This document shows positions 1 through 64,000 of a stretch of 64,000 bases of DNA, piece after piece. Under the pieces are notes generated by a model, which searched no databases, had not been told where the DNA came from, and saw only the letters and a list, made by a program, of their open reading frames with translations. Position 1 is the stretch's first letter, and each line of letters opens with the position of its first letter. This DNA is from Caldilineaceae bacterium (lineage in GTDB: Bacteria; Chloroflexota; Anaerolineae; Caldilineales; Caldilineaceae), in NCBI GenBank assembly GCA_022821585.1, contig JAJEDI010000050.1:124001-188000 (forward strand), given 5' to 3'. The position numbers and the translations under genes were made by a program.

Positions 1-5
1 GGGAG

Positions 6-941
6 TTGGATGCACTGGGACTGCTAACGCCCCTCTTGCCCGAAGTCAAGGCGCTGCAAGGCGTAGAGCAGTCGTCGCGCCATCATTTGGATGCCTACGA
101 ACACAGCCTGCTGGCGACTCACTACGCCGCGGAACTGCGGAACTGGCTGCGAGGAGGTCCCAAGCCAGGGGACAGTAGTCTGGCGCAGTCTCTTGAGCCC
201 TGGACTGAGGGGCTGCGACGTCATTTTCGAGAAGAGATCGCGGCCGGCCACGACCGCGCGGGGTGGCTCGTTTGGCATGCGCTGCTGCATGATACGGGTA
301 AGGCCAATATCTCCGGCGTGAACAATGGGAGCGGCGGCGGTCCCCAGACCTACGCGCGGCACCAGGAACTGAGCGCAGAGATTGCAGGCAGTCGCGTTGC
401 GTCATTCCGTTTCAGCAGGCGAGAGACCCTCTTGGCCGAGAGCGTTGCGAGGATGCACAGCGTCCCTCGCAGACTGGTCAAGACGCTAACAGAGGATGAA
501 AATCGTATCGGCCCGCGGGCAGCCTATCGATTCTTTCGCGAGGCGGGCAGCGTGGTGGCCGGGCATCAGTTCGTGCGTGGACTGGGGTCGGGCGGCGCTC
601 AGCAACCACTCGACGGATTGGACGTGACGCTTCAGGCGATTTCTGATTTGCAAGCAACTGGGCTTGAGAGAGGAGATGGTTGGGGCCGGTTTCTCGAGGC
701 CGTTGAGGGTCTGTTCTGCTACGCGTTTTCGCGGCCAGCGGAACACCTGGCGGCGCCGCTGGTGGACGGCCACCGGCTGATGGAGTATCTGGGGTTGGCA
801 CCAGGGCCAATCGTCGGTACGATTCTGGGGAAACTGGCGGAGGCCCAGGCATCGGGGACTGTCGCCAACGTTGGTGAGGCCCTGACGCTGGCAGAAGAGC
901 TATTGGCAGCAGACGCCGAACAAAGAGGGACAGGGGCTTGA
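6..941 (+). CDS. CCA tRNA nucleotidyltransferase / poly(A) polymerase, C-terminal part with HD domain (5' end probably outside the window)
   Basis: Reads LPEVKALQGVEQSSRHHLDAYEHSL, HALLHDTGKA, and a C-terminal LGLAPGPIVGTILGKLAEAQASGTV typical of CCA-adding enzymes. Confidence 0.8.
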   Translation: MDALGLLTPLLPEVKALQGVEQSSRHHLDAYEHSLLATHYAAELRNWLRGGPKPGDSSLAQSLEPWTEGLRRHFREEIAAGHDRAGWLVWHALLHDTGKANISGVNNGSGGGPQTYARHQELSAEIAGSRVASFRFSRRETLLAESVARMHSVPRRLVKTLTEDENRIGPRAAYRFFREAGSVVAGHQFVRGLGSGGAQQPLDGLDVTLQAISDLQATGLERGDGWGRFLEAVEGLFCYAFSRPAEHLAAPLVDGHRLMEYLGLAPGPIVGTILGKLAEAQASGTVANVGEALTLAEELLAADAEQRGTGA

Positions 942-995
942 GCCTGCTACTTTCTGGAATCTGGTGATGCCGCTAAACTGGCTACTGCAAACCGC

Positions 996-2069
996 TCAGG
1001 CCCGGCTCGCCGATGCTACTCGTTGCAAACGTGTCCGCGCGGCGCCGCTACTGAGGATTTTCCTGGCACGACCAATCCCATCGGGAACATCCCGGGCCAG
1101 ATCAAAGAGATGAAGGATGACACCGGCGGTCAGGCAGGCCTGTTCGGTGGCATCGCAATCTGCTGCTTCGAGAACGGCTGCGTTGAGGGCGGCGTGGCCT
1201 ACGGCGTCTTCAGGCCCGGAAACGCGCACGCGTTCAGTATGGCCCAGAGCGTCGGGATCCAGGACCAGGTCATTTGCCTCGTCTTCGGCAAATACGTGTG
1301 ACTTACGCCCGACGGCCATTTCGACGGAGCCCTCTTCGCCCTGGATGATAAAGCTGCGCTCAATGCCGGTTTGGACGGCGCGCAGGCGGCCGATGTAGTT
1401 TCCGTGGAAGAAACCGCTGACCTGGTAGGGCGCATTGGCGGGATTCAGAAGCTTTTCTACGCTGTTGAGAACTGTTCGCAGGCCGAACTGGCGCCGCAGC
1501 GGTAGAAGTGCGTGCCATTGGGGTGCGAAACGGGCGGCGGAAAGGTAGCCAACGCCTACCGCTTCAACCATTGACTGTACGTCCTCTGGCTCCAGGTCGT
1601 CGGCTATTCCCAGTTCGCGCAGGACTGGCCCTGGTCCAATGCCTTCCTTGGTGGGAACACCTTCATCGCCGTGCAGGACGACCGGCAACCCGGCCTCGGC
1701 TAAAATGACAGCGATGGCAGGCGCCAACTGCGCGCTCCTGACCTTGCCGTCATAGGGCACGGCGAGGTCGAGCAGCCCCTCGATTCGGGGACGGATTTGC
1801 GTTATTGTTTCCGCCCGCAACAGGGCAGTGAAGCCCCGGACTTCGTCGACGGCCTCCCCTTTCACACGCTGGGTAATCAGAAAGGCACCGGCCTGCGCCG
1901 GCGAGCAGGTCTGCTCGACGATCTGGCGGAGGGCTTCGACGGACTCCTCGTAGGAAAGGTCGCGCTTCAGCTTTTCGCCGCGGCCGACAGCCTGAATGAA
2001 GGGGATGAAGGGGGCCGGATCCCGGTCCGTTTCATAGAGGGAGCGGACATCCGGGGTGGGGGCCAGCAT
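996..2069 (-). CDS. Anthranilate phosphoribosyltransferase-like protein (glycosyltransferase family 3 / TrpD2 type)
   Basis: SYEESVEALRQIVEQTCSPAQAGAFLITQRVKGE..., VVLHGDEGVPTKEGIGPG; located beside a siroheme reductase rather than trp genes. Confidence 0.75.
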   Translation of the reverse strand: MLAPTPDVRSLYETDRDPAPFIPFIQAVGRGEKLKRDLSYEESVEALRQIVEQTCSPAQAGAFLITQRVKGEAVDEVRGFTALLRAETITQIRPRIEGLLDLAVPYDGKVRSAQLAPAIAVILAEAGLPVVLHGDEGVPTKEGIGPGPVLRELGIADDLEPEDVQSMVEAVGVGYLSAARFAPQWHALLPLRRQFGLRTVLNSVEKLLNPANAPYQVSGFFHGNYIGRLRAVQTGIERSFIIQGEEGSVEMAVGRKSHVFAEDEANDLVLDPDALGHTERVRVSGPEDAVGHAALNAAVLEAADCDATEQACLTAGVILHLFDLARDVPDGIGRARKILSSGAARTRLQRVASASRA

Positions 2070-2119
2070 CTGGTTCTGTCCTTAACGGTAGGAGGGATGG
2101 CGGGAAACGAGGAATTCGT

Positions 2120-2722
2120 TCAGCCCACACTCCCAAGCTGGCCGAGAAGCGCGTCGACGTCGGGAGCGGATGGCGCGTGTAGCTCGAAAGTCAGCGGCTC
2201 GCGGGCGTCGTTGTCGACCCGGGTGACGGTGGCGTCGTCTCCGAAGAGTGGGGCCAGATCGTCCGAGAGCTGTGTCTGGGCAGCGGTAGCTGCGGCACCG
2301 TCGCCATTGGCAGAGTTTGGATAGTTGAGCCGGTCCAAAAGGACGATCATGGCGGCGTCGGTGCGCAGCTTCAGTTTTCCCTTCAACTCGACGTCAGTCT
2401 CCGTCAACTTTACCCCGTTAAGAGCCTGGGACAGTGTGGTGCCCAAGGCATCGGACAAGTCGGACCCAGCGTCACGCTTGCGGACATACAGAAGACCGGG
2501 TTTGGCGTCGGTCAAGTCGACCACGTAGTCGGCTTCAAGGCCGACGAGAAGAATCGCGGGTCCGTCGACGATATGCTTATAGTCGGCCACATCGAGCAGC
2601 AACTCGTTGGGGACGACGTTTTCCCGAATCCAGCGGTGGAATACGGGAATGAAGGACTCAACGTCGATTGACAGCTCTTCAAAAAAGAACTTAACGCTCA
2701 GGCGATGGGGTGCAATCATCAT
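2120..2722 (-). CDS. Conserved hypothetical protein between TrpD-like and nitrite/sulfite reductase genes
   Basis: Complete ORF in tight collinear arrangement with both flanking genes. Confidence 0.6.
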   Translation of the reverse strand: MMIAPHRLSVKFFFEELSIDVESFIPVFHRWIRENVVPNELLLDVADYKHIVDGPAILLVGLEADYVVDLTDAKPGLLYVRKRDAGSDLSDALGTTLSQALNGVKLTETDVELKGKLKLRTDAAMIVLLDRLNYPNSANGDGAAATAAQTQLSDDLAPLFGDDATVTRVDNDAREPLTFELHAPSAPDVDALLGQLGSVG

Positions 2723-2793
2723 CTACTCCGGAGGCGGTGAAGGAAGGCACGTCGACTGCACCTTTCATATCTAGTGCAGTCGACGCAGGTCTA

Positions 2794-5085
2794 TCAGATC
2801 TCTACCAGGACGTTACCGCCGACCCTGGATTCGCAGGCGTGGGTGGCTTCGATGAACAGGAGTGCTTCTTCGATGAGCCGGTGGGCAGAATCGTTGTCTG
2901 GGTTCGGGTTGGGGTTGCTGTGCCGATCGAGCAGGTACTGGCCGAATTTCCCCTTGGCGTACTGATCGAAGAACAGTTCGGTATCGAAGAAACGGCTCTT
3001 GAACTCCTGCACGATGCGATCGGGACTATCGCCTACATCAAGGAACTGGGTCCGAACCAGTGCCCTGGCCGCCTTGAGCATCGACGAATAGGCAAGGTCG
3101 TCGGCGCGAGCCGGGTCATTTTCATCGAGGGCGATTTGCGCTTCGAAGGCTTCAGATTCGGCGGGAGAAATCTCCATGGAGAAGAGGGATACGACCTCGC
3201 CGGCACATTCGCCGATGCCGATATCACCGAGGCTGAAGACGCGGGGATCGCCCCAGTCCGAGAAGAATTCCGGCTGTTGTTCAAAGGCCGGCAGCTGCAT
3301 GTAGGGCTGAATAATGTTGCGGGCCTCCTTTTTGCCGATACGTCCAATCCACTCCTGGAAGGTTTCGCCCTTAGTCCGTTCCTCCACATAGCGGGAGGTG
3401 ATGGTATCAACGACTTCGGGAACGGTCTTGGAAGGAACGGCGCCGACTGCCAGCCCGTAGCTGCCAGCGTTGTCGCGCCACTTGCCACCGAGGATGACCT
3501 GGAAGTGGGGCATCTTGAAGTTGCCGGATCGGCGGCTGTTGCCAAAGAAGCCGATGTCGGAAACATGGTGCTGGCCGCAGGAGTTGAAGCAACCGCTGAT
3601 CTTGATTTTCAGGTCCTTGATGGCGTCAGGCAGGGATGCGCTCTTGACGGTGAGGCGCGTGCGCAGTTCCCCGGCAAGCCCGCGTGAGGAGGCGATGCCC
3701 AGTTTACAGGTATCGGTACCGGGGCAGGCCGTGATGTCCACAATGGTGCCGGCGCCGGGGTCGCCCAGACCGATGGCTTTCAGCTCCTCGTAGAGGCTGG
3801 GCAGGTCGGAATCGGATACCCAGCGGAGGACGATGTTCTGCTCAACAGTGGTGCGGACGTTATCGCCGACATATTTTCGAGCAATGTCGGCGAGCTCCCA
3901 GGTCTGTTGGGAGGTCAGGTCGCCTAAGGGCAGGTTCACGGTAACGACGCTGTAGCCCTCCTGGCGCTGCGCATAAACGTTGGTTTCGAGCCACTGATTG
4001 AATTCAGAGGAGTGGACCTGGCCATTCAAGAAAGTAGGCGGCCTGGTCGGCTTTTCCTCGTAGTGCGGAAGCGTATCCAGATAGGCTGTCCAGCGGTCGT
4101 CGTGGGGCAGTGTTTTGCGCTCCTCATCGACGAGGCGGCGGAACTCTTCGATACCCAGTTTAGCGACAAGGAACTTGATGCGGGCGCGGTTGCGGTTGCG
4201 CTTTTCGCCAAGTCGTGCAAATACGCGTGCGACTGCCTGCGTCTGCGGCAAGATCTCTTCTTCAGGCGTGAATTCGCTGAGAACCTTGGCCTGGTGCGGT
4301 ACCGTGCCGAGACCTCCGCCTACAAACACCTTAAAGCCTCGCTTGGGCTTGCCGTCCACTTCCCGGATCTGGGCAAGGTAGCCCATGTCGTGCATCATCA
4401 CCAAGCCGCAGGCTTCGGCCTCGCAGCCAGAAAAGGCTGGCTTGAACTTGCGGCCGAAGTCCTGTACATCGTCATGGCCGAGCAGGAACTGAGCGTAGGC
4501 TTCTGAGTACGGGGTGGCGTCAAATACTTCTGTTTGGCAGACACCGGCCAGGTGACAGCAGGTGACATTGCGTACGGAGTTGCCGCAGGCTTCTCGAGTC
4601 GTGATGCCGACCGAGGCCAGGCGGCGCATCATGTCCGGTGTGTCTTCGATATGCACAAAGTGAAGCTGAAAATCCTGGCGTGTGGTGACATGCAAAATGC
4701 CGTCGGAGTATTCGTCTGCGACCTGGGCCAGCACATCAAGCTGGTCTGCCGTCAGGCCGCCACCGGGCACCTTTATGCGCTGCATGCCTGGTGCATGCCA
4801 GAGGGTATCGGGCCCTTTGATCCGCTCCTTCTCTTCGAAATCGAGCTCACGGCTCTCAAAACCGTCGTGCCGCTGGCCATTGTCGTAGCGCTGGCCGTAC
4901 ACGCCTCGACGCAGACGCGTTTCGGCGAAGACCTTTTCGTCGAGTTTGCCTTGGCCCATAAGTTCCATCTGGCCTTCGAATATATCGATTTCGTGGGCCA
5001 GGTCATCGGACATTTCATCCGCCAGGACGTCTTTCCAACCGATGTTCGACACAGTTGTCTCCTTGCCTGTTGTCTGCTTCGCCAC
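2794..5085 (-). CDS. Ferredoxin-type nitrite/sulfite reductase with ~130-aa C-terminal helical (HEPN-like) extension
   Basis: CPGTDTCKLGIASSRGLAGEL and GCFNSCGQHHVSDIGFFG siroheme/4Fe-4S motifs; 763 aa, longer than a canonical NirA/Sir. Confidence 0.88.
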   Translation of the reverse strand: MAKQTTGKETTVSNIGWKDVLADEMSDDLAHEIDIFEGQMELMGQGKLDEKVFAETRLRRGVYGQRYDNGQRHDGFESRELDFEEKERIKGPDTLWHAPGMQRIKVPGGGLTADQLDVLAQVADEYSDGILHVTTRQDFQLHFVHIEDTPDMMRRLASVGITTREACGNSVRNVTCCHLAGVCQTEVFDATPYSEAYAQFLLGHDDVQDFGRKFKPAFSGCEAEACGLVMMHDMGYLAQIREVDGKPKRGFKVFVGGGLGTVPHQAKVLSEFTPEEEILPQTQAVARVFARLGEKRNRNRARIKFLVAKLGIEEFRRLVDEERKTLPHDDRWTAYLDTLPHYEEKPTRPPTFLNGQVHSSEFNQWLETNVYAQRQEGYSVVTVNLPLGDLTSQQTWELADIARKYVGDNVRTTVEQNIVLRWVSDSDLPSLYEELKAIGLGDPGAGTIVDITACPGTDTCKLGIASSRGLAGELRTRLTVKSASLPDAIKDLKIKISGCFNSCGQHHVSDIGFFGNSRRSGNFKMPHFQVILGGKWRDNAGSYGLAVGAVPSKTVPEVVDTITSRYVEERTKGETFQEWIGRIGKKEARNIIQPYMQLPAFEQQPEFFSDWGDPRVFSLGDIGIGECAGEVVSLFSMEISPAESEAFEAQIALDENDPARADDLAYSSMLKAARALVRTQFLDVGDSPDRIVQEFKSRFFDTELFFDQYAKGKFGQYLLDRHSNPNPNPDNDSAHRLIEEALLFIEATHACESRVGGNVLVEI

Positions 5086-5290
5086 CAGTATTTGGGCACG
5101 GAAGAAGCAGGTAGCCCTGAGTAACGCTCAGTCCCGGTTTTCTCTTGTCCTGTCGGCCGATTGCCGGCGAGGGCCGACGGACGGGAACGGCAGAGCCTTT
5201 GGGGCCATCTCGATTGATTCTCGTACTGGGTCGCTCTTGCTGACAATTGTATGGCAGTCGGGCTCAGTTTGTCAAGCATGTTACGTCGAC

Positions 5291-5629
5291 GGGTGCATCC
5301 CAGATTTGGGGTGGGAACAATCTGGCGGGGAATCGGTGCCGGCGGTGGCTGGAATTGTTTACCAGCTTTGTGATAGACACAGTGCGCGTGCCTGGTCCGG
5401 CCGTACGGCGGAGTTCGTCAGCCAGGGGTGCCAGAGAAGGCACAGGGCCGGCACCTACAGGGAACTGATGGGACTGGCGGGACGTGGTCTGGCCAGACAC
5501 CTTCGATCAGGCACCTGTCACCAATATCGACACCCGGTCGACCAGGCATGTTGTTGGCCGGGGGCGTTGCGGGGGCGGAGCCCCTGCACAAGGGAGGGCC
5601 GAATAGGCCCGACCGCCCAAAACTGCAAA
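5291..5629. repeat. Dispersed non-coding element, copy A (GGGTGCATCCCAGATTTGGGGTGGGA ... GC-rich hairpin ... GGGCCGAATAGGCCCGACCGCCCA)
   Basis: Aligns along much of its length with 54457-54735 and at both ends with 26686-26900. Confidence 0.8.
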
Positions 5630-5901
5630 GGTCAACAGGCAGTGACAGCGAGGGAATCCAGGACCTAATGCCGTCCTCCTACGAACGCTATTATCCGAGC
5701 CGCGTATCGACTGTGGCCGAGTAGACAATTTTGCTTGTTCTGGTGATAACTTGTACTCTTTTAGTCACCTTTTGCATGGCCGACTATGGCCTGCTCGTTG
5801 AGAAAACTTCATCAAAAGGCAACAGGATGTTCACATTTGCGGTATACATTGGTAAGGGCGGGTGCGAGCTTCTTACAAACGAAAAGACTAAGGAGTCAGG
5901 A

Positions 5902-8900
5902 ATGAAGAATGTAGATACAGAACAGCCCGTAGGTCCGACGCGCACCTATGGACGGCGGAGGATTGCCGGGCGAGGAAAGAGAAACCTGAAGCTTTTGGTG
6001 GCGCTCCTGGCGCTGATTGCACTGCTTGCCAGTGCGTGTGAAGGGATGGAACCTCCGCCGGCCAGTTCTGCGGAGACGACGGAGTCGGGCGCTGAGCAGG
6101 CTGCGGCTGCGGCCGAGGAAAGCGAACAGGCGCAGGCATATCTGGACCTGGACAGCGAAACGCTGGACATGAACGCGCCGATTGCGCTGGACCCGAGCAT
6201 ACGAAAGGCGCAGCTGGACAACGGCCTGACGTATTACATCCGACACAATACCGAACCGGCCAACCGGGCCACTTTGATGCTGGTGATCAATGCGGGCTCC
6301 ATCCAGGAGGACGAGGACCAGCTGGGGTTGGCCCACTTTCTTGAGCACATGATGTTCAACGGGACTGAGCGTTTCCCCAAACAAGCGCTGATTGACTATT
6401 TTGAAACTGTTGGCATGTCGTTCGGCCCTGATGTGAACGCCTACACTTCGTTCGATGAAACGGTCTATTTCCTGGAATTCCCGACCGACGACGAGGAAAT
6501 AATCAGTACAACGTTCGAGGTGGCGGAGGATTGGGCCAGCCGGGCAACAATCTCGGAAGAAGAGGTCGAAAGCGAACGCGGCGTTATCCTGGAAGAAGAA
6601 CGGCTACGGGACCAGAATGCAAGCGGCAGGTTGAACAAGCAACTGTTCCCACTCTTGCTGGGGGAGTCGCGCTATACTGACCGGATGCCGATCGGCGACA
6701 TGGAGATCGTGCAGAACACGCCGGCTGAGACACTGCGGCGGTTTTACCGAGACTGGTACCGTCCGGATCTGATGGCGGTCATTGTCGTGGGCGACATCGA
6801 TGTGGACAGTATCGAGGCGAAGATCACCGAGCATTTCGGCGGACTGACAGCGCCGGAGTCGGTGAGGCCCAGGGTTGCCTATTCCCTACCTGACTATGAA
6901 GACACAGGTTATCTGATTCTCACCGATCCGGAGTTCCCCGTAACAATAGCACAGATCATCTACAGGCAGGCTGCACCGGACCTGAATTCGGCCGGGGTCT
7001 TTCGCGACCGTCTAATCGGCAATTTGTTCTACAAGATGCTGAATTTCCGCCTAGACGACCTCACACGGGAGGCGGATTCACCGTTCCTTGGGGCTTTCGT
7101 CAGCGAAGGGCAACTGGTTCGGGGAAACAACTACCAGGTGGTGGGCGTACAGGTGCGTCAGGGGGAGGCCCTCTCCAGCCTGGACGCTGCCCTGACCGAG
7201 GTTGAGCGTGTGCGGCGTCACGGCTTCACAGCTGCCGAAGTGGAACGAGCAAAGTCGGAAATCCTGAATACCTACGAGCGGCTCTACAACGATCGCGAGA
7301 ATCTGCGTAATCACTCGCTTGCCAGCGAATACAGTCGCAACTACCTCGAAAACGAAACCGTTCCCGGCATCGAGGTGGAGTTCAAACTGGTTGACCGACT
7401 ACTGCAAGAGATCAGCCGCGACGATGTCAATCAGAGGGCTGAGCTCTACGTAGGTGGAAGCAACCGGTCGGTTTTTGTGGTCGGGCCGGAGCGCGACGCG
7501 GACAGTCTACCCAGTGAGGCCGAACTGGCTGCAGTAATCACGGACGTGGGGACGAAGGTAGTAGAGCCCTACCAGGACATCGAGGCGGTTACGGCACTGC
7601 TGACAGAAATACCGGAGCCTGCGGAGATTCTCTCCCGTCAGACGGACGAGACCTACAACATCACCGACCTGACACTGGCCAATGGCGCCCGAGTGGTGCT
7701 GAAACCCACCACATTCAAGGAGGAGGAGATCCTTTTCAGCGCTACGAGCCCCGGCGGCTCCTCGCTGGTCAGCGACGAGGACTACCCAGAAGCGGACTTC
7801 ATCGACAGCATAGTCAGCCAGAGCGCGGTCGGCGACGTGAGCTACGCAGCGCTGCAGCGGCTGCTGGCCGACAAGTCGGTGACAGTTTCGCCGTATATCG
7901 GTGAGCTGGACGAAGGATTCCACGGTTTTTCCGGCCAGGAATACATTGAAACCCTGTTTCAGCTCATCTACCTATACGGCACGCAGCCGAATGCAGATGA
8001 CGACGCCTTTGCGACGCTTAAGGACCAGTACACTGAGTCGCTGCGCAATCGAGAACTGGACCCGCGCAGTGCGCTGACCGACGCCTTCATTGGGGCTCGT
8101 TACGGCGATTCCATCCGGCGCAACGTTCCCACGCTGGAGATCATCAGTTCGCTCGATCTGGAGCGTGCATTCGCCATCTATCAGGAGCGATTCGCCGACT
8201 TCAGCGATTTCACTTTCGTGTTTGTGGGCAATTTCGAACTTGAGCAGATGGTGGACTGGTCGCAACGGTACCTGGGAAACCTGCCTTCACTTGGTCGCAC
8301 GGAGACCTGGCAGGATGTGGCACCGGACCCGCCCTCGGGAATCGTGGAGGTTCCGGTCTACCGCGGTCAAGACGAGCAGAGCCTGACGACAATCCTGTTC
8401 ACAGGGTCCATTGAAGACACCCTGGATAACCGCCTTCATCTGCGAATGCTGGAGACGATCGTAGACATTCTGATGCGCGAAGAGTTGCGTGAGGCGCTGG
8501 GAGGCGTTTATGCCTATGGGGCGTCCGCCTCTATGGAACCGGATCCAGACAGCCTGTACGAGGTATCAATGTACTTTGGGAGTGATCCGGCCCGAGTGCA
8601 GGAGTTGGTAGACGCTCTATTCGAGCTAATCTCCGACGTACAGGGGAATGGGCCCAGAGAAGACCTCATGGAGAAGGCCAGGGCACAGATCGTACGCCAG
8701 CGCGAGGAGCAGTTGGAGCAGAACAACTACTGGTTGAGAGTCCTGGAGTATTGGGCTACGGAGGATGGGGTCGATCTGGCAAACTTTGTCGATCTGGAGG
8801 TTGTGAAGGTTCGGACTGACGCGGTGGCGCCGGAAGCGGTCCAGGCCGCGGCGGCGGCATTCCTGCCGCTGGATCGGTATATCCTGGTTTCGCTCTATCC

Positions 8901-8919
8901 CGAAGACTTTGAGGAATAA
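5902..8919 (+). CDS. M16 family zinc metallopeptidase, fused double-length, lipoprotein-type signal
   Basis: HFLEHMMFNGTERFP (HxxEH); ATG at 5902 preceded by AAGGAG; LLALIALLASACEG lipobox. Longer ORF opens at 5731 but 5902 is the better start. Confidence 0.9.
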   Translation: MKNVDTEQPVGPTRTYGRRRIAGRGKRNLKLLVALLALIALLASACEGMEPPPASSAETTESGAEQAAAAAEESEQAQAYLDLDSETLDMNAPIALDPSIRKAQLDNGLTYYIRHNTEPANRATLMLVINAGSIQEDEDQLGLAHFLEHMMFNGTERFPKQALIDYFETVGMSFGPDVNAYTSFDETVYFLEFPTDDEEIISTTFEVAEDWASRATISEEEVESERGVILEEERLRDQNASGRLNKQLFPLLLGESRYTDRMPIGDMEIVQNTPAETLRRFYRDWYRPDLMAVIVVGDIDVDSIEAKITEHFGGLTAPESVRPRVAYSLPDYEDTGYLILTDPEFPVTIAQIIYRQAAPDLNSAGVFRDRLIGNLFYKMLNFRLDDLTREADSPFLGAFVSEGQLVRGNNYQVVGVQVRQGEALSSLDAALTEVERVRRHGFTAAEVERAKSEILNTYERLYNDRENLRNHSLASEYSRNYLENETVPGIEVEFKLVDRLLQEISRDDVNQRAELYVGGSNRSVFVVGPERDADSLPSEAELAAVITDVGTKVVEPYQDIEAVTALLTEIPEPAEILSRQTDETYNITDLTLANGARVVLKPTTFKEEEILFSATSPGGSSLVSDEDYPEADFIDSIVSQSAVGDVSYAALQRLLADKSVTVSPYIGELDEGFHGFSGQEYIETLFQLIYLYGTQPNADDDAFATLKDQYTESLRNRELDPRSALTDAFIGARYGDSIRRNVPTLEIISSLDLERAFAIYQERFADFSDFTFVFVGNFELEQMVDWSQRYLGNLPSLGRTETWQDVAPDPPSGIVEVPVYRGQDEQSLTTILFTGSIEDTLDNRLHLRMLETIVDILMREELREALGGVYAYGASASMEPDPDSLYEVSMYFGSDPARVQELVDALFELISDVQGNGPREDLMEKARAQIVRQREEQLEQNNYWLRVLEYWATEDGVDLANFVDLEVVKVRTDAVAPEAVQAAAAAFLPLDRYILVSLYPEDFEE

Positions 8920-8943
8920 CGGTTGTTGAAGGGCATTGAAGGA

Positions 8944-8975
8944 GCGGGCAGTTGACTGTCAACTGCCCGCTTTTT
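8944..8975 (+). terminator. Rho-independent terminator after M16 gene
   Basis: gcgggcagttgac-t-gtcaactgcccgc perfect stem followed by ttttt. Confidence 0.9.
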
Positions 8976-8997
8976 CGCGTCAGAGCGGAGCGCAGCT

Positions 8998-9195
8998 TCA
9001 ATGACCGTAGAAGTGTTCGGTGGGGTCGATTACGGAGTCCTGCCAGTCCAAGTAGCGGGCCGCCTCTTCCAGGTTTTCTGCCTTGCCGTCATCGACCAGT
9101 TGCTGAAGCGTGCCAAGCTGCGTTTCGGTCAAGGCACCGGCATGTAAGGCAAGCAACCAACTGCTGAATTCCTCTTTTTCGTCAATGCGTGCCAT
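8998..9195 (-). CDS. Small hypothetical protein (65 aa)
   Basis: Complete short ORF, acidic helical composition. Confidence 0.45.
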   Translation of the reverse strand: MARIDEKEEFSSWLLALHAGALTETQLGTLQQLVDDGKAENLEEAARYLDWQDSVIDPTEHFYGH

Positions 9196-9231
9196 TGATA
9201 GGTCACCTCACCCTTCAGGGTTAGCTCCACG

Positions 9232-9543
9232 TCATAACGTAAACTCAACGTCGCTGCCATCTTCAAAGTAGAGTTGCAGGTGGAGGGCGTTGAGCCTGAA
9301 GTGGCTCATACCGAGGCAGGCGCGATCGGCCTGAGTGCGCTCTGCCGAGGCCTTCGCCCAGCGGCTTTCCCGGCCTTTGTGTTCGAATTGCAGGTAGCTC
9401 CCGTCCTTAAAAAAAAGGACGGCCTGGTTGAATTCGGAATTGGCAACGTAGCGGACAGCGTGCGCGGCCGCGCTCTGCGCCTGGGAAAACGAGTTCAGTT
9501 CTATCTGGAAGGAGCTGTCTTCAGGGGTTGAGCACTGTTCCAT
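9232..9543 (-). CDS. Small hypothetical protein (103 aa; start placed at MEQCSTP)
   Basis: Coherent C-terminal part of a longer ORF (9232..10182) whose N-terminal part looks non-coding. Confidence 0.5.
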   Translation of the reverse strand: MEQCSTPEDSSFQIELNSFSQAQSAAAHAVRYVANSEFNQAVLFFKDGSYLQFEHKGRESRWAKASAERTQADRACLGMSHFRLNALHLQLYFEDGSDVEFTL

Positions 9544-9963
9544 GCGGCGGCCCTTGCTTCTACCCATTGAGGAATGATCGGTAATGGAGGTCCGGCCCCT
9601 CAGAATCCGTTTCCGCGTCGCTTTGGGGAAGACTATACAGCAGCGACCATGATCATGCAAGGAACTCCTGTTGAATCGAGAGCGCAAACGAATCGTGACT
9701 TGCGCTCCCAAATGGCGAGTGAAGGTCGTGCCACTGACTGAGATCGTACGATAAGGTTTGTCCGATTTCGATACAGTTGCACTGGCAGATAGGGAGGATG
9801 AGGCTTGCCAGCTGCCTGCAAATTGGGAGTGCGCAATTGCATTAACGCAAAGTGACCGGTGGCCAGGCAGCGCATAGCGCCGAATTTTCCTGAAGGGGGC
9901 GTGTGTGCTACGATTGCAGCATTGCCGAAGGTGCGGTCCAGATTTCGGAAATGGAGTCGTGGA

Positions 9964-10341
9964 ATGAAAAAACTGATCAAGTTCCTCTTCTTTGTGGGAT
10001 TTGCAGCCGGTGTGGTGTATGTGCTGAAGCAGGTCTTGGGGGGTGCGCAGCCGGAGGGTGCGGGCAGCGGCGTATTGCCTGAAACGCCGGTGACCCCGTT
10101 GGAAGATATGCCATTGGGCGGCGAGGTAAGTCCGCAACTCCTTGACATATTGGTGGACCCTGAGGATAAAGGTTCCCTTCAACTGATGGACGACAGCAAA
10201 TTCCTGCTTAACCCCCGAAATGGCTATCGCTACCCGATTCGCAATGGGATTCCGGTGATGCTCATTGAGGAGGGGAGGAAGTACCAGGATGAAAGCCTGA
10301 TTCAGAACGGCAAGGAGCAGTCAGAGTCCTCGTCGGCCTGA
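9964..10341 (+). CDS. Membrane-anchored Trm112-like protein lacking the usual cysteines
   Basis: N-terminal TM helix MKKLIKFLFFVGFAAGVVYVL; C-terminal LLDILVDPEDKGSLQL...NGYRYPIRNGIPVMLIEEGR. Confidence 0.7.
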   Translation: MKKLIKFLFFVGFAAGVVYVLKQVLGGAQPEGAGSGVLPETPVTPLEDMPLGGEVSPQLLDILVDPEDKGSLQLMDDSKFLLNPRNGYRYPIRNGIPVMLIEEGRKYQDESLIQNGKEQSESSSA

Positions 10342-10457
10342 AATTGCTCCCATTTGCCGGAGGAAGAAGACCGGCGAGCAGGCGGATGAGGCGATAGACG
10401 TTTCAAGTACGGTGGTAGTTCAATCCCTAAGAGAGTACAGTGCTAATCGCAAAGGAG

Positions 10458-10488
10458 CCTGGCGGCAGTAAGTGCGCCAGGTTTTTTT
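10458..10488 (+). terminator. Rho-independent terminator
   Basis: cctggc ... gccagg stem followed by ttttttt. Confidence 0.75.
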
Positions 10489-10524
10489 GGTCTCAGAACA
10501 GCTGTCGGTAATTCAAGCAATGGG

Positions 10525-12252
10525 TCAGGCGAGGGTCGACGGAGGTCTACCTTCCGGCTGGCGTTCTGACGGGTCGGTTGGGAGTTCGATGGTGAAAATC
10601 GCGCCGTCGCGGCTTTCCATACTCACATTCCCGCCGTGCGCTTCGACGACGCTCTTGACGATAGCAAGACCCAGTCCCACTCCTGGAAGCAGTTGGCTTT
10701 CTTCGCCTCGATAGAATCGCTCGAAGATCTTCTTCTGGTCGTTTGGCTGGATTCCCGGCCCGTTGTCTGATACGGTCAGAAGCGTAGCCTGGGCCTGGGA
10801 GGTTGCGGCAAGTTCGACGAGCCCCCCTGGCTGGGTAAATTTCAAGGCGTTGTCAAGGAGATTGGCCAGAGCCATCCCCAGGCTTGACTTATCACACCAG
10901 ATCGGTTCGAGGCCATCGTGCATAGTCAGGCGCAGTTCGATTTGCTTCGTCGCGGCGGTCGACCGAAACGGGGAAAGCGCTTCTTCCAGCAGGTCTGAAA
11001 GGTCATGTTTGGCGATATCGAGGGCTGCGACGCCGCCTTCCAAGCGGGAAAGGTCGAGGAGGTGCCCTGTCATCCACTGCAGTCGGTCCAACTGGCGCTG
11101 GCTTTCGCCGAGGAACTCGGTGCGCGTTTCCTTATCGGCACCGGCCTGACCCTGCAGGATTTCAATGAACTGGCGCAGTGCGGTCAGCGGCGTACGCAGT
11201 TCGTGTGAGGCGTCTGCGATGAAGCGGCGCAGGGCATCTCTCTCGGCGGCCAGATTGGCAAATGAGGCCTGAAGCCGCGCTGCCATGCGGTTGAAGCGCC
11301 GGGAGAGATCTCCGATCTCTCCGACCGTTTCGGGGGCCCTTACCGCCAGATCTCCCTTCTCCATTTGCTGCGTTGCGCTTTCAAGAGCCATCAAGGGTGC
11401 TGTCAGCGTCCGGCTCATCAGGAATCCAAGAATCACCGCCACCAGGACCGCGCCCAACCCTGCAACTATGAGTGCTCGACGAATGGCGAGAAGGGGCTCG
11501 GCGAAGAAGGTGAATCTGTTGGTCATCTGCACATAGCCGACTACCTGGTCGTCGATTTGGACGGGAACAGTGACTTGAGGTCCTTCAGCAGGCGGGGGTA
11601 TCGACCCGGGGACATAGCCGAAAACTATCCGGAGGATTCGAGGCGACGACAGAATTCTGTGCGAATGGGCTCGATGCGGAGATGTGTACTCACTATCAGA
11701 TGAAACATTCTCAGAATCGACGATGATTAGCCTGTCCCCCAAGAATCCAGGGCGTCTTTCCAAGGACATGGCGGCTGCCTTATCGTTCTGAGAGCCGCCT
11801 TCATCAAGGTCCACCGCGAACATCCCGCGCGGGGTTCCGGAGCCAGTGATCACGACAACCGGGCTGAACAGCCCTTTTTGCCAGTTTTCTGTATCGGTGC
11901 GGGACAGTTCGCTGAGTAGGCTCAGTAGCGCCGGCCTCGAATCCAAAGGAGTCAGGCGCACCTGTGAATGGGCCAGAGCACGCTTGTCTCGGTCGAGAAT
12001 CGTCAGTTCGGTGTTCGTGAGAAAGCCTGAGGTAACAGCCAACTGTTGAAGACGGAGGCCTTGGTTCGATCGCACTAGTAGCGGCTGGGCCATGCGGGCA
12101 ACGGCCTCAGCGTTGAGAACGAGTGTCTCATATTCGCGGGCGGCCATGTAGCGGGATAGAAGGCTGAGGGCAACGACTCCGACTAAGAGGGTCGTGAGGA
12201 GAGTCAGGGCAGCGTAGCTAACTATCAAACGCCAGCGAATCGAGTACAGCAT
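10525..12252 (-). CDS. HAMP-domain sensor histidine kinase
   Basis: FIADASHELRTPLTALRQFIEIL (H box), NLLDNALKFT (N box), DNGPGI, GVGLGLAIVKSVVEAHGG; two N-terminal TM segments. Confidence 0.93.
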   Translation of the reverse strand: MLYSIRWRLIVSYAALTLLTTLLVGVVALSLLSRYMAAREYETLVLNAEAVARMAQPLLVRSNQGLRLQQLAVTSGFLTNTELTILDRDKRALAHSQVRLTPLDSRPALLSLLSELSRTDTENWQKGLFSPVVVITGSGTPRGMFAVDLDEGGSQNDKAAAMSLERRPGFLGDRLIIVDSENVSSDSEYTSPHRAHSHRILSSPRILRIVFGYVPGSIPPPAEGPQVTVPVQIDDQVVGYVQMTNRFTFFAEPLLAIRRALIVAGLGAVLVAVILGFLMSRTLTAPLMALESATQQMEKGDLAVRAPETVGEIGDLSRRFNRMAARLQASFANLAAERDALRRFIADASHELRTPLTALRQFIEILQGQAGADKETRTEFLGESQRQLDRLQWMTGHLLDLSRLEGGVAALDIAKHDLSDLLEEALSPFRSTAATKQIELRLTMHDGLEPIWCDKSSLGMALANLLDNALKFTQPGGLVELAATSQAQATLLTVSDNGPGIQPNDQKKIFERFYRGEESQLLPGVGLGLAIVKSVVEAHGGNVSMESRDGAIFTIELPTDPSERQPEGRPPSTLA

Positions 12253-12457
12253 TTGCGCCTCTGTGGCCCGCAAAAGGACGCGTCAGGAGAGTCCACGCAT
12301 CCACTGTTGGGTAAGTCCGGCTAAAGGTTGCCGCTCTGCGGTCTGGCAGCCGGCCGCAGAGCGGAGTGAATTTTGATTGAACCAGCGTCTGAGGCGGGCG
12401 CACTTCGTCGTGCCGGCCCGCCCCCGGCGACGCTGGTCGTCACCGAGTAGGAGGAGT

Positions 12458-13708
12458 CTAGGAACTGCTCTGCGACTCGTGGGCGTTCTTCTGCTCTTCG
12501 TGATCCTGCTTCTGCAACTCCTTCATCTGCATGCGGAGGCGCTCAAGCGGCATGATGGACACTCCCAGAAAGGCCTTGTCCTCGTCGTCGGGGTGTGCAC
12601 CGAGGGTTACTGTTGCTGCAATTGTCTCACCGTCGCGTGTCACCGTTATCTCCACTTCATCACCAGGGCTGTGTGTTGTCAGGGCCTCGACCAAGTCCTC
12701 AAAGCTGGAGACTTCGGTTTCGCCAAAGGCGACTATCGCATCGCCTCGCTGCAGTTCTGCGAGTGACGCCGGTCCCTGATCGTGCACGTCCATTACCAAG
12801 GCACCATCCGGCAGCTCCATGAAAGAAAAGCGGTTGCCGAACGGCATCGCGAAGCCGAAACGGTTGCCCTGCTGCGGTCGGCGATCGAGGTCGGTCCCAT
12901 TGGCATTGATTCGGAATCGTTCAGTCGGTACGATGCGTACACCGATGAAGGCCTTACCTTCGTCATCGGGGTGGGCGCCGAGGGTTACGCTCAACTCCAC
13001 TGTCTCGCCATCCCTATCGACGGTCAGGGCGACGACGTCTCCGGGACTGTAGGCGGCAGCGACGTCAGCCAGGTCGCTCATTCCCGTAATTTCGGTTTCG
13101 CCGACCGAGGTGATCAGGTCGCCGGCCATCAAGCCTGCCGTTGCGGCCGGGCCTACTTCCAAGACATCCATGACGATTGCGCCATCACCAGGACTTACGT
13201 GGAAACGTTGCATACTTCTGAACAGTTCGAAAGCGGGAAGACGTCCGTGACCGCGCATCGCAGCGAACCGCCCTCGCTGGGCCGTCCTACCGTGAAGCCG
13301 GGGAACGTCAGGCGCAACGCCTAGCAGTGGATAGCCGTCCCGGTCGGCCAAGGTGGCGGTCAGGGTTAACTCGTCGTCGCCGCGTTTCACGGTCAGTTCG
13401 AGAGTATCGCCGGGGTCGCGCATTAGGATTACGTGCTGCAACTCGGCGGCGGTATTGACCATGTCTCCGTCGATTGCCAGTAAGATATCCCCGCGGGCAA
13501 TGCCGGCTTCGAAGGCTGGGGTCTCCTCGGCGACGGCCACAATCAGGACGCCTGGTTCCGGCTTGATCCGTTCCGACAGCGATGAAGCCGAAGCGGTACC
13601 TCCCAAGGCGAGCGACGCGAGGAGGACCACTGAAATCACGACCCACAACTTTCGTCTGGCCGCATTTGACGCCGGCCTTTTGCTGGTTGTTTGACTAAGG
13701 TTGCTCAT
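12458..13708 (-). CDS. Secreted/anchored protein with three tandem PDZ domains and no protease domain
   Basis: Signal-like N-terminus; three repeats of GD(I/L/A)xxxxG...PGDxxxLTVxRDGE. Confidence 0.85.
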   Translation of the reverse strand: MSNLSQTTSKRPASNAARRKLWVVISVVLLASLALGGTASASSLSERIKPEPGVLIVAVAEETPAFEAGIARGDILLAIDGDMVNTAAELQHVILMRDPGDTLELTVKRGDDELTLTATLADRDGYPLLGVAPDVPRLHGRTAQRGRFAAMRGHGRLPAFELFRSMQRFHVSPGDGAIVMDVLEVGPAATAGLMAGDLITSVGETEITGMSDLADVAAAYSPGDVVALTVDRDGETVELSVTLGAHPDDEGKAFIGVRIVPTERFRINANGTDLDRRPQQGNRFGFAMPFGNRFSFMELPDGALVMDVHDQGPASLAELQRGDAIVAFGETEVSSFEDLVEALTTHSPGDEVEITVTRDGETIAATVTLGAHPDDEDKAFLGVSIMPLERLRMQMKELQKQDHEEQKNAHESQSSS

Positions 13709-13959
13709 CTCTTTCTCCTTGTGGCTATGCTACACACTGTGGTTTTTCAAATGCCTACCGTTACAGTGTATTGCCTCAAATTGAAAGACTGGTTGCTATT
13801 AGATTAAGGATTCGCAATAAAGGAGAAGAGTTTCGACCGGCCGTTAAGGAGGTCGAATCGCTTACTCTGGTTGGGGGGTCCGGCAGCGTCAACTCAGAAC
13901 TGGCGACATCCTCTCCCGAAGCCCGACTACCGGTTTCTTCCACGGGCGAGAACGGAGAA

Positions 13960-14667
13960 CTACAATCTCTTTCCCTGGAACTTATAGCCGAAGCCGCGCA
14001 CGGTCACCAGCCTTACAGGATTGGCCGCGTCGCGTTCGATCTTTTGTCGCAGATGCCGGATATGTACGTCGACTGTGCGGTCGCTGTTGATATCGCCTTC
14101 GTATCCCCAAACGGCCTCGACCAGGCCGCTGCGGCTGACAGGCACATTGGGCCGGGCGGCAAGATAGTGAAGCAGCCGAAACTCGGTCGGCGTCAGTTCG
14201 ACGACATTTCCTTCCAGCCGCACTTCCAGATGGGTTAAGTCAATTTCAAGGCCCTCAAAGCGTTGGACCTGATGATTGGATTGGGCAGCCAACTCGCCGT
14301 ATGCGCGGCGCAAGAGTGCCCGAATGCGGGAGACCAGTTCGCGCAGACCGTAGGGCTTAACCATGTAATCATCGGCCCCCAGTTCGAGCCCAAGCACTTT
14401 GTCAAGTTCTTCATCTTTGGCAGTCAACATCAGGATGGGCTGGCGGTGGTTTTGGGAACGAAGTGCCCGACAGACGTCATAGCCGCTCATATCTGGTAGG
14501 CGCAGGTCCAGTGTTATGAGGTCGGGTTGTTCCCTACCGGTCATTTCTATCGCCTGCGCCCCGTTACTGGCGCGGAAGACTTCGAAACCTTCCTGCTTCA
14601 GCGCGTACTCCAATCCCCTGGCGACGGCCGGTTCGTCCTCCACAATCAGTACGCGTTCCCGGTTCAT
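13960..14667 (-). CDS. OmpR/PhoB-family response regulator
   Basis: MNRERVLIVEDEPAVARGLEYALKQEGFEV, DLITLDLRLPDMSG, C-terminal winged helix ...DRTVDVHIRHLRQKIE. Confidence 0.93.
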   Translation of the reverse strand: MNRERVLIVEDEPAVARGLEYALKQEGFEVFRASNGAQAIEMTGREQPDLITLDLRLPDMSGYDVCRALRSQNHRQPILMLTAKDEELDKVLGLELGADDYMVKPYGLRELVSRIRALLRRAYGELAAQSNHQVQRFEGLEIDLTHLEVRLEGNVVELTPTEFRLLHYLAARPNVPVSRSGLVEAVWGYEGDINSDRTVDVHIRHLRQKIERDAANPVRLVTVRGFGYKFQGKRL

Positions 14668-14970
14668 CGTCCGACCTCCTGAGAATAGGGTAACTCTTGC
14701 GCTACGGGTCGGTGGAAGCCACATAAAGCGATACGTTTGGCGGCCTCGTTTTTTTGGCGCCAACCTGCAGCCAGTGTACAATGCGTGGTTGTAGTATACC
14801 TATCAATTGGAGGCTTTGCTACAGGAGAAGAAAACGAATCGCGCCCTACGCATCAGAAGAAGGTCACAGTTCGGTACAATCTGGCAGTTGACCAGATCGT
14901 CTTGTTTCAAGGAGGGGAGTAGGCCGGTTCAGCCTGAGCATTCGCTGGAGACGAGAAGGAAATCCATACA

Positions 14971-15564
14971 ATGGCTCGCATGAAAGTACTGCTAACTGAA
15001 GATGTACCGAGTTTGGGCCTTGCGGGCGAAGTCCACACGGTGGCCAGAGGCTATGCCCGCAACTATCTGCTTCCGCGCAGAGAGGCGATTCTGGCGACCA
15101 GGGGGGCATTGAAGCAGGCGGAGGACATCCGTCATGCTGCTATACGAAAGCGAGCGCAGGAACGATCGAATGCCGATGCCCAAGCGGAGGTACTCAGCGG
15201 CCAGCAACTGCTCTTTAACGTGAGGGCAGGAGACAACGACCGGCTTTACGGCTCGATAACAGCCTCGGATATCGCCGAACGAATAGAGGAGACGGTTGAA
15301 TTCGAAGTGGACCGAAGGCGAATCGCCTTGAATCAGCCTATTCGGGAGTTGGGCGTGTACGACGTGACAATTCGGTTGATGGCAGAAGTAGAGGCTACGT
15401 TTGGCGTTGCGGTCGTGCGGGAAGGTGAGAGTTGGGCGGATGCAGAACAGCGGGAACGGGACCGTGAGGCAGCGGCACAAGCGGAAGCTGAGGCGGAAGC
15501 CGTGGCTGAGTTGGCGGATGATGGATTTGCTGCCAACGCGGAGGAGGAGTCGGCAACAGGCTGA
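14971..15564 (+). CDS. rplI: 50S ribosomal protein L9
   Basis: [40 protein letters not shown]. Confidence 0.96.
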
Positions 15565-15606
15565 TCAAAGCGGTCGCTTGTACTGAAAACACTATAGAAT
15601 TTCCGG

Positions 15607-15639
15607 CGGACAGGGCGCAGACCCTGTCCGTTTCTGTTT
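15607..15639 (+). terminator. Terminator after rplI
   Basis: cggacaggg-cgcaga-ccctgtccg followed by tttctgttt. Confidence 0.75.
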
Positions 15640-15820
15640 GTCCGGGCCGGGCGAATGAGCGCTGCGAAAGGTGCAGGACCCTAGCTGTATAATGCCGCGC
15701 AGAACAGCCATTCATGTCCTCAGGAGGGCCCCGACGAAAGGCCTTTTCGAGAAGTTTTTTCCATTCTTTCACTACTGCCCGGCCCCAAAAGTGGTTGGGT
15801 GCGGGACCGGCTTCAAGCGC

Positions 15821-15922
15821 GGGTGTATCCCAAATTATTGTCCGCCCAGTAGAGTTGATTCGTCGACCAGGCTGGATTCAACACTGGTAAGACGAGTCTC
15901 GCAAAAAATCTGGGATGCACCC
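15821..15922. repeat. 102-bp MITE-like element, tandem copy 1
   Basis: Terminal inverted repeats GGGTGTATCCCAAATT / AATCTGGGATGCACCC; identical to 15932-16033. Confidence 0.9.
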
Positions 15923-15931
15923 TCAGCCCCA

Positions 15932-16033
15932 GGGTGTATCCCAAATTATTGTCCGCCCAGTAGAGTTGATTCGTCGACCAGGCTGGATTCAACACTGGTA
16001 AGACGAGTCTCGCAAAAAATCTGGGATGCACCC
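15932..16033. repeat. 102-bp MITE-like element, tandem copy 2
   Basis: Identical to copy 1; outer flanks of the pair are tcaagcgc (15813-15820) and tcaagcgc (16034-16041). Confidence 0.9.
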
Positions 16034-16267
16034 TCAAGCGCTTTTCGCTGGCCAATTTCGGGCAAATCAGGTATACTTAATGATGGCAAAAGTCCAGCCT
16101 GTAAGTGTCCAGGGCGCACAGCGTTTCCGCAGTTGGTGAGGCCCCCAGGGGGTCACTGAAGGCCATTAGGCGGGAGCCGGTTTCGACCCGGACTCAGGGA
16201 CAAGGTCACCGAAACTGATAATGGCGGAGGCCATGACACAGAGTGAAATAGTGGCGGGAGAACGTGA

Positions 16268-18892
16268 ATGAGCGAGCCAAACGGCATAGACGACGCAGCC
16301 CCCGGTGAGAATGGAATGGGCGGTTTACCGCACGAGCCGACCTCCCAAAACGGGGCCAACGGCAACGGCATGTTTGCCCAGAGCGTCGAGGGAGTATCCA
16401 TCGAAGATGAGATGCGCACCGCCTTTCTTGACTATGCGGTCAGCGTTATCGTGGCGAGGGCACTGCCTGACGCACGCGACGGGCTGAAGCCGGTCCACCG
16501 CCGCATCCTGTATGCCATGCACGATATGGGGCTGCGAGCTAACTCATCCTACAAGAAGTCGGCCCGCATTGTCGGAGAGGTGCTGGGCAAGTATCATCCC
16601 CACAACGACCAAGCGGTCTACGATGCGCTGGCGCGCATGGCGCAGGAGTTCAGCCTACGCTACCCACTTGTAAACGGCCAGGGGAATTTCGGCTCGATCG
16701 ACGGCGACAGCCCGGCGGCGATGCGTTATACGGAGGCCAAGCTGGCGCAGCTAACCGAGATGCTGCTCCAGGATATCGAAATGGATACGGTCGATTGGGG
16801 ACCGAATTTCGATGATAGCCTAGAAGAGCCGCTGGTACTGCCTGGGAAGCTGCCCAACATGCTGGTCAACGGCTCAAGTGGCATCGCGGTGGGCATGGCC
16901 ACAAATATCCCCCCGCATAACCTGAGTGAAATCTGCGATGCTGTGGCCCATGTGATCGACAACTGGGAGCGGCGTGAGCAGATCGGTCTTGAAGAGCTGA
17001 TGGAACTGGTGAAAGGTCCGGATTTTCCAACCGGTGGCGAGATTCTGGGGACGGAAGGGATTCGCCATGCATTTGCCACCGGGCGCGGCCGCATACTTGT
17101 GCGCGCCAGAACGCAGATTGAGGAGACGGACAGCGGTCGATTCCGCATCATCGTCACGGAGATCCCGTACCAGGTCAACAAGACGACATTGCTGGAGCGG
17201 ATCGCCGAGTTAGCCCGGTCCGGTCGGCTGGACAGTATCAGCGACTTGCGGGATGAGAGCGACCGGAGCGGCATGCGGATCGTTGTCGAGTTGAAGCGGG
17301 GTGCGTCGCCGAGAAAGAAGCAGAACCGTCTCTTCAAGTTCACACCACTGCAGTCCACCTTCAGTGTCAATGCCCTTTCGCTGCTGAACGGCAGGCCGGT
17401 GACGCTGGGATTGCGGCGGGCACTGCAGATCTACATTGATCACCGGTTCGAGGTGATTACGAGGCGCACCGAGTTTGACCTGTCAAAGCAGCGCGAGCGG
17501 GCGCATGTCCTGGAGGGTTTGCGCATCGCGCTGCAGTTTCTTGACGAGGTCATTGCAACGATTCGCAATGCCGCCAGCGCGGAGGAGGCACGCACACAGC
17601 TTGTGGAAAGGTTCAGCCTGAGTCTGGTTCAGGCGCAGGCGATCCTGGACCTACAGTTGCGACGCCTGGCGGCGTTGGAGCGGCAAAGGATAGAGGATGA
17701 GTACCAGGAGGTGATGGAGCGCATCGCCTATCTGGAAGACCTGCTGGCCAATCCGCCGAAGATTCGCGGCCTGATTCGTGACGACATCGTCGAGATGAAG
17801 GAAAAATATGGCGATGAACGGCGCACGGGAATCTTACATTACGCCAGCGGCGACTTCAGCGACGAGGACTTGATTCCGCAAGAGAACGTGCTGATCAGCT
17901 TCAGCGCCAACTCTTACATCAAGAGAATGGAGGCCGATAGCTTCCGGGCGCAAGGTCGCGGTGGACGCGGGGTAAGGGGGATGTCGACACGGGGCCAGGA
18001 CGAAGTCATGGACCTGCGCTTTGCGCGTACACTGGACCACATACTCTTCTTTACCAATAAGGGAAGGGTCTACAGCAGCCGCGTTTACGAGTTGCCGGAG
18101 GGCAGCCGCACCTCTAAAGGGGCGCACATCGCCAACATTCTCACGCTGCAGCCCGATGAACAGGTCACGACGATGTTGACTTTGGGCGACTTTGAGCAGG
18201 CCTCCTACATTACGCTCCTTACGCGCAAGGCTCGCATAAAGCGGGTGAAGGCGTCGGCGTTCTCGAATGTTCGTCAAAGCGGCGTCATCGCCATGAACCT
18301 GGACCAGGAGGACTCGCTGGAGTGGGCACAGTTGACGAATGGCGGCCAGGAGTTCATTATCGTGACTCGCGGGGGCAAGGCGCTGCGGATGCGCGAGGAC
18401 CAGGTGCGAGCCATGGGTCGAACGGCGGCCGGTGTTTGGGCGATGCGTCTGCGTGATGACGATCTAGTCACGGGCTTCGATGTAGTGCAGCAGGGAGCCG
18501 ATCTTTTTGTATTGCACGAATTCGGGTTAGGCAAGCGTGTCTCACTTGAGGAGTACCCGCGTAAAAACCGGTATACGCAAGGGGTATGGTCGACGGACCA
18601 CAGGAGGCTTGGCGAGTTGGGGCCTATTATCGCGGCGCGGGTTGTCACTGAGAATGACCAGATCACTGTAATCACCGGCAACGGCATCGTGTTGCGCACG
18701 GCGGTTTCGGGTATCAGTCACAAGGGGCGCCCAACGATGGGTGTGCGCATCGTCAATCTGGATGAAGGCGATACGGTTGCGGCACTGGCCGTACTCAGGC
18801 ACGAGGACTTAGTCCGCAAGGTCGAGGGCACCGATCCTAGTGGGCCGGGCGAAGCCGTCAATGGTTCCTCGCCCGTGGCAGTAGCCGAATAG
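16268..18892 (+). CDS. gyrA: DNA gyrase subunit A
   Basis: [57 protein letters not shown], GyrA-box-like [12 protein letters not shown]. Confidence 0.95.
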
Positions 18893-18910
18893 ATAAGGGA
18901 GTATGGTCCA

Positions 18911-20350
18911 ATGTCCGACCTTGGCTCGATGGTGGACCGAGGGCCCGGCCCGCGACACGCCTTTTTGCCCCGTCTCAATCCAGACTCACTTGCTGAGACA
19001 CTCGTCGCCTTCGCCAATGGTGAAGGCGGTACTGTCGTTTTGGGGGTTGACTCCAACGGTAGCCGAGGAGATCAGCTGGTAGGTGATGATGTGGAGGGCG
19101 CGTTGCGGGCGGCCCTGGCCCTTTGCCGCCCGCCAATGCGTACGGCTTGGCAGCAGGAGGAGACGCAGTCCGGACCTGTAGTTTTGTTACGGGTCGATCG
19201 CAGCAGTGAGTTGCACATTCTTTCTGACGGACGGGCGTTGGTTCGCCGCGGCAGTGAGAACCGACCTCTGAGCCCGTCGGAACTGGAGATACTGGTGGGG
19301 AATCGGGCGCTAGGGGAGTTTGAGACCGATGTAGTACCCGGCTCTGCGAGAGAGGATCTAGACGAGGAGGTAATCGACGAGTATCTCGAGAGGAGGCAGC
19401 AACGGAACCCGCACGGGGCCCTTTTGCCCAAGAGCAGGCTGCTGCAGCAGATTGGCGCCATAGACCCTGATGGGTCACCGACGGTAAGCGGGATGCTCCT
19501 GTTCGGTAAGGAGCCTCAACTATTTCTGCCCCATAGCAGGGCGGTATTTGTAAAGTTTGATGACAGTCCGGGCGCCTTCAGAACGGACGAGAGGGCGAAG
19601 CTGGCCAGGTCGGCCGGCTCTGAGGCATCAGTGTACCTGGGGAGTGACGCCGGTTCATTCGGCTATGGCCGCCGCGAAGAGATCACGGGCCCCCTGGCTC
19701 GAATTGTCGAGCGCGGCTGGCGGGTCATCTGGGAAGAGATGGGCAAGAAGGCCGTGGTGAAGGGTCTGCAACGGGAAGACCACACGGAATATCCCCCTTT
19801 TGCAGTACGAGAAGCTCTGGTCAATGCTGTTTGTCACCGGGACTATCGCCTAAGGGGAAGCAGCGTTGAGATCCATATGCGCCCCGACAGCCTGGAGATC
19901 ATCAGTCCTGGCGGCCTGCCGGCGTACATTACGATCGAAAACATTGTTGAGGAACATTACAGCCGCAACCCTCGTCTCGTCAATGGCTTATATCAGTGGG
20001 GTTATATCGAGGAGCTGGGCCTGGGGGTTGACCGTATGATTGAGGACATGGTGGCGGCAGGCCATCCGCCCCCGCTGTTTGATGCGAAAAGCCATCGATT
20101 CTCGGTCACTTTGCAGAACCGCAGAGACCTGAAAAAAATTATCCCTGAATGGGAACAGCATATGAACGAACGCCAGCTCAAGGCGATGCAGTTTGTGCAG
20201 GCGAACGGGAGCATTAGTAACCGGGATTACCGGCAGTTGTGTACGCATGTAGGGGCGGAGACGTTACGCCTTGACCTGGTCGACCTGGTGGACAAGAAGC
20301 TACTTCTAAAGATCGGCGACAAGCGAGGGACCCGATATATTCTCAGGTAG
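18911..20350 (+). CDS. AlbA_2 (Schlafen-like) ATP-binding protein, RecG-like regulator family
   Basis: LAETLVAFANGEGGTVVLGVDSNG; PPFAVREALVNAVCHRDYRLRGSSVEIHM...LEIISPGGLP. Confidence 0.85.
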   Translation: MSDLGSMVDRGPGPRHAFLPRLNPDSLAETLVAFANGEGGTVVLGVDSNGSRGDQLVGDDVEGALRAALALCRPPMRTAWQQEETQSGPVVLLRVDRSSELHILSDGRALVRRGSENRPLSPSELEILVGNRALGEFETDVVPGSAREDLDEEVIDEYLERRQQRNPHGALLPKSRLLQQIGAIDPDGSPTVSGMLLFGKEPQLFLPHSRAVFVKFDDSPGAFRTDERAKLARSAGSEASVYLGSDAGSFGYGRREEITGPLARIVERGWRVIWEEMGKKAVVKGLQREDHTEYPPFAVREALVNAVCHRDYRLRGSSVEIHMRPDSLEIISPGGLPAYITIENIVEEHYSRNPRLVNGLYQWGYIEELGLGVDRMIEDMVAAGHPPPLFDAKSHRFSVTLQNRRDLKKIIPEWEQHMNERQLKAMQFVQANGSISNRDYRQLCTHVGAETLRLDLVDLVDKKLLLKIGDKRGTRYILR

Positions 20351-20760
20351 TAGCTACTCGGCCTTCTCAGGTGCTTGAACCCACCCTCTCGGGGTTTGAC
20401 GGATTGTTCCAACTCCCTTTTCACGCAGAATAAGGCCATTGCAGTGGGCGGCGGGGGCAAGGCGTGAGCAGTGGCGGGAGTCACTTTGGTCCCGATCTCC
20501 AACAAACTGTGACTGAAAAGCTACCTCAGAAAACAGCTCGACTTGGGATAATTGGGTTATTCATTTGGGATAATGGGCCGTTGCCGGAGGATAAGGATTG
20601 GATATTCCGACTTTAATGGTAAGAATTGGATCGAGCAGTGACCCGATGTCTACAGGAACAAGAGGCTCGGCGCTGCAGCGAGTCTCTAAAGGCGCCTTGC
20701 GACCCACTCAGGTCGGGGCCCGAACTCCAGGAATTCAAATATTCGCTATTGGTGCCCCGA

Positions 20761-20790
20761 TTGTCTGCCGTCAAAGTCGGGTGATATAAT
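20761..20790 (+). promoter_or_regulatory. Putative sigma70-type promoter upstream of lepB
   Basis: TTGTCT -35-like, 18-nt spacer, perfect TATAAT at 20785-20790. Confidence 0.5.
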
Positions 20791-20849
20791 CTACATAGAC
20801 TCTCGCCCCTGGAACAGGGCGTCTAGGCCACGAAACCGGACCCAAGCCA

Positions 20850-21662
20850 TTGCGCCACGATAAGAGAATCCCTGACGCGTCGGAGACCGAAGCCGAGAAT
20901 TCGGCCAAGAGTATTCCCATCGCGTCTCCAGCATCTGAGAGTGACCAACATTCTGTGGAACATCTGCCGGCCCGGCCAAAGATCCAACGAGGACCTGATA
21001 CTCCATTACGCGGCACCAACGGAATGGCTACGGCAGTCCCAACCGGCGGCGTCATGTCGGTAGGTGACGGGCATGTTTCGCATGCAGAAGACCGGCGCGG
21101 CGATGACGATCCGGGGATGAAGTCTCTGCTGCGCGAGACGTTGGAAACGGTCGTTCTGGCGATCCTTATTTTCCTGGTGATCCGCAGCCTTGTGCAGAAC
21201 TATCGAATTGAAGGCCAGTCGATGGAGCCGAACTTCCAGCACGGCCAGTATCTGCTCGTAAACAAGCTGGCCTATCGATTAGGGGAGTACCGGCGGGGAG
21301 ATGTCATAGTCTTCCATTACCCCAACAACCCATCGCAGGACTACATAAAGCGGGTTATTGGGCTGCCGGGTGATTCGGTTGAGTTTCGGGACGGCGTCCT
21401 CTTTGTAAACGGCCTGACGGTAGATGAACCTTATGACCAGGTGCCGATCGCACGCGACATTTCGGCGCAGACGGTCGCTCCCGGCTTCTTGTATGTGTTG
21501 GGAGACAACCGCCCGGCGTCATCTGACACGCGCACTTGGGGCCAGCTATCTCAAGAGTTTGTCATCGGCAAAGCGTGGCTAGCCATTTGGCCAGTTGAGA
21601 AAGCTGGCGTGGTAGAGCACCCGGCCATCGAAATCGAGTCGGGATTGGAACTAACTCCATAG
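20850..21662 (+). CDS. lepB: Signal peptidase I (actual start may be internal, e.g. 21117)
   Basis: IEGQSMEPNFQHGQYLLVNKLAYRLGEYRRGDVIVFHYP...YIKRVIGLPGDSVE...VLGDNRPASSDTRTWG. Confidence 0.94.
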   Translation: MRHDKRIPDASETEAENSAKSIPIASPASESDQHSVEHLPARPKIQRGPDTPLRGTNGMATAVPTGGVMSVGDGHVSHAEDRRGDDDPGMKSLLRETLETVVLAILIFLVIRSLVQNYRIEGQSMEPNFQHGQYLLVNKLAYRLGEYRRGDVIVFHYPNNPSQDYIKRVIGLPGDSVEFRDGVLFVNGLTVDEPYDQVPIARDISAQTVAPGFLYVLGDNRPASSDTRTWGQLSQEFVIGKAWLAIWPVEKAGVVEHPAIEIESGLELTP

Positions 21663-21796
21663 TTCTTTCGGTCCCTCACCGAAGAGCGCAGATCAGCTTC
21701 GCCACTGGCGGCGATGCCCGGTTGGTCAGGTGGAGTAACGAAACTGCTAGGGCAGCAGAAGACAGGATGGTCTGAGGACGAACCGGGAGACTTCGC

Positions 21797-22075
21797 ATGT
21801 CAAACCAAAGAGTTAGAGATTTCCTAATTCTTATCGGCCATACCTGGATGTGCCTGGACTGCCGGAGCAAGCTGCTAGAAAACCCGGAGGCGACTCTCGT
21901 CGGCCATAAGTTGAGCGAATTCGAGCGGGAAAAGCTGCTGGCTTTGACCGATAGCTCCTATCGCACAATGATGGATCTTGAAGCGGCGACCGGCCTTACT
22001 GCCGATGAGGTATCGCTGGCGATAGATCATCCTCGCTCCCGTCTGCGTCATCTGGGTACTCGCGTGCGAGGGTAG
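21797..22075 (+). CDS. Small conserved hypothetical protein
   Basis: 92-aa complete ORF with CLDC motif, collinear with following genes. Confidence 0.5.
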   Translation: MSNQRVRDFLILIGHTWMCLDCRSKLLENPEATLVGHKLSEFEREKLLALTDSSYRTMMDLEAATGLTADEVSLAIDHPRSRLRHLGTRVRG

Positions 22076-22121
22076 CAGGAAGGCAAACCCATGCGTGCGG
22101 CCGCCGGTGAGATAGCAACCC

Positions 22122-22532
22122 GTGGACATTCCAGCGCTGTTTGACCGATACGAATGGGGGTTCGAGACGGTCGAGGTCGGCATCTGGCGCAGCACTTTTG
22201 CCGACGAACAGGACGAGGAGTTCGACCTCTATGTGGCCGACGGCGAGGAATGGCTGCATTTTGCCGTCACACCCTTCACTCCTGCTCCCGCGCCAGAGTG
22301 CCGGGAGAAGCTAACGTCCCTCTTGCTGAGCTTGAACCAATCGTTACGGCTAGTCCGATTCGCTACGGACAGCGATGGCGATGTTTCTCTGCTGGCGGAC
22401 TTGCCGCGAGAAGACCTTTCCTTCACCCTTTTTGCCGCGACTATGGACGCCCTCATCCACTATACGCGGAAGTTGGCCGCCCCATTGGGCAGGACCGCGA
22501 CCGACCCCCGCTTTGAAACGTCGTTCCCCTAG
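22122..22532 (+). CDS. Hypothetical YbjN / secretion-chaperone-like protein
   Basis: 136-aa ORF with alternating beta/alpha pattern (LYVADGEEWLHFAVTPFTPAP...SLNQSLRLVRFATDSDGDVSLLADLPREDLSF). Confidence 0.55.
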   Translation: MDIPALFDRYEWGFETVEVGIWRSTFADEQDEEFDLYVADGEEWLHFAVTPFTPAPAPECREKLTSLLLSLNQSLRLVRFATDSDGDVSLLADLPREDLSFTLFAATMDALIHYTRKLAAPLGRTATDPRFETSFP

Positions 22533-22562
22533 CCAAAGACTCACCCACATAAGGAGATCGCA

Positions 22563-23312
22563 ATGGCCAATGCACTGGCAGCACGGTGGCTACCCGTACT
22601 GGAGCCGCTGGGCGTCAGTCGCCCGGGGGATGTTGGCTGGATTCACGGCGCCAACAGGTCGCAGGCACTGCTAGGCGCGCTGTCCGACCCGAAGGTGCAA
22701 TTCATTGAAGGTGATATATCGCTGGTAGGGGGAGAGATCATCATGGCCCATCCCCTGGTAGTGGAGAGCGATCTGAGCTTTGAAAGGTGGCTGGACCTGA
22801 CGGTTGCCGCGGGTAAGGGCGCGAAGCTTGACTTCAAGTCGCCGGAAGCGGTTGTCCCCTGTCTCACCTACGCAGGGAAACGGGCTGCCGGCAAGATACC
22901 ACTATGCGCCAATGCTGATATCCTGGCCGGCCCAGGGGGAGACGAGGCACTGTTCAAACCAGACGAATTTGTGAGCCAATGTAAGAAACTCTTGCCCCAG
23001 GCCTTTCTTTCGCTCGGTTGGACCGTTGAAGAAGGAGATCCAGGTTATACAGAGGCGATGATCGACGCGATGCTGGAACTTCTGGTGGAGATCGACGCGG
23101 AGGTCACTCTGTGCTTTTTTGCGGGTTACCTACCAGGGGCCTGGTCGCGAGTGGAGGAGATATTGGAGGAGACCGAATATACTCTTACCGTCTGGGGCAG
23201 GATCAGAGACAGGTCGCTTGCGTCTTGGATTCGGGACAATACTCCTGCGGAACGCTGTTTCTATGACATACAGTGGCGGGACGGTACACAGATACACCTG
23301 GCCCTGTCCTGA
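22563..23312 (+). CDS. FAM151/Menorin (DUF2181)-like protein
   Basis: IHGANRSQALLGAL, IEGDISL, IMAHPLVVESDLSFERWLDL, GAKLDFKSPEAV, NADILAGPG, LSLGWT, YTLTVWGRI, IRDNTPAERCFYDIQ, recalled as the animal FAM151 signature. Confidence 0.8.
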   Translation: MANALAARWLPVLEPLGVSRPGDVGWIHGANRSQALLGALSDPKVQFIEGDISLVGGEIIMAHPLVVESDLSFERWLDLTVAAGKGAKLDFKSPEAVVPCLTYAGKRAAGKIPLCANADILAGPGGDEALFKPDEFVSQCKKLLPQAFLSLGWTVEEGDPGYTEAMIDAMLELLVEIDAEVTLCFFAGYLPGAWSRVEEILEETEYTLTVWGRIRDRSLASWIRDNTPAERCFYDIQWRDGTQIHLALS

Positions 23313-23349
23313 ATCTTTTCACTCGGACTGCACAAGAGCGGCGCCGTCC

Positions 23350-24978
23350 TCAGCGCCGTAGAGGCCATGGAAGCACGCCAACTCGCCCGGCCCAGTCTCG
23401 GTATAGTGCGGCGAACTCCTCAACCTTAGGGCGATTCTTGTCGCTCAGATCATTCAGTTCGGTCCGGTCCTCTTGCATGTCGTAGAGTTCCCAACCGCCT
23501 CCGTGTTTGCTGACCAGCTTCCACTGCCCCAAGCGGACGGCCCGGTTTCCTTCGTGTTCCCAGAAAATATGGCTTTGCCGACTCCAATTGCCGCCTTGCA
23601 GCAGCGGCAAGAAACTCTCTCCTTCCAGGGGCTGCAACGGACGCCCGTTGTACTCATTGGGGTGGGGAATGCCGGCGGCATCTAGAATGGTCGGCAGAAT
23701 ATCGATGATATGACAGGCCTCGTGCACGATCTGACATGGTTGAATTGCCGAGGACCAGTAGGCGATTAGCGGCGTGGAGATGCCGCCTTCGTGAACCCAG
23801 TGCTTATAGAGTCGGAAGGGGGCATTGGATGCGTTGGCCCACGGGAGATCGTAGCTCATAAAGGTGTGGGGACCTCCGGGAAGGATGCCGGGATCGTTAC
23901 CTACGCGCATCGGTCTGCCATCGGGCGTCCAATCGCTGTAACGGTCGACCCAACCGTTTTCGGCGAGGAATTCAGCGCAGCCGCCGTTGTCTGACAGGAA
24001 AAGTATGAGCGTGTTGTCGTCGAGCTGCGAATCCTCTAACGCGGACAAGATACGCCCGATTCCCTGATCCATCCGGTCTATCTGCGCGGCGTAGACAGCC
24101 ATGCGCATGTCTTCCCAGTCGCGATAGCGGGCGTCCTCCCAAGGGGGCGCGGAATCGTCGCGGGGCGAGATCGGCCAGCGGCTGTCCAGCATCCCCATTC
24201 CTTTGAGCTCCTCGTGCCGCGCAGTACGCAGGGCGTCCCAGCCGCCTTTGCGATAGGTCCCTTCGTAATTGGCGATATCTTCCGGCAATGCGTGGAGCGG
24301 CCAGTGAGGGGCAGTGTAGGCCACATAGAGGAAGAAAGGATCGTCGGTTTGCGAGGCCTCTTCGATCATCTTCGCGGCCTGGTCGCTGATGGCATCGGTG
24401 TAATAGTAGGTGTCGGACGGGGCGGACTGGTCTTCCTGCCCCATTTCCTGACTTCCAGCCTCCTCCCCGGCTAGGACGAAGGAATCGTCTTCCATCAGCG
24501 AATATGGCGAGAAGAAGCTGCCGGCGCCGTCCAGAGTACCGTAGTAACGGTCGAATCCTCTTTGGCGAGGGGTTGGATGCCCTTCTTCGCCGGGCCGCCA
24601 GGTTTGCGGCCGGGTTGGGTCGTATGCGCCTCCAACGTGCCATTTTCCGGACATGAATGTACGGTAGCCGCCGGTTTTGAGCGCCTCGGCGATGGTCACG
24701 ACGTCGTCTCGCAGGTATCCCTGGTATGCGGGTGAACCGGTGTTCTCCATCATGTGGCCGATGCCGGCCTGATGGGGATAGGCTCCGGTGAGCATGCAGG
24801 CTCGCGTCGGGCAGCAGCGAGCATAGTTGTACATCTGGGAGAAGCGCATTCCGCCGCGAGCCAGCCGATCCAGATTAGGCGTCCGGATTTCCGAACCATA
24901 GCAGCCGATATCGGAGTACCCCATGTCGTCCACTAGAATCAGGACGAAGTTTGGGCGCGTCGTAGAAGTGTGTGTCAT
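23350..24978 (-). CDS. Type I sulfatase (arylsulfatase family)
   Basis: FVLILVDDMGYSDIGCYGSEIRTPNLDRLA; formylglycine motif C-x-P-x-R in ARCCPTRACMLTG. Confidence 0.95.
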   Translation of the reverse strand: MTHTSTTRPNFVLILVDDMGYSDIGCYGSEIRTPNLDRLARGGMRFSQMYNYARCCPTRACMLTGAYPHQAGIGHMMENTGSPAYQGYLRDDVVTIAEALKTGGYRTFMSGKWHVGGAYDPTRPQTWRPGEEGHPTPRQRGFDRYYGTLDGAGSFFSPYSLMEDDSFVLAGEEAGSQEMGQEDQSAPSDTYYYTDAISDQAAKMIEEASQTDDPFFLYVAYTAPHWPLHALPEDIANYEGTYRKGGWDALRTARHEELKGMGMLDSRWPISPRDDSAPPWEDARYRDWEDMRMAVYAAQIDRMDQGIGRILSALEDSQLDDNTLILFLSDNGGCAEFLAENGWVDRYSDWTPDGRPMRVGNDPGILPGGPHTFMSYDLPWANASNAPFRLYKHWVHEGGISTPLIAYWSSAIQPCQIVHEACHIIDILPTILDAAGIPHPNEYNGRPLQPLEGESFLPLLQGGNWSRQSHIFWEHEGNRAVRLGQWKLVSKHGGGWELYDMQEDRTELNDLSDKNRPKVEEFAALYRDWAGRVGVLPWPLRR

Positions 24979-25092
24979 GTAGGTCTCCGTGGGGCAGGAC
25001 AGTTCAACGGAGGAAACGGGGATAGCGGGCGTTCTTGCGGCACCGGGTAATGCGTCCGCGGTCAGGCGTGTTTGTGCTCAAGCCGCCCTTGT

Positions 25093-26478
25093 TCAGCCCA
25101 GAGTCAGGTGGGGCGTTTTCTCCTGGACGTAGGGCATAACGACTTCCAGACTCTGGCCCATTACGTCGACGGCTACATCGACTTCCTTTTCCGACATCGG
25201 CGTGGAGATGGCGTACTGGCACCTGGGTGCGCTGAAGATGCCGCGATTCATCATCTCCAGGTGTAGCAGCCCGGGCAGTTCCTGCGCCCTCTCCTGCGCG
25301 GCTACGGCGTCGCGGGCGTCTCTTATCTTGCCGTCGCTCCAGTGGATGCGAATAATGGACCCTGAACCCACGGCGCGTATGCCCACGCCGGCGGCCTGAA
25401 ATGCCGCGTTGAGCCCGTTTCTCAACCTCTGGCCCAACTCATTGACTCTAGCAACCTGATCGGCTTCATATTCCTTGATGGTTGCCAGACCCGCGGCCAT
25501 CGTGATGTTGTTGCCGTTGAAGGTGCCGTTATGCGGGATAGTCATGGGATGGGTGGGGTCGAAGGGCGCCATTATCTCTTTGCGCCCGCCAAAGGCGGCG
25601 AGGGGAAGGCCGCCGCCGATGAACTTTGCGATCGAGGTCAGGTCAGGCGTCACCCCGATTGTGGCCTGGAAGCCGCCAACGTCCTGGCGAAAGGTCATGA
25701 TCTCGTCAAAGATCAGGAGGACGTCGAATTCATCGGCAAGCTGCCTGACACCCTGGAGGTACCCAGGTTCGGGTTCTACGCCGCCGCCTGCGCCGAGCGC
25801 GGGTTCCAGGATGATGCCAGCAATTTCGTCGCTGCGGGCGCGGAGCATGTCGCGAAGTGCACCTAGATCATTAAAGGGCGCCACCAACATTCCTGCCATC
25901 GTCCCTGCGGGCACTCCTCTGCTTGAGAGCTTAGGACGGGGAAGCCCCTCTTCTGTGGTATCCGGTTGCATGTTCAGCTGTACATAGTCGTGGGAGCCGT
26001 GATACCCGCCGTCCATCTTGATGATGATGTCCCTGCCAGTGAAGGCCCTAGCGGCCCTCATCGCCAATAGCGTCGCTTCCGTGCCGGAGTTGCAGTAGCG
26101 CACGCTGTCAAAACTGGGAACGCGGCTGCAAAGCATCTCGGCGTGTTCTACCGTGACTTCAGCTGCCGAACCGAGAACGGTGCCACGGGCGGCCTGCTCC
26201 TGGATGGCACTTACGGTTGCCGGGTGGGCATGGCCGTGGATCAGGGAAGTGTAGTTGTTCAGAAAGTCAATGTACTGGTTTTCGTCATAGTCGTAGAGAA
26301 AACAGCCTTCCCCTCGGGTCATGTAGGCAGGATAGGGCGTGTAATAGGAAGCCGCCCTGGTGTCGCCACCGGGCATTGACTCTTTGGCGCGCGTGTCCCA
26401 TTCGCCGGACCCGTGCGTGCGCTGGCGAAAGGTCTCGGTGATCAGATTGGCGGCGTCGTGTCCTTGTTTGGTGCTCAC
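25093..26478 (-). CDS. Class III aminotransferase, glutamate-1-semialdehyde 2,1-aminomutase-like
   Basis: TRGEGCFLYDYDENQYIDFLNNYTSLIHGHAHP; VRYCNSGTEATLLAMRAARAFTGR; PLP lysine in SIAKFIGGGLPLAAFGG. Confidence 0.9.
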   Translation of the reverse strand: MSTKQGHDAANLITETFRQRTHGSGEWDTRAKESMPGGDTRAASYYTPYPAYMTRGEGCFLYDYDENQYIDFLNNYTSLIHGHAHPATVSAIQEQAARGTVLGSAAEVTVEHAEMLCSRVPSFDSVRYCNSGTEATLLAMRAARAFTGRDIIIKMDGGYHGSHDYVQLNMQPDTTEEGLPRPKLSSRGVPAGTMAGMLVAPFNDLGALRDMLRARSDEIAGIILEPALGAGGGVEPEPGYLQGVRQLADEFDVLLIFDEIMTFRQDVGGFQATIGVTPDLTSIAKFIGGGLPLAAFGGRKEIMAPFDPTHPMTIPHNGTFNGNNITMAAGLATIKEYEADQVARVNELGQRLRNGLNAAFQAAGVGIRAVGSGSIIRIHWSDGKIRDARDAVAAQERAQELPGLLHLEMMNRGIFSAPRCQYAISTPMSEKEVDVAVDVMGQSLEVVMPYVQEKTPHLTLG

Positions 26479-26685
26479 GGCAGACCTCCATGGCGCCCAG
26501 TTTCGGCACCGGTATTCGTAGATTGCAGAGTAGGCAGTCTAGTAATGCCTGCCGCCTCCTACGAGACCGACAGAAAAGGGGTTTCGGGAAAAGGACGAGG
26601 CAGGCAGACCGCTAGGGTCCCAAGCTTCACTCACCGGTGGGATTGTAGCATACAGTTTCAGTGGTTACAACGGCCTCATCTCTAC

Positions 26686-26900
26686 GGGTGCATCCCAGAA
26701 TTGGGGTGGGAGTGGGAAGGAACAAGGCCTGCCCTTAACTTAGTCGCGTCAGGGGGCTTCGCGGCACGACTTGGGCGAGCGACCGGCGGCATAGAGACGA
26801 GATCGAAACTCGGCGCCAAGGTGGTATAGCTGGAGGGGGGCGTTGCGGGGGGAGTCCCCCCGCACAAGGGAGGGCCGAAGGCCCGACCGCACAACTGCAG
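26686..26900. repeat. Dispersed non-coding element, copy B (possibly extending to a degenerate right end near 27003-27018)
   Basis: Starts GGGTGCATCCCAGAATTGGGGTGGGA; carries GGGGGGCGTTGCGGGGGGAGTCCCCCCGCACAAGGGAGGGCCGAAGGCCCGACCGC. Confidence 0.75.
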
Positions 26901-27038
26901 TGGTCAGTGGCTAGTGGTCTAAGGTGGCGCTTTCCTTGCCCGGAATTGAACGCGGATTGGTTATGGTTTCGTTGTTGCCAAAGGTGCAGGAGAACTCGCT
27001 TACAAATTGGGATTCACGCATTTCTGCGGCGGGCTTGA

Positions 27039-27063
27039 GGGCACCCACAAGGGGTGCCCCTAC
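27039..27063. repeat. Short palindromic repeat, copy 1
   Basis: gggcacccacaaggggtgcccctac. Confidence 0.8.
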
Positions 27064-27253
27064 TTTTTTGTTGGAGATGGGATACCGGTTTGCAGGAGGC
27101 TCGAACGGCTCAGAGCATCAGAAGGGAACAGAACAGCGCGGGCTGCCGTCTTAGTTTGTGGTTGGAAAGCTCAGCGACATGGGTCTTTCTTCAGAGCCAA
27201 GTCGCAATGTCGGAAAGTTTTCACGCAATCATTTACAGCAAGTGAGGTGGGGA

Positions 27254-28606
27254 ATGAGACGGCTTATTAGACCCTTAGTACGTGGGACATTGGCAATCAT
27301 GTTTGCCGGTTCCGCAACCATTTCAAGTTTCCAGTATGCAGCTGCCAATGAGGTGCATATCGTCAAACCGGGCGAGACATTGAGCGAAATCGCAAAGCAG
27401 TATGGGACGACAGTAGCAAGCCTGAGACAGCTCAACAGCCTTCGGGACGCTAATTTCGTCTGGTATGGTCAACGTCTTGTGATTGACCAAGGCGGATCAG
27501 TTTTCGCCGACCCGCAGAGTGCGGGGAGATACCAGTTGTACAGGGTGAAGGCAGGCGACTCTCTTACCAAGCTCGCTCGCCGCTACGGCCTCAGCGTGAC
27601 CCAACTGGCGCAGATTAACGGCATTTCGCCCTTGCGCTGGTTGTACAGCGGGCAGCAGTTGCGGTTGCCTATTTCACCGACTTCCGTGCACGCCGCACAG
27701 TCGACCGCCCCTGTTGACTTTCAGCGCTACACTGTCCGGCCCGGTGACACCCTGACCCGACTTGCCAGACAGCACGGAATCAGCTTGTCGAGGCTTATGT
27801 CCGTCAATGGCCTGTCGCTAGCAAGGTGGCTCTATGTGGGCCAGGTCTTGCTCGTGCCCGCCGAACGTGAGCCTGCACTGCAACCAACTCCTCTTGTACC
27901 TGCTCTAGATCCTGCGCCACAAGCGCCAGCACTGCAGCCAGCTCTGCCTATTTCGGCGATGGTACCGGGGCAGTCACATGGCGCAGTCCATACGGTGCAG
28001 GCCGGCCAATCCATTAGGGACATCGCGGGACAGTACGGTGTCAACCACGCCGCAATAGCAAAGTTGAATAACTTGGCAAATAACAGTATTCTAGAGGCGG
28101 GTCAGGCCCTGCGGATTCCGTCGGAGAGCGCTCTTGAACTCCTGGAAGGAATGGAGCATCGACTTGACCAGTCCCGGTATCCTACGTCGACTGAGAGGTG
28201 GGTCGAAGTTGACCTGAGCGAGCAGTTAGCAGTCGCCTATGAAGGCACGACGCCTGTCAAGGCGTTCGTCGTCTCAACCGGGGTAGGGAGTACGCCTACG
28301 GTCCAAGGAACGTTTCGCATTTGGGCCAAGATCGCCATGCAGGATATGCGGGGCGGGAGTCGAGCCGCAGGCACCTACTATCATCTGAGAGACGTTAAGA
28401 ATGTACAGTACTTTCACAGGAGCTACGGATTCCATGGCACGTACTGGCATGACAACTACGGTACACCGATGAGCCGCGGCTGCATCAATATGACAAATGA
28501 GGATGCCAAATGGCTCTTCGATTGGACGTCTCCTGCGGTCTATACCGATGACTGGTTGTTCAGCAACAACGCCAACCCCGGCACACTGATCATGGTTCAT
28601 GAATAA
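27254..28606 (+). CDS. L,D-transpeptidase (YkuD) with four LysM repeats
   Basis: HIVKPGETLSEIAKQYG, YRVKAGDSLTKLARRYG, YTVRPGDTLTRLARQHG, HTVQAGQSIRDIAGQYG; catalytic HGTYWHDNYGTPMSRGCINMT. Confidence 0.93.
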   Translation: MRRLIRPLVRGTLAIMFAGSATISSFQYAAANEVHIVKPGETLSEIAKQYGTTVASLRQLNSLRDANFVWYGQRLVIDQGGSVFADPQSAGRYQLYRVKAGDSLTKLARRYGLSVTQLAQINGISPLRWLYSGQQLRLPISPTSVHAAQSTAPVDFQRYTVRPGDTLTRLARQHGISLSRLMSVNGLSLARWLYVGQVLLVPAEREPALQPTPLVPALDPAPQAPALQPALPISAMVPGQSHGAVHTVQAGQSIRDIAGQYGVNHAAIAKLNNLANNSILEAGQALRIPSESALELLEGMEHRLDQSRYPTSTERWVEVDLSEQLAVAYEGTTPVKAFVVSTGVGSTPTVQGTFRIWAKIAMQDMRGGSRAAGTYYHLRDVKNVQYFHRSYGFHGTYWHDNYGTPMSRGCINMTNEDAKWLFDWTSPAVYTDDWLFSNNANPGTLIMVHE

Positions 28607-29396
28607 AATCCGGGTTCGCCACATGTACCGCCACAGGAGTCTGAACGCGATGGCAAGAAAGATATGTGTGTCAATTGCGATGGCCCTGTTCTTTGGATTG
28701 TTGGTCAACGGATGGGGCCATCCGAATACGGCTGAAGCTGCTGAAAAGCAGGTCCCTATTCCCCAGATACCCGCCACCGAGGGAACGCAGGCAGGTCTGG
28801 ACTTATTGCCGCCACTACCCTTCATCGGCGCGACGTTGGACCTTCCGAGCGTAAGGCAGGAACAGCAGGCGTTACTTGACGCTGCGACTCAGACTCAGAT
28901 TGTGGATGAATCGGAATACGCTGTCTCCTGGACCGGAATCACGCAACTCCATCTGGATGTTAGCCGGGCCCGAATCAAGGGCGAGAAGTGGATAGAAGTA
29001 AGTCTGAGTGACCAGACGCTTTACGCCTGGGAAGGCGAGCAGCTGTTAAGAGAGTTCCTTATTTCGTCAGGAATCCCAGCGTATCCCACCAAGACAGGCG
29101 TGTTTCGCATGTGGGCCCGAACGCCCTCACAGACGATGTCCGGCGGCGATCCCGATGCCGGCACCTACTACAATCTGCCGAATGTGCAGTGGGTACAGTA
29201 CTACTACGGAGAGTTCGCATTTCACGGGACGTACTGGCATGACAATTTCGGCACGCCCATGAGCCATGGCTGTGTCAATCTGACGATCGAGGATGCGGAG
29301 TGGCTGTTCAACTGGACATTCCCGGAATGGGACGGCTCGGGAGGATGGCTACGCACAACTGAGCGCGATGCCACCCTGGTGTGGGTGCACAAATAA
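28599..29396 (+). CDS. L,D-transpeptidase (YkuD), no LysM
   Basis: HGTYWHDNFGTPMSHGCVNLT; overlaps end of preceding gene. Confidence 0.92.
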   Translation: MNKIRVRHMYRHRSLNAMARKICVSIAMALFFGLLVNGWGHPNTAEAAEKQVPIPQIPATEGTQAGLDLLPPLPFIGATLDLPSVRQEQQALLDAATQTQIVDESEYAVSWTGITQLHLDVSRARIKGEKWIEVSLSDQTLYAWEGEQLLREFLISSGIPAYPTKTGVFRMWARTPSQTMSGGDPDAGTYYNLPNVQWVQYYYGEFAFHGTYWHDNFGTPMSHGCVNLTIEDAEWLFNWTFPEWDGSGGWLRTTERDATLVWVHK

Positions 29397-30079
29397 TGGC
29401 AACGAGGTCGAGACCAAGAAAGAAGAGCCGGGCAAAGGGCGGCCGGCACTCGCAGAGGGACGTAGGAGGCCGCCTGGCGCGGCCTTCTCGTCAGGAGTTG
29501 AAGGAGATTGCTGCCAAGAGAAGGCTGAGGCAGAATCTCTACGTTTATGGCGGCGGGGCGATACTGGTTGTGATTGTGGCGCTGGTCATTTACCTGAACA
29601 TTCGCAATAGTGCGCCAGTTGGCGGCGAAGAGTCATTTGCCTCACAGGGCAATACGCATATTCAGCAGGGCAGCGCCTCTCCCATCGAATACAATTCCAC
29701 GCCGCCCACGTCCGGCCCCCACTATCCGGGACTGGCTCCTTGGGACATCTATGATGAACCGATCCGTTATGAGCAGGTCGTTCACAACATGGAGGATGGT
29801 GGCGTCATCGTCTATTACCAGTGTGATGACGGTTGCCCGGAGTTGCGGGAGCAGTTGGCGGGTGTGGTCCAACCCTATCTGAACAGCGGACGTCACGTCC
29901 TGATGATGCCCAACGACCCCAGTTGGACCGGGTTTGGGTCGCAGTCAGCTCACAGGGATATGGAGGCGCGGATCGCGCTGACAGCGTGGCAGAGGCTGGA
30001 CAAGTTTAACGAGTTTGACGCAGGCCGAATTCGGGCCTTCATTGACAGGTACGAGGGAATCGACCACCACGTGAGATAG
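29396..30079 (+). CDS. DUF3105 membrane protein
   Basis: NTHIQQGSASPIEYNSTPPTSGPHYPGLAPWDIYDEPIRYEQVVHNMEDGGVIVYYQC; single TM; start overlaps upstream stop (taATG). Confidence 0.85.
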   Translation: MATRSRPRKKSRAKGGRHSQRDVGGRLARPSRQELKEIAAKRRLRQNLYVYGGGAILVVIVALVIYLNIRNSAPVGGEESFASQGNTHIQQGSASPIEYNSTPPTSGPHYPGLAPWDIYDEPIRYEQVVHNMEDGGVIVYYQCDDGCPELREQLAGVVQPYLNSGRHVLMMPNDPSWTGFGSQSAHRDMEARIALTAWQRLDKFNEFDAGRIRAFIDRYEGIDHHVR

Positions 30080-30126
30080 TCTGCGCATTGGGTGCGTCTG
30101 TCTGCCCTCGTTTGTGCACATAAAGA

Positions 30127-30146
30127 CCCACAGCTTGCGCTGTGGG
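30127..30146. terminator. Stem-loop between convergent genes
   Basis: cccacag-cttgcg-ctgtggg, T-poor tail. Confidence 0.45.
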
Positions 30147-30176
30147 CCTGGTTATTGTCAGTTCCTGGCAGAATAG

Positions 30177-30725
30177 TCAGTCCCGCTGAATTGCCTCTTC
30201 CACCGGCACCAATTCCACTTCGCCGTCCTCCAACTCGACGACTTTATAGACTTGCTCGGCCCTGTCGGTCATCAACACGCCGCCGAGGTGGTCGATTTCA
30301 TGTTGGAAGATGCGCGCCAGCCAGTCGTAGGCTTTGATTCGCTGGGACTTTCCGTGTCGATCTTGTGCCTTGATGAGGACATAGGTCGCCCGGTCGACAT
30401 CTGCAGCCAGGCCGGGCAGACTCAGGCAGCCTTCCTGACCGATCTCGGAGCCCTTTGCCTTGACAATTTCCGGGTTGATCATTTCGTAGCGCTGCATCGT
30501 CTCTTCGGGGCGTTCGGTATCCTCCGGATACTCAATCACGAAGATGCGCCGGTCCAGCCCGACTTGCGGCGCAGCCAAACCGACGCCCTTGCCTTCACGC
30601 ATGGTTTCAACCATGTTGTCCAGGAGCTGGTGGAGCCGTCTGTCGAAGGACCGCACGCGTTGCGCCGGCCGTCGAAGAATCTCCTCGTCGTCCTCCCAGA
30701 TCGTTACAATCCTAAGTTTCGCCAT
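30177..30725 (-). CDS. def: Peptide deformylase
   Basis: GVGLAAPQVG, GCLSLPG, QHEIDHLGGVL. Confidence 0.96.
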   Translation of the reverse strand: MAKLRIVTIWEDDEEILRRPAQRVRSFDRRLHQLLDNMVETMREGKGVGLAAPQVGLDRRIFVIEYPEDTERPEETMQRYEMINPEIVKAKGSEIGQEGCLSLPGLAADVDRATYVLIKAQDRHGKSQRIKAYDWLARIFQHEIDHLGGVLMTDRAEQVYKVVELEDGEVELVPVEEAIQRD

Positions 30726-30885
30726 GCCAGGACAGTGGTTTGTGTTCTGTATGGTTGTGGTATTTCGGGACGGTCAACCAGAGGACCCAGGTCGTATTAT
30801 GGCTGAGACGGTTCTTACACCGCGTGCATGGGGGACATCCGCACGCGGGCCTGTTGCGGAAGTACTGTGCCGGCTCTTGCAGCAT

Positions 30886-31305
30886 TCAGGGCCGCTGGAT
30901 GACCATCATCGTCAGACGACTGATATTGACCAGGCGGCCGTCCTCATCTTCGATTCGGATTTCCCACACGTGTGTGCGCCGTCCGATGTGAATGGGTCGC
31001 ACGGTGCCAGTAACGTACCCTTCGGTTACGGTGCGCAGATGATTGCCGTTGATGTCGAGGCCCACGGCATTCAGGGAACTCTGGTCAAGCATAGCGTTTG
31101 ACGCCACGCTTCCCATCGTCTCGGCCAGTGCTATTGATGCGCCGCCGTGCAGGAGGCCGTAGGGTTGATGGGTGCGGCTGTCCACCGGCATGCGGGCACG
31201 CATAAAATCAGCGCCAACCTCGGTGAACTCGATACCGAGGTTGGCGGCTAGCGTTCGCTCGCTCATCCGGTTGATGGCAGCGACGGTCATTTCAGGATTG
31301 AACAT
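30886..31305 (-). CDS. PaaI-type hotdog-fold thioesterase
   Basis: QPYGLLHGGASIALAETMGSVAS; VTGTVRPIHIGRRTHVWEIRIEDE. Confidence 0.88.
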   Translation of the reverse strand: MFNPEMTVAAINRMSERTLAANLGIEFTEVGADFMRARMPVDSRTHQPYGLLHGGASIALAETMGSVASNAMLDQSSLNAVGLDINGNHLRTVTEGYVTGTVRPIHIGRRTHVWEIRIEDEDGRLVNISRLTMMVIQRP

Positions 31306-31328
31306 CGTCCGAAGTCGGCTTCCCTTTG

Positions 31329-33461
31329 TTACTTCGCCATATTGCGCAGGGCATGGAATATGGGCAGGGGGCTCCAGTCGTTGCGGACGATACCCCACTG
31401 TGCCTTTTCGGTTCCGTCGGCGACGACGCGGAAGTTCAGATTCCACAGGAATGCAGGACCGACCCAACCCCAGTTGCGCATCATCTGGAAGGCCTCGACC
31501 GTCCAGCGAGCCTGTTCGTCGAAGTCGTTGTCATTGGCGTAACCGTAGCGTGGGTCGAAGGCACCGCCGGCGGCCCAGCCAAATTCTGTCGGCCAGATTG
31601 GGATATTGCCGGCTCCGTAGCGCAGTGCCAGGTTGCGATAGCCTTCCATGGTGCTGCGGAAACTCCACGAGTGGTGTGGATTGTCGCAAGCGCCGTTGAA
31701 GTGCTGATTTCCGGTCTGTTGGATGGCTTCACATGCACTCTGCCAGACCGCGTTGGGCGGCACGTTATAGCCACTGGGGTGGGCGCCGAAGCCGTCCACG
31801 TAGTTGGCCAGGCCCTGCTGAAGCATGGCTTCGAAGTAGCGGAAGTCGTCCATGGCGAGAGAGCCGTTGTCTCCGGCAGGCGTCAGCGCCCCGCTGATCA
31901 CATACATTGACGGGCAAGCGGCCTTGATGGCGCCGTAGGAAGGACGCAGGAGCGCCATATACTCGCTGGGATTGATCGGGCGGTTGCCCCACTCGTAGTG
32001 CAGATTCTGCTCATTCCAGACTTCAATGGCTTTGACCGAGGAGCCGCAGTACTCACCGGCAAGCCGTCCAAGGAACCTGGCGAAGGTCTGGGGATCGGCC
32101 GGCGGGCCGCCCACGGTGCCATCGTAGCCGGACTCACGAGACCAGTTGGGTGCGTTGACAACGCTGAACAGCAGATTGAGTCCGCGCGAGTTGGCGGCGT
32201 TCACGAGCGGCCAGATGTCACCAAATCCGTACTGACCCTGGTTGGACTCGAAGACCTTCCATTCGATCTGCTGCTTCACCCAGCCGAAGCCCAGCTCGCG
32301 GGTCTTGTCCATGGCGATGCCTTCCTGGCCGTTGTGAATCATGTGCGCCTGGACGCCATAGCCAAAGCCAATGCCGGGTAGCCTGGTTGAAGGCGCGGAG
32401 GGAGCTGGCGCTGCAGCCGGAGGAGCCGCTTCGGGCCGGGCCGGGATTTCAGACTCGGTGAATTTCTTTACGCCGACAAGGGATCCGACGAGCTCGGTCA
32501 GATCGCGGTAGATCCAGGCAGGTTCGCTGACTCCCGAAACTTCGACCTGGAACCAGTCTTCATTGGGGCCGATTCCGGTAATCTTAACCTGTGTGCCGGC
32601 GGTCAGCACGCTCAGGATCGGGTATTCGGTGCCGGGTCCGGCGCGAACGTTCAGATGCGTGGGCTGGCTGACTGCGAACGGGCCTCCCGTGGCGGGCGGC
32701 TGCGGGGCGGGCTGCGGGGCGGGCTGCGGTTGGGGTTGAGGTTGCTGGGTTCCCGTGCCGCTACCGGACGGAGGTGCGCTTGACCCGCCCTGCGGAATCC
32801 AAATCCGCGTGCCCCAGAACAGGGTATTTGCATTGGCAAGGCTATTGGCCCGCATGATCGCGGAGACGGTGGTGCCGTTGTTGAAAGCAATGCGGCTGAG
32901 CGTATCGCCCAGTTGCACTTCGTACCAGAATCCTCCTCCACTGGAAGGCGTGCCTCCGGTCGTGCCACCGCCGCCACCGCCGCTTGTGCCTGAACCGGGA
33001 ATGCATAGCTGCTGGCCTATGTAGACGTAGGAGGTCACGGAAACTCCGTTGACCTGGGCCAGGTTCTGTATCGATACCCCGTAGTTGACGGCGATGCCGG
33101 AGAGGGATTCGCCGGCAACGACGTTATGGGTACGGGCGCAGGTGGTTGGCTGTGAAGGGGCTGCCTGCTGTCCGGTTGTGGGGATCCGCAGGCTCTGGCC
33201 GACGAAGATCTGATTCGGGTCAGCGATGTTGTTGGCAGTAATCAGGGCCTGGAGCGTAACGCCATAGTTGGCGGCGATACGGGAGAGAGTCTCGCCGGCC
33301 TGCACGATGTGCGTAGTGTACCCGGTTGTTTGGGGGCTGACATTGACCTGAAGTGATGCTGCCGTAACCGATTGCGGCAGCAGGGAGAAAAGCAGGACCG
33401 ACGCGACCGAAATCAGCCAGATGCGACGGGACGCTCTCAACTGAGTAATACCTGCACGCAT
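31329..33461 (-). CDS. Secreted protein with three LysM, SH3-like domain and clan-A glycoside hydrolase-like domain
   Basis: [75 protein letters not shown] and WPTEFGWA candidate catalytic Glu. Confidence 0.88.
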
Positions 33462-33550
33462 ATGAAACTCCTTATTTAAATCCAACTTTAGTCAAGTAGG
33501 AAAGATCTTTGGCACCAGACTAATTATTCTGCACCGTTTCCGCATTGAAG

Positions 33551-34948
33551 TCAAGACGAAATCAGTTCTTCCATCAACGCAATGCCGACGCGAATGCCAC
33601 GATAGAAGTTCGGTAGGTGTAGCTTTTCGTTGGGTGCGTGGAGATTGTCATCCGGGAGACCGAAGCCCATGAAAAGAATGGGGATGCCGAGCGATTCCTG
33701 GACTACCGTGGCAATGGGTATCGAGCCTCCTTCGCGACTGAAGACCGGCTCAACGCCAAAGACCCTGTTGTATGCCCTGGATGCGGCCTGCATTTCGGGA
33801 ACATCAAGGGGCACTACGGTGGCAGGCGCGTGCTGGAGCGTGTTCACGAGCACCTCAACCGTCGGCGGCGCGATCTGCTGAAGAAACCGATCGATCAGGG
33901 GCCCGATAGCAGACGAATCCTGGTCAGGCACCAGTCGACAACTGACTTTGGCGCGGGCTTCTTCAGGGATAACAGTCTTGAAGCCGTCGCCGACAAAGCC
34001 GCCCCACATCCCGTTGATCTCCAGAGTGGGCCGGGCGCCAATCCTTTCGGTTATTGTGAATCCCTCTTCGCCCCAGGGCGCAGGCACACCTGTCTCTTGC
34101 AACAGTTGTGCCTCGCCATAGGGAACCTGCGCCAAGGCGGTTCGCTCGTTTTCGGTCAAGGGTTGAACGTCTTCGTAGAATCCGGGAACAGCAACCCGAC
34201 CGGCGCTGTCATGGAGCCTCGCGAGAAGGGCGCTCAAGGCCTGGTTTGGGTTGTGGACGGCGCCGCCGAACATGCCACTATGGAGGTCTTGGGACGGACC
34301 TGTGACCGTAATCTCGCCGGCCCATATGCCCCGCAACCCGTAGATGATCAGTGGCTGGTCAGGAGCCAATATGTGGGTATCGGAAATGAGGCACACATCG
34401 GCGGCGAGTTTTTCAGTCTCTGACGGCAAATAGTCCGCCAAGGCCTGGCTGCCGACCTCCTCTTCGCCTTCGACAAGGAATTTCACGTTGAGCGGCAGCG
34501 CGCCTGACGTGGCCAGGAGTGCTTCGACGGCGGCGACATGGGCGAACAGCTGTCCTTTGTCATCAGACGCGCCGCGGGCAAACAGATCGTCTCCCCGCAG
34601 GGTCGGCTCAAACGGCGGCGAAATCCAGAGATTTTCCGGGTCGACGGGCTGAACGTCGTAGTGACCGTAGACCAGGACGGTGGGGGCGTCGTCTCCTGCG
34701 TGCAGCCAGTCGCCATAGACGATGGGATGTCCGTCGGTGGGGATGATTTCCACGTTCTGGAGACCGACGGACTTCATTTTCCGGGCCAACCAGTCCGCGG
34801 CTCGCTCTACATCCGACTTGTGCTGCGGCAGGGTGCTGACGCTTGGAATGCGCAACCAGTCGCTCAGTTCGTCGAGCTGGTGCTTTTGGGCGTTCTGGAG
34901 ATAGGTGTCGAGTCTCGAGTCGAAAAAGGCGTTTTCGTTCCGGTTCAT
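33551..34948 (-). CDS. M20 family dipeptidase
   Basis: PTVLVYGHYDVQPVDPENLW, RGASDDKGQ, EGEEEVGS. Confidence 0.93.
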   Translation of the reverse strand: MNRNENAFFDSRLDTYLQNAQKHQLDELSDWLRIPSVSTLPQHKSDVERAADWLARKMKSVGLQNVEIIPTDGHPIVYGDWLHAGDDAPTVLVYGHYDVQPVDPENLWISPPFEPTLRGDDLFARGASDDKGQLFAHVAAVEALLATSGALPLNVKFLVEGEEEVGSQALADYLPSETEKLAADVCLISDTHILAPDQPLIIYGLRGIWAGEITVTGPSQDLHSGMFGGAVHNPNQALSALLARLHDSAGRVAVPGFYEDVQPLTENERTALAQVPYGEAQLLQETGVPAPWGEEGFTITERIGARPTLEINGMWGGFVGDGFKTVIPEEARAKVSCRLVPDQDSSAIGPLIDRFLQQIAPPTVEVLVNTLQHAPATVVPLDVPEMQAASRAYNRVFGVEPVFSREGGSIPIATVVQESLGIPILFMGFGLPDDNLHAPNEKLHLPNFYRGIRVGIALMEELISS

Positions 34949-35050
34949 GGGGAGGGGTCTCCAGTGGCTCTTGGAGAGCCGTTCTGACGCTCCATGGATT
35001 GTCGTGAGATGTTTACTGAGCGAGGTCGGGAAGCGAACCCGGAGTGTCTT

Positions 35051-35485
35051 TCAGCCTGGAAGTTCGACGACTACGTACTCCTGGTCGACGGATACCTCGA
35101 AGGTTTCCGCGGTGTAAGGGCCCGGTTGATAGGTTGAAGGGATATTGTCAGCGGTTGCAACTTCCACTTCGTAGCGGCGTGTGCGAACGGAGGCAGGATC
35201 CACCCAGGACTGGCCGGTGGTCACATCGTATTCCCAGCCATGCCAGGGGCAGCGAAGGATCTCGCCTCTCCTCTCGTACCTGTACTCGCCTCCAGGCTTG
35301 TCGGCCATCACGAAACCGGTAAGCCTGCCTTCACAGAGGGGGCCGCCCTGATGCGGGCAGATATTGCGGAGGGCGTAGAACTCACCCTTGATGTTGAAGA
35401 CGCCGATGGAGCGACCGCCGATTTCGACGATCTTGCGTTCTCCCGGCGGAATCTCATCTACAGTTGCGACAACGTGTTTTGCCAT
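35051..35485 (-). CDS. Rieske [2Fe-2S] ferredoxin-like protein
   Basis: CPHQGGPLCEG ... CPWHGWEYDVTTG. Confidence 0.92.
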   Translation of the reverse strand: MAKHVVATVDEIPPGERKIVEIGGRSIGVFNIKGEFYALRNICPHQGGPLCEGRLTGFVMADKPGGEYRYERRGEILRCPWHGWEYDVTTGQSWVDPASVRTRRYEVEVATADNIPSTYQPGPYTAETFEVSVDQEYVVVELPG

Positions 35486-35494
35486 ATCTCTCTT

Positions 35495-36676
35495 CTACAG
35501 CTTGTATAGTGCGCGGGCGTTTTCCGCCATGAATTTTCGCCGCCGCTCTTTGTCGAGCGGGACGGGGAAGGCTCGGTCGGGGGCGTCGAAGTCCCAGTGT
35601 GGGTAGTCGGTAGCGAAGAGCATTCGATCGTCCATGTCCATCTGGCCCAGCAACTGGCGGAACTGGTCGGGTCTGAACGGCTCCTCCATGGGTTGGGTGC
35701 TGACCCAGAAGTGACGGCGGAATAGATCGGAAGGCGGTTCCGTCACATGGGGCACTTCGCTGCCCAGTTTGCGCCATGCGCTGTCCATCCGCCACAGGAG
35801 CGGCGGAATCCAGGCAAAACCTCCTTCGATCAACACGAATTTGAGCGACGGGAACTCCTTGAAGACGCCCTCAAAGATCAGGCTGATCACCTGGGACTGG
35901 AAGGTCTGGGGCATGCCGCCGTGATCTTCGATATAGTGGTTTGGGTATCCCGACCCGGTAATTGGTACGCCGCCGGCGCCACCGAAGTGAATGGCTATGG
36001 GAACGTCGTGGCGACTGGCAGCTTCATACATGGGCCAGTATTTGCGCCGCCCGAGGGGTTCTTTTGTGCGAGCAATAAGCAGTGCGTGGACGAATCCAGG
36101 ATGGCTGCCCCACTTGTCGATCTCAGCGGCGGACAGGTGGCCGTCTTCCCAAGGGACGATGATCGAAGCGCGCAGCCGGGGGTCGGGTTCCAGCCATTCG
36201 GCCAACTGCCATTCGTTTGTTGCGCGGGCGAAAGCGGCGCCGAAGGCCAGGTTGCGCTGCTCGCCTGCACCGACGAGCGGGTTGAGGACGCCGATTTCGA
36301 TGTTCCACTGGTCCAGGAGCTGTTGTTGCAGCAGCGGCAGATTTGAGCCGGGGGGCGTTCCGTCGCCGGGCCAGGCGTCGTGGCGGGCTGCGTTGGGCAT
36401 TGCGCGCGGATAGTGGGAGCCGTCGAAGCCGCGCGAGCCGTACGTCCTGTGATAGTCCCGCCACGGTTCGTCCAGATAGCTGCGCAGCACGTCATTTGTT
36501 GGGAAGTAGATATGAATGTCTGTGTCTATGATGGCGGTGTCCAAGGGGGCACGATAGCGGGTCCCCTGTTGATTGGAGGCTGCGGGATAGAGTGCATCAT
36601 GACCGTTCGCCCGGTCACTCGTAACAGTGCCGGCATCTACAGTGGCAGCCGAGTCGAATTGAGCAGTCATGGTCAT
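35495..36676 (-). CDS. Amidohydrolase_2 (ACMSD-like) family protein
   Basis: IIDTDIHIYF; AIHFGGAGGVP; ERMLFATDYPHWD-like DDRMLFATDYPHWDFD. Confidence 0.88.
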   Translation of the reverse strand: MTMTAQFDSAATVDAGTVTSDRANGHDALYPAASNQQGTRYRAPLDTAIIDTDIHIYFPTNDVLRSYLDEPWRDYHRTYGSRGFDGSHYPRAMPNAARHDAWPGDGTPPGSNLPLLQQQLLDQWNIEIGVLNPLVGAGEQRNLAFGAAFARATNEWQLAEWLEPDPRLRASIIVPWEDGHLSAAEIDKWGSHPGFVHALLIARTKEPLGRRKYWPMYEAASRHDVPIAIHFGGAGGVPITGSGYPNHYIEDHGGMPQTFQSQVISLIFEGVFKEFPSLKFVLIEGGFAWIPPLLWRMDSAWRKLGSEVPHVTEPPSDLFRRHFWVSTQPMEEPFRPDQFRQLLGQMDMDDRMLFATDYPHWDFDAPDRAFPVPLDKERRRKFMAENARALYKL

Positions 36677-36751
36677 CCTCCTATTTTGTCGACAGGTGAC
36701 GAGAAGTCGGGTGCGTGAATGGGTAACCGTCTCGTCGCCATGAAGCTTTCA

Positions 36752-37774
36752 TCACAGCCGATAAAACGCGCGTGCGTTTGCACTGCAGATTTTTTCTCGC
36801 TGGTCGGCGGTCAGCAGGTCAAGCAGAATGTCCTGGCTTTCGTGGCAATGGGGATAGTCACTGGCGTACAAGAGCAGATCTTCGCCGCCGCACTGGTCGA
36901 GAATCTGGGCGAGATGCAGGGGATTGGGCGGCGCGTCCAAGGGTTGAATGGTGAATCGCAGGTGCGTACGCATATATTCGGAAGGCGGCCGGCGGACGTA
37001 AGGCGTATTGTGGCGCAACCCCTTCCATTCTTTGTCGATTCGCCACATCATTGAAGGCAGCCAGGTGAATCCCCCTTCGATGAGGGCGACGCGCAAAGAG
37101 GGAAAGCGTTCAAAGGCACCCTCGCAGACCAGGCTGATTACCTGGGACTGGAAGACCTGTGCCATGTTGGCGTAGTCTTCGATGAAATAAGAGGGCCAGC
37201 CGGTCGGCGTGGGGGGATGGCCGGGGGCGCCGCCGTAATGAATGCCGAGCGCTAGGTCGTGCTTGACGGCGGCGGTGTAGATTGGATCGTAACGGCGATT
37301 GCCGTAGGGGGCTTCGGCGCGCACGGGAAGTATCACCTGCACGAAGCCTGGGTGATCGCCCCATCTGTCGATTTCCCTTGCGGCCAGCGGTGGGCTGTGA
37401 CTCGGCACGACGATGGATGCCCGCAGGCGGGGCTCCTTTTCGAGCCAGTGCTCCACTTGCCACTGGTTCACTGCCGTGGCGAGAGAGGCGGCCAGGTCCT
37501 CGTTACGTACGCTCTGGACGCGATAGGCGCAGTTCAGAATGCCGATGTCGACGTCGGCGAGGGCGCCGGACTGCACTTCTGCGAGGTCGGGTTTAGGGCT
37601 GCTGCCCTCGCGGGCAGCAGTGGGTACGTTTTCGGGGTAGTCGGCGGCATCTGGGCCGTTGAAGGCGGACTCGCGGCAGTAGTCGAGCCAGTGATCCGGC
37701 AAGTAGGGGTAGAGGGTCTCCAACTCCGGGATTTCGTTATGGATATCGCAGTCGATTCGGGCCGGTTCAGACAT
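36752..37774 (-). CDS. Amidohydrolase_2 family protein, paralogue of the preceding gene
   Basis: IDCDIHNEIP; LGIHYGGAPGHPPTPTGWPSYFIEDYANMAQVFQSQVISLV; LLYASDYPHCHE. Confidence 0.88.
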   Translation of the reverse strand: MSEPARIDCDIHNEIPELETLYPYLPDHWLDYCRESAFNGPDAADYPENVPTAAREGSSPKPDLAEVQSGALADVDIGILNCAYRVQSVRNEDLAASLATAVNQWQVEHWLEKEPRLRASIVVPSHSPPLAAREIDRWGDHPGFVQVILPVRAEAPYGNRRYDPIYTAAVKHDLALGIHYGGAPGHPPTPTGWPSYFIEDYANMAQVFQSQVISLVCEGAFERFPSLRVALIEGGFTWLPSMMWRIDKEWKGLRHNTPYVRRPPSEYMRTHLRFTIQPLDAPPNPLHLAQILDQCGGEDLLLYASDYPHCHESQDILLDLLTADQREKICSANARAFYRL

Positions 37775-37867
37775 TGCAGATTCCGGGCGGGAGCGAATTC
37801 AGCAGCCGACAGAGACAATCGTACTCGAAAAATGTTGAGCGGGCAATTGCTGGTCAACCGCTACAGT

Positions 37868-38764
37868 TCAGTCGGCCGGCAGTCCCCACTGTGCGCGGGC
37901 TTTTTCCATGGGGATGAGCTCCTTGATGCCGTGAACAGTGTGGCCGGGGCCGCCATTGACCCACCTTTCGTCAGCAGGATCGCTGGCCGGTTGGAAGCGC
38001 ACGTCGCAGCTCAGGCGAAAGCGGTTTGTCAGGTTGGTGGTGGAGGCGTGCATGGTGTGCATGCCGAAGAGGATTACATCGCCCATGTAGAATTCGCTTG
38101 TTTGCCACTCACCGCCGAATTTTTCGACAATCTCCATTGGATCCTTGGTGAACCAGCCGTCTATGCCGTCCCGGTCCACGTCCATGCGCCCGTATGTATC
38201 GCGAATGCGAGCGAAGCTGGGCAAGTTGTGGGAGCCCCTGCAAATGGCCAATGTGCCGTGTTCGACGGTCGCGTCGCCCAGTGGAATCCAGACGGTGTGG
38301 AGATTGCCCGATCCCCGGCCCATATAGACGAAGTCGTAGTGTGCGCCGGTGTACTGTTCGTTACCGACGGCCCGCAGCCATTTGTAATCGAAGGTGAGTG
38401 CGGGCTCGCCAAAGTAGGCGGCAAAGAAGTCGAATAGCTCGGTAGCCTGGATGACTGAGAGAACCTTATCGTGGTATGCGATCCGTCTCATCTTGGCGCC
38501 ACGTCCACCCCTGGGCATGACGCCGTCGAGAATGGGAGCATCCGGAGTCAGCACATTCTGTTGGTGCATGTAGTGCAGAATCGTCGACCGGGCTTGCTTC
38601 ACTTTTTCCCGGTCGATCAGTCCTCGCAGGAGGAGATAGCCGTCTTCTGCCATCTGCGCGTGCAGGGCCTGAATGTCGTGCAAGAGGTGTTGGCTTTCTC
38701 GCAGCGTTCCCAATGTGCCATTGGGGTAGGTCGTATCCCGGTAGCCAAAGCGAATATCCATCAT
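37868..38764 (-). CDS. Phytanoyl-CoA dioxygenase (PhyH) family protein
   Basis: DGYLLLRGLIDREKVKQAR; TVEHGTLAICRGSHNLP; HTMHASTTNLTNRFRLSCDVRFQP. Confidence 0.88.
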   Translation of the reverse strand: MMDIRFGYRDTTYPNGTLGTLRESQHLLHDIQALHAQMAEDGYLLLRGLIDREKVKQARSTILHYMHQQNVLTPDAPILDGVMPRGGRGAKMRRIAYHDKVLSVIQATELFDFFAAYFGEPALTFDYKWLRAVGNEQYTGAHYDFVYMGRGSGNLHTVWIPLGDATVEHGTLAICRGSHNLPSFARIRDTYGRMDVDRDGIDGWFTKDPMEIVEKFGGEWQTSEFYMGDVILFGMHTMHASTTNLTNRFRLSCDVRFQPASDPADERWVNGGPGHTVHGIKELIPMEKARAQWGLPAD

Positions 38765-38837
38765 CCTACTCCCGTTCAGTCCACGGAGTCTCAGTATCCA
38801 GAGGTTTCCTCAGCAGGTATCCGGGCGAAACAGATTG

Positions 38838-40289
38838 TTAGTGGGTACGATTGCGAATTTGCAGGCGTGCGGGCCCGCGCAATAGACCCCAAGCGCTCAT
38901 TCCCAGGGCCACGACAACGAGCGCCATCGCAGCGAATGCGACATCACGCAAGGCGGCAGACTGGGCTGCGGCAGCCGCTTCGGTAACGTCACCGGCGAGA
39001 GCTGGCCCGGCATATGCATATACACGACTTGCCCAAAGCGCCCCCAGCGCGGCAACTCCAGATGTGTTTCCCAACGTCCGGCAGATCACGTTGACGCCAC
39101 TGACAACTCCCAGTCTTTCTCTGGGCACTGAGCCCATTACCGCGCTGTTGTTGGGAGACTGAAAGATGCCCATTCCCAGGCCCAGGGGTATGACTCTCAG
39201 AACGTAGCCCAGAATCGATGTTTCGGCGGTTAGCGTGCTGACAGTGTAGCAGCCGTATGCCAGGATTACCAATCCTGCCGTGGCGATCATTCGATAGCCG
39301 AAGCGGTCTGAAAGCATACCAGAAACTGGCGAGGCCAGGCCGAAAAAGAACATCGTAGCTGTCAACAGTAGCCCGACAACTGTAGGGTCCAGTTTCAAAA
39401 GGTTGGTCAGATAGAAAGGGAGGAGGAGCGAAATGCCGCCAGAAACGATAAAACTGATCAACCTCATCGACAGATTGAGGTTGAAGAGGGCGTTGCGAAA
39501 GAGAGACAGGTCGAGGAGCGGCTGGCTTGCGCTCGACCCTGTGCGGATGAACAACACGAGCATCAGTAGAGAGAGGGCCAAGAGGCCCAGCATAGCAGGG
39601 GATTGAAAGCCTATCCGCTCACCGAAGGTAAGGAACAGCATAAGCGCCAGCAGACCGGTAGAGAAGGTCTGGAAGCCGATCCAGTCAAATTCCTGGCGGC
39701 CGGCGGGGTAGGTACTCGGCAAATAGCGCCACGCCAAAATGAAACTGATGCAACCGACAGGCGGGCCAACGAAGAAAATCCAGCGCCACGAGAGATATTC
39801 GAGGAGGGCGCCCCCCAAGATGGGGCCGGCGATACCGCCGACCGAGACGGTGGCGCTGAAGAGGCCGAGGGCTTTGCCGCGCTCGGAGGCAGGGAATGTT
39901 TCGGTTACGATACCCATACTCAGGGCAGTTGCAAATGCGCCGCCGATGGCCTGCAGGACACGGAAAAACAGGAGGAACTGGATATTGGGAGCAAGCCCAG
40001 CAAGTACGGAGCTAATGGCAAATGCGATGGTGCCGCTGAGGAAAATGGGCTTCTTGCCCACCATGTCTCCCAGCCTGCCCACGCCCAGCATGATAGCTGT
40101 CTGCGTGAGAGAAAAGGAGAGCACGACCCACTGAACGAGTGCAAAGTCGACGTCGAATTCGGTTATGAGCGCGGGCAATACCACTCTGACTACGCCGCCG
40201 TCGAAAGAGGCGAGAAAGATTCCTGAACCGAGTGCGGCGAAGATATGCCACTTGCGCTCGACGAAGAGGTTCTCGGTAGATTTTGCCAT
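38838..40289 (-). CDS. MFS transporter, DHA2-type multidrug exporter family (1 of 3)
   Basis: ALVQWVVLSFSLTQTAIMLGVGRLGDMVGKKPIFLSGTIAF; PNNSAVMGSVPRERLGVVSG; start placed at MAKSTENL. Confidence 0.9.
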   Translation of the reverse strand: MAKSTENLFVERKWHIFAALGSGIFLASFDGGVVRVVLPALITEFDVDFALVQWVVLSFSLTQTAIMLGVGRLGDMVGKKPIFLSGTIAFAISSVLAGLAPNIQFLLFFRVLQAIGGAFATALSMGIVTETFPASERGKALGLFSATVSVGGIAGPILGGALLEYLSWRWIFFVGPPVGCISFILAWRYLPSTYPAGRQEFDWIGFQTFSTGLLALMLFLTFGERIGFQSPAMLGLLALSLLMLVLFIRTGSSASQPLLDLSLFRNALFNLNLSMRLISFIVSGGISLLLPFYLTNLLKLDPTVVGLLLTATMFFFGLASPVSGMLSDRFGYRMIATAGLVILAYGCYTVSTLTAETSILGYVLRVIPLGLGMGIFQSPNNSAVMGSVPRERLGVVSGVNVICRTLGNTSGVAALGALWASRVYAYAGPALAGDVTEAAAAAQSAALRDVAFAAMALVVVALGMSAWGLLRGPARLQIRNRTH

Positions 40290-40504
40290 CGCGTGCGGGA
40301 GACCACACCTTTTCGGTAGGATGGGCAGAACGGACCCAAGGCCGCTGCCAGGCGAATCAGTCGGAAGGTAACACGGCGAAACTGCTGTTTGCACGCAGAC
40401 TTCGGCTGGCAATCAGCGACGCGAAACGGTTCGGCGGGCATGTTTCGCGAACGGGGATTCCGGACCCGCCAGGAAGACCGAAGATTTGCCGGCGCACGGC
40501 CTGG

Positions 40505-41956
40505 TCAGAGTCCACTTTGGACTCTTTGTAGCGGGGCCCGGGCCTCCAGGATTCCCCATGCGCTCAGAATGAGCGCGACTGCAACAATTGCGAGTGCGGT
40601 GTAGGTGACGTCGCGCAGACCGGCAATCTGGATGGCGGCGGCAGCTTCGGTGACACCACCAGTGTATTCAGGTCCTGCATGTGCGGTAACACGGCTGGCC
40701 CAGAGAGCCCCCAGGGCGGCGATGCCGGAAGTACGACCTAGTGTACGGGCGATGACGTTGATGCCGCTGGCGACGCCGAGACGTTCGCGGGGGACGGAGC
40801 CCATTACGGCACTGTTGTTTGGGGATTGAAACATTCCCATGCCCAGACCCAAGGTGGACACGCGCACAACGTAGCCTAGAATCGACGTGTCAACGCCGAG
40901 CGTGCTCACAGCGTAGCAGCCGAAGGCCATCAGAACCAGTCCTGCGCCGGCGATGCGCCTGTAACCGAATCGATCGGAAAGGATGCCGGCGATCGGGGAG
41001 GCGACCCCGAAGGAGATCCACGACGCAGTCAGAAGCAGGCCCACGACTACGGGATCCAGCAGTAGGACATTTGTCAGGTAGAAGGGGAGAAGCAGGTAAA
41101 CGCCCCCGAGAACAATGAAGCTGATGAGGCGCATGGAAAGGTTGAGGCTGAACTGCGTGTTCTTGAAGATGGCCAGGTTGAGGAGGGGATCCTGCACGCG
41201 TCGTTCTGTCCGCATAAACAATGCGAATGTCAAGAGTGAAAGGGCAAACAGTCCCAACATGGCAGGAGAGCGGTAGCCGGCGCGCTGACCGAAAGTAAGG
41301 AAAAGCATGAGGGTCAACAGACAAGCAGCCAGAGAAAGCGAGCCGGTCCAGTCGAACCGCTGACGGCCGCTGGGGGCGGAAACCGGCATGTAGCGCCACG
41401 CAAGGTAGAAGCTGACACAACTAATGGGAATACCAACGAAAAAGATCCAGCGCCACGACAGGAAGTCCAGCAGTAACCCGCCCAAGAAGGGTCCGGCTAT
41501 GCCGCCCAGTGAGACACTGGCGCTGAACACGCCGAGCGCTTTGCCGCGTTCGGAAGCGGGGAAGATTTCCGTCAGGATGCCCATGCTGAGGGCGGTTGCA
41601 AAGGCGCCGCCGACGGCCTGGAGAACTCGAAAGAGGAGAAGGAGCTCGATATTCGGCGCCAGCCCGGCGAGGACGGAACCGACCACAAAGGCCACAGTGC
41701 CACCAAGAAACACAGGCTTTTTGCCAATCATATCTCCCAGCCGTCCCACACTCAGAACGATCGCTGTTTTGGTAAGCGTAAAGGAAAGAACGACCCATTG
41801 AACGAGCGTGAAGCCGACCTGAAGTTCGGTCACCAAGGTGGGGAGAATGACGGCAACGATGCTGATTTCCAAGGAGTCCACGAAGACGCCGGTGCCGAGG
41901 GCGCCGAAGATGAGCCATCTTTGCCTGGAGGTAAGAGTGTCAGCAAGATTAGTCAT
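40505..41956 (-). CDS. MFS transporter, DHA2-type (2 of 3)
   Basis: TLVQWVVLSFTLTKTAIVLSVGRLGDMIGKKPVFLGGTVAF; PNNSAVMGSVPRERLGVASG. Confidence 0.92.
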   Translation of the reverse strand: MTNLADTLTSRQRWLIFGALGTGVFVDSLEISIVAVILPTLVTELQVGFTLVQWVVLSFTLTKTAIVLSVGRLGDMIGKKPVFLGGTVAFVVGSVLAGLAPNIELLLLFRVLQAVGGAFATALSMGILTEIFPASERGKALGVFSASVSLGGIAGPFLGGLLLDFLSWRWIFFVGIPISCVSFYLAWRYMPVSAPSGRQRFDWTGSLSLAACLLTLMLFLTFGQRAGYRSPAMLGLFALSLLTFALFMRTERRVQDPLLNLAIFKNTQFSLNLSMRLISFIVLGGVYLLLPFYLTNVLLLDPVVVGLLLTASWISFGVASPIAGILSDRFGYRRIAGAGLVLMAFGCYAVSTLGVDTSILGYVVRVSTLGLGMGMFQSPNNSAVMGSVPRERLGVASGINVIARTLGRTSGIAALGALWASRVTAHAGPEYTGGVTEAAAAIQIAGLRDVTYTALAIVAVALILSAWGILEARAPLQRVQSGL

Positions 41957-42060
41957 GAATCAGAGAGTGATCGCAGGGTCATGCGTCGGTCGCTGGCGGC
42001 ACGGTATCATGGTCAGAGTGGGCTGGCCTGTATAGAAGCGATCGTAGGCAATAGAGCGGC

Positions 42061-43500
42061 CTACGATGAAGCCCGTACCGGGCGTGACGCCGTACGGAAA
42101 TGCAGCGTTTCCCACGCGATCAGCGCCAAGGTGACGCCGATCAGGACTAAAGCGGCGTAGGAGACGCTCTGGAGTGCCGCGATCTGGGCAGCAGGTGCGG
42201 CCTCGGTGACCACGCCGTTGAATTCCGGCCCGGCTTTGACCTGCACGCGGTGGGCCCAGAGGGTACCCAGCACGGCCACGCCGGCGGCGCGTCCCAGAAA
42301 GCGTCCAATGGTGTTTGTGCCGCTGGCAATACCGAGTCGCTCGAGCGGCACGGAGCCCATTACCCCGCTGTTTGTAGGTGAATGTGAGATCCCAAAGCCA
42401 AGGGCTACAGGCGCGACGCGCAGAACGAAATCCAGAGCCGAACTTGAGGCATTGAGTGTGCCAACAGTGTAGCTGCCGAGGGCGAGAACAGCCAAGCCCA
42501 CGCCGGCCACGGGGCGGAACCCGAACCGATCTGTAAGCGCGCCGGAAACGAGCACGGCCACGCCGAAACAGATCCAGAAGGCTGTGAGGAGCAGGCCAGC
42601 AAGCAAGGGCTCGATCAGAAGGATGTCCACGAGATAGAAGGGGAAAAGAAACCACAGACCACCAATCGTGATGTTGGTGAGGATCCGTATCGACAGGTTT
42701 ACATTGAATTGCGGGCTCCTGAACAGGGACAGGTCGAGAAGTGGTTCCTTTACCCGCGCCTCATTGCGGACAAACTGCCAAAAAGAGTAGATTGAGACGG
42801 CGAACAACGCCAGCATGGTAGGAGAACGGAAGCCGAGGCGGTTGCCGAAGGTCAGGCAGAGCATGAGTGTCAGGAGACCGGTAAACAGCAGGAAGGAGCC
42901 TTCCCAGTCGAAGCCCTGCCGGCCGGTTGGGCGAGACGCAGGCAGATAGCGCCAGGCCAGTATGAGGCTGATCAGGCTGAATGGTTGCGCTACGAAAAAG
43001 ATCCAGCGCCACGACAGAGCGCCAAAGATGAAGCCCCCCATCATGGGCCCGAGAATACTGCCAGCCGCGAAGATGGCACCGAATACGCCCAACGCTTTGC
43101 CGCGCTCTGCAGGGGGGAAGGTCTCGATCACGATGCCATAGTTCAAAGCGATTGCGAATGCCGCGCCCACTGCCTGCAGCACGCGAAAGAGAATCAGCAG
43201 TTCGATTGTTGGCGCGAGACCGGGGAGGATCGAGGTGACCATAAAGGCGATCGTGCCGCCGAGGAAGACTGGTCGCTTGCCGAGCATATCCCCCAATCGA
43301 CCCACTATGGGCATAACCGAGACTTGGACGAGGGTGTAGGACAGGAGCACCCACTGACCGGTGGCAAAGTTGATTCTGAATTCGCGCACGATATCAGGTA
43401 GAACGACGGCTGCGGAGTTGAAAATAAGCGAAGCCATAAAGATGACGCCGGCCAGGGCGGCCAGAATCTTCCATTTGTGGTCGTTTGAAGTCGTTTCCAA
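42061..43500 (-). CDS. MFS transporter, DHA2-type (3 of 3)
   Basis: GQWVLLSYTLVQVSVMPIVGRLGDMLGKRPVFLGGTIAF; SPTNSGVMGSVPLERLGIASG. Confidence 0.92.
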   Translation of the reverse strand: METTSNDHKWKILAALAGVIFMASLIFNSAAVVLPDIVREFRINFATGQWVLLSYTLVQVSVMPIVGRLGDMLGKRPVFLGGTIAFMVTSILPGLAPTIELLILFRVLQAVGAAFAIALNYGIVIETFPPAERGKALGVFGAIFAAGSILGPMMGGFIFGALSWRWIFFVAQPFSLISLILAWRYLPASRPTGRQGFDWEGSFLLFTGLLTLMLCLTFGNRLGFRSPTMLALFAVSIYSFWQFVRNEARVKEPLLDLSLFRSPQFNVNLSIRILTNITIGGLWFLFPFYLVDILLIEPLLAGLLLTAFWICFGVAVLVSGALTDRFGFRPVAGVGLAVLALGSYTVGTLNASSSALDFVLRVAPVALGFGISHSPTNSGVMGSVPLERLGIASGTNTIGRFLGRAAGVAVLGTLWAHRVQVKAGPEFNGVVTEAAPAAQIAALQSVSYAALVLIGVTLALIAWETLHFRTASRPVRASS

Positions 43501-43543
43501 GGACGGTGCCTCTGTTCTTGAGAGAGGAGATTGTCCAGACCGC

Positions 43544-45319
43544 TCAGGGCTGGGAGGCCTCGCCTGAGGAGGACTGATCCGTTCGAACTGCGCGGCGGGT
43601 GATTGTCAGTAAAATGCCCGGCGGAAGGGCTCGTACGTCAATCAGCGAGAGGACGCGGTCCGGCCAGCGAACTTCCAGTGCGATGATACTACTTTCGAGG
43701 GGCAATCCAAAGTGTTGGCGGGCGCTGCGGCCGGAGAGGTAGCCGCCGGCTGCGTGCACGCTGCGGCGGTAGATGCCGGTCGAGGTGTGCAGGAGGAGCT
43801 CTGCGCCTAAGGCGCGCGTGTTGCCGCTGCCGGGGTGACGCAGATCGACAAGCAGGGAGCGGCCACTGCACAACCTGTTCTCGAAGATTTGGGACGGGGA
43901 ACGCAGGTTGTTGATCAGCACATCCAGATCGCCATCGCCGTCGAAGTCGGCCATGCTCATGCCGCGGCCACCGGCGGTGCTGTTCAGCTTCCATTCGGGG
44001 GCGGGCGTGAAGCGGTTGCCCTCGTCGTTGCGGTAGGCCTGGTTTTCTTCTACGAGCTCATCGCCGGGCAGGTGACGGAAGATCTCCATTGCGGTCATGC
44101 CGTTGACGACGTACAGATCGAGCATGCCGTCCTGGTCGATGTCGCCAAATTGGGCGGACCAGCTCCAGCCGCTGAAGGGGATGCGCCAAGCTTCGGCCCG
44201 GTCGGACCATGCATCGCCCTGCCGTTCCTGGAGGACATTAGCCATGACCTGGGGGGCGTCGTCGGGGCTGGGGGGAGGCATTGTCTCCATTACGGGCAGC
44301 CACTGGCGCATGATTTCGGGTTCTTCTGAGTACGGGTGCATGTCGGCGGCGAAGAGCTCCGGCCGGCCGTCGTTGTCGATGTCGCCGCTGTCGAAGCTCA
44401 TGGTGCTAAAGGTTGTAGTGGCGAACAGGTCGGCTGCGAGCCAGCTGCCGTCGCGCTGGTTGAGGAAGACGGCGTCGTGCAGGTCAAAGTCGTTTCCTAC
44501 AAGGATGTCCAGCCGGCGGTCGCCGTTCAGATCAAGCAGTTGCAGGGCGAGCCCCTGGGCGCGTGAGGCAAGGCGTGTTGGCAGGAACCGTCCGTTTTCG
44601 TTTTCGTAGATGAAGACGCCGTTCTGATCGGTAGCATCCAATGCGCGGCGCCCCATCTGCTTTTCCAGCGAGGCGTCGTAAGAGGCAGTCACCAGATCGA
44701 GGTCGCCGTCCCTGTCCAGATCGCCCCATTGCAGCGAGTAGGCAAGGCCGGTGACACCCTGAAGTCGCGCAAGCTCCTGTTCGTCAGCGAACGGGGCGGT
44801 GTTGTCCCCGGCACCCTGATTATGCCAGTAAACGAGAGTTCCTGAGCGGCTGGTGGCGGTAATATCGAGCCAGCCATCGCCGTCTAAGTCGACGAGCGCG
44901 AGGCCGCGCAGGCTGCTGTCGAGCAGGAGCTGGGGGCGGAAGTTCCAGTTGCCTTCGTTCCAGAAAATCTGGTTGGGGCCGAGTAGATTGGCGAGGACAA
45001 AGTCTTCGTCGCCGTCGTTGTCGAGGTCGCCGACGGCGAGGCCGGCGCCGTTGCTGGTGAAGTAAGTGACACGCTCGAAGGCGGTGCCGGTGACATGGGG
45101 CAGCAGGTGTTCGACGAAGCTACCGGTACAAGAAGGAGGTTGCGCGCCGTTTTGTGTGGCAGAGGCGGCGCGCGGACTCGAGGTTTGTACCGTGATGCTG
45201 TGTGTTTCTGACAGCGGAGCGTAGGAAACCGAACCGGGCAGGTGGTCGCTGACGAAAGCGGCTGAGCAAGCGGAGAGGAGAAGCGCTACGAAAGCAAGCG
45301 CGAGAGTTGCAATACGCAT
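43544..45319 (-). CDS. FG-GAP/VCBS repeat lipoprotein with ASPIC/UnbV C-terminal domain
   Basis: Repeated D-x-D-x-D-G-D calcium motifs (DLDNDGDEDFVLAN, DLDGDGWLDI, DLDRDGDLDLV, DFDGDGDLDVLINN); lipobox LLSACSA; ALGAELLLHT...LPLESSIIALEVRWPD. Confidence 0.9.
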   Translation of the reverse strand: MRIATLALAFVALLLSACSAAFVSDHLPGSVSYAPLSETHSITVQTSSPRAASATQNGAQPPSCTGSFVEHLLPHVTGTAFERVTYFTSNGAGLAVGDLDNDGDEDFVLANLLGPNQIFWNEGNWNFRPQLLLDSSLRGLALVDLDGDGWLDITATSRSGTLVYWHNQGAGDNTAPFADEQELARLQGVTGLAYSLQWGDLDRDGDLDLVTASYDASLEKQMGRRALDATDQNGVFIYENENGRFLPTRLASRAQGLALQLLDLNGDRRLDILVGNDFDLHDAVFLNQRDGSWLAADLFATTTFSTMSFDSGDIDNDGRPELFAADMHPYSEEPEIMRQWLPVMETMPPPSPDDAPQVMANVLQERQGDAWSDRAEAWRIPFSGWSWSAQFGDIDQDGMLDLYVVNGMTAMEIFRHLPGDELVEENQAYRNDEGNRFTPAPEWKLNSTAGGRGMSMADFDGDGDLDVLINNLRSPSQIFENRLCSGRSLLVDLRHPGSGNTRALGAELLLHTSTGIYRRSVHAAGGYLSGRSARQHFGLPLESSIIALEVRWPDRVLSLIDVRALPPGILLTITRRAVRTDQSSSGEASQP

Positions 45320-45338
45320 TGGCTGTTGTCCCTTGGAC

Positions 45339-46253
45339 CTAACCCTTAACCCCGGTCAGGGAGATGCCCTCGATAAAGGTGCGTTGGGCGAGGAAAAAGG
45401 TGAGAATGACAGGGAGCGCGACGATGGTGCTGACGGCCATCAGGTAGGGCAGCCCGTTGCTGAAGTTGCCGATTTCATTGGCACGTCTACTGAGGATTTC
45501 TATTCCAAGCGCAAGGGGGTAGCGATCCTCGTCGCGCAGGTAGATCAGGGGACCGAGATAGTCGTTCCAAGCCCAGAGAAAGCGGAAGAGGGCGACTACA
45601 GCCAAGGCAGGCTTTGTCAGCGGCAAGATGATGAGGAAGAGAATACCGAATTCGCTGGCGCCGTCGATGCGGGCGGCGTCGGAAAGCTCCTCGGGCAGCG
45701 TCATAAAGAACTGGCGCAGCAAGAAGATCATGTAGGGATGGCCGAAGAGGGCGGGCACCACGAGCGGACGGTAGGTGTCCAGCCAGCCCAGTGCCTTGAA
45801 GGTAATGAAGAGGGGTACCATCGTCACCGCCCACGGAAGCATCATCGTCATCACCACCACCCAGAAGAGCGTGTCCCGTCCCGGCCAGCGGATGCGGGAA
45901 AAGCCGTAGGCGACGATGGTTGAAGACAATAACGTGAAGAGGACAACCGGACCCGTATAAAGAAAGACGGAGTTGAATGCGTAGCGGGTAAAGGGCAGTA
46001 TCTGCCAGGCATTAACGAAGTTCTCGGGATGGGCCGGAATCGGAACCAGAATCGGCGGTACCGTGAATATCTGCGAATCTACCTTGAGCGCCGAGCTGAC
46101 CATCCAGTAGAGGGGGAATGCGAAACTGAAGGTCAGGGGAATCAGTACGAAGTATTTGATGAATTCGATGGAGAAATCGACCAGGCGCCTCTTGCCCACG
46201 CCGTAGTGCCTGGGCACAGGTCTTACCTGCTGTTGGGAGGCCGCTGTGCTCAC
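45339..46253 (-). CDS. Carbohydrate ABC transporter permease (MalG type)
   Basis: Multi-TM; EAA-loop-like ELSDAARIDGASEFGILFLIILPLTKPAL. Confidence 0.93.
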   Translation of the reverse strand: MSTAASQQQVRPVPRHYGVGKRRLVDFSIEFIKYFVLIPLTFSFAFPLYWMVSSALKVDSQIFTVPPILVPIPAHPENFVNAWQILPFTRYAFNSVFLYTGPVVLFTLLSSTIVAYGFSRIRWPGRDTLFWVVVMTMMLPWAVTMVPLFITFKALGWLDTYRPLVVPALFGHPYMIFLLRQFFMTLPEELSDAARIDGASEFGILFLIILPLTKPALAVVALFRFLWAWNDYLGPLIYLRDEDRYPLALGIEILSRRANEIGNFSNGLPYLMAVSTIVALPVILTFFLAQRTFIEGISLTGVKG

Positions 46254-47167
46254 TTATCGCCTCCGTAGTAGACCCAACGTGCAGAGGAGCGGAAAACAAG
46301 AATTGTAAAGACGACGATGATGAAGAGGAGGATCCAGGCGAGCGCAGACGCCTTGCCCATGCGCAGATAGGCGAAGGCGTTGCGGTACAGATGCACCAGA
46401 TAGAATTCGGTCGAGTTCATGGGGCCGCCTTGTGTGAGCAGCCACGGGATCGTAAATTCCTGGAAGGCGACGATCAGCCCCATTATCAGGTTGAACAGGA
46501 TGATTGGTGATGTAATTGGAATGGTAACGTTGCGAAAACGGTGCCAGATGTTGGCCCCGTCGACGGTGGCGGCTTCGTAGAGCGCGCGCGGTACATCCTG
46601 CAGAGAGGCGAGGAAGATGACGACAGCAGCGCCGTTGGCCCAGACGGCAACTAGGATCAGCGATGGCTTGGACCATGCAGGATTGGACAGGAAGGGGATG
46701 ACGGGCAGGCCGAAAAAGCGGAGGAGACCGTTGATTGCACCCCATTGGACGTTCATGAGGAAGTCCCACACCATTGCGGAGGCGACTGCGGGCACGATCG
46801 AGGGAATATAGATAATGCCGCGGAAAAAGGTACGGGCGACGACGCGCGAGTTGAGCATATTGGCGATGATGAAGGCCGAGCCGACGCCGAGGGGGACGCT
46901 GACCCCGACATAGTAGATGGTGTTGCCCATCACGTTCCAGAAGTGGGGATCGTCGAAGAAAAGTGTGGTGTAGTTTTTGATGCCGAGGAAGACGGGGGGT
47001 CGCAGCAGATCGTAGCGGGTCAGGCTATAGTAGAGGGATGCGAGCAGCGGATAGATAGTGAAGACGACGAAGCCCACGACCCAGGGCGAGACGAAAAGCA
47101 GGCCCAGGCGCAGGTTGCGCCATTCACCCGGCGTATAACGGCTGACTTTTTGTGCACTTGCGGCCAT
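46250..47167 (-). CDS. Carbohydrate ABC transporter permease (MalF type)
   Basis: LYEAATVDGANIWHRFRNVTIPITSPIILFNLIMGLI; 4-bp overlap with downstream permease; start at MAASAQKV. Confidence 0.93.
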   Translation of the reverse strand: MAASAQKVSRYTPGEWRNLRLGLLFVSPWVVGFVVFTIYPLLASLYYSLTRYDLLRPPVFLGIKNYTTLFFDDPHFWNVMGNTIYYVGVSVPLGVGSAFIIANMLNSRVVARTFFRGIIYIPSIVPAVASAMVWDFLMNVQWGAINGLLRFFGLPVIPFLSNPAWSKPSLILVAVWANGAAVVIFLASLQDVPRALYEAATVDGANIWHRFRNVTIPITSPIILFNLIMGLIVAFQEFTIPWLLTQGGPMNSTEFYLVHLYRNAFAYLRMGKASALAWILLFIIVVFTILVFRSSARWVYYGGDK

Positions 47168-47235
47168 AAAGTCACCTTGGCAGGGGAGCAGAAAGCCGGC
47201 GACCGGATGCTGCTGGACCGGTCGCCAGCGTGCGA

Positions 47236-48582
47236 CTACGAAAGTCCCTGCGCCTCCCATTCTGCCTCGGCGCGCTTTTGCATCTCCGCCACGGCCTCTT
47301 CGGCGGTCATGAAGTCACGATAGACCTGCTCGCGCAGCTCGTTCACCTGTGTGTACATGTACCAGTGGATCGGGCAGCGTCGGCCGATAATCCAATCGGT
47401 GACTTCATCAACGCTTTCGAGGTAGAAGCGCAGACCGGGATATGTATCGGGGTCGATGGTCGAAATAAAGGATTTGACGCCCATGATCCAGCCGACTGAA
47501 TCGAAGATGATGTTCATCGGCTCATTGGTGTGCATGATTTCGGCAAAATTGAACATGCCGTCCGGATTGTTGGCCTCTTTGAAGATTTGGATCATATGGG
47601 CGCCGGTCGCCTGGATTTTGGCGCCTTCGCGGAAAGCGGGCACCGGCGGCCAAGCGGACCGGTTGAAGGGCGCGAGCTCCGGTTTCTCACTTACGGTTTC
47701 GCCGCAGTGCCAGTAGCCGTCCATTATAATCGACTGCACCTCTGCGTAGTAGGAGCCGCCCCACCTTCCCTGACCCTCGACGGAGCGCAGGCCGGCAAAG
47801 TTATCGGGGCCAATGTGACGGAAGAACTCAGCCTGGGTTTCGATTCCCAGAGCCATTAGTTCATGGTCAAAGTGGAAGGTCTGCTCTTCGTCGTTCCACC
47901 AGGCATGACCGAAGGAGTGGGAGATGAAGTCCGGCTCGGCCGCCATGGCATCCACCGGGTCGAAGCCCATGCGAATGACGTTGCCGCCTTCGTCGAACTT
48001 TGACAGTTCCACATGCCACTCCATGACAGCCTCCCAAGTCAAGGGCAGGTCGTCGACATCGAGGCCGACTTCTTCGACATGCTTGGCGTTGTAGTTCATT
48101 CCATACCACATGAAGCCCTCGACGGAAGGCACACCGATCAGGTTGCTGCCATAGACGGCGGCATTCCAAACGGGTTCGAGCACGCCTGACGGGTCGATGA
48201 TGTCGCTGCCATTCACGTAGTCATTGCAGTCGATGACGATGCCGCGCGCCCATAAACCGGGGTAGTCAATGTTTGAGCCGCCGTCGGGCGTATCGCCGGC
48301 TGCGAGGGCAGCGGCAAGGTCCTCCAGGCCAACAGGGCGAACATTGAATTCCGTATCTTCGCCGGCGAGGGCCTTGAAGCTGTCCAGCTGGGCAATCTCC
48401 CTAAATGGCTCCACGGCACTGCCCCAGCCCGACACGAATTCGATGGTCTTGGGTTCGGAGGCCATGGTGTCGCCGCCGGCAGGTGCGGCGCCGGGCACGG
48501 CGCAGGCGGCCAGCGCGGTGGTGCCAGCAACAAGGCCGGTGGTGCGCAGGAAGGCGCGGCGGCTGATGTTTGGGATTGTCAT
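47236..48582 (-). CDS. ABC transporter extracellular solute-binding protein, Tat-like signal
   Basis: ISRRAFLRTTGLVAGTTALAACAVPGA; operonic with two permeases. Confidence 0.9.
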   Translation of the reverse strand: MTIPNISRRAFLRTTGLVAGTTALAACAVPGAAPAGGDTMASEPKTIEFVSGWGSAVEPFREIAQLDSFKALAGEDTEFNVRPVGLEDLAAALAAGDTPDGGSNIDYPGLWARGIVIDCNDYVNGSDIIDPSGVLEPVWNAAVYGSNLIGVPSVEGFMWYGMNYNAKHVEEVGLDVDDLPLTWEAVMEWHVELSKFDEGGNVIRMGFDPVDAMAAEPDFISHSFGHAWWNDEEQTFHFDHELMALGIETQAEFFRHIGPDNFAGLRSVEGQGRWGGSYYAEVQSIIMDGYWHCGETVSEKPELAPFNRSAWPPVPAFREGAKIQATGAHMIQIFKEANNPDGMFNFAEIMHTNEPMNIIFDSVGWIMGVKSFISTIDPDTYPGLRFYLESVDEVTDWIIGRRCPIHWYMYTQVNELREQVYRDFMTAEEAVAEMQKRAEAEWEAQGLS

Positions 48583-49246
48583 TTTGTCTCTCTCTTTAAT
48601 ATGGATGGTTAGGTTATTCTTTCGTGTTCATTGCGAGAGCTGGGACGCTTTAAGTCATTAGCCAGGCATTCACTCTTAGCCAGGACAGGGCCAACACACG
48701 GTTCCAGGGACGCAGCCAATCTGCTGCTGGTTCACTGGTACGAGGAAGCGCGTCCTTGGCGCTTGGCGGCCGCCGTGTGCAGGGGACACACGTTTGAGAC
48801 GGGCAATTGGAGAGACTCCCAGGCAGGTGGGGCATCTCGGGCACTGGGTCCGGGACAGGCTAGCGTGCCAGGCGATGACTAGTCCGTGGGATTATATCAG
48901 ATGGTGACGCAGTAACGAAAGAATTGACTGGGTTTGGGCCATCGTGCCCAGAGTCGGTAGCCACAGCCGGCTGCTGTCGAGGCCGACGATGGGCGGCCGT
49001 ACTGGAATCAGATTGCATGAACAGGATTTGCATAAATGCGGTACCTTTGGCCGTGGGGCGGCAAAATTCTTGTCACCAGATGTCGCGTTAAGTCTACCTT
49101 TGACGCGCCAAAACGACTGATTCATATGATGGGCTGTGATTAAGGCCTAGCCGACGCTTTGGGTCTCGTACCGGTGTCTGCGCGGGTTGTACGAGAGTTG
49201 TACAATAGATTCCCTGGCGGGACCTGTTTAGACGCATAAACGCGTG

Positions 49247-49276
49247 TTAAGTCGGTTTAAGTCGGGTTTTGTCGGT
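49247..49276. repeat. Three 10-bp tandem iterons, TTAAGTCGGT TTAAGTCGGG TTTTGTCGGT, plus a fourth unit at 49469-49478
   Basis: Exact 10-bp period by direct reading. Confidence 0.75.
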
Positions 49277-49790
49277 CGAAAAACCTTTTCTGGCTCTTGT
49301 ATACGTTTCTTGGCTCATGGAGTCGTTTCACTTTTGCATCAGTTTTTCCGTCTCTGGCGTCAGTTCCCGAATCTGGCAGGCGCTGCACGACTGTCAATTG
49401 CAGCGGACCCGCGCCGGTAGGCCCGCGGTTGACGTACGGGGCGTCGTGTCTGGGCGCTCAAGATCGGGTTAAGTCGGGTCAGGGCGGGCAGTTTTCCTCT
49501 TTTTGTACTCTTGCGCTTGACTCGCGCACGTTTCCTCGCTGTCTCTTTTGGGTACTTGGCAGATAGTTTAAGGGCAGTTACCAGGCTGGCACGGGCCCTC
49601 CCTGGCCTTAAGAGAATCTGCCAGCGGGAGTCATGGCTTCATGATGAAGATACGCTTTCAGTTTTGCCCATTTGTATATCGGCGCAAGGTCATTATATCA
49701 CTGATTTTGATGCAATTGACCTGGGGAGGAATTGGAAATGTCGACGATCCCTTGGGTGTGGAATGAACATTGACGACGAGACTGGTGGCC

Positions 49791-49816
49791 GGGGCACCCA
49801 CTAGGGGTGCCCCTAC
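49791..49816. repeat. Short palindromic repeat, copy 2
   Basis: ggggcacccactaggggtgcccctac. Confidence 0.8.
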
Positions 49817-49961
49817 GGGGGGATGGGGAATCTGTTTCACTGCTGTGGAGATCGGCTATAGAATAGTGGTTTGAAAGTGATTGCGAGCGACGTCTTTGGG
49901 CCGGGACCGGACTCCGTTCCACTGTCAGGCCGGCTTGATTCTTCCGGGGGGCAGACATACT

Positions 49962-50945
49962 ATGTTTACCGTTATAGGGACCTGCACCGTTGATCTTTTC
50001 GTCTCCAATCTGGCTGGGATGCCTCGCAGCGAGGGCGATGAATTTACGGTAGACAGCCTTGTCTTTCATGACGAGCCGCTGAGAACTTCGCTGGGGGGAA
50101 ACGGGGCGAATTCGGCGTATGTATTGGCGCGGCTGGGAGCGGAGGTGGAACTGGTCGGGGGCTTGGGAAAAGACCATCTGGGCGACTGGATGGCGGAGCA
50201 GCTTGTTGAAGCGGGTGTCAGGACGGGGCGCGTCAGGCGGTACGCTAGGCAGGGCACGGCGACGACGCTCATTCTCAGCGACAGGGAGCAGAGCCGGCTG
50301 GCCTTTCATCACGAAGGGGCCAACAGGGCTGTTGACAGCGGAAGTGTCGACGGTGCTCTTATTCGCGGTTCGGACATGTTGTTGCTGACGAGCTACTCGA
50401 TAATGCCGGGACTGCGTCCTCACGGGGCAGTCGAGCTGTTCAAGGAGGCATTCCAGAGCGACACACGCACTGCTGTAGACATCGGCCCGGCCATTGGCGA
50501 ACCGGCCAGATTGGAGGAGATGGGCCCGCTGCTGGGTTACACTGATTACTTCATTTGCAATGAGCACGAGTTAGCGGTCTGTACTGGTGGGGCAGAGCTG
50601 GCCGCGGGGATGGCGGCGGTCCTGGAGGGAGGCGCTAGTTGTGTGGTGATCAAGAGGGGCGCTGCCGGCGCCGCCGTGCTGCAGAAGGAGGAAAGGGAGG
50701 CCACTGGTGCGGGATCTACGGGGGGCCCGACTTTCGTGCCCGGATTCTCCGTCGACGTTCAGACAACCGTTGGCGCGGGCGATTCCTTCAATGCCGGCTT
50801 CCTGCTGGCAGTGCTGGAGGGGGCCTCTGCCGAGGACGCGGCGCGCTTTGGCAACGCGGTGGCGGCAACTGTGGTGTCTACGCCTGACAGACCGCTGGAT
50901 GCACTGTCGCGAGAGGCTGTCAGTCGCTTGATCGAACTGTCATAG
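49962..50945 (+). CDS. PfkB-family carbohydrate kinase
   Basis: LRTSLGGNGANSAYVLARLGAEVELVGGLGKDHLG; TVGAGDSFNAGFL; start at MFTVIGTC. Confidence 0.9.
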   Translation: MFTVIGTCTVDLFVSNLAGMPRSEGDEFTVDSLVFHDEPLRTSLGGNGANSAYVLARLGAEVELVGGLGKDHLGDWMAEQLVEAGVRTGRVRRYARQGTATTLILSDREQSRLAFHHEGANRAVDSGSVDGALIRGSDMLLLTSYSIMPGLRPHGAVELFKEAFQSDTRTAVDIGPAIGEPARLEEMGPLLGYTDYFICNEHELAVCTGGAELAAGMAAVLEGGASCVVIKRGAAGAAVLQKEEREATGAGSTGGPTFVPGFSVDVQTTVGAGDSFNAGFLLAVLEGASAEDAARFGNAVAATVVSTPDRPLDALSREAVSRLIELS

Positions 50946-51804
50946 CGCCGGCAGCCGACTTTTCGACTGTGCAGCGTTCCCCGGCCTGTAGCACGCGAAC
51001 AGGCTGCTCCAGCGCGGCCGCGGCTGCTCGGAAAGTGTCGGGCGGCGCGGTGTTGAAGGTAAACATCTCGTAGTGGCAAGGGATAGCCAGCTTTGCGTTG
51101 ATAGCGCACGCAAGGGTGGCGGCTTCGATGCCGTTGAGATTGCCGGCAACTTTGCGCTCCGGCCTGCTGCCGTTGATGGGAAGGATGGCAACATCCACGT
51201 TGAAGGGCGTTAGCCGCTCCACCAGCCCACTGTAATGGACTGTGTCCCCACTGTGATAGATGGTCCAAGGGCCAAAGCTCGCCACATAGCCAAGGAATTT
51301 GCACTGCCCCTTTTCGTCTCTCTCCAACTCTTCGTGTGCGGCGGCGATGCCGTGAAAGCGGAATACGCCCACCTCTCTGTAGTCGCCGCCGTCCAGGCCC
51401 ACAGGCCAGTCCGGGTCGCAGTCCAATCGATTGGCTACGAAAGCCCGGTTGGCCTCTGGTATGACCAACTGCAGGTCCGAGTTTACTGCCTTCAGGGGGC
51501 TGAGCGTTTCACCGTCCAGATGATCGGTGTGGTTGTGACTGGATGTTACGACGTCGACAAAGTTGAGCCTGTCGGGTGCGACGACCCGCTCGGTCATGCG
51601 GATGTGGGGTTTGTCGGTGGCGGCGTATTTCTTCGTGAGGGAATCGGAGAGGTAGGGATCGAAGAGAAGGAATTTGTTCTGCCATTTGAGCAGGAAGCCG
51701 CTTTGGCCGAGCCACCAGAAGTGCAGGACGCGTTCGTCACCGGTTGCATCCTGTACATCCTGGAGGAAGGCATCATCCTGGAGGATGGGTTTGATCAGTG
51801 ACAT
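50920..51804 (-). CDS. Metallo-beta-lactamase-fold hydrolase (UlaG-like)
   Basis: TSSHNHTDHLDGETL; YHSGDTVHYSG; converges with and overlaps the end of the PfkB gene. Confidence 0.85.
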   Translation of the reverse strand: MSLIKPILQDDAFLQDVQDATGDERVLHFWWLGQSGFLLKWQNKFLLFDPYLSDSLTKKYAATDKPHIRMTERVVAPDRLNFVDVVTSSHNHTDHLDGETLSPLKAVNSDLQLVIPEANRAFVANRLDCDPDWPVGLDGGDYREVGVFRFHGIAAAHEELERDEKGQCKFLGYVASFGPWTIYHSGDTVHYSGLVERLTPFNVDVAILPINGSRPERKVAGNLNGIEAATLACAINAKLAIPCHYEMFTFNTAPPDTFRAAAAALEQPVRVLQAGERCTVEKSAAGAMTVRSSD

Positions 51805-51813
51805 CGGACGGGG

Positions 51814-53067
51814 CTAGGCGTTGTCGATGATTTCCTGGCTGAGCTCGCCGGTCTCCTCGTTCTTCATTATGACCTTGATCTGGCCGCCGGGCATCCGTTC
51901 CTGTTTCAGCATTGTCAGGCCGGCGGCGGCGGCGAGGGCTTCGGCGGGGTCGGGTCCGGCAGCGGCGGCCGCCTCCTGCCCGCGGCTGTCGCGGATGAGG
52001 GGGACGTTTTCGCGTCCTCGCCAGACTTCCAGCTGCACGGGCTCCCATTGGCGGGAAGAGGCAGAACGGTAACAGGCGTCGATAACGGCGTTGACGATGT
52101 AGCCGTCGTAGAAGGTCTCTCTGGGTTCGGTGCCCTGGTCGAGGGCGTTGAGCATGTCGTCAAACATGTCGTTGTAGCCGAGCTCGACTACTTCGTCGCC
52201 GACCGGGAAGAGCCAACCGCTCTCGGACTCGGCCTTTTCGGCGACGTAGCCGGCGCCGGCGCCGCTGGTATACATTTCATAGCCGGTGCGCAGGAAGTGA
52301 TTTAGCCAGATGGTGCCCTCTGTGCCGGCGACTTCGTCGCGCAGGTCCATGCCGCCGCGGAAAGACCAGCTGACTTCGAACTGGCCGATGGCGCCGTTCT
52401 CAAAGCGGATGAGGGCGATGCCGTTGTCTTCGGCGTCGATGGGGTGAACGAGGGTGTCGGCCCAGCACATGACTTCGACGGGGCGGATGTCTTTGCCGAT
52501 AAAGCTGCGGACGATTTCGATGCAGTGGCAGCCGAGGTCGACGATGGCGCCGCCGCCGGCCTGTTCGAGGTCCCAGAACCAGTCGCTGTGGGGGCCGGGA
52601 TGCGTTTCGCGGGAGCAGGCCCAGGTTACATGGCCGAGGGCACCTTCCTCGACGGAGGCGATGGCCTTCAGCGTCTTGGGCGTGTAGCAGAGGTCTTCGA
52701 GGTAGCCGCCGAAGACGCCGGTTTCTTCAACTTTGTCCATCATGCGTTTTGCTTCTTCGGCGGTGCGGCCGAGGGGCTTTGTGCAGAGAATCGCTTTGCC
52801 GGCGGCGGCGGCAAGGTCTACGCACTCTTCGTGGATGTGGTTGGGCAGGCCGATGACGACGGTGTCGATATCGTCGGAGGTACAGGCTTCGGTCAGATCG
52901 GTAGTCCAGGCGGGGACTCCCCATTCTTCTGCAAATGCCTTGGCTCTTTCTTCTGTACGAGAGTAGACGAGCTGCACACGGTCTCTGCCCCTGCCGCCGT
53001 TGAGGGACATGGTGTAGAACATGCCGATAAGGCCGGTGCCAAGCATTGAGATCTTATGTTCCTGCAC
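51814..53067 (-). CDS. Gfo/Idh/MocA family oxidoreductase
   Basis: [62 protein letters not shown]. Confidence 0.92.
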
Positions 53068-53224
53068 GTTAATTTCTCCTTCCGAGTTGGATGAAAGGTG
53101 TTCTTGTTCTGCAATTGGGGATATGATAGTCAGTCCGGAACTCTACGTCAATCCTGGTGATAGCCAGGACCGATGGACAGAAATCAGCATATCGATAGCA
53201 GGTGTCCGCCAGGAAGTACGCAAA

Positions 53225-53250
53225 GGGCGCCCACAAGGGGCGCCCCTACG
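53225..53250. repeat. Short palindromic repeat, copy 3
   Basis: gggcgcccacaaggggcgcccctacg. Confidence 0.8.
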
Positions 53251-53281
53251 GGCGAGCGGCGCTAAGGCGTTTCACGAAGCT

Positions 53282-54343
53282 TTAGCGGCCTTTTGCCACT
53301 TCGAGGGCGGCCTGGGCCGCTGCGGGGATACGCGGGCCAAAGGCGGCGAAGCGCTTGTCCTGCGTTTGTCCGCGCACGTAGCGGACGTAGATCTGGGAGA
53401 TGATGACAGTGACCCGGAAGAGGCTGAGGGTATGGTAGAAGCGAATGGCGGACAGATCGCGGCCGCTGTGTTGGGCGTAATGGTCGATGAGTTGCTCGCG
53501 GCGCAGGAAGCGGTCGTCAAGGGGCATCATTGCCATGGTCCTGAAGTGGGGCGGGTCATCGGGGAGGCACCACCAGGCCAGTAAGGCGCCGACGTCGGAG
53601 AGGGGATCACCGAGCGTGCACATGTCCCAGTCAAAGACGGCGACGATTCGACCCGGGTCATCGGCGGCCAGCATGACGTTGTCCAGCTTGTAGTCGTTGT
53701 GAACGAGGGAAGGCGGGCTTTCGGGGGGCTCGTTTTCTCGCAACCAGTTGCAGACAGCATCCATAGCCGGCAGATCCTCCAACTTGGCGTCCTGCCAGCG
53801 CCGCCACCAGCCTTCGACTTGCCTGCTGATGAATCCGGCGGGCCGGCCCAGATCTCCTAATTTAATTGATTCGTAGTCCACTGCGTGGAGGTCGGAGAGC
53901 GCCTTGACAAGCGCCTTGCTCATGCGCGCGGGGGCATCGTTCCAAGTGTCGTAGACGTCCGGAATCGAATCCCGGACGACGATGCCCCGGCGCCGCTCCA
54001 TCACGAAGAAGGGCGCTCCGACGATTGATGCGTCATCGGAGAAGAGGTAGGCACGGGGCGCGAACGGGAACGGTTTCCAGAGCCGCAGCAGCACTTTCGA
54101 CTCCCTGGCCATGTCGTGGGCGGAGGGGGCCACCGGGCCGAGGGGAGGGCGGCGCAGTACGTACTCGTGGCTGCCATAGTCGAGCAGATAGGTGAGGTTG
54201 GCCGCGCCGCCGCCAAATTGGCGCACCTTCAGGGGGTTTTCAGTACCAGGCAGCTTGCCGCGCAGAAAAGTCTCGACCGCGTGTTCGTCAAAACGCTCAT
54301 CGGCGCGTACGCTGATTGTATCGGAAGGGTGGTGGGTAGTCAT
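53282..54343 (-). CDS. Aminoglycoside phosphotransferase-fold (APH) protein, ACAD10-like kinase family
   Basis: VRQFGGGAANLTYLLDYGSHEYVLRRPP; SLVHNDYKLDNVMLA; AVFDWDMCTLGDPLSDVG. Confidence 0.9.
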   Translation of the reverse strand: MTTHHPSDTISVRADERFDEHAVETFLRGKLPGTENPLKVRQFGGGAANLTYLLDYGSHEYVLRRPPLGPVAPSAHDMARESKVLLRLWKPFPFAPRAYLFSDDASIVGAPFFVMERRRGIVVRDSIPDVYDTWNDAPARMSKALVKALSDLHAVDYESIKLGDLGRPAGFISRQVEGWWRRWQDAKLEDLPAMDAVCNWLRENEPPESPPSLVHNDYKLDNVMLAADDPGRIVAVFDWDMCTLGDPLSDVGALLAWWCLPDDPPHFRTMAMMPLDDRFLRREQLIDHYAQHSGRDLSAIRFYHTLSLFRVTVIISQIYVRYVRGQTQDKRFAAFGPRIPAAAQAALEVAKGR

Positions 54344-54456
54344 TGATGTTGAGCTGGTCGGCCAGATAATCTGTACAGCGGGCGACATTGTGTATATTGT
54401 CGCATTGCGGGCGATTATAGCGCAGTTTTCGGTTTCTGTCCCTTCGATGAGGAGCA

Positions 54457-54872
54457 GGCGTGCATCCCAGGTTTGGGGTGGGAACAGTCCGGCAGGGAAT
54501 CAGTGACAGCGGTGGCCGGAATTGTTTGCCGGCCTTTGAAAAGAAACAGGGCAGGCGCGTGGCATGGCCGTGGAAGGACTTGATGTGACTGACTGGACGT
54601 GGTCTGGCTAGACACTTTCGATTGGGCACTTGTTGCGAATATCGACACCAGGTCGACGAGGCATGTTGTTGGAGGGGGCGTTGCGGGGGCGGAGCCCCCG
54701 CACAAGGGAGGGCCGAATAGGCCCGACCGCCCAAAAAAAGCGAGGAGAGAGTGAAGAGGAGTGAGGAGAGAGAACTGTCGTTTCCCATGCCGCAGAATGG
54801 ATGGCGGCACGGCTATGGTTTAGTCGCTGCCAGAGGATTGCGAGAGTTCACCCCCATTTTGGGATACACCCG
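54457..54872. repeat. Dispersed non-coding element, copy C (apparently with both ends)
   Basis: Left GGCGTGCATCCCAGGTTTGGGGTGGGA; homologous to copy A through 54735; right end CACCCCCATTTTGGGATACACCCGC is the inverted terminus. Confidence 0.75.
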
Positions 54873-55071
54873 CTGCACACGTGGGCTTTGACATCTCTCT
54901 CGAAATCAAGTACCGTTTAGGCGCTGGAAGGAACCGCGTTGAATGTCCAAGACCGTATAGCAAGGGCAGAGGGAGCGAAGGCCTTCTAGCAGCCGCGGCT
55001 CACTTAGAATTGAGAGTCGCCCAGTGGGGCCGCGGGTCACAAATACGGTTCGAGCCATATGTCCCCCAAGC

Positions 55072-55899
55072 ATGGCAAGTGACACAACGCGCGTGCAGTA
55101 CCACCGGCTGCTCGGCTCAGGCATGCGGTTGAACCTGGCTGCGGTCCAGGTGAATGTCACGACGGAGTCGAGCATACTGAGCGAGTCGCCCAGGGTAGAC
55201 ATTCTGCTCTTGGGGTGGGAGGGTCCAGCCTGGACCGATGCGCAACGGGCGCGACTGCCGGACGGTATTTGTGACAGTAAGGCTGCTCACATCCTCATTG
55301 AGTTCAAGTACACTGAATCGGTGAACGAGGATGGAATACTCCAGGCAGCCGCCTATGATCTCTTTTACCGCCAAGTACAGAAACTTCCGAGGGAACAGAC
55401 GCTGCCGGTTGTGCTGAGCGCGAAGACGCCTCAGAGGAGCCGGCTGGCTAAGTGGGGATACCAAGAGTCGGAGAGAGGTGTCTTTCGTACCGGTCTCCCT
55501 TTTGTGGGACGAGTAATGCTTTTGGCGCTCAACCGGCTGCCGGCACATTCGAATAATGCCATTGTCAAGCTCTTTGCCAGCCGTAAGCAGGAAAGAGATG
55601 CAGGACTCGCCTCACTGGATAGAAATGTTTTTGCAGAATCGACGGAATTTCACGCCTATGTTCTAGGTCTGAGCCAGACCCTCAGTGTGAAAGGAGAGCT
55701 GAACATGGCGGAGGTGTTGACCCCGGAAAAGGTGTTGGAGTACGGCAAAAGAATTCGTGAGCTCGTTTTCGAAACGGGAACGCTTGAGGAAAGGCTGGCG
55801 GGCCTCAGTTTCAAAGAACGTCGAGAACTGCTTCGACTGCTGCAAGAGGAGATGGAAGCAGGTGCCGAAAACGGTGCGGACAGCAGTGAGAATACATAA
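55072..55899 (+). CDS. PD-(D/E)XK-like nuclease-fold protein (Rpn-like)
   Basis: SESPRVDILLLG ... HILIEFKYTESVNEDGILQAAAYDLFYR core; C-terminal LEERLAGLSFKERRELLRLLQEEME; start uncertain (ORF opens at 55024). Confidence 0.65.
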   Translation: MASDTTRVQYHRLLGSGMRLNLAAVQVNVTTESSILSESPRVDILLLGWEGPAWTDAQRARLPDGICDSKAAHILIEFKYTESVNEDGILQAAAYDLFYRQVQKLPREQTLPVVLSAKTPQRSRLAKWGYQESERGVFRTGLPFVGRVMLLALNRLPAHSNNAIVKLFASRKQERDAGLASLDRNVFAESTEFHAYVLGLSQTLSVKGELNMAEVLTPEKVLEYGKRIRELVFETGTLEERLAGLSFKERRELLRLLQEEMEAGAENGADSSENT

Positions 55900-56005
55900 G
55901 AGTTTTTGTGTCCCAGGGGTGCCTCAACACAGGACCGGCAGCAGACACGACCTTTAAGCGAATCAATTCACCTGGACCGGTACAGTAACGTGGAGACTGT
56001 TTGAC

Positions 56006-57169
56006 ATGAAAATCACAGAGATTCAGGCGGTTCGCGTCAACTTCCCCGCACCTGAGAAGAGGACGGAGCCACGACGCAAGGGCTGGGCGGAGACGGCTGA
56101 AGTCGCCAATCCGATGTCCTGGTACCCCAAGGTGAAACGGCACCGGAGTTTGTGGACTCCCAAGCGCTGGGGGCCGGTCTGGTGCAAGGTTACATTGGAG
56201 GACGGCACGTGGGGGCTGGGACTGACGGACAATGGACGGGTGGCGGCGGCCATTATCGACGATCATATTGCACCTAATCTCATCGGGGAGGACGGACTGG
56301 CAACTCAGAGGTTGTCAGATATGATGTTCCGCATGACAAAGCCATACGGTTCGGTCGGACTGGCGGCCTATGCTGTCAGCGCCGTGGATCTGGCTTTATG
56401 GGATGCTAAGGGAAAGCTGCTGGGCAGGCCGGTCTACAGTCTCATCGGCGGCCCGCAGAAGGAAAAGCAGTTCTGTTACTCGACCGGGAACGATTTGGAC
56501 TGGTACAAGGAGCTCGGTTTCCAGGCTTTTAAGCTGGCATGCCCCTATGGTCCCGCAGATGGACTGGACGGCCTGCGCAAGAACGAGCAGATGGTGGCCG
56601 AGGCGAGGGAGTTGGTAGGGGACGAAGCCGAGCTGATGCTGGACTGCTGGATGGCTTTCGATATTGAGTACACGGTGAGATTAGCGGAAACGCTGCGCCC
56701 TTACCGGCTCAAGTGGATGGAGGAGTGTCTGCTTTCGGAGGACCTGGACGGCCACGTCGAGGTGCGGGAGCGCATTCCCTGGCAGACGCTGAGCACAGGC
56801 GAACACTGGTATACGCACATGCCCTTCCAGTGGGCGCTGCGACACAACGTCGTCGACATTCTGCAACCGGACATCAACTGGGTAGGCGGGCTGAGCACTT
56901 GTCTGAAGATCGCGAATGCGGCGGACGCCGCCGGTAAGAAGGTGATCCTGCACGGAGGGGGGAGGAATCCCTTCGGCCAGCACTTTACACATGCCATCGC
57001 CTGCGTGCCGTGGCTGGAGTACTTTATCGGATCGGCGCCCGGCGTACCGTTAGAGGAGTCGTCAGGTATTCCCGGTCAGGCCGTTGCAGAGGACGGCTGG
57101 CTGGTCCCCACCGACGCGCCGGGCTTCGGCCTTGAAATTCATGAAGATTGGATTGAGCCATACTTTTGA
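56006..57169 (+). CDS. Enolase-superfamily dehydratase, L-rhamnonate dehydratase-like
   Basis: LMLDCWMAFDIEYTVRLAETLRPYRLKWMEECLL; STGEHWYTHMPFQ; VVDILQPDINWVGGLSTCLKIA; VILHGGGRNPFGQHF. Confidence 0.87.
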   Translation: MKITEIQAVRVNFPAPEKRTEPRRKGWAETAEVANPMSWYPKVKRHRSLWTPKRWGPVWCKVTLEDGTWGLGLTDNGRVAAAIIDDHIAPNLIGEDGLATQRLSDMMFRMTKPYGSVGLAAYAVSAVDLALWDAKGKLLGRPVYSLIGGPQKEKQFCYSTGNDLDWYKELGFQAFKLACPYGPADGLDGLRKNEQMVAEARELVGDEAELMLDCWMAFDIEYTVRLAETLRPYRLKWMEECLLSEDLDGHVEVRERIPWQTLSTGEHWYTHMPFQWALRHNVVDILQPDINWVGGLSTCLKIANAADAAGKKVILHGGGRNPFGQHFTHAIACVPWLEYFIGSAPGVPLEESSGIPGQAVAEDGWLVPTDAPGFGLEIHEDWIEPYF

Positions 57170-57236
57170 GAAAGAGTTGAACGAATGTTGAAATCATAGC
57201 GCTGCTCGCCTTTCCTATCCACCAAGGAGCTTCAAC

Positions 57237-58097
57237 ATGCTGACCCGACAACAGATCGATTTTTATCACGAGAACGGTTACCTGGGCGTGGACGGCGTCC
57301 TATCGGCTGACGAGGTAGCGGACTTGCGCCGGGTGACCGATGAGTTCGTCCAACTCAGCGCCAGCGTCACTGAACATACCGACGTTTTTGACCTGGAGCC
57401 GGGTCACACGCCAGAGTCGCCCAAGCTGCGCAGACTCAAGGACCCGGTCATGCAGCACAAGGTGTATGAAGAATGCCTGAGGCACCCGGGTATCCTCGAC
57501 ATTGCCGAGCAGCTTGTGGGGCCGGGCTTGCGGACGAACGGCAACAAGCTGAACATGAAGTCACCGGAATACGGCAGCCCTGTCGAGTGGCACCAGGACT
57601 GGGCATTCTATCCGCATACGAATGATGATTTACTGGCCGTCGGTGTGTGCATGGACGAAATGATGTACGAGAACGGCTGCCTGCTGGTGATTCCAGGCTC
57701 GCATAAGGGCCCGATTTACACGCATCACCAGGACGGACACTTTGCCGGCGCGGTGACGGTTGAGGTGCCGGACGCGGATACGGCGGTGCCGATTGAGCTG
57801 GAGGCAGGCGGCATTTCGATCCACCATGTGCGAACGCTGCATGCTTCGGCAAAGAACGTTTCTACGCGTCCCCGAAGATTGCTTCTATACCAGTACTGTT
57901 CCGTGGACTCCTGGCATCTACAAGGATACGCCAATTGGGATGCCTATGCGGATTCGGTATTGCGCGGCGAACCGTGCAATCGTCCGCGGTTGGCAGATGT
58001 GCCCGTGTTGATGCCCATGCCGGAGTCCTTGCGCGGTGGTTCGATTTACGAGACGCAGACGATTCTCGAGAAGCCGGTATTTGCGCGCGCAGCATAG
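57237..58097 (+). CDS. Phytanoyl-CoA dioxygenase (PhyH) family protein
   Basis: NGYLGVDGVLSADEVADLR; VEWHQDWAFYPHTNDDLLAVGVCMDEMMYENGCLLVIPGSHKGP; ISIHHVRTLHASAKNVSTRPRRLL. Confidence 0.92.
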   Translation: MLTRQQIDFYHENGYLGVDGVLSADEVADLRRVTDEFVQLSASVTEHTDVFDLEPGHTPESPKLRRLKDPVMQHKVYEECLRHPGILDIAEQLVGPGLRTNGNKLNMKSPEYGSPVEWHQDWAFYPHTNDDLLAVGVCMDEMMYENGCLLVIPGSHKGPIYTHHQDGHFAGAVTVEVPDADTAVPIELEAGGISIHHVRTLHASAKNVSTRPRRLLLYQYCSVDSWHLQGYANWDAYADSVLRGEPCNRPRLADVPVLMPMPESLRGGSIYETQTILEKPVFARAA

Positions 58098-58104
58098 ACT
58101 TTCC

Positions 58105-58953
58105 ATGATAATCGACAGTCATTGCCACGCCTGGGAACGCTGGCCGTACGATCCGCCGGTGCCGGACTTTCACGGCAAGGGGCGCTTCGAGCAGCTGCTG
58201 AACGAAATGGACTTGAACGGTGTGGACCAGGCCTTCCTGGTCTGCGCCGGTATCGAGCACAATCCATATAACAATGATTACATCAACCGGATGAGCAGGC
58301 TCTACCCGGGGCGCATTCGCCAGGTGGCGGACGTAGATTGCAGTTGGTCGGAAACTTACCACACGCCGGGGGCGTCCGACCGGTTAAGGCTGGCTGCTGA
58401 GAGGTGGACACTGCAGGCTTTCACACATTACATGAAGCCCGATGACGACGGCAGCTGGCTGTACGGTGAGGAGGGGCTGGCGTTTTTCGGGACGGCGGTC
58501 GAGCTGGGCCTGATCGCCAGTATCGCCTGCTCGCCCCATCATCACGCCGCGTTGCACAGGGTTGCGGAGCGTTTCCCGCAACTGTCGATTTTCATTCACC
58601 ACATGGGACATCCCGGAGTTGGTGAAAAGGAGAGGTTGGCCCAGGTGCTGGCGTCGGCGCGTTTTGAAAATATCGGGGTCAAGGTTTCAGGATTCTATTA
58701 CTCGACAAAGCAGGGATCCTGGGACTTCCCTTACGCGGATTCGATTCGGGAAATCGTGCAGCCGCTGTACGACACGTTTGGTCCCGAACGGCTGTATTGG
58801 GGTTCCGACTATCCGGTCTGCTTGCGCAACATGACCTACCGGCAAGCGATCGAATGCTTCCGGAGCCATTGCAGCTTCATTGGGGAAGCAGATCAGGCGC
58901 TGATCATGGGTGAGAATCTGCGCCGCCTGCTCGACTCAGGCGGTGACGGGTAG
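58105..58953 (+). CDS. Amidohydrolase_2 family protein
   Basis: MIIDSHCHAWERWPYDPPVP; IFIHHMGHPG; LYWGSDYPVCLR. Confidence 0.9.
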   Translation: MIIDSHCHAWERWPYDPPVPDFHGKGRFEQLLNEMDLNGVDQAFLVCAGIEHNPYNNDYINRMSRLYPGRIRQVADVDCSWSETYHTPGASDRLRLAAERWTLQAFTHYMKPDDDGSWLYGEEGLAFFGTAVELGLIASIACSPHHHAALHRVAERFPQLSIFIHHMGHPGVGEKERLAQVLASARFENIGVKVSGFYYSTKQGSWDFPYADSIREIVQPLYDTFGPERLYWGSDYPVCLRNMTYRQAIECFRSHCSFIGEADQALIMGENLRRLLDSGGDG

Positions 58954-60750
58954 GGGGCGGACAGAGGATGTCCACTCCAGCTGTTGTTCGACTACCGGCT
59001 CCTGCTCCTCCGCGTTCAGGCGGGACTGTACAAGATTGAGATGGCGGTAGATGCCGTCTATCGCCATTAGTTCGTCATGGTTGCCCTGTTCGGCGATCCC
59101 CTCATTGTGTAGCACAACAATTTTGTCGGCGTTGCGAATCGTGGAAAGGCGGTGGGCGATCATCAAGGTCGTTCGACCGGCCATCAGCCGTTCCAGCGCC
59201 TGCTGAATCAGCTGCTCCGTCTCGGTGTCGACGGAGGAAGTGGCCTCGTCCAGGATCAGGATTGGCGCGTCTTTGAGAATGGCGCGAGCGATGGCCAGGC
59301 GTTGTTTCTGGCCGCCTGACAGCTTCACGCCGCGTTCGCCGATCAAGGTGTCGTAGCCATCCGGCAGCTGGTCGATAAACTCGACGGCGTTGGCGACACG
59401 GGCCGCTTCGCGCATCTCTTTATCTCCTGCTCCCGGCCTTCCAAACAGGATGTTTTCCTTTACGGTACCGTGGAAGAGAAAGACGTCCTGCAAGACGATG
59501 CTGATCTGCTGGCGCAGACTCTCCATGGTCAGGTCGCGTATGTCATGCCCGTCCAGGGCTATTTGGCCTTCGTTCACATCGTAGAAACGGGGAACCAGAC
59601 TGGCTAGGGTGCTCTTTCCGACACCGGTCGGTCCGACCAGGGCTATGACGGACCCGGCAGGTATCTCCAGATCGATGTTGCGCAAGATGGGCCGGTCGGT
59701 CAGGTAGGAAAAGCTGACATTGTTGAAGAGGATGTTCCCCTTTGCCCGCCCGCGGTATTCCGAAGCATCCGGTCGATCTACAATATCGGGTTCTTCGAGC
59801 AGAAGTTCGCTTACGCGCTCCGCTCCTGCCAAGGCCTCCTGAATTGCCTCCCAGGCGTGGCTGAGATGGCGCACGGGCTGGTAAAACAGCTCCAGGTAGA
59901 GGAAAAAGGCAACCAAGTCCTCGATGGGCAGGTCCCCGCCGAGCGCCAGCCTACCTCCAAAATAGATGACGACTACGACACCCAAGGAAGATGCGAAGTG
60001 GACGAAGGGTTCAAAGGTTGCCAGCAGTCTGAGCGCGTGCAGGAGTGAGCGTTTGTAGTTGTCGATGCGGACGCCGATTCGCTCGGACTCCATCCTTTCC
60101 CGGGTGAAGGTCTTGATTTCGCGTATGCCCGAAAGATTGTCCTGCAGAATTGCGTTGAGTTCACCCAATTCAGCCTGACGCTCTCGAAAAGCCGGGCGCA
60201 CATACTTGGCAAAGCCGCGCATGGCGAGGACGATTAACGGAATGGGGACCAGGGTCAGGAGCGTCAGCTGGGCGTTCATAATCAGCAGCATGGTGCTGAC
60301 GCCAACCAAGGTCAGGACGTTCACGAGCACGTCGGGGACAGCGTGGGCGATCAGCTTTTCCAGCAGATCGGAGTCGTTGACCATGCGTGACATCAACTGG
60401 CCAGTCTGTTTGTCTTCATAGTAGTGCAAAGACAGCCGCTGCAAATGCCTGTAAATTGCGACCCTTACATCGGCAACGACGCCCCAGCCGGCCACATGTG
60501 CCATGTAGCTGCGCAGGAACTCCAGCCCGGCTCTGGCAGCGTAGATGGCCAGGGCAAGGAGGGCGAGGCGGCTTATGAGACTGTAGGAGAGGGCGTCTGA
60601 GTTACCGGTGCGCACGGTCGCGATCAGCTCGCGGATGAACCAGGGTGCAAATAGCTGCACCCCTACCAGTAAGACCATGCTAACAACCGTTGCAATCAAC
60701 GGCGTACGATAAGGGAGGGTAAATCTAAAGAGAATCTTGGCGAATTCCAT
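58936..60750 (-). CDS. ABC transporter, fused permease/ATPase (MsbA-like exporter)
   Basis: Walker A GPTGVGKST, signature LSGGQKQRLAIARA, Walker B ILILDEATSSVD. Confidence 0.95.
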   Translation of the reverse strand: MEFAKILFRFTLPYRTPLIATVVSMVLLVGVQLFAPWFIRELIATVRTGNSDALSYSLISRLALLALAIYAARAGLEFLRSYMAHVAGWGVVADVRVAIYRHLQRLSLHYYEDKQTGQLMSRMVNDSDLLEKLIAHAVPDVLVNVLTLVGVSTMLLIMNAQLTLLTLVPIPLIVLAMRGFAKYVRPAFRERQAELGELNAILQDNLSGIREIKTFTRERMESERIGVRIDNYKRSLLHALRLLATFEPFVHFASSLGVVVVIYFGGRLALGGDLPIEDLVAFFLYLELFYQPVRHLSHAWEAIQEALAGAERVSELLLEEPDIVDRPDASEYRGRAKGNILFNNVSFSYLTDRPILRNIDLEIPAGSVIALVGPTGVGKSTLASLVPRFYDVNEGQIALDGHDIRDLTMESLRQQISIVLQDVFLFHGTVKENILFGRPGAGDKEMREAARVANAVEFIDQLPDGYDTLIGERGVKLSGGQKQRLAIARAILKDAPILILDEATSSVDTETEQLIQQALERLMAGRTTLMIAHRLSTIRNADKIVVLHNEGIAEQGNHDELMAIDGIYRHLNLVQSRLNAEEQEPVVEQQLEWTSSVRPLPVTA

Positions 60751-60963
60751 CAGAGTTCCAGTTTGAGATGAGCCCTCAGCTGCCGCGCAGCATTTGGGCT
60801 TCCTGTGCCAGCGACGCCGTTCCGATTTGATCGGAATCCTACCATGTAAGCGGAGGCGTTGGTGAAGGCTCAGTCGGTGTAGGGAGATTCCTTTTGCGGC
60901 TGAGAAACCGTCTCGACGGGGCTATATGCTATATCAACAGATGTCTGAATTGCAGAGGCAAGT

Positions 60964-62655
60964 CTACTGCTGAGTGCGCAGTTCCACAAAGGTCGTTTGA
61001 CCATCACTCACAGTGATCTCCTGCCTGACCTCTTCACCGTTGACAGTTCCAGTCAATAGATAGGTGCCGACGGGGATATGGCTGAGGGCGCCGTTTTCGC
61101 CCCAAGACGGGTCCGGACCGATGCTCTCCTTTTCAGGATAGGTTTCGACGACCCGGTACCAGCTGACGCCATTCTCTTCGTAGCGATACAGAGAGAGCTG
61201 AACGCCGGGCCAGGTGCGGCCTGTAGCTGAGAGCAGCCTGACAACTACAGTACCGGTATAGGCTGCGGGACGCATCCACAGGGCAGGATTCACCGTGTGC
61301 AGGTAGCTGTTCTGGCCGATTCGAACCTCCATATGCAGGTGGGGTCCAATCGCTATACCGGTCATACCTACGCCGCCCAAATAGTCTCCTGACCCCACCC
61401 ATTGACCTTCCTGGACTTCCACGCTTACCAGATGGCCGTAGAGGACAAACACGTCCTCTTCTCCGCGCGAGGTGTTGAGCTTTCGGTCAAGACGTATGAC
61501 AACCGAATTCCCATAGAAATCGTTGTAGGGACCGAGCAGCTTGGGATTGTCCGGGCCGGCATGGACAACCTCCCCGGAGGCGGTAGCGAGTACTGGCGTG
61601 CCAACCGGATTGCCAATGTCTACACCATGATGGATTCTGTAGCGGCCGCCGCCGGTACTGCCGAATTGATAGCCTGGGCTGTACAACTGATTGAAGCCGC
61701 CCGGAAATGGCGGTTCAAGCCAAAAGTGTTCACCGCTGATCAGGCTTGGCGGTTCGAAAGTGGGCCAGAGGCTGCCAGGGCCGCTGGGTGTGCGGGGGCC
61801 CAGGCCGGTCTCCGTCCCTACCTCGACTTGAAGCGACAGAGAAGTTCGCGCTTTGTCGATCTCCTCGCGCAGGATGTTCAGACTGCCCATTGGCGGCCTG
61901 GAGGCAAAGCGCGTCGCCGCGTTTTGGGACGGCACGGGTGTACTCAAGGCGACTGGAGGTAGTATGCTAAATCCAGACATGGGAGGCCTTGAAACGAACT
62001 CGTCTCGGAACGTGGGGTTGAGTTCATCTCTGTATGGTTCCATGAGCAGCACACCTTCCAAGTCCAGCTGGGACAGGGCCTCCGGATCGTAGCGGTAGAT
62101 TGGATCGATGTTGGCAGGCCGGCCCGATAGAGCAGGCGAGTTTGCTGCTGACGCCCGCTGGGCCGAACCGTCGGTTTCGACTACGTTTCTGCCATTCTCT
62201 TCACTCTGCGCGATCGCAGGGGCAATTGGCGCGTGCTCAACCGTAGGCCGATTCAGCGGCTGCGATACGGATACGGGAATCAGTTGGGCGACGCGCGTCG
62301 AACTGGCAGTGGACCCGGACTGCGTGTTCTGCAACTGCGTTCCTGAGGTGGAGAGTGCCAAAGCAGAGGTAGGCACCGGCACGGGCACGGGGACCGGTCT
62401 AAGGCCTTGTGAAGAGACTGGGGCGACGAGACGGCGGGGCAAATAGAGGCAACCGACGAGAACGACTGTAAGGGCGATTGTAAACTGTGACCTGAGCGGG
62501 GAGCGCCGGCGCCGCATGCGACCCAACCAGGTGCCGGCTACCGGAGCCTTCTCTGTCTGCCGGTCTTGCGGTTGTGCTACAATTGAGGAGTGAAACCGGC
62601 GCCATAACTGCTTCCACCGGTTCGGTCTGGGGCGTTGGAAGCTGCTCTCCACCAT
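60964..62655 (-). CDS. M23-family peptidase domain protein, membrane-anchored
   Basis: YRIHHGVDIGNPVGTPVLATASGEVVHAG; VFVLYGHLVSVEVQEGQWV; GPHLHMEVRIGQ; start placed at MVESSFQ to avoid overlap with trmD. Confidence 0.9.
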   Translation of the reverse strand: MVESSFQRPRPNRWKQLWRRFHSSIVAQPQDRQTEKAPVAGTWLGRMRRRRSPLRSQFTIALTVVLVGCLYLPRRLVAPVSSQGLRPVPVPVPVPTSALALSTSGTQLQNTQSGSTASSTRVAQLIPVSVSQPLNRPTVEHAPIAPAIAQSEENGRNVVETDGSAQRASAANSPALSGRPANIDPIYRYDPEALSQLDLEGVLLMEPYRDELNPTFRDEFVSRPPMSGFSILPPVALSTPVPSQNAATRFASRPPMGSLNILREEIDKARTSLSLQVEVGTETGLGPRTPSGPGSLWPTFEPPSLISGEHFWLEPPFPGGFNQLYSPGYQFGSTGGGRYRIHHGVDIGNPVGTPVLATASGEVVHAGPDNPKLLGPYNDFYGNSVVIRLDRKLNTSRGEEDVFVLYGHLVSVEVQEGQWVGSGDYLGGVGMTGIAIGPHLHMEVRIGQNSYLHTVNPALWMRPAAYTGTVVVRLLSATGRTWPGVQLSLYRYEENGVSWYRVVETYPEKESIGPDPSWGENGALSHIPVGTYLLTGTVNGEEVRQEITVSDGQTTFVELRTQQ

Positions 62656-62709
62656 GGAATCCGCCAGCTGCCGGAAATAGGCCAACCCCAGGGCCGTTAA
62701 GAGGAAATC

Positions 62710-63651
62710 ATGGCCCAGAGTAACGTTCTGGAGCAAAGAGCGGATAACGAATCCGATAAAGCCGGTAATCAAGAGGAGGCTCCTCGCACCATCCACTTCG
62801 ACGTATTCACCCTATTTCCGCCGATGTTTTTGGGGGCTCTTTCAGAGAGCATTCTGGCACGAGCACAGGAAAAAGGCATTCTTCAAGTAACGCTCCACAA
62901 TATTCGAGACTACGCTACTGATCGACACCACACTTGTGATGGATACCCCTATGGCGGCGGCGGCGGGATGGTGATGCGTCCTGAGCCAGTGTTTCGTGCG
63001 GTCGAGTCTGTTCTGAGCCGGCCCTGCGGCTGGCAGCTACCGGCAGGAGCGGCCCACTGCGATCTGCCGCCCTGGAATCCGGATGAAGCGACCGTCTTAC
63101 GCAGGCCCATCCCGATAATCCTCTTGACACCGCAGGGCCGCCGATTCGATCAGGAGGTTGCCGCTCAATTCAGCAGGCAAAGGCGTCTGGCACTTATATG
63201 TGGACGATATGAAGGTGTCGACGAACGGATTCGGACTCAATTGATTACAGATGAGCTCAGTATTGGCGACTTCGTGCTCAGCGGAGGCGAAATCGCTGCC
63301 ATGGCGATCATCGATGCCGTAACGAGAACTCTGCCCGGCGTTCTTGGTTACGAGTCCGGCGCGCACAATGACAGCTTTTCTGAAGGAATGTCCGGCCTCC
63401 TTGAAGGGCCCCAGTATACCCGGCCCAATGCCTTTCGGGGAGAAGCCGTTCCAGAAGTTCTTGCCAGTGGACATCACGCCAAGGTAGAAAGGTGGCGCCG
63501 TGACCAGTCACTCCTGCGAACGCTTATGAGGCGTCCTGACCTACTGGTGCGAGCGGCTGAAACCGGGCAGCTGACTCTGGACGATCGCCGATTTCTTTCC
63601 AGTCAGGGTTGGCGGGCTCCAACAGATTCCGAGGGCCTCTTCCTCTCTTGA
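62710..63651 (+). CDS. trmD: tRNA (guanine-N1)-methyltransferase
   Basis: [70 protein letters not shown]. Confidence 0.96.
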
Positions 63652-64000
63652 CCGGGCTTGCAAAACCGTTGCCTCTCCGTTCGCGTTTCTGCACGGAGAA
63701 GCCGAGCAGGCGCGCGATTCCCACCTGCCCTCAGGCTACGTCCACCCCCGAAAAGTCCGTGAACAGGGCAATTCTACCACTGCAGATTGGTCGGATCCAA
63801 ATGAAATTCATACCCTTCCCGGCGACAGAATGACTACGAACGCAACTCAAGCAGTACGGAACGCGGGCGAAGTAGCTATTACATGAAATCTGGTTGATTT
63901 TAGAGTGGTGGACAGAACGGCACAAAAGAGGCATACTATGTCCTATCGGATACATGACACCACTTAAACGCGCCATTGCCGCAGATCGAAAACGAATGTT

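Follow-up and report, generated by a model that had tools for sequence, protein, structure and literature searches.

Two identical copies of a 102-bp MITE form a tandem pair between rplI and gyrA in a Caldilineaceae draft genome, and this pair is almost certainly an ISKra4-type MITE targeted to the predicted gyrA promoter. In a fuller account, to which we give a probability of about 0.6, MITEs of this type were targeted to and stacked at a promoter like that on contig C10, and the stack was then transposed to gyrA as a unit. The window, meaning the whole 64,000-nucleotide stretch of DNA analysed, is C68:124001-188000 of a 5.49-Mb genome in 102 contigs, and was compared with the rest of this genome and with sister genomes of the same genus.

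The tandem pair and its MITE family

The first copy (15821-15922, + strand) has its right end towards gyrA, and the second (15932-16033, +), which adjoins the promoter, matches it at 100% identity over 102 bp. If a TCA present 3' of both units is counted, the repeat length is 105 bp. Each unit is bounded by 16-bp terminal inverted repeats, GGGTGTATCCCAAATT and GGGTGCATCCCAGATT, agreeing at 14/16 positions (15821-15836, +, and 15907-15922, -, in copy 1; 15932-15947, +, and 16018-16033, -, in copy 2). A 9-bp spacer, TCAGCCCCA (15923-15931, +), separates the copies, and the same 8-bp sequence, TCAAGCGC, stands to the left (15813-15820, +) and right (16034-16041, +) of the pair. Sequence comparison upheld the two identical units and their flanks as given in the initial annotation, and Pfam upheld its placement of the pair between rplI and gyrA (16268-18892, +; PF00521, E=2e-156, and PF03989).

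The predicted promoter of gyrA (score 10.4, offset 16, spacer 17) has a -35 box TGGCCA (16049-16054, +), 15 bp from the MITE end and kept in five sister genomes, and a -10 box TATACT (16072-16077, +), 17 bp after the -35 box and also conserved in sister species. The leader that follows (16084-16267), about 185 bases from promoter to start codon, is partly conserved among sister species, and an Rfam search of 15500-16400 gave no match above threshold.

The two 102-bp units are MITEs and hence non-autonomous. The unit holds no transposase gene, as expected of a MITE, and the reading is sound because the genome contains 15 near-full-length copies, most with their own 8-9 bp direct repeats (e.g. 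TTCCTGCC, GTAGAGTA, GAAATGCC and ATCAGCACC). Eleven are 100% identical: the two in the window and nine other full-length copies. The MITE-like identity first proposed from the window alone is thereby confirmed, and the further copies with duplicated flanks that the proposal implied were found at most other MITE loci. Searches with the terminal motif returned 292 genome matches at ≤3 mismatches versus 28 for a reversed control pattern, and 159 versus 1 at ≤2 mismatches. Like other bacterial MITEs, including MITEAba12 (PMC6382973), the unit is short, non-coding, bounded by terminal inverted repeats and apparently mobilised in trans. Related ends also delimit a longer element family of about 460 bp with two end types, which resemble those of a second ISKra4 lineage (L218, L219).

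At the corresponding gyrA site, sister genomes G003 and G014 are empty and carry a single copy of the target position (TCAGGCCG / GGCATCAGGCCGATTTCGC), and the site is empty as well in the more diverged G011. These empty sites in relatives, with their single copy, support the reading of the outer 8 bp as a target-site duplication, as the initial annotation had supposed. In G005 this base is occupied by another element, of 462 bp, equally far from the gyrA promoter, and an end of this G005-type element occupies the same gyrA position in G001, so that two different elements have inserted at one base position in separate lineages.

Insertion upstream of predicted promoters

To our knowledge, promoter-seeking bacterial transposons are few. 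In the elements described here, insertion takes place 15-16 bp before the -35 box of predicted sigma-70 promoters. Flanks and ends were analysed on 1.81 Mb taken as stretches, many of them picked around known matches, so that counts per stretch are not densities; these stretches yielded 128 element ends with usable flanks (≤2 mismatches to the terminal motif). TTGACA (≤1 mismatch) occurs in 24 of these flanks at offsets 16-17 and in at most 2 at any other offset, and TATAAT in 33 at offsets 39-41 and again in at most 2 at any other. A combined promoter score above 7 at the fixed offset was obtained for 51/128 ends, versus 0.6% of random positions. Full-length IS copies in sister species likewise stand upstream of a -35 box at this distance. 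From promoter anatomy, the element end should fall in the UP-element region. Selection alone was rejected as the source of the promoter association, since random insertion followed by selection would not be expected to yield a peak two bases wide.

Orientation is fixed in the 102-bp family: in this genome and sister genomes together, 18 of 28 copies have their right end facing a predicted promoter, and no copy has its left end facing one (two-sided binomial p = 7.6e-6, copies taken as independent). The approximately 460-bp family shows no orientation preference (promoter-facing ends, 18/39 vs 15/34). Targeting to a fixed position upstream of promoters explains both the location of the pair at gyrA and the frequent side-by-side arrangement of elements; the promoter and its approach stay intact after each insertion, the site therefore remains a target, and stacks follow.

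TnGBS/ISLre2 and the ISKra4 group are known to insert upstream of sigma-A promoters with 8-9 bp duplications, end asymmetry setting the orientation (Guerillot et al. 2014, PMC3942029). Members of the ISKra4 group (p-MULT 4) insert 13-17 bp upstream of the -35 box and have ends with a terminal C (G on the other strand), and Chloroflexi are among their reported hosts (PMC3942029). The present elements resemble this group in their distance of 15-16 bp from the -35 box, which lies inside the 13-17 bp range, in the 8-9 bp duplications and G-starting ends (terminal C on the other strand) of the MITE, and in the transposase family of the partner IS, which scores above the NF033572 cut-off in sister species. 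Unlike the ISKra4 IS, the 102-bp element is a non-coding passenger found in identical, stacked copies. Its orientation is strict, in contrast to the promoter-targeting ISKra4 members of PMC3942029, which had promoters on both sides. TnGBS/ISLre2 (p-MULT 3) are similar in having a fixed orientation and in inserting upstream of sigma-A promoters, at a distance of 15-17 bp, but they have another transposase family and are conjugative elements or full IS, not MITEs. Promoter targeting is thus already known for the ISKra4 group, and what is unusual here is the clear record of element pile-up; a literature search of open-licence papers found none on ISKra4-derived MITEs, their stacking, or the movement of stacked units.

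A probable ISKra4-family partner

Several contigs of this genome end with MITE-like IS termini (C45, C77, C98, C99 and C101, and C26, C50, C74 and C77), breaking inside a longer IS with the same termini and, on the left side, always after 140-141 bp. Against the ISKra4 transposase model (NF033572), the left-side stubs align to the final 25 positions (E 2.9e-5, 27.3 bits), and a search of the genome for the IS body with the ISKra4 family model returned five C-terminal stubs only, all at contig ends. Complete ISKra4 elements of 1,448-1,458 bp are present in sister species of the same genus. One of these, L214 (G001, 1,458 bp), agrees with the stubs at 97% over 140 bp on the left and 95% over 255 bp on the right, and its transposase passes the NCBIfam ISKra4 model NF033572 (234.8 bits, cut-off 205). 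The MITE matches the L214 IS at 96% over its last 25 bp (right end) and at 15/16 positions over the 16 bp of its left end. Because the transposase body is missing from the assembly, mobilisation of the MITE is deduced from these shared ends, which suggest that an ISKra4-family, Mutator-like DDE transposase acts on it in trans. The initial annotation had called for a trans-acting transposase and an IS sharing the MITE termini; both expectations agree with the ISKra4 ends and partial transposase at contig ends of this genome and with the complete elements in sister species.

Alternatives for the family and for the IS body were set aside. Against the ISLre2 model (p-MULT 3), the partner transposase scored 81.6 bits, below the cut-off of 200; C90 1-530 has a similar right end and no recognisable transposase frame; and end pairs 1.1-2.3 kb apart (C1, C2, C6, C17 and C43) had poor ends, lacked a duplication and were put down to chance.

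ISKra4 transposases of this genus are encoded in two overlapping frames, split at a conserved GGGNTTTTTCCCCCTGGA-like run (L214, 2441-2809 and 1462-2496, - strand; L216, 1200-1565 and 1513-2547, + strand; also L213 and L218). Identical multi-copy elements in G012 share the split, and its recurrence there makes programmed +1 (or -2) frameshifting, or two separate proteins, likely.

Stacked elements and the origin of the gyrA pair

Of 21 cases in which neighbouring element ends lie ≤40 bp apart, 16 have a spacing of 8 or 9 bp (possible range 0-40), and stacks with 8-9 bp spacers are also found in sister genomes. In the C9 stack, made up of a 465-bp element and a MITE, ATCAGCACC is present three times around the two elements; on C45 and C77, a MITE and an IS ahead of a predicted promoter are bordered by ATGCCGGA; and on C98 and C72, presumed to join through the IS, CCCAAAAA stands between an old element, the IS and a MITE, again ahead of a predicted promoter. 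The order on C72 is IS end, CCCAAAAA, MITE, CCCAAAAA. C94 has the same IS end, CCCAAAAA and MITE, but its outer flank is CCTAACTT, the left outer duplication falling beyond the contig end. C72 and C94 most likely represent a case parallel to the window pair, in which a pair of unlike elements moved as a unit. In two sister species, G001 and G005, the spacer CTTCGCGCA precedes a MITE, separating it from the end of an older element (L203 262-473 and L210 245-346), and the outer flanks differ, as if here too stacked pairs had moved together.

The window pair has TCAAGCGC outside and TCAGCCCCA inside, and TCAGCCCCA is the left flank of the single MITE copy on C10, where 8 of its 9 bases equal the C10 duplication and the right flank is CAGCCCCA. 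By our own estimate, a 9-base match with any of the 13 other loci would arise by chance with a probability of about 5e-5 (13 / 4^9). The spacer had been described as partly resembling the local flank, and the identity of the copies as suggesting very recent duplication or conversion; such an event at gyrA was not supported, as the spacer matches the C10 flank and does not derive from the gyrA flank. Local tandem duplication of a single MITE at gyrA, by replication slippage or unequal recombination, would suit two identical direct repeats with a short spacer, but slippage would leave TCAAGCGC as the spacer and not the C10 flank, and identity is uninformative when 11 copies across the genome are identical. 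The spacer largely refutes this explanation, which would need conversion of the spacer from C10, and we consider it improbable.

It is very improbable that a single gyrA copy was assembled as two, even in a draft genome of 102 contigs broken at related IS: the spacer is a specific, non-local sequence, and further stacks with 8-9 bp spacers are seen in sister genomes. Moreover, every contig end that falls in the related IS includes 140-141 bp of it, and such overlaps suggest assembly at k = 141, longer than the 111-bp period of the pair.

Since the spacer matches the C10 flank, the pair most likely arrived at gyrA as a unit. In the mechanism we propose, the transposase would join an element 15-16 bp upstream of a -35 box, with the right end of a MITE promoter-ward, duplicating 8-9 bp of the target, and later insertions would land between the earlier element and the promoter, leaving an 8-9 bp spacer. 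Two MITEs would have become stacked in this way around TCAGCCCCA at the C10 promoter, or at a site with the same flank. The pair, recognised by its outermost ends, would then have been transposed as one 213-bp unit into TCAAGCGC before gyrA, and C10 would afterwards have been reduced to one copy. This last step is an assumption and counts against the account, as C10 now has one copy; because all MITE copies are nearly identical, the donor copy is untraceable by internal variants.

No such collapse is assumed if the transposase itself made the dimer, an explanation that differs from ours in the origin of the dimer only, family and targeting being the same. The ends of the C10 copy, or of two copies, would have been joined in an IR-IR junction enclosing 9 bp of donor flank, comparable to the circles of Mutator-type elements or to IS30-type dimers, and the resulting head-to-tail dimer would have integrated upstream of gyrA in a single step. 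The window spacer is exactly 9 bp of the C10 left flank, circles of IS256, TnGBS and Mycoplasma ICE hold 6-10 bp of donor flank between their ends (PMC3942029), and IS256 is listed with dimer-forming IS (PMC9333248). The donor-flank spacers of TnGBS/ISLre2 circles recall that of the window pair, and tandem dimers of the IS30, IS21 and IS256 types share with it direct repeats, a short spacer and possible joint movement. However, a monomer circle would deliver a single copy, so that a dimeric circle or a two-copy junction is required, and IS30 dimers have a 2-bp spacer made by end joining (PMC9333248), compared with 8-9 bp here. In the C9, C72 and C45 stacks the spacer equals the outer duplication, which indicates that ordinary successive insertion occurs; many spacers here are of this kind, unlike those of IS30 dimers. 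A transposase-made dimer, though the strongest alternative, is therefore rather unlikely, and we favour the account in which two MITEs stacked at a promoter like that of C10 and the pair then moved to gyrA together.

More tentatively, targeting may build composites: with its own target preserved by each insertion, unrelated elements would stack at one promoter with 8-9 bp spacers and move as units, and MITE ends may replace the upstream contact region of promoters. If so, MITE ends would occupy the UP-element position of many promoters in this Caldilineaceae genus, gyrA included. Element ends number from 19 to 210 per genome across 17 genomes of the genus, which thus offers a natural data set with readable duplications, oriented beside unoriented families, and stacks from which the insertion order can be read. 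It could serve to ask how promoters are located by an ISKra4 transposase, perhaps via RNA polymerase, and whether MITE ends in the UP-element position alter the expression of essential genes such as gyrA.

An exception to the general pattern is the MITE at C92:8658-8759 (G000), which has neither a matching duplication nor a promoter. Its right flank, GGGCAGGG, is also the flank of the IS left end on C77:1-141, and a shared flank of this kind would fit transposition of a larger composite or a rearrangement between MITE and IS.

The window holds further family members. At position 5291 is a family end whose partner end was not found, and at 26686-27019 a 334-bp member; in each, a predicted promoter lies outward of the left end at the usual fixed distance. 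A 414-bp element of the longer family, at 54458-54871, has a good outward predicted promoter at the fixed offset from each of its ends (scores 11.2 and 10.6) and lacks a target-site duplication; its two promoter-facing ends may have been brought together by recombination between copies or by an adjacent deletion.
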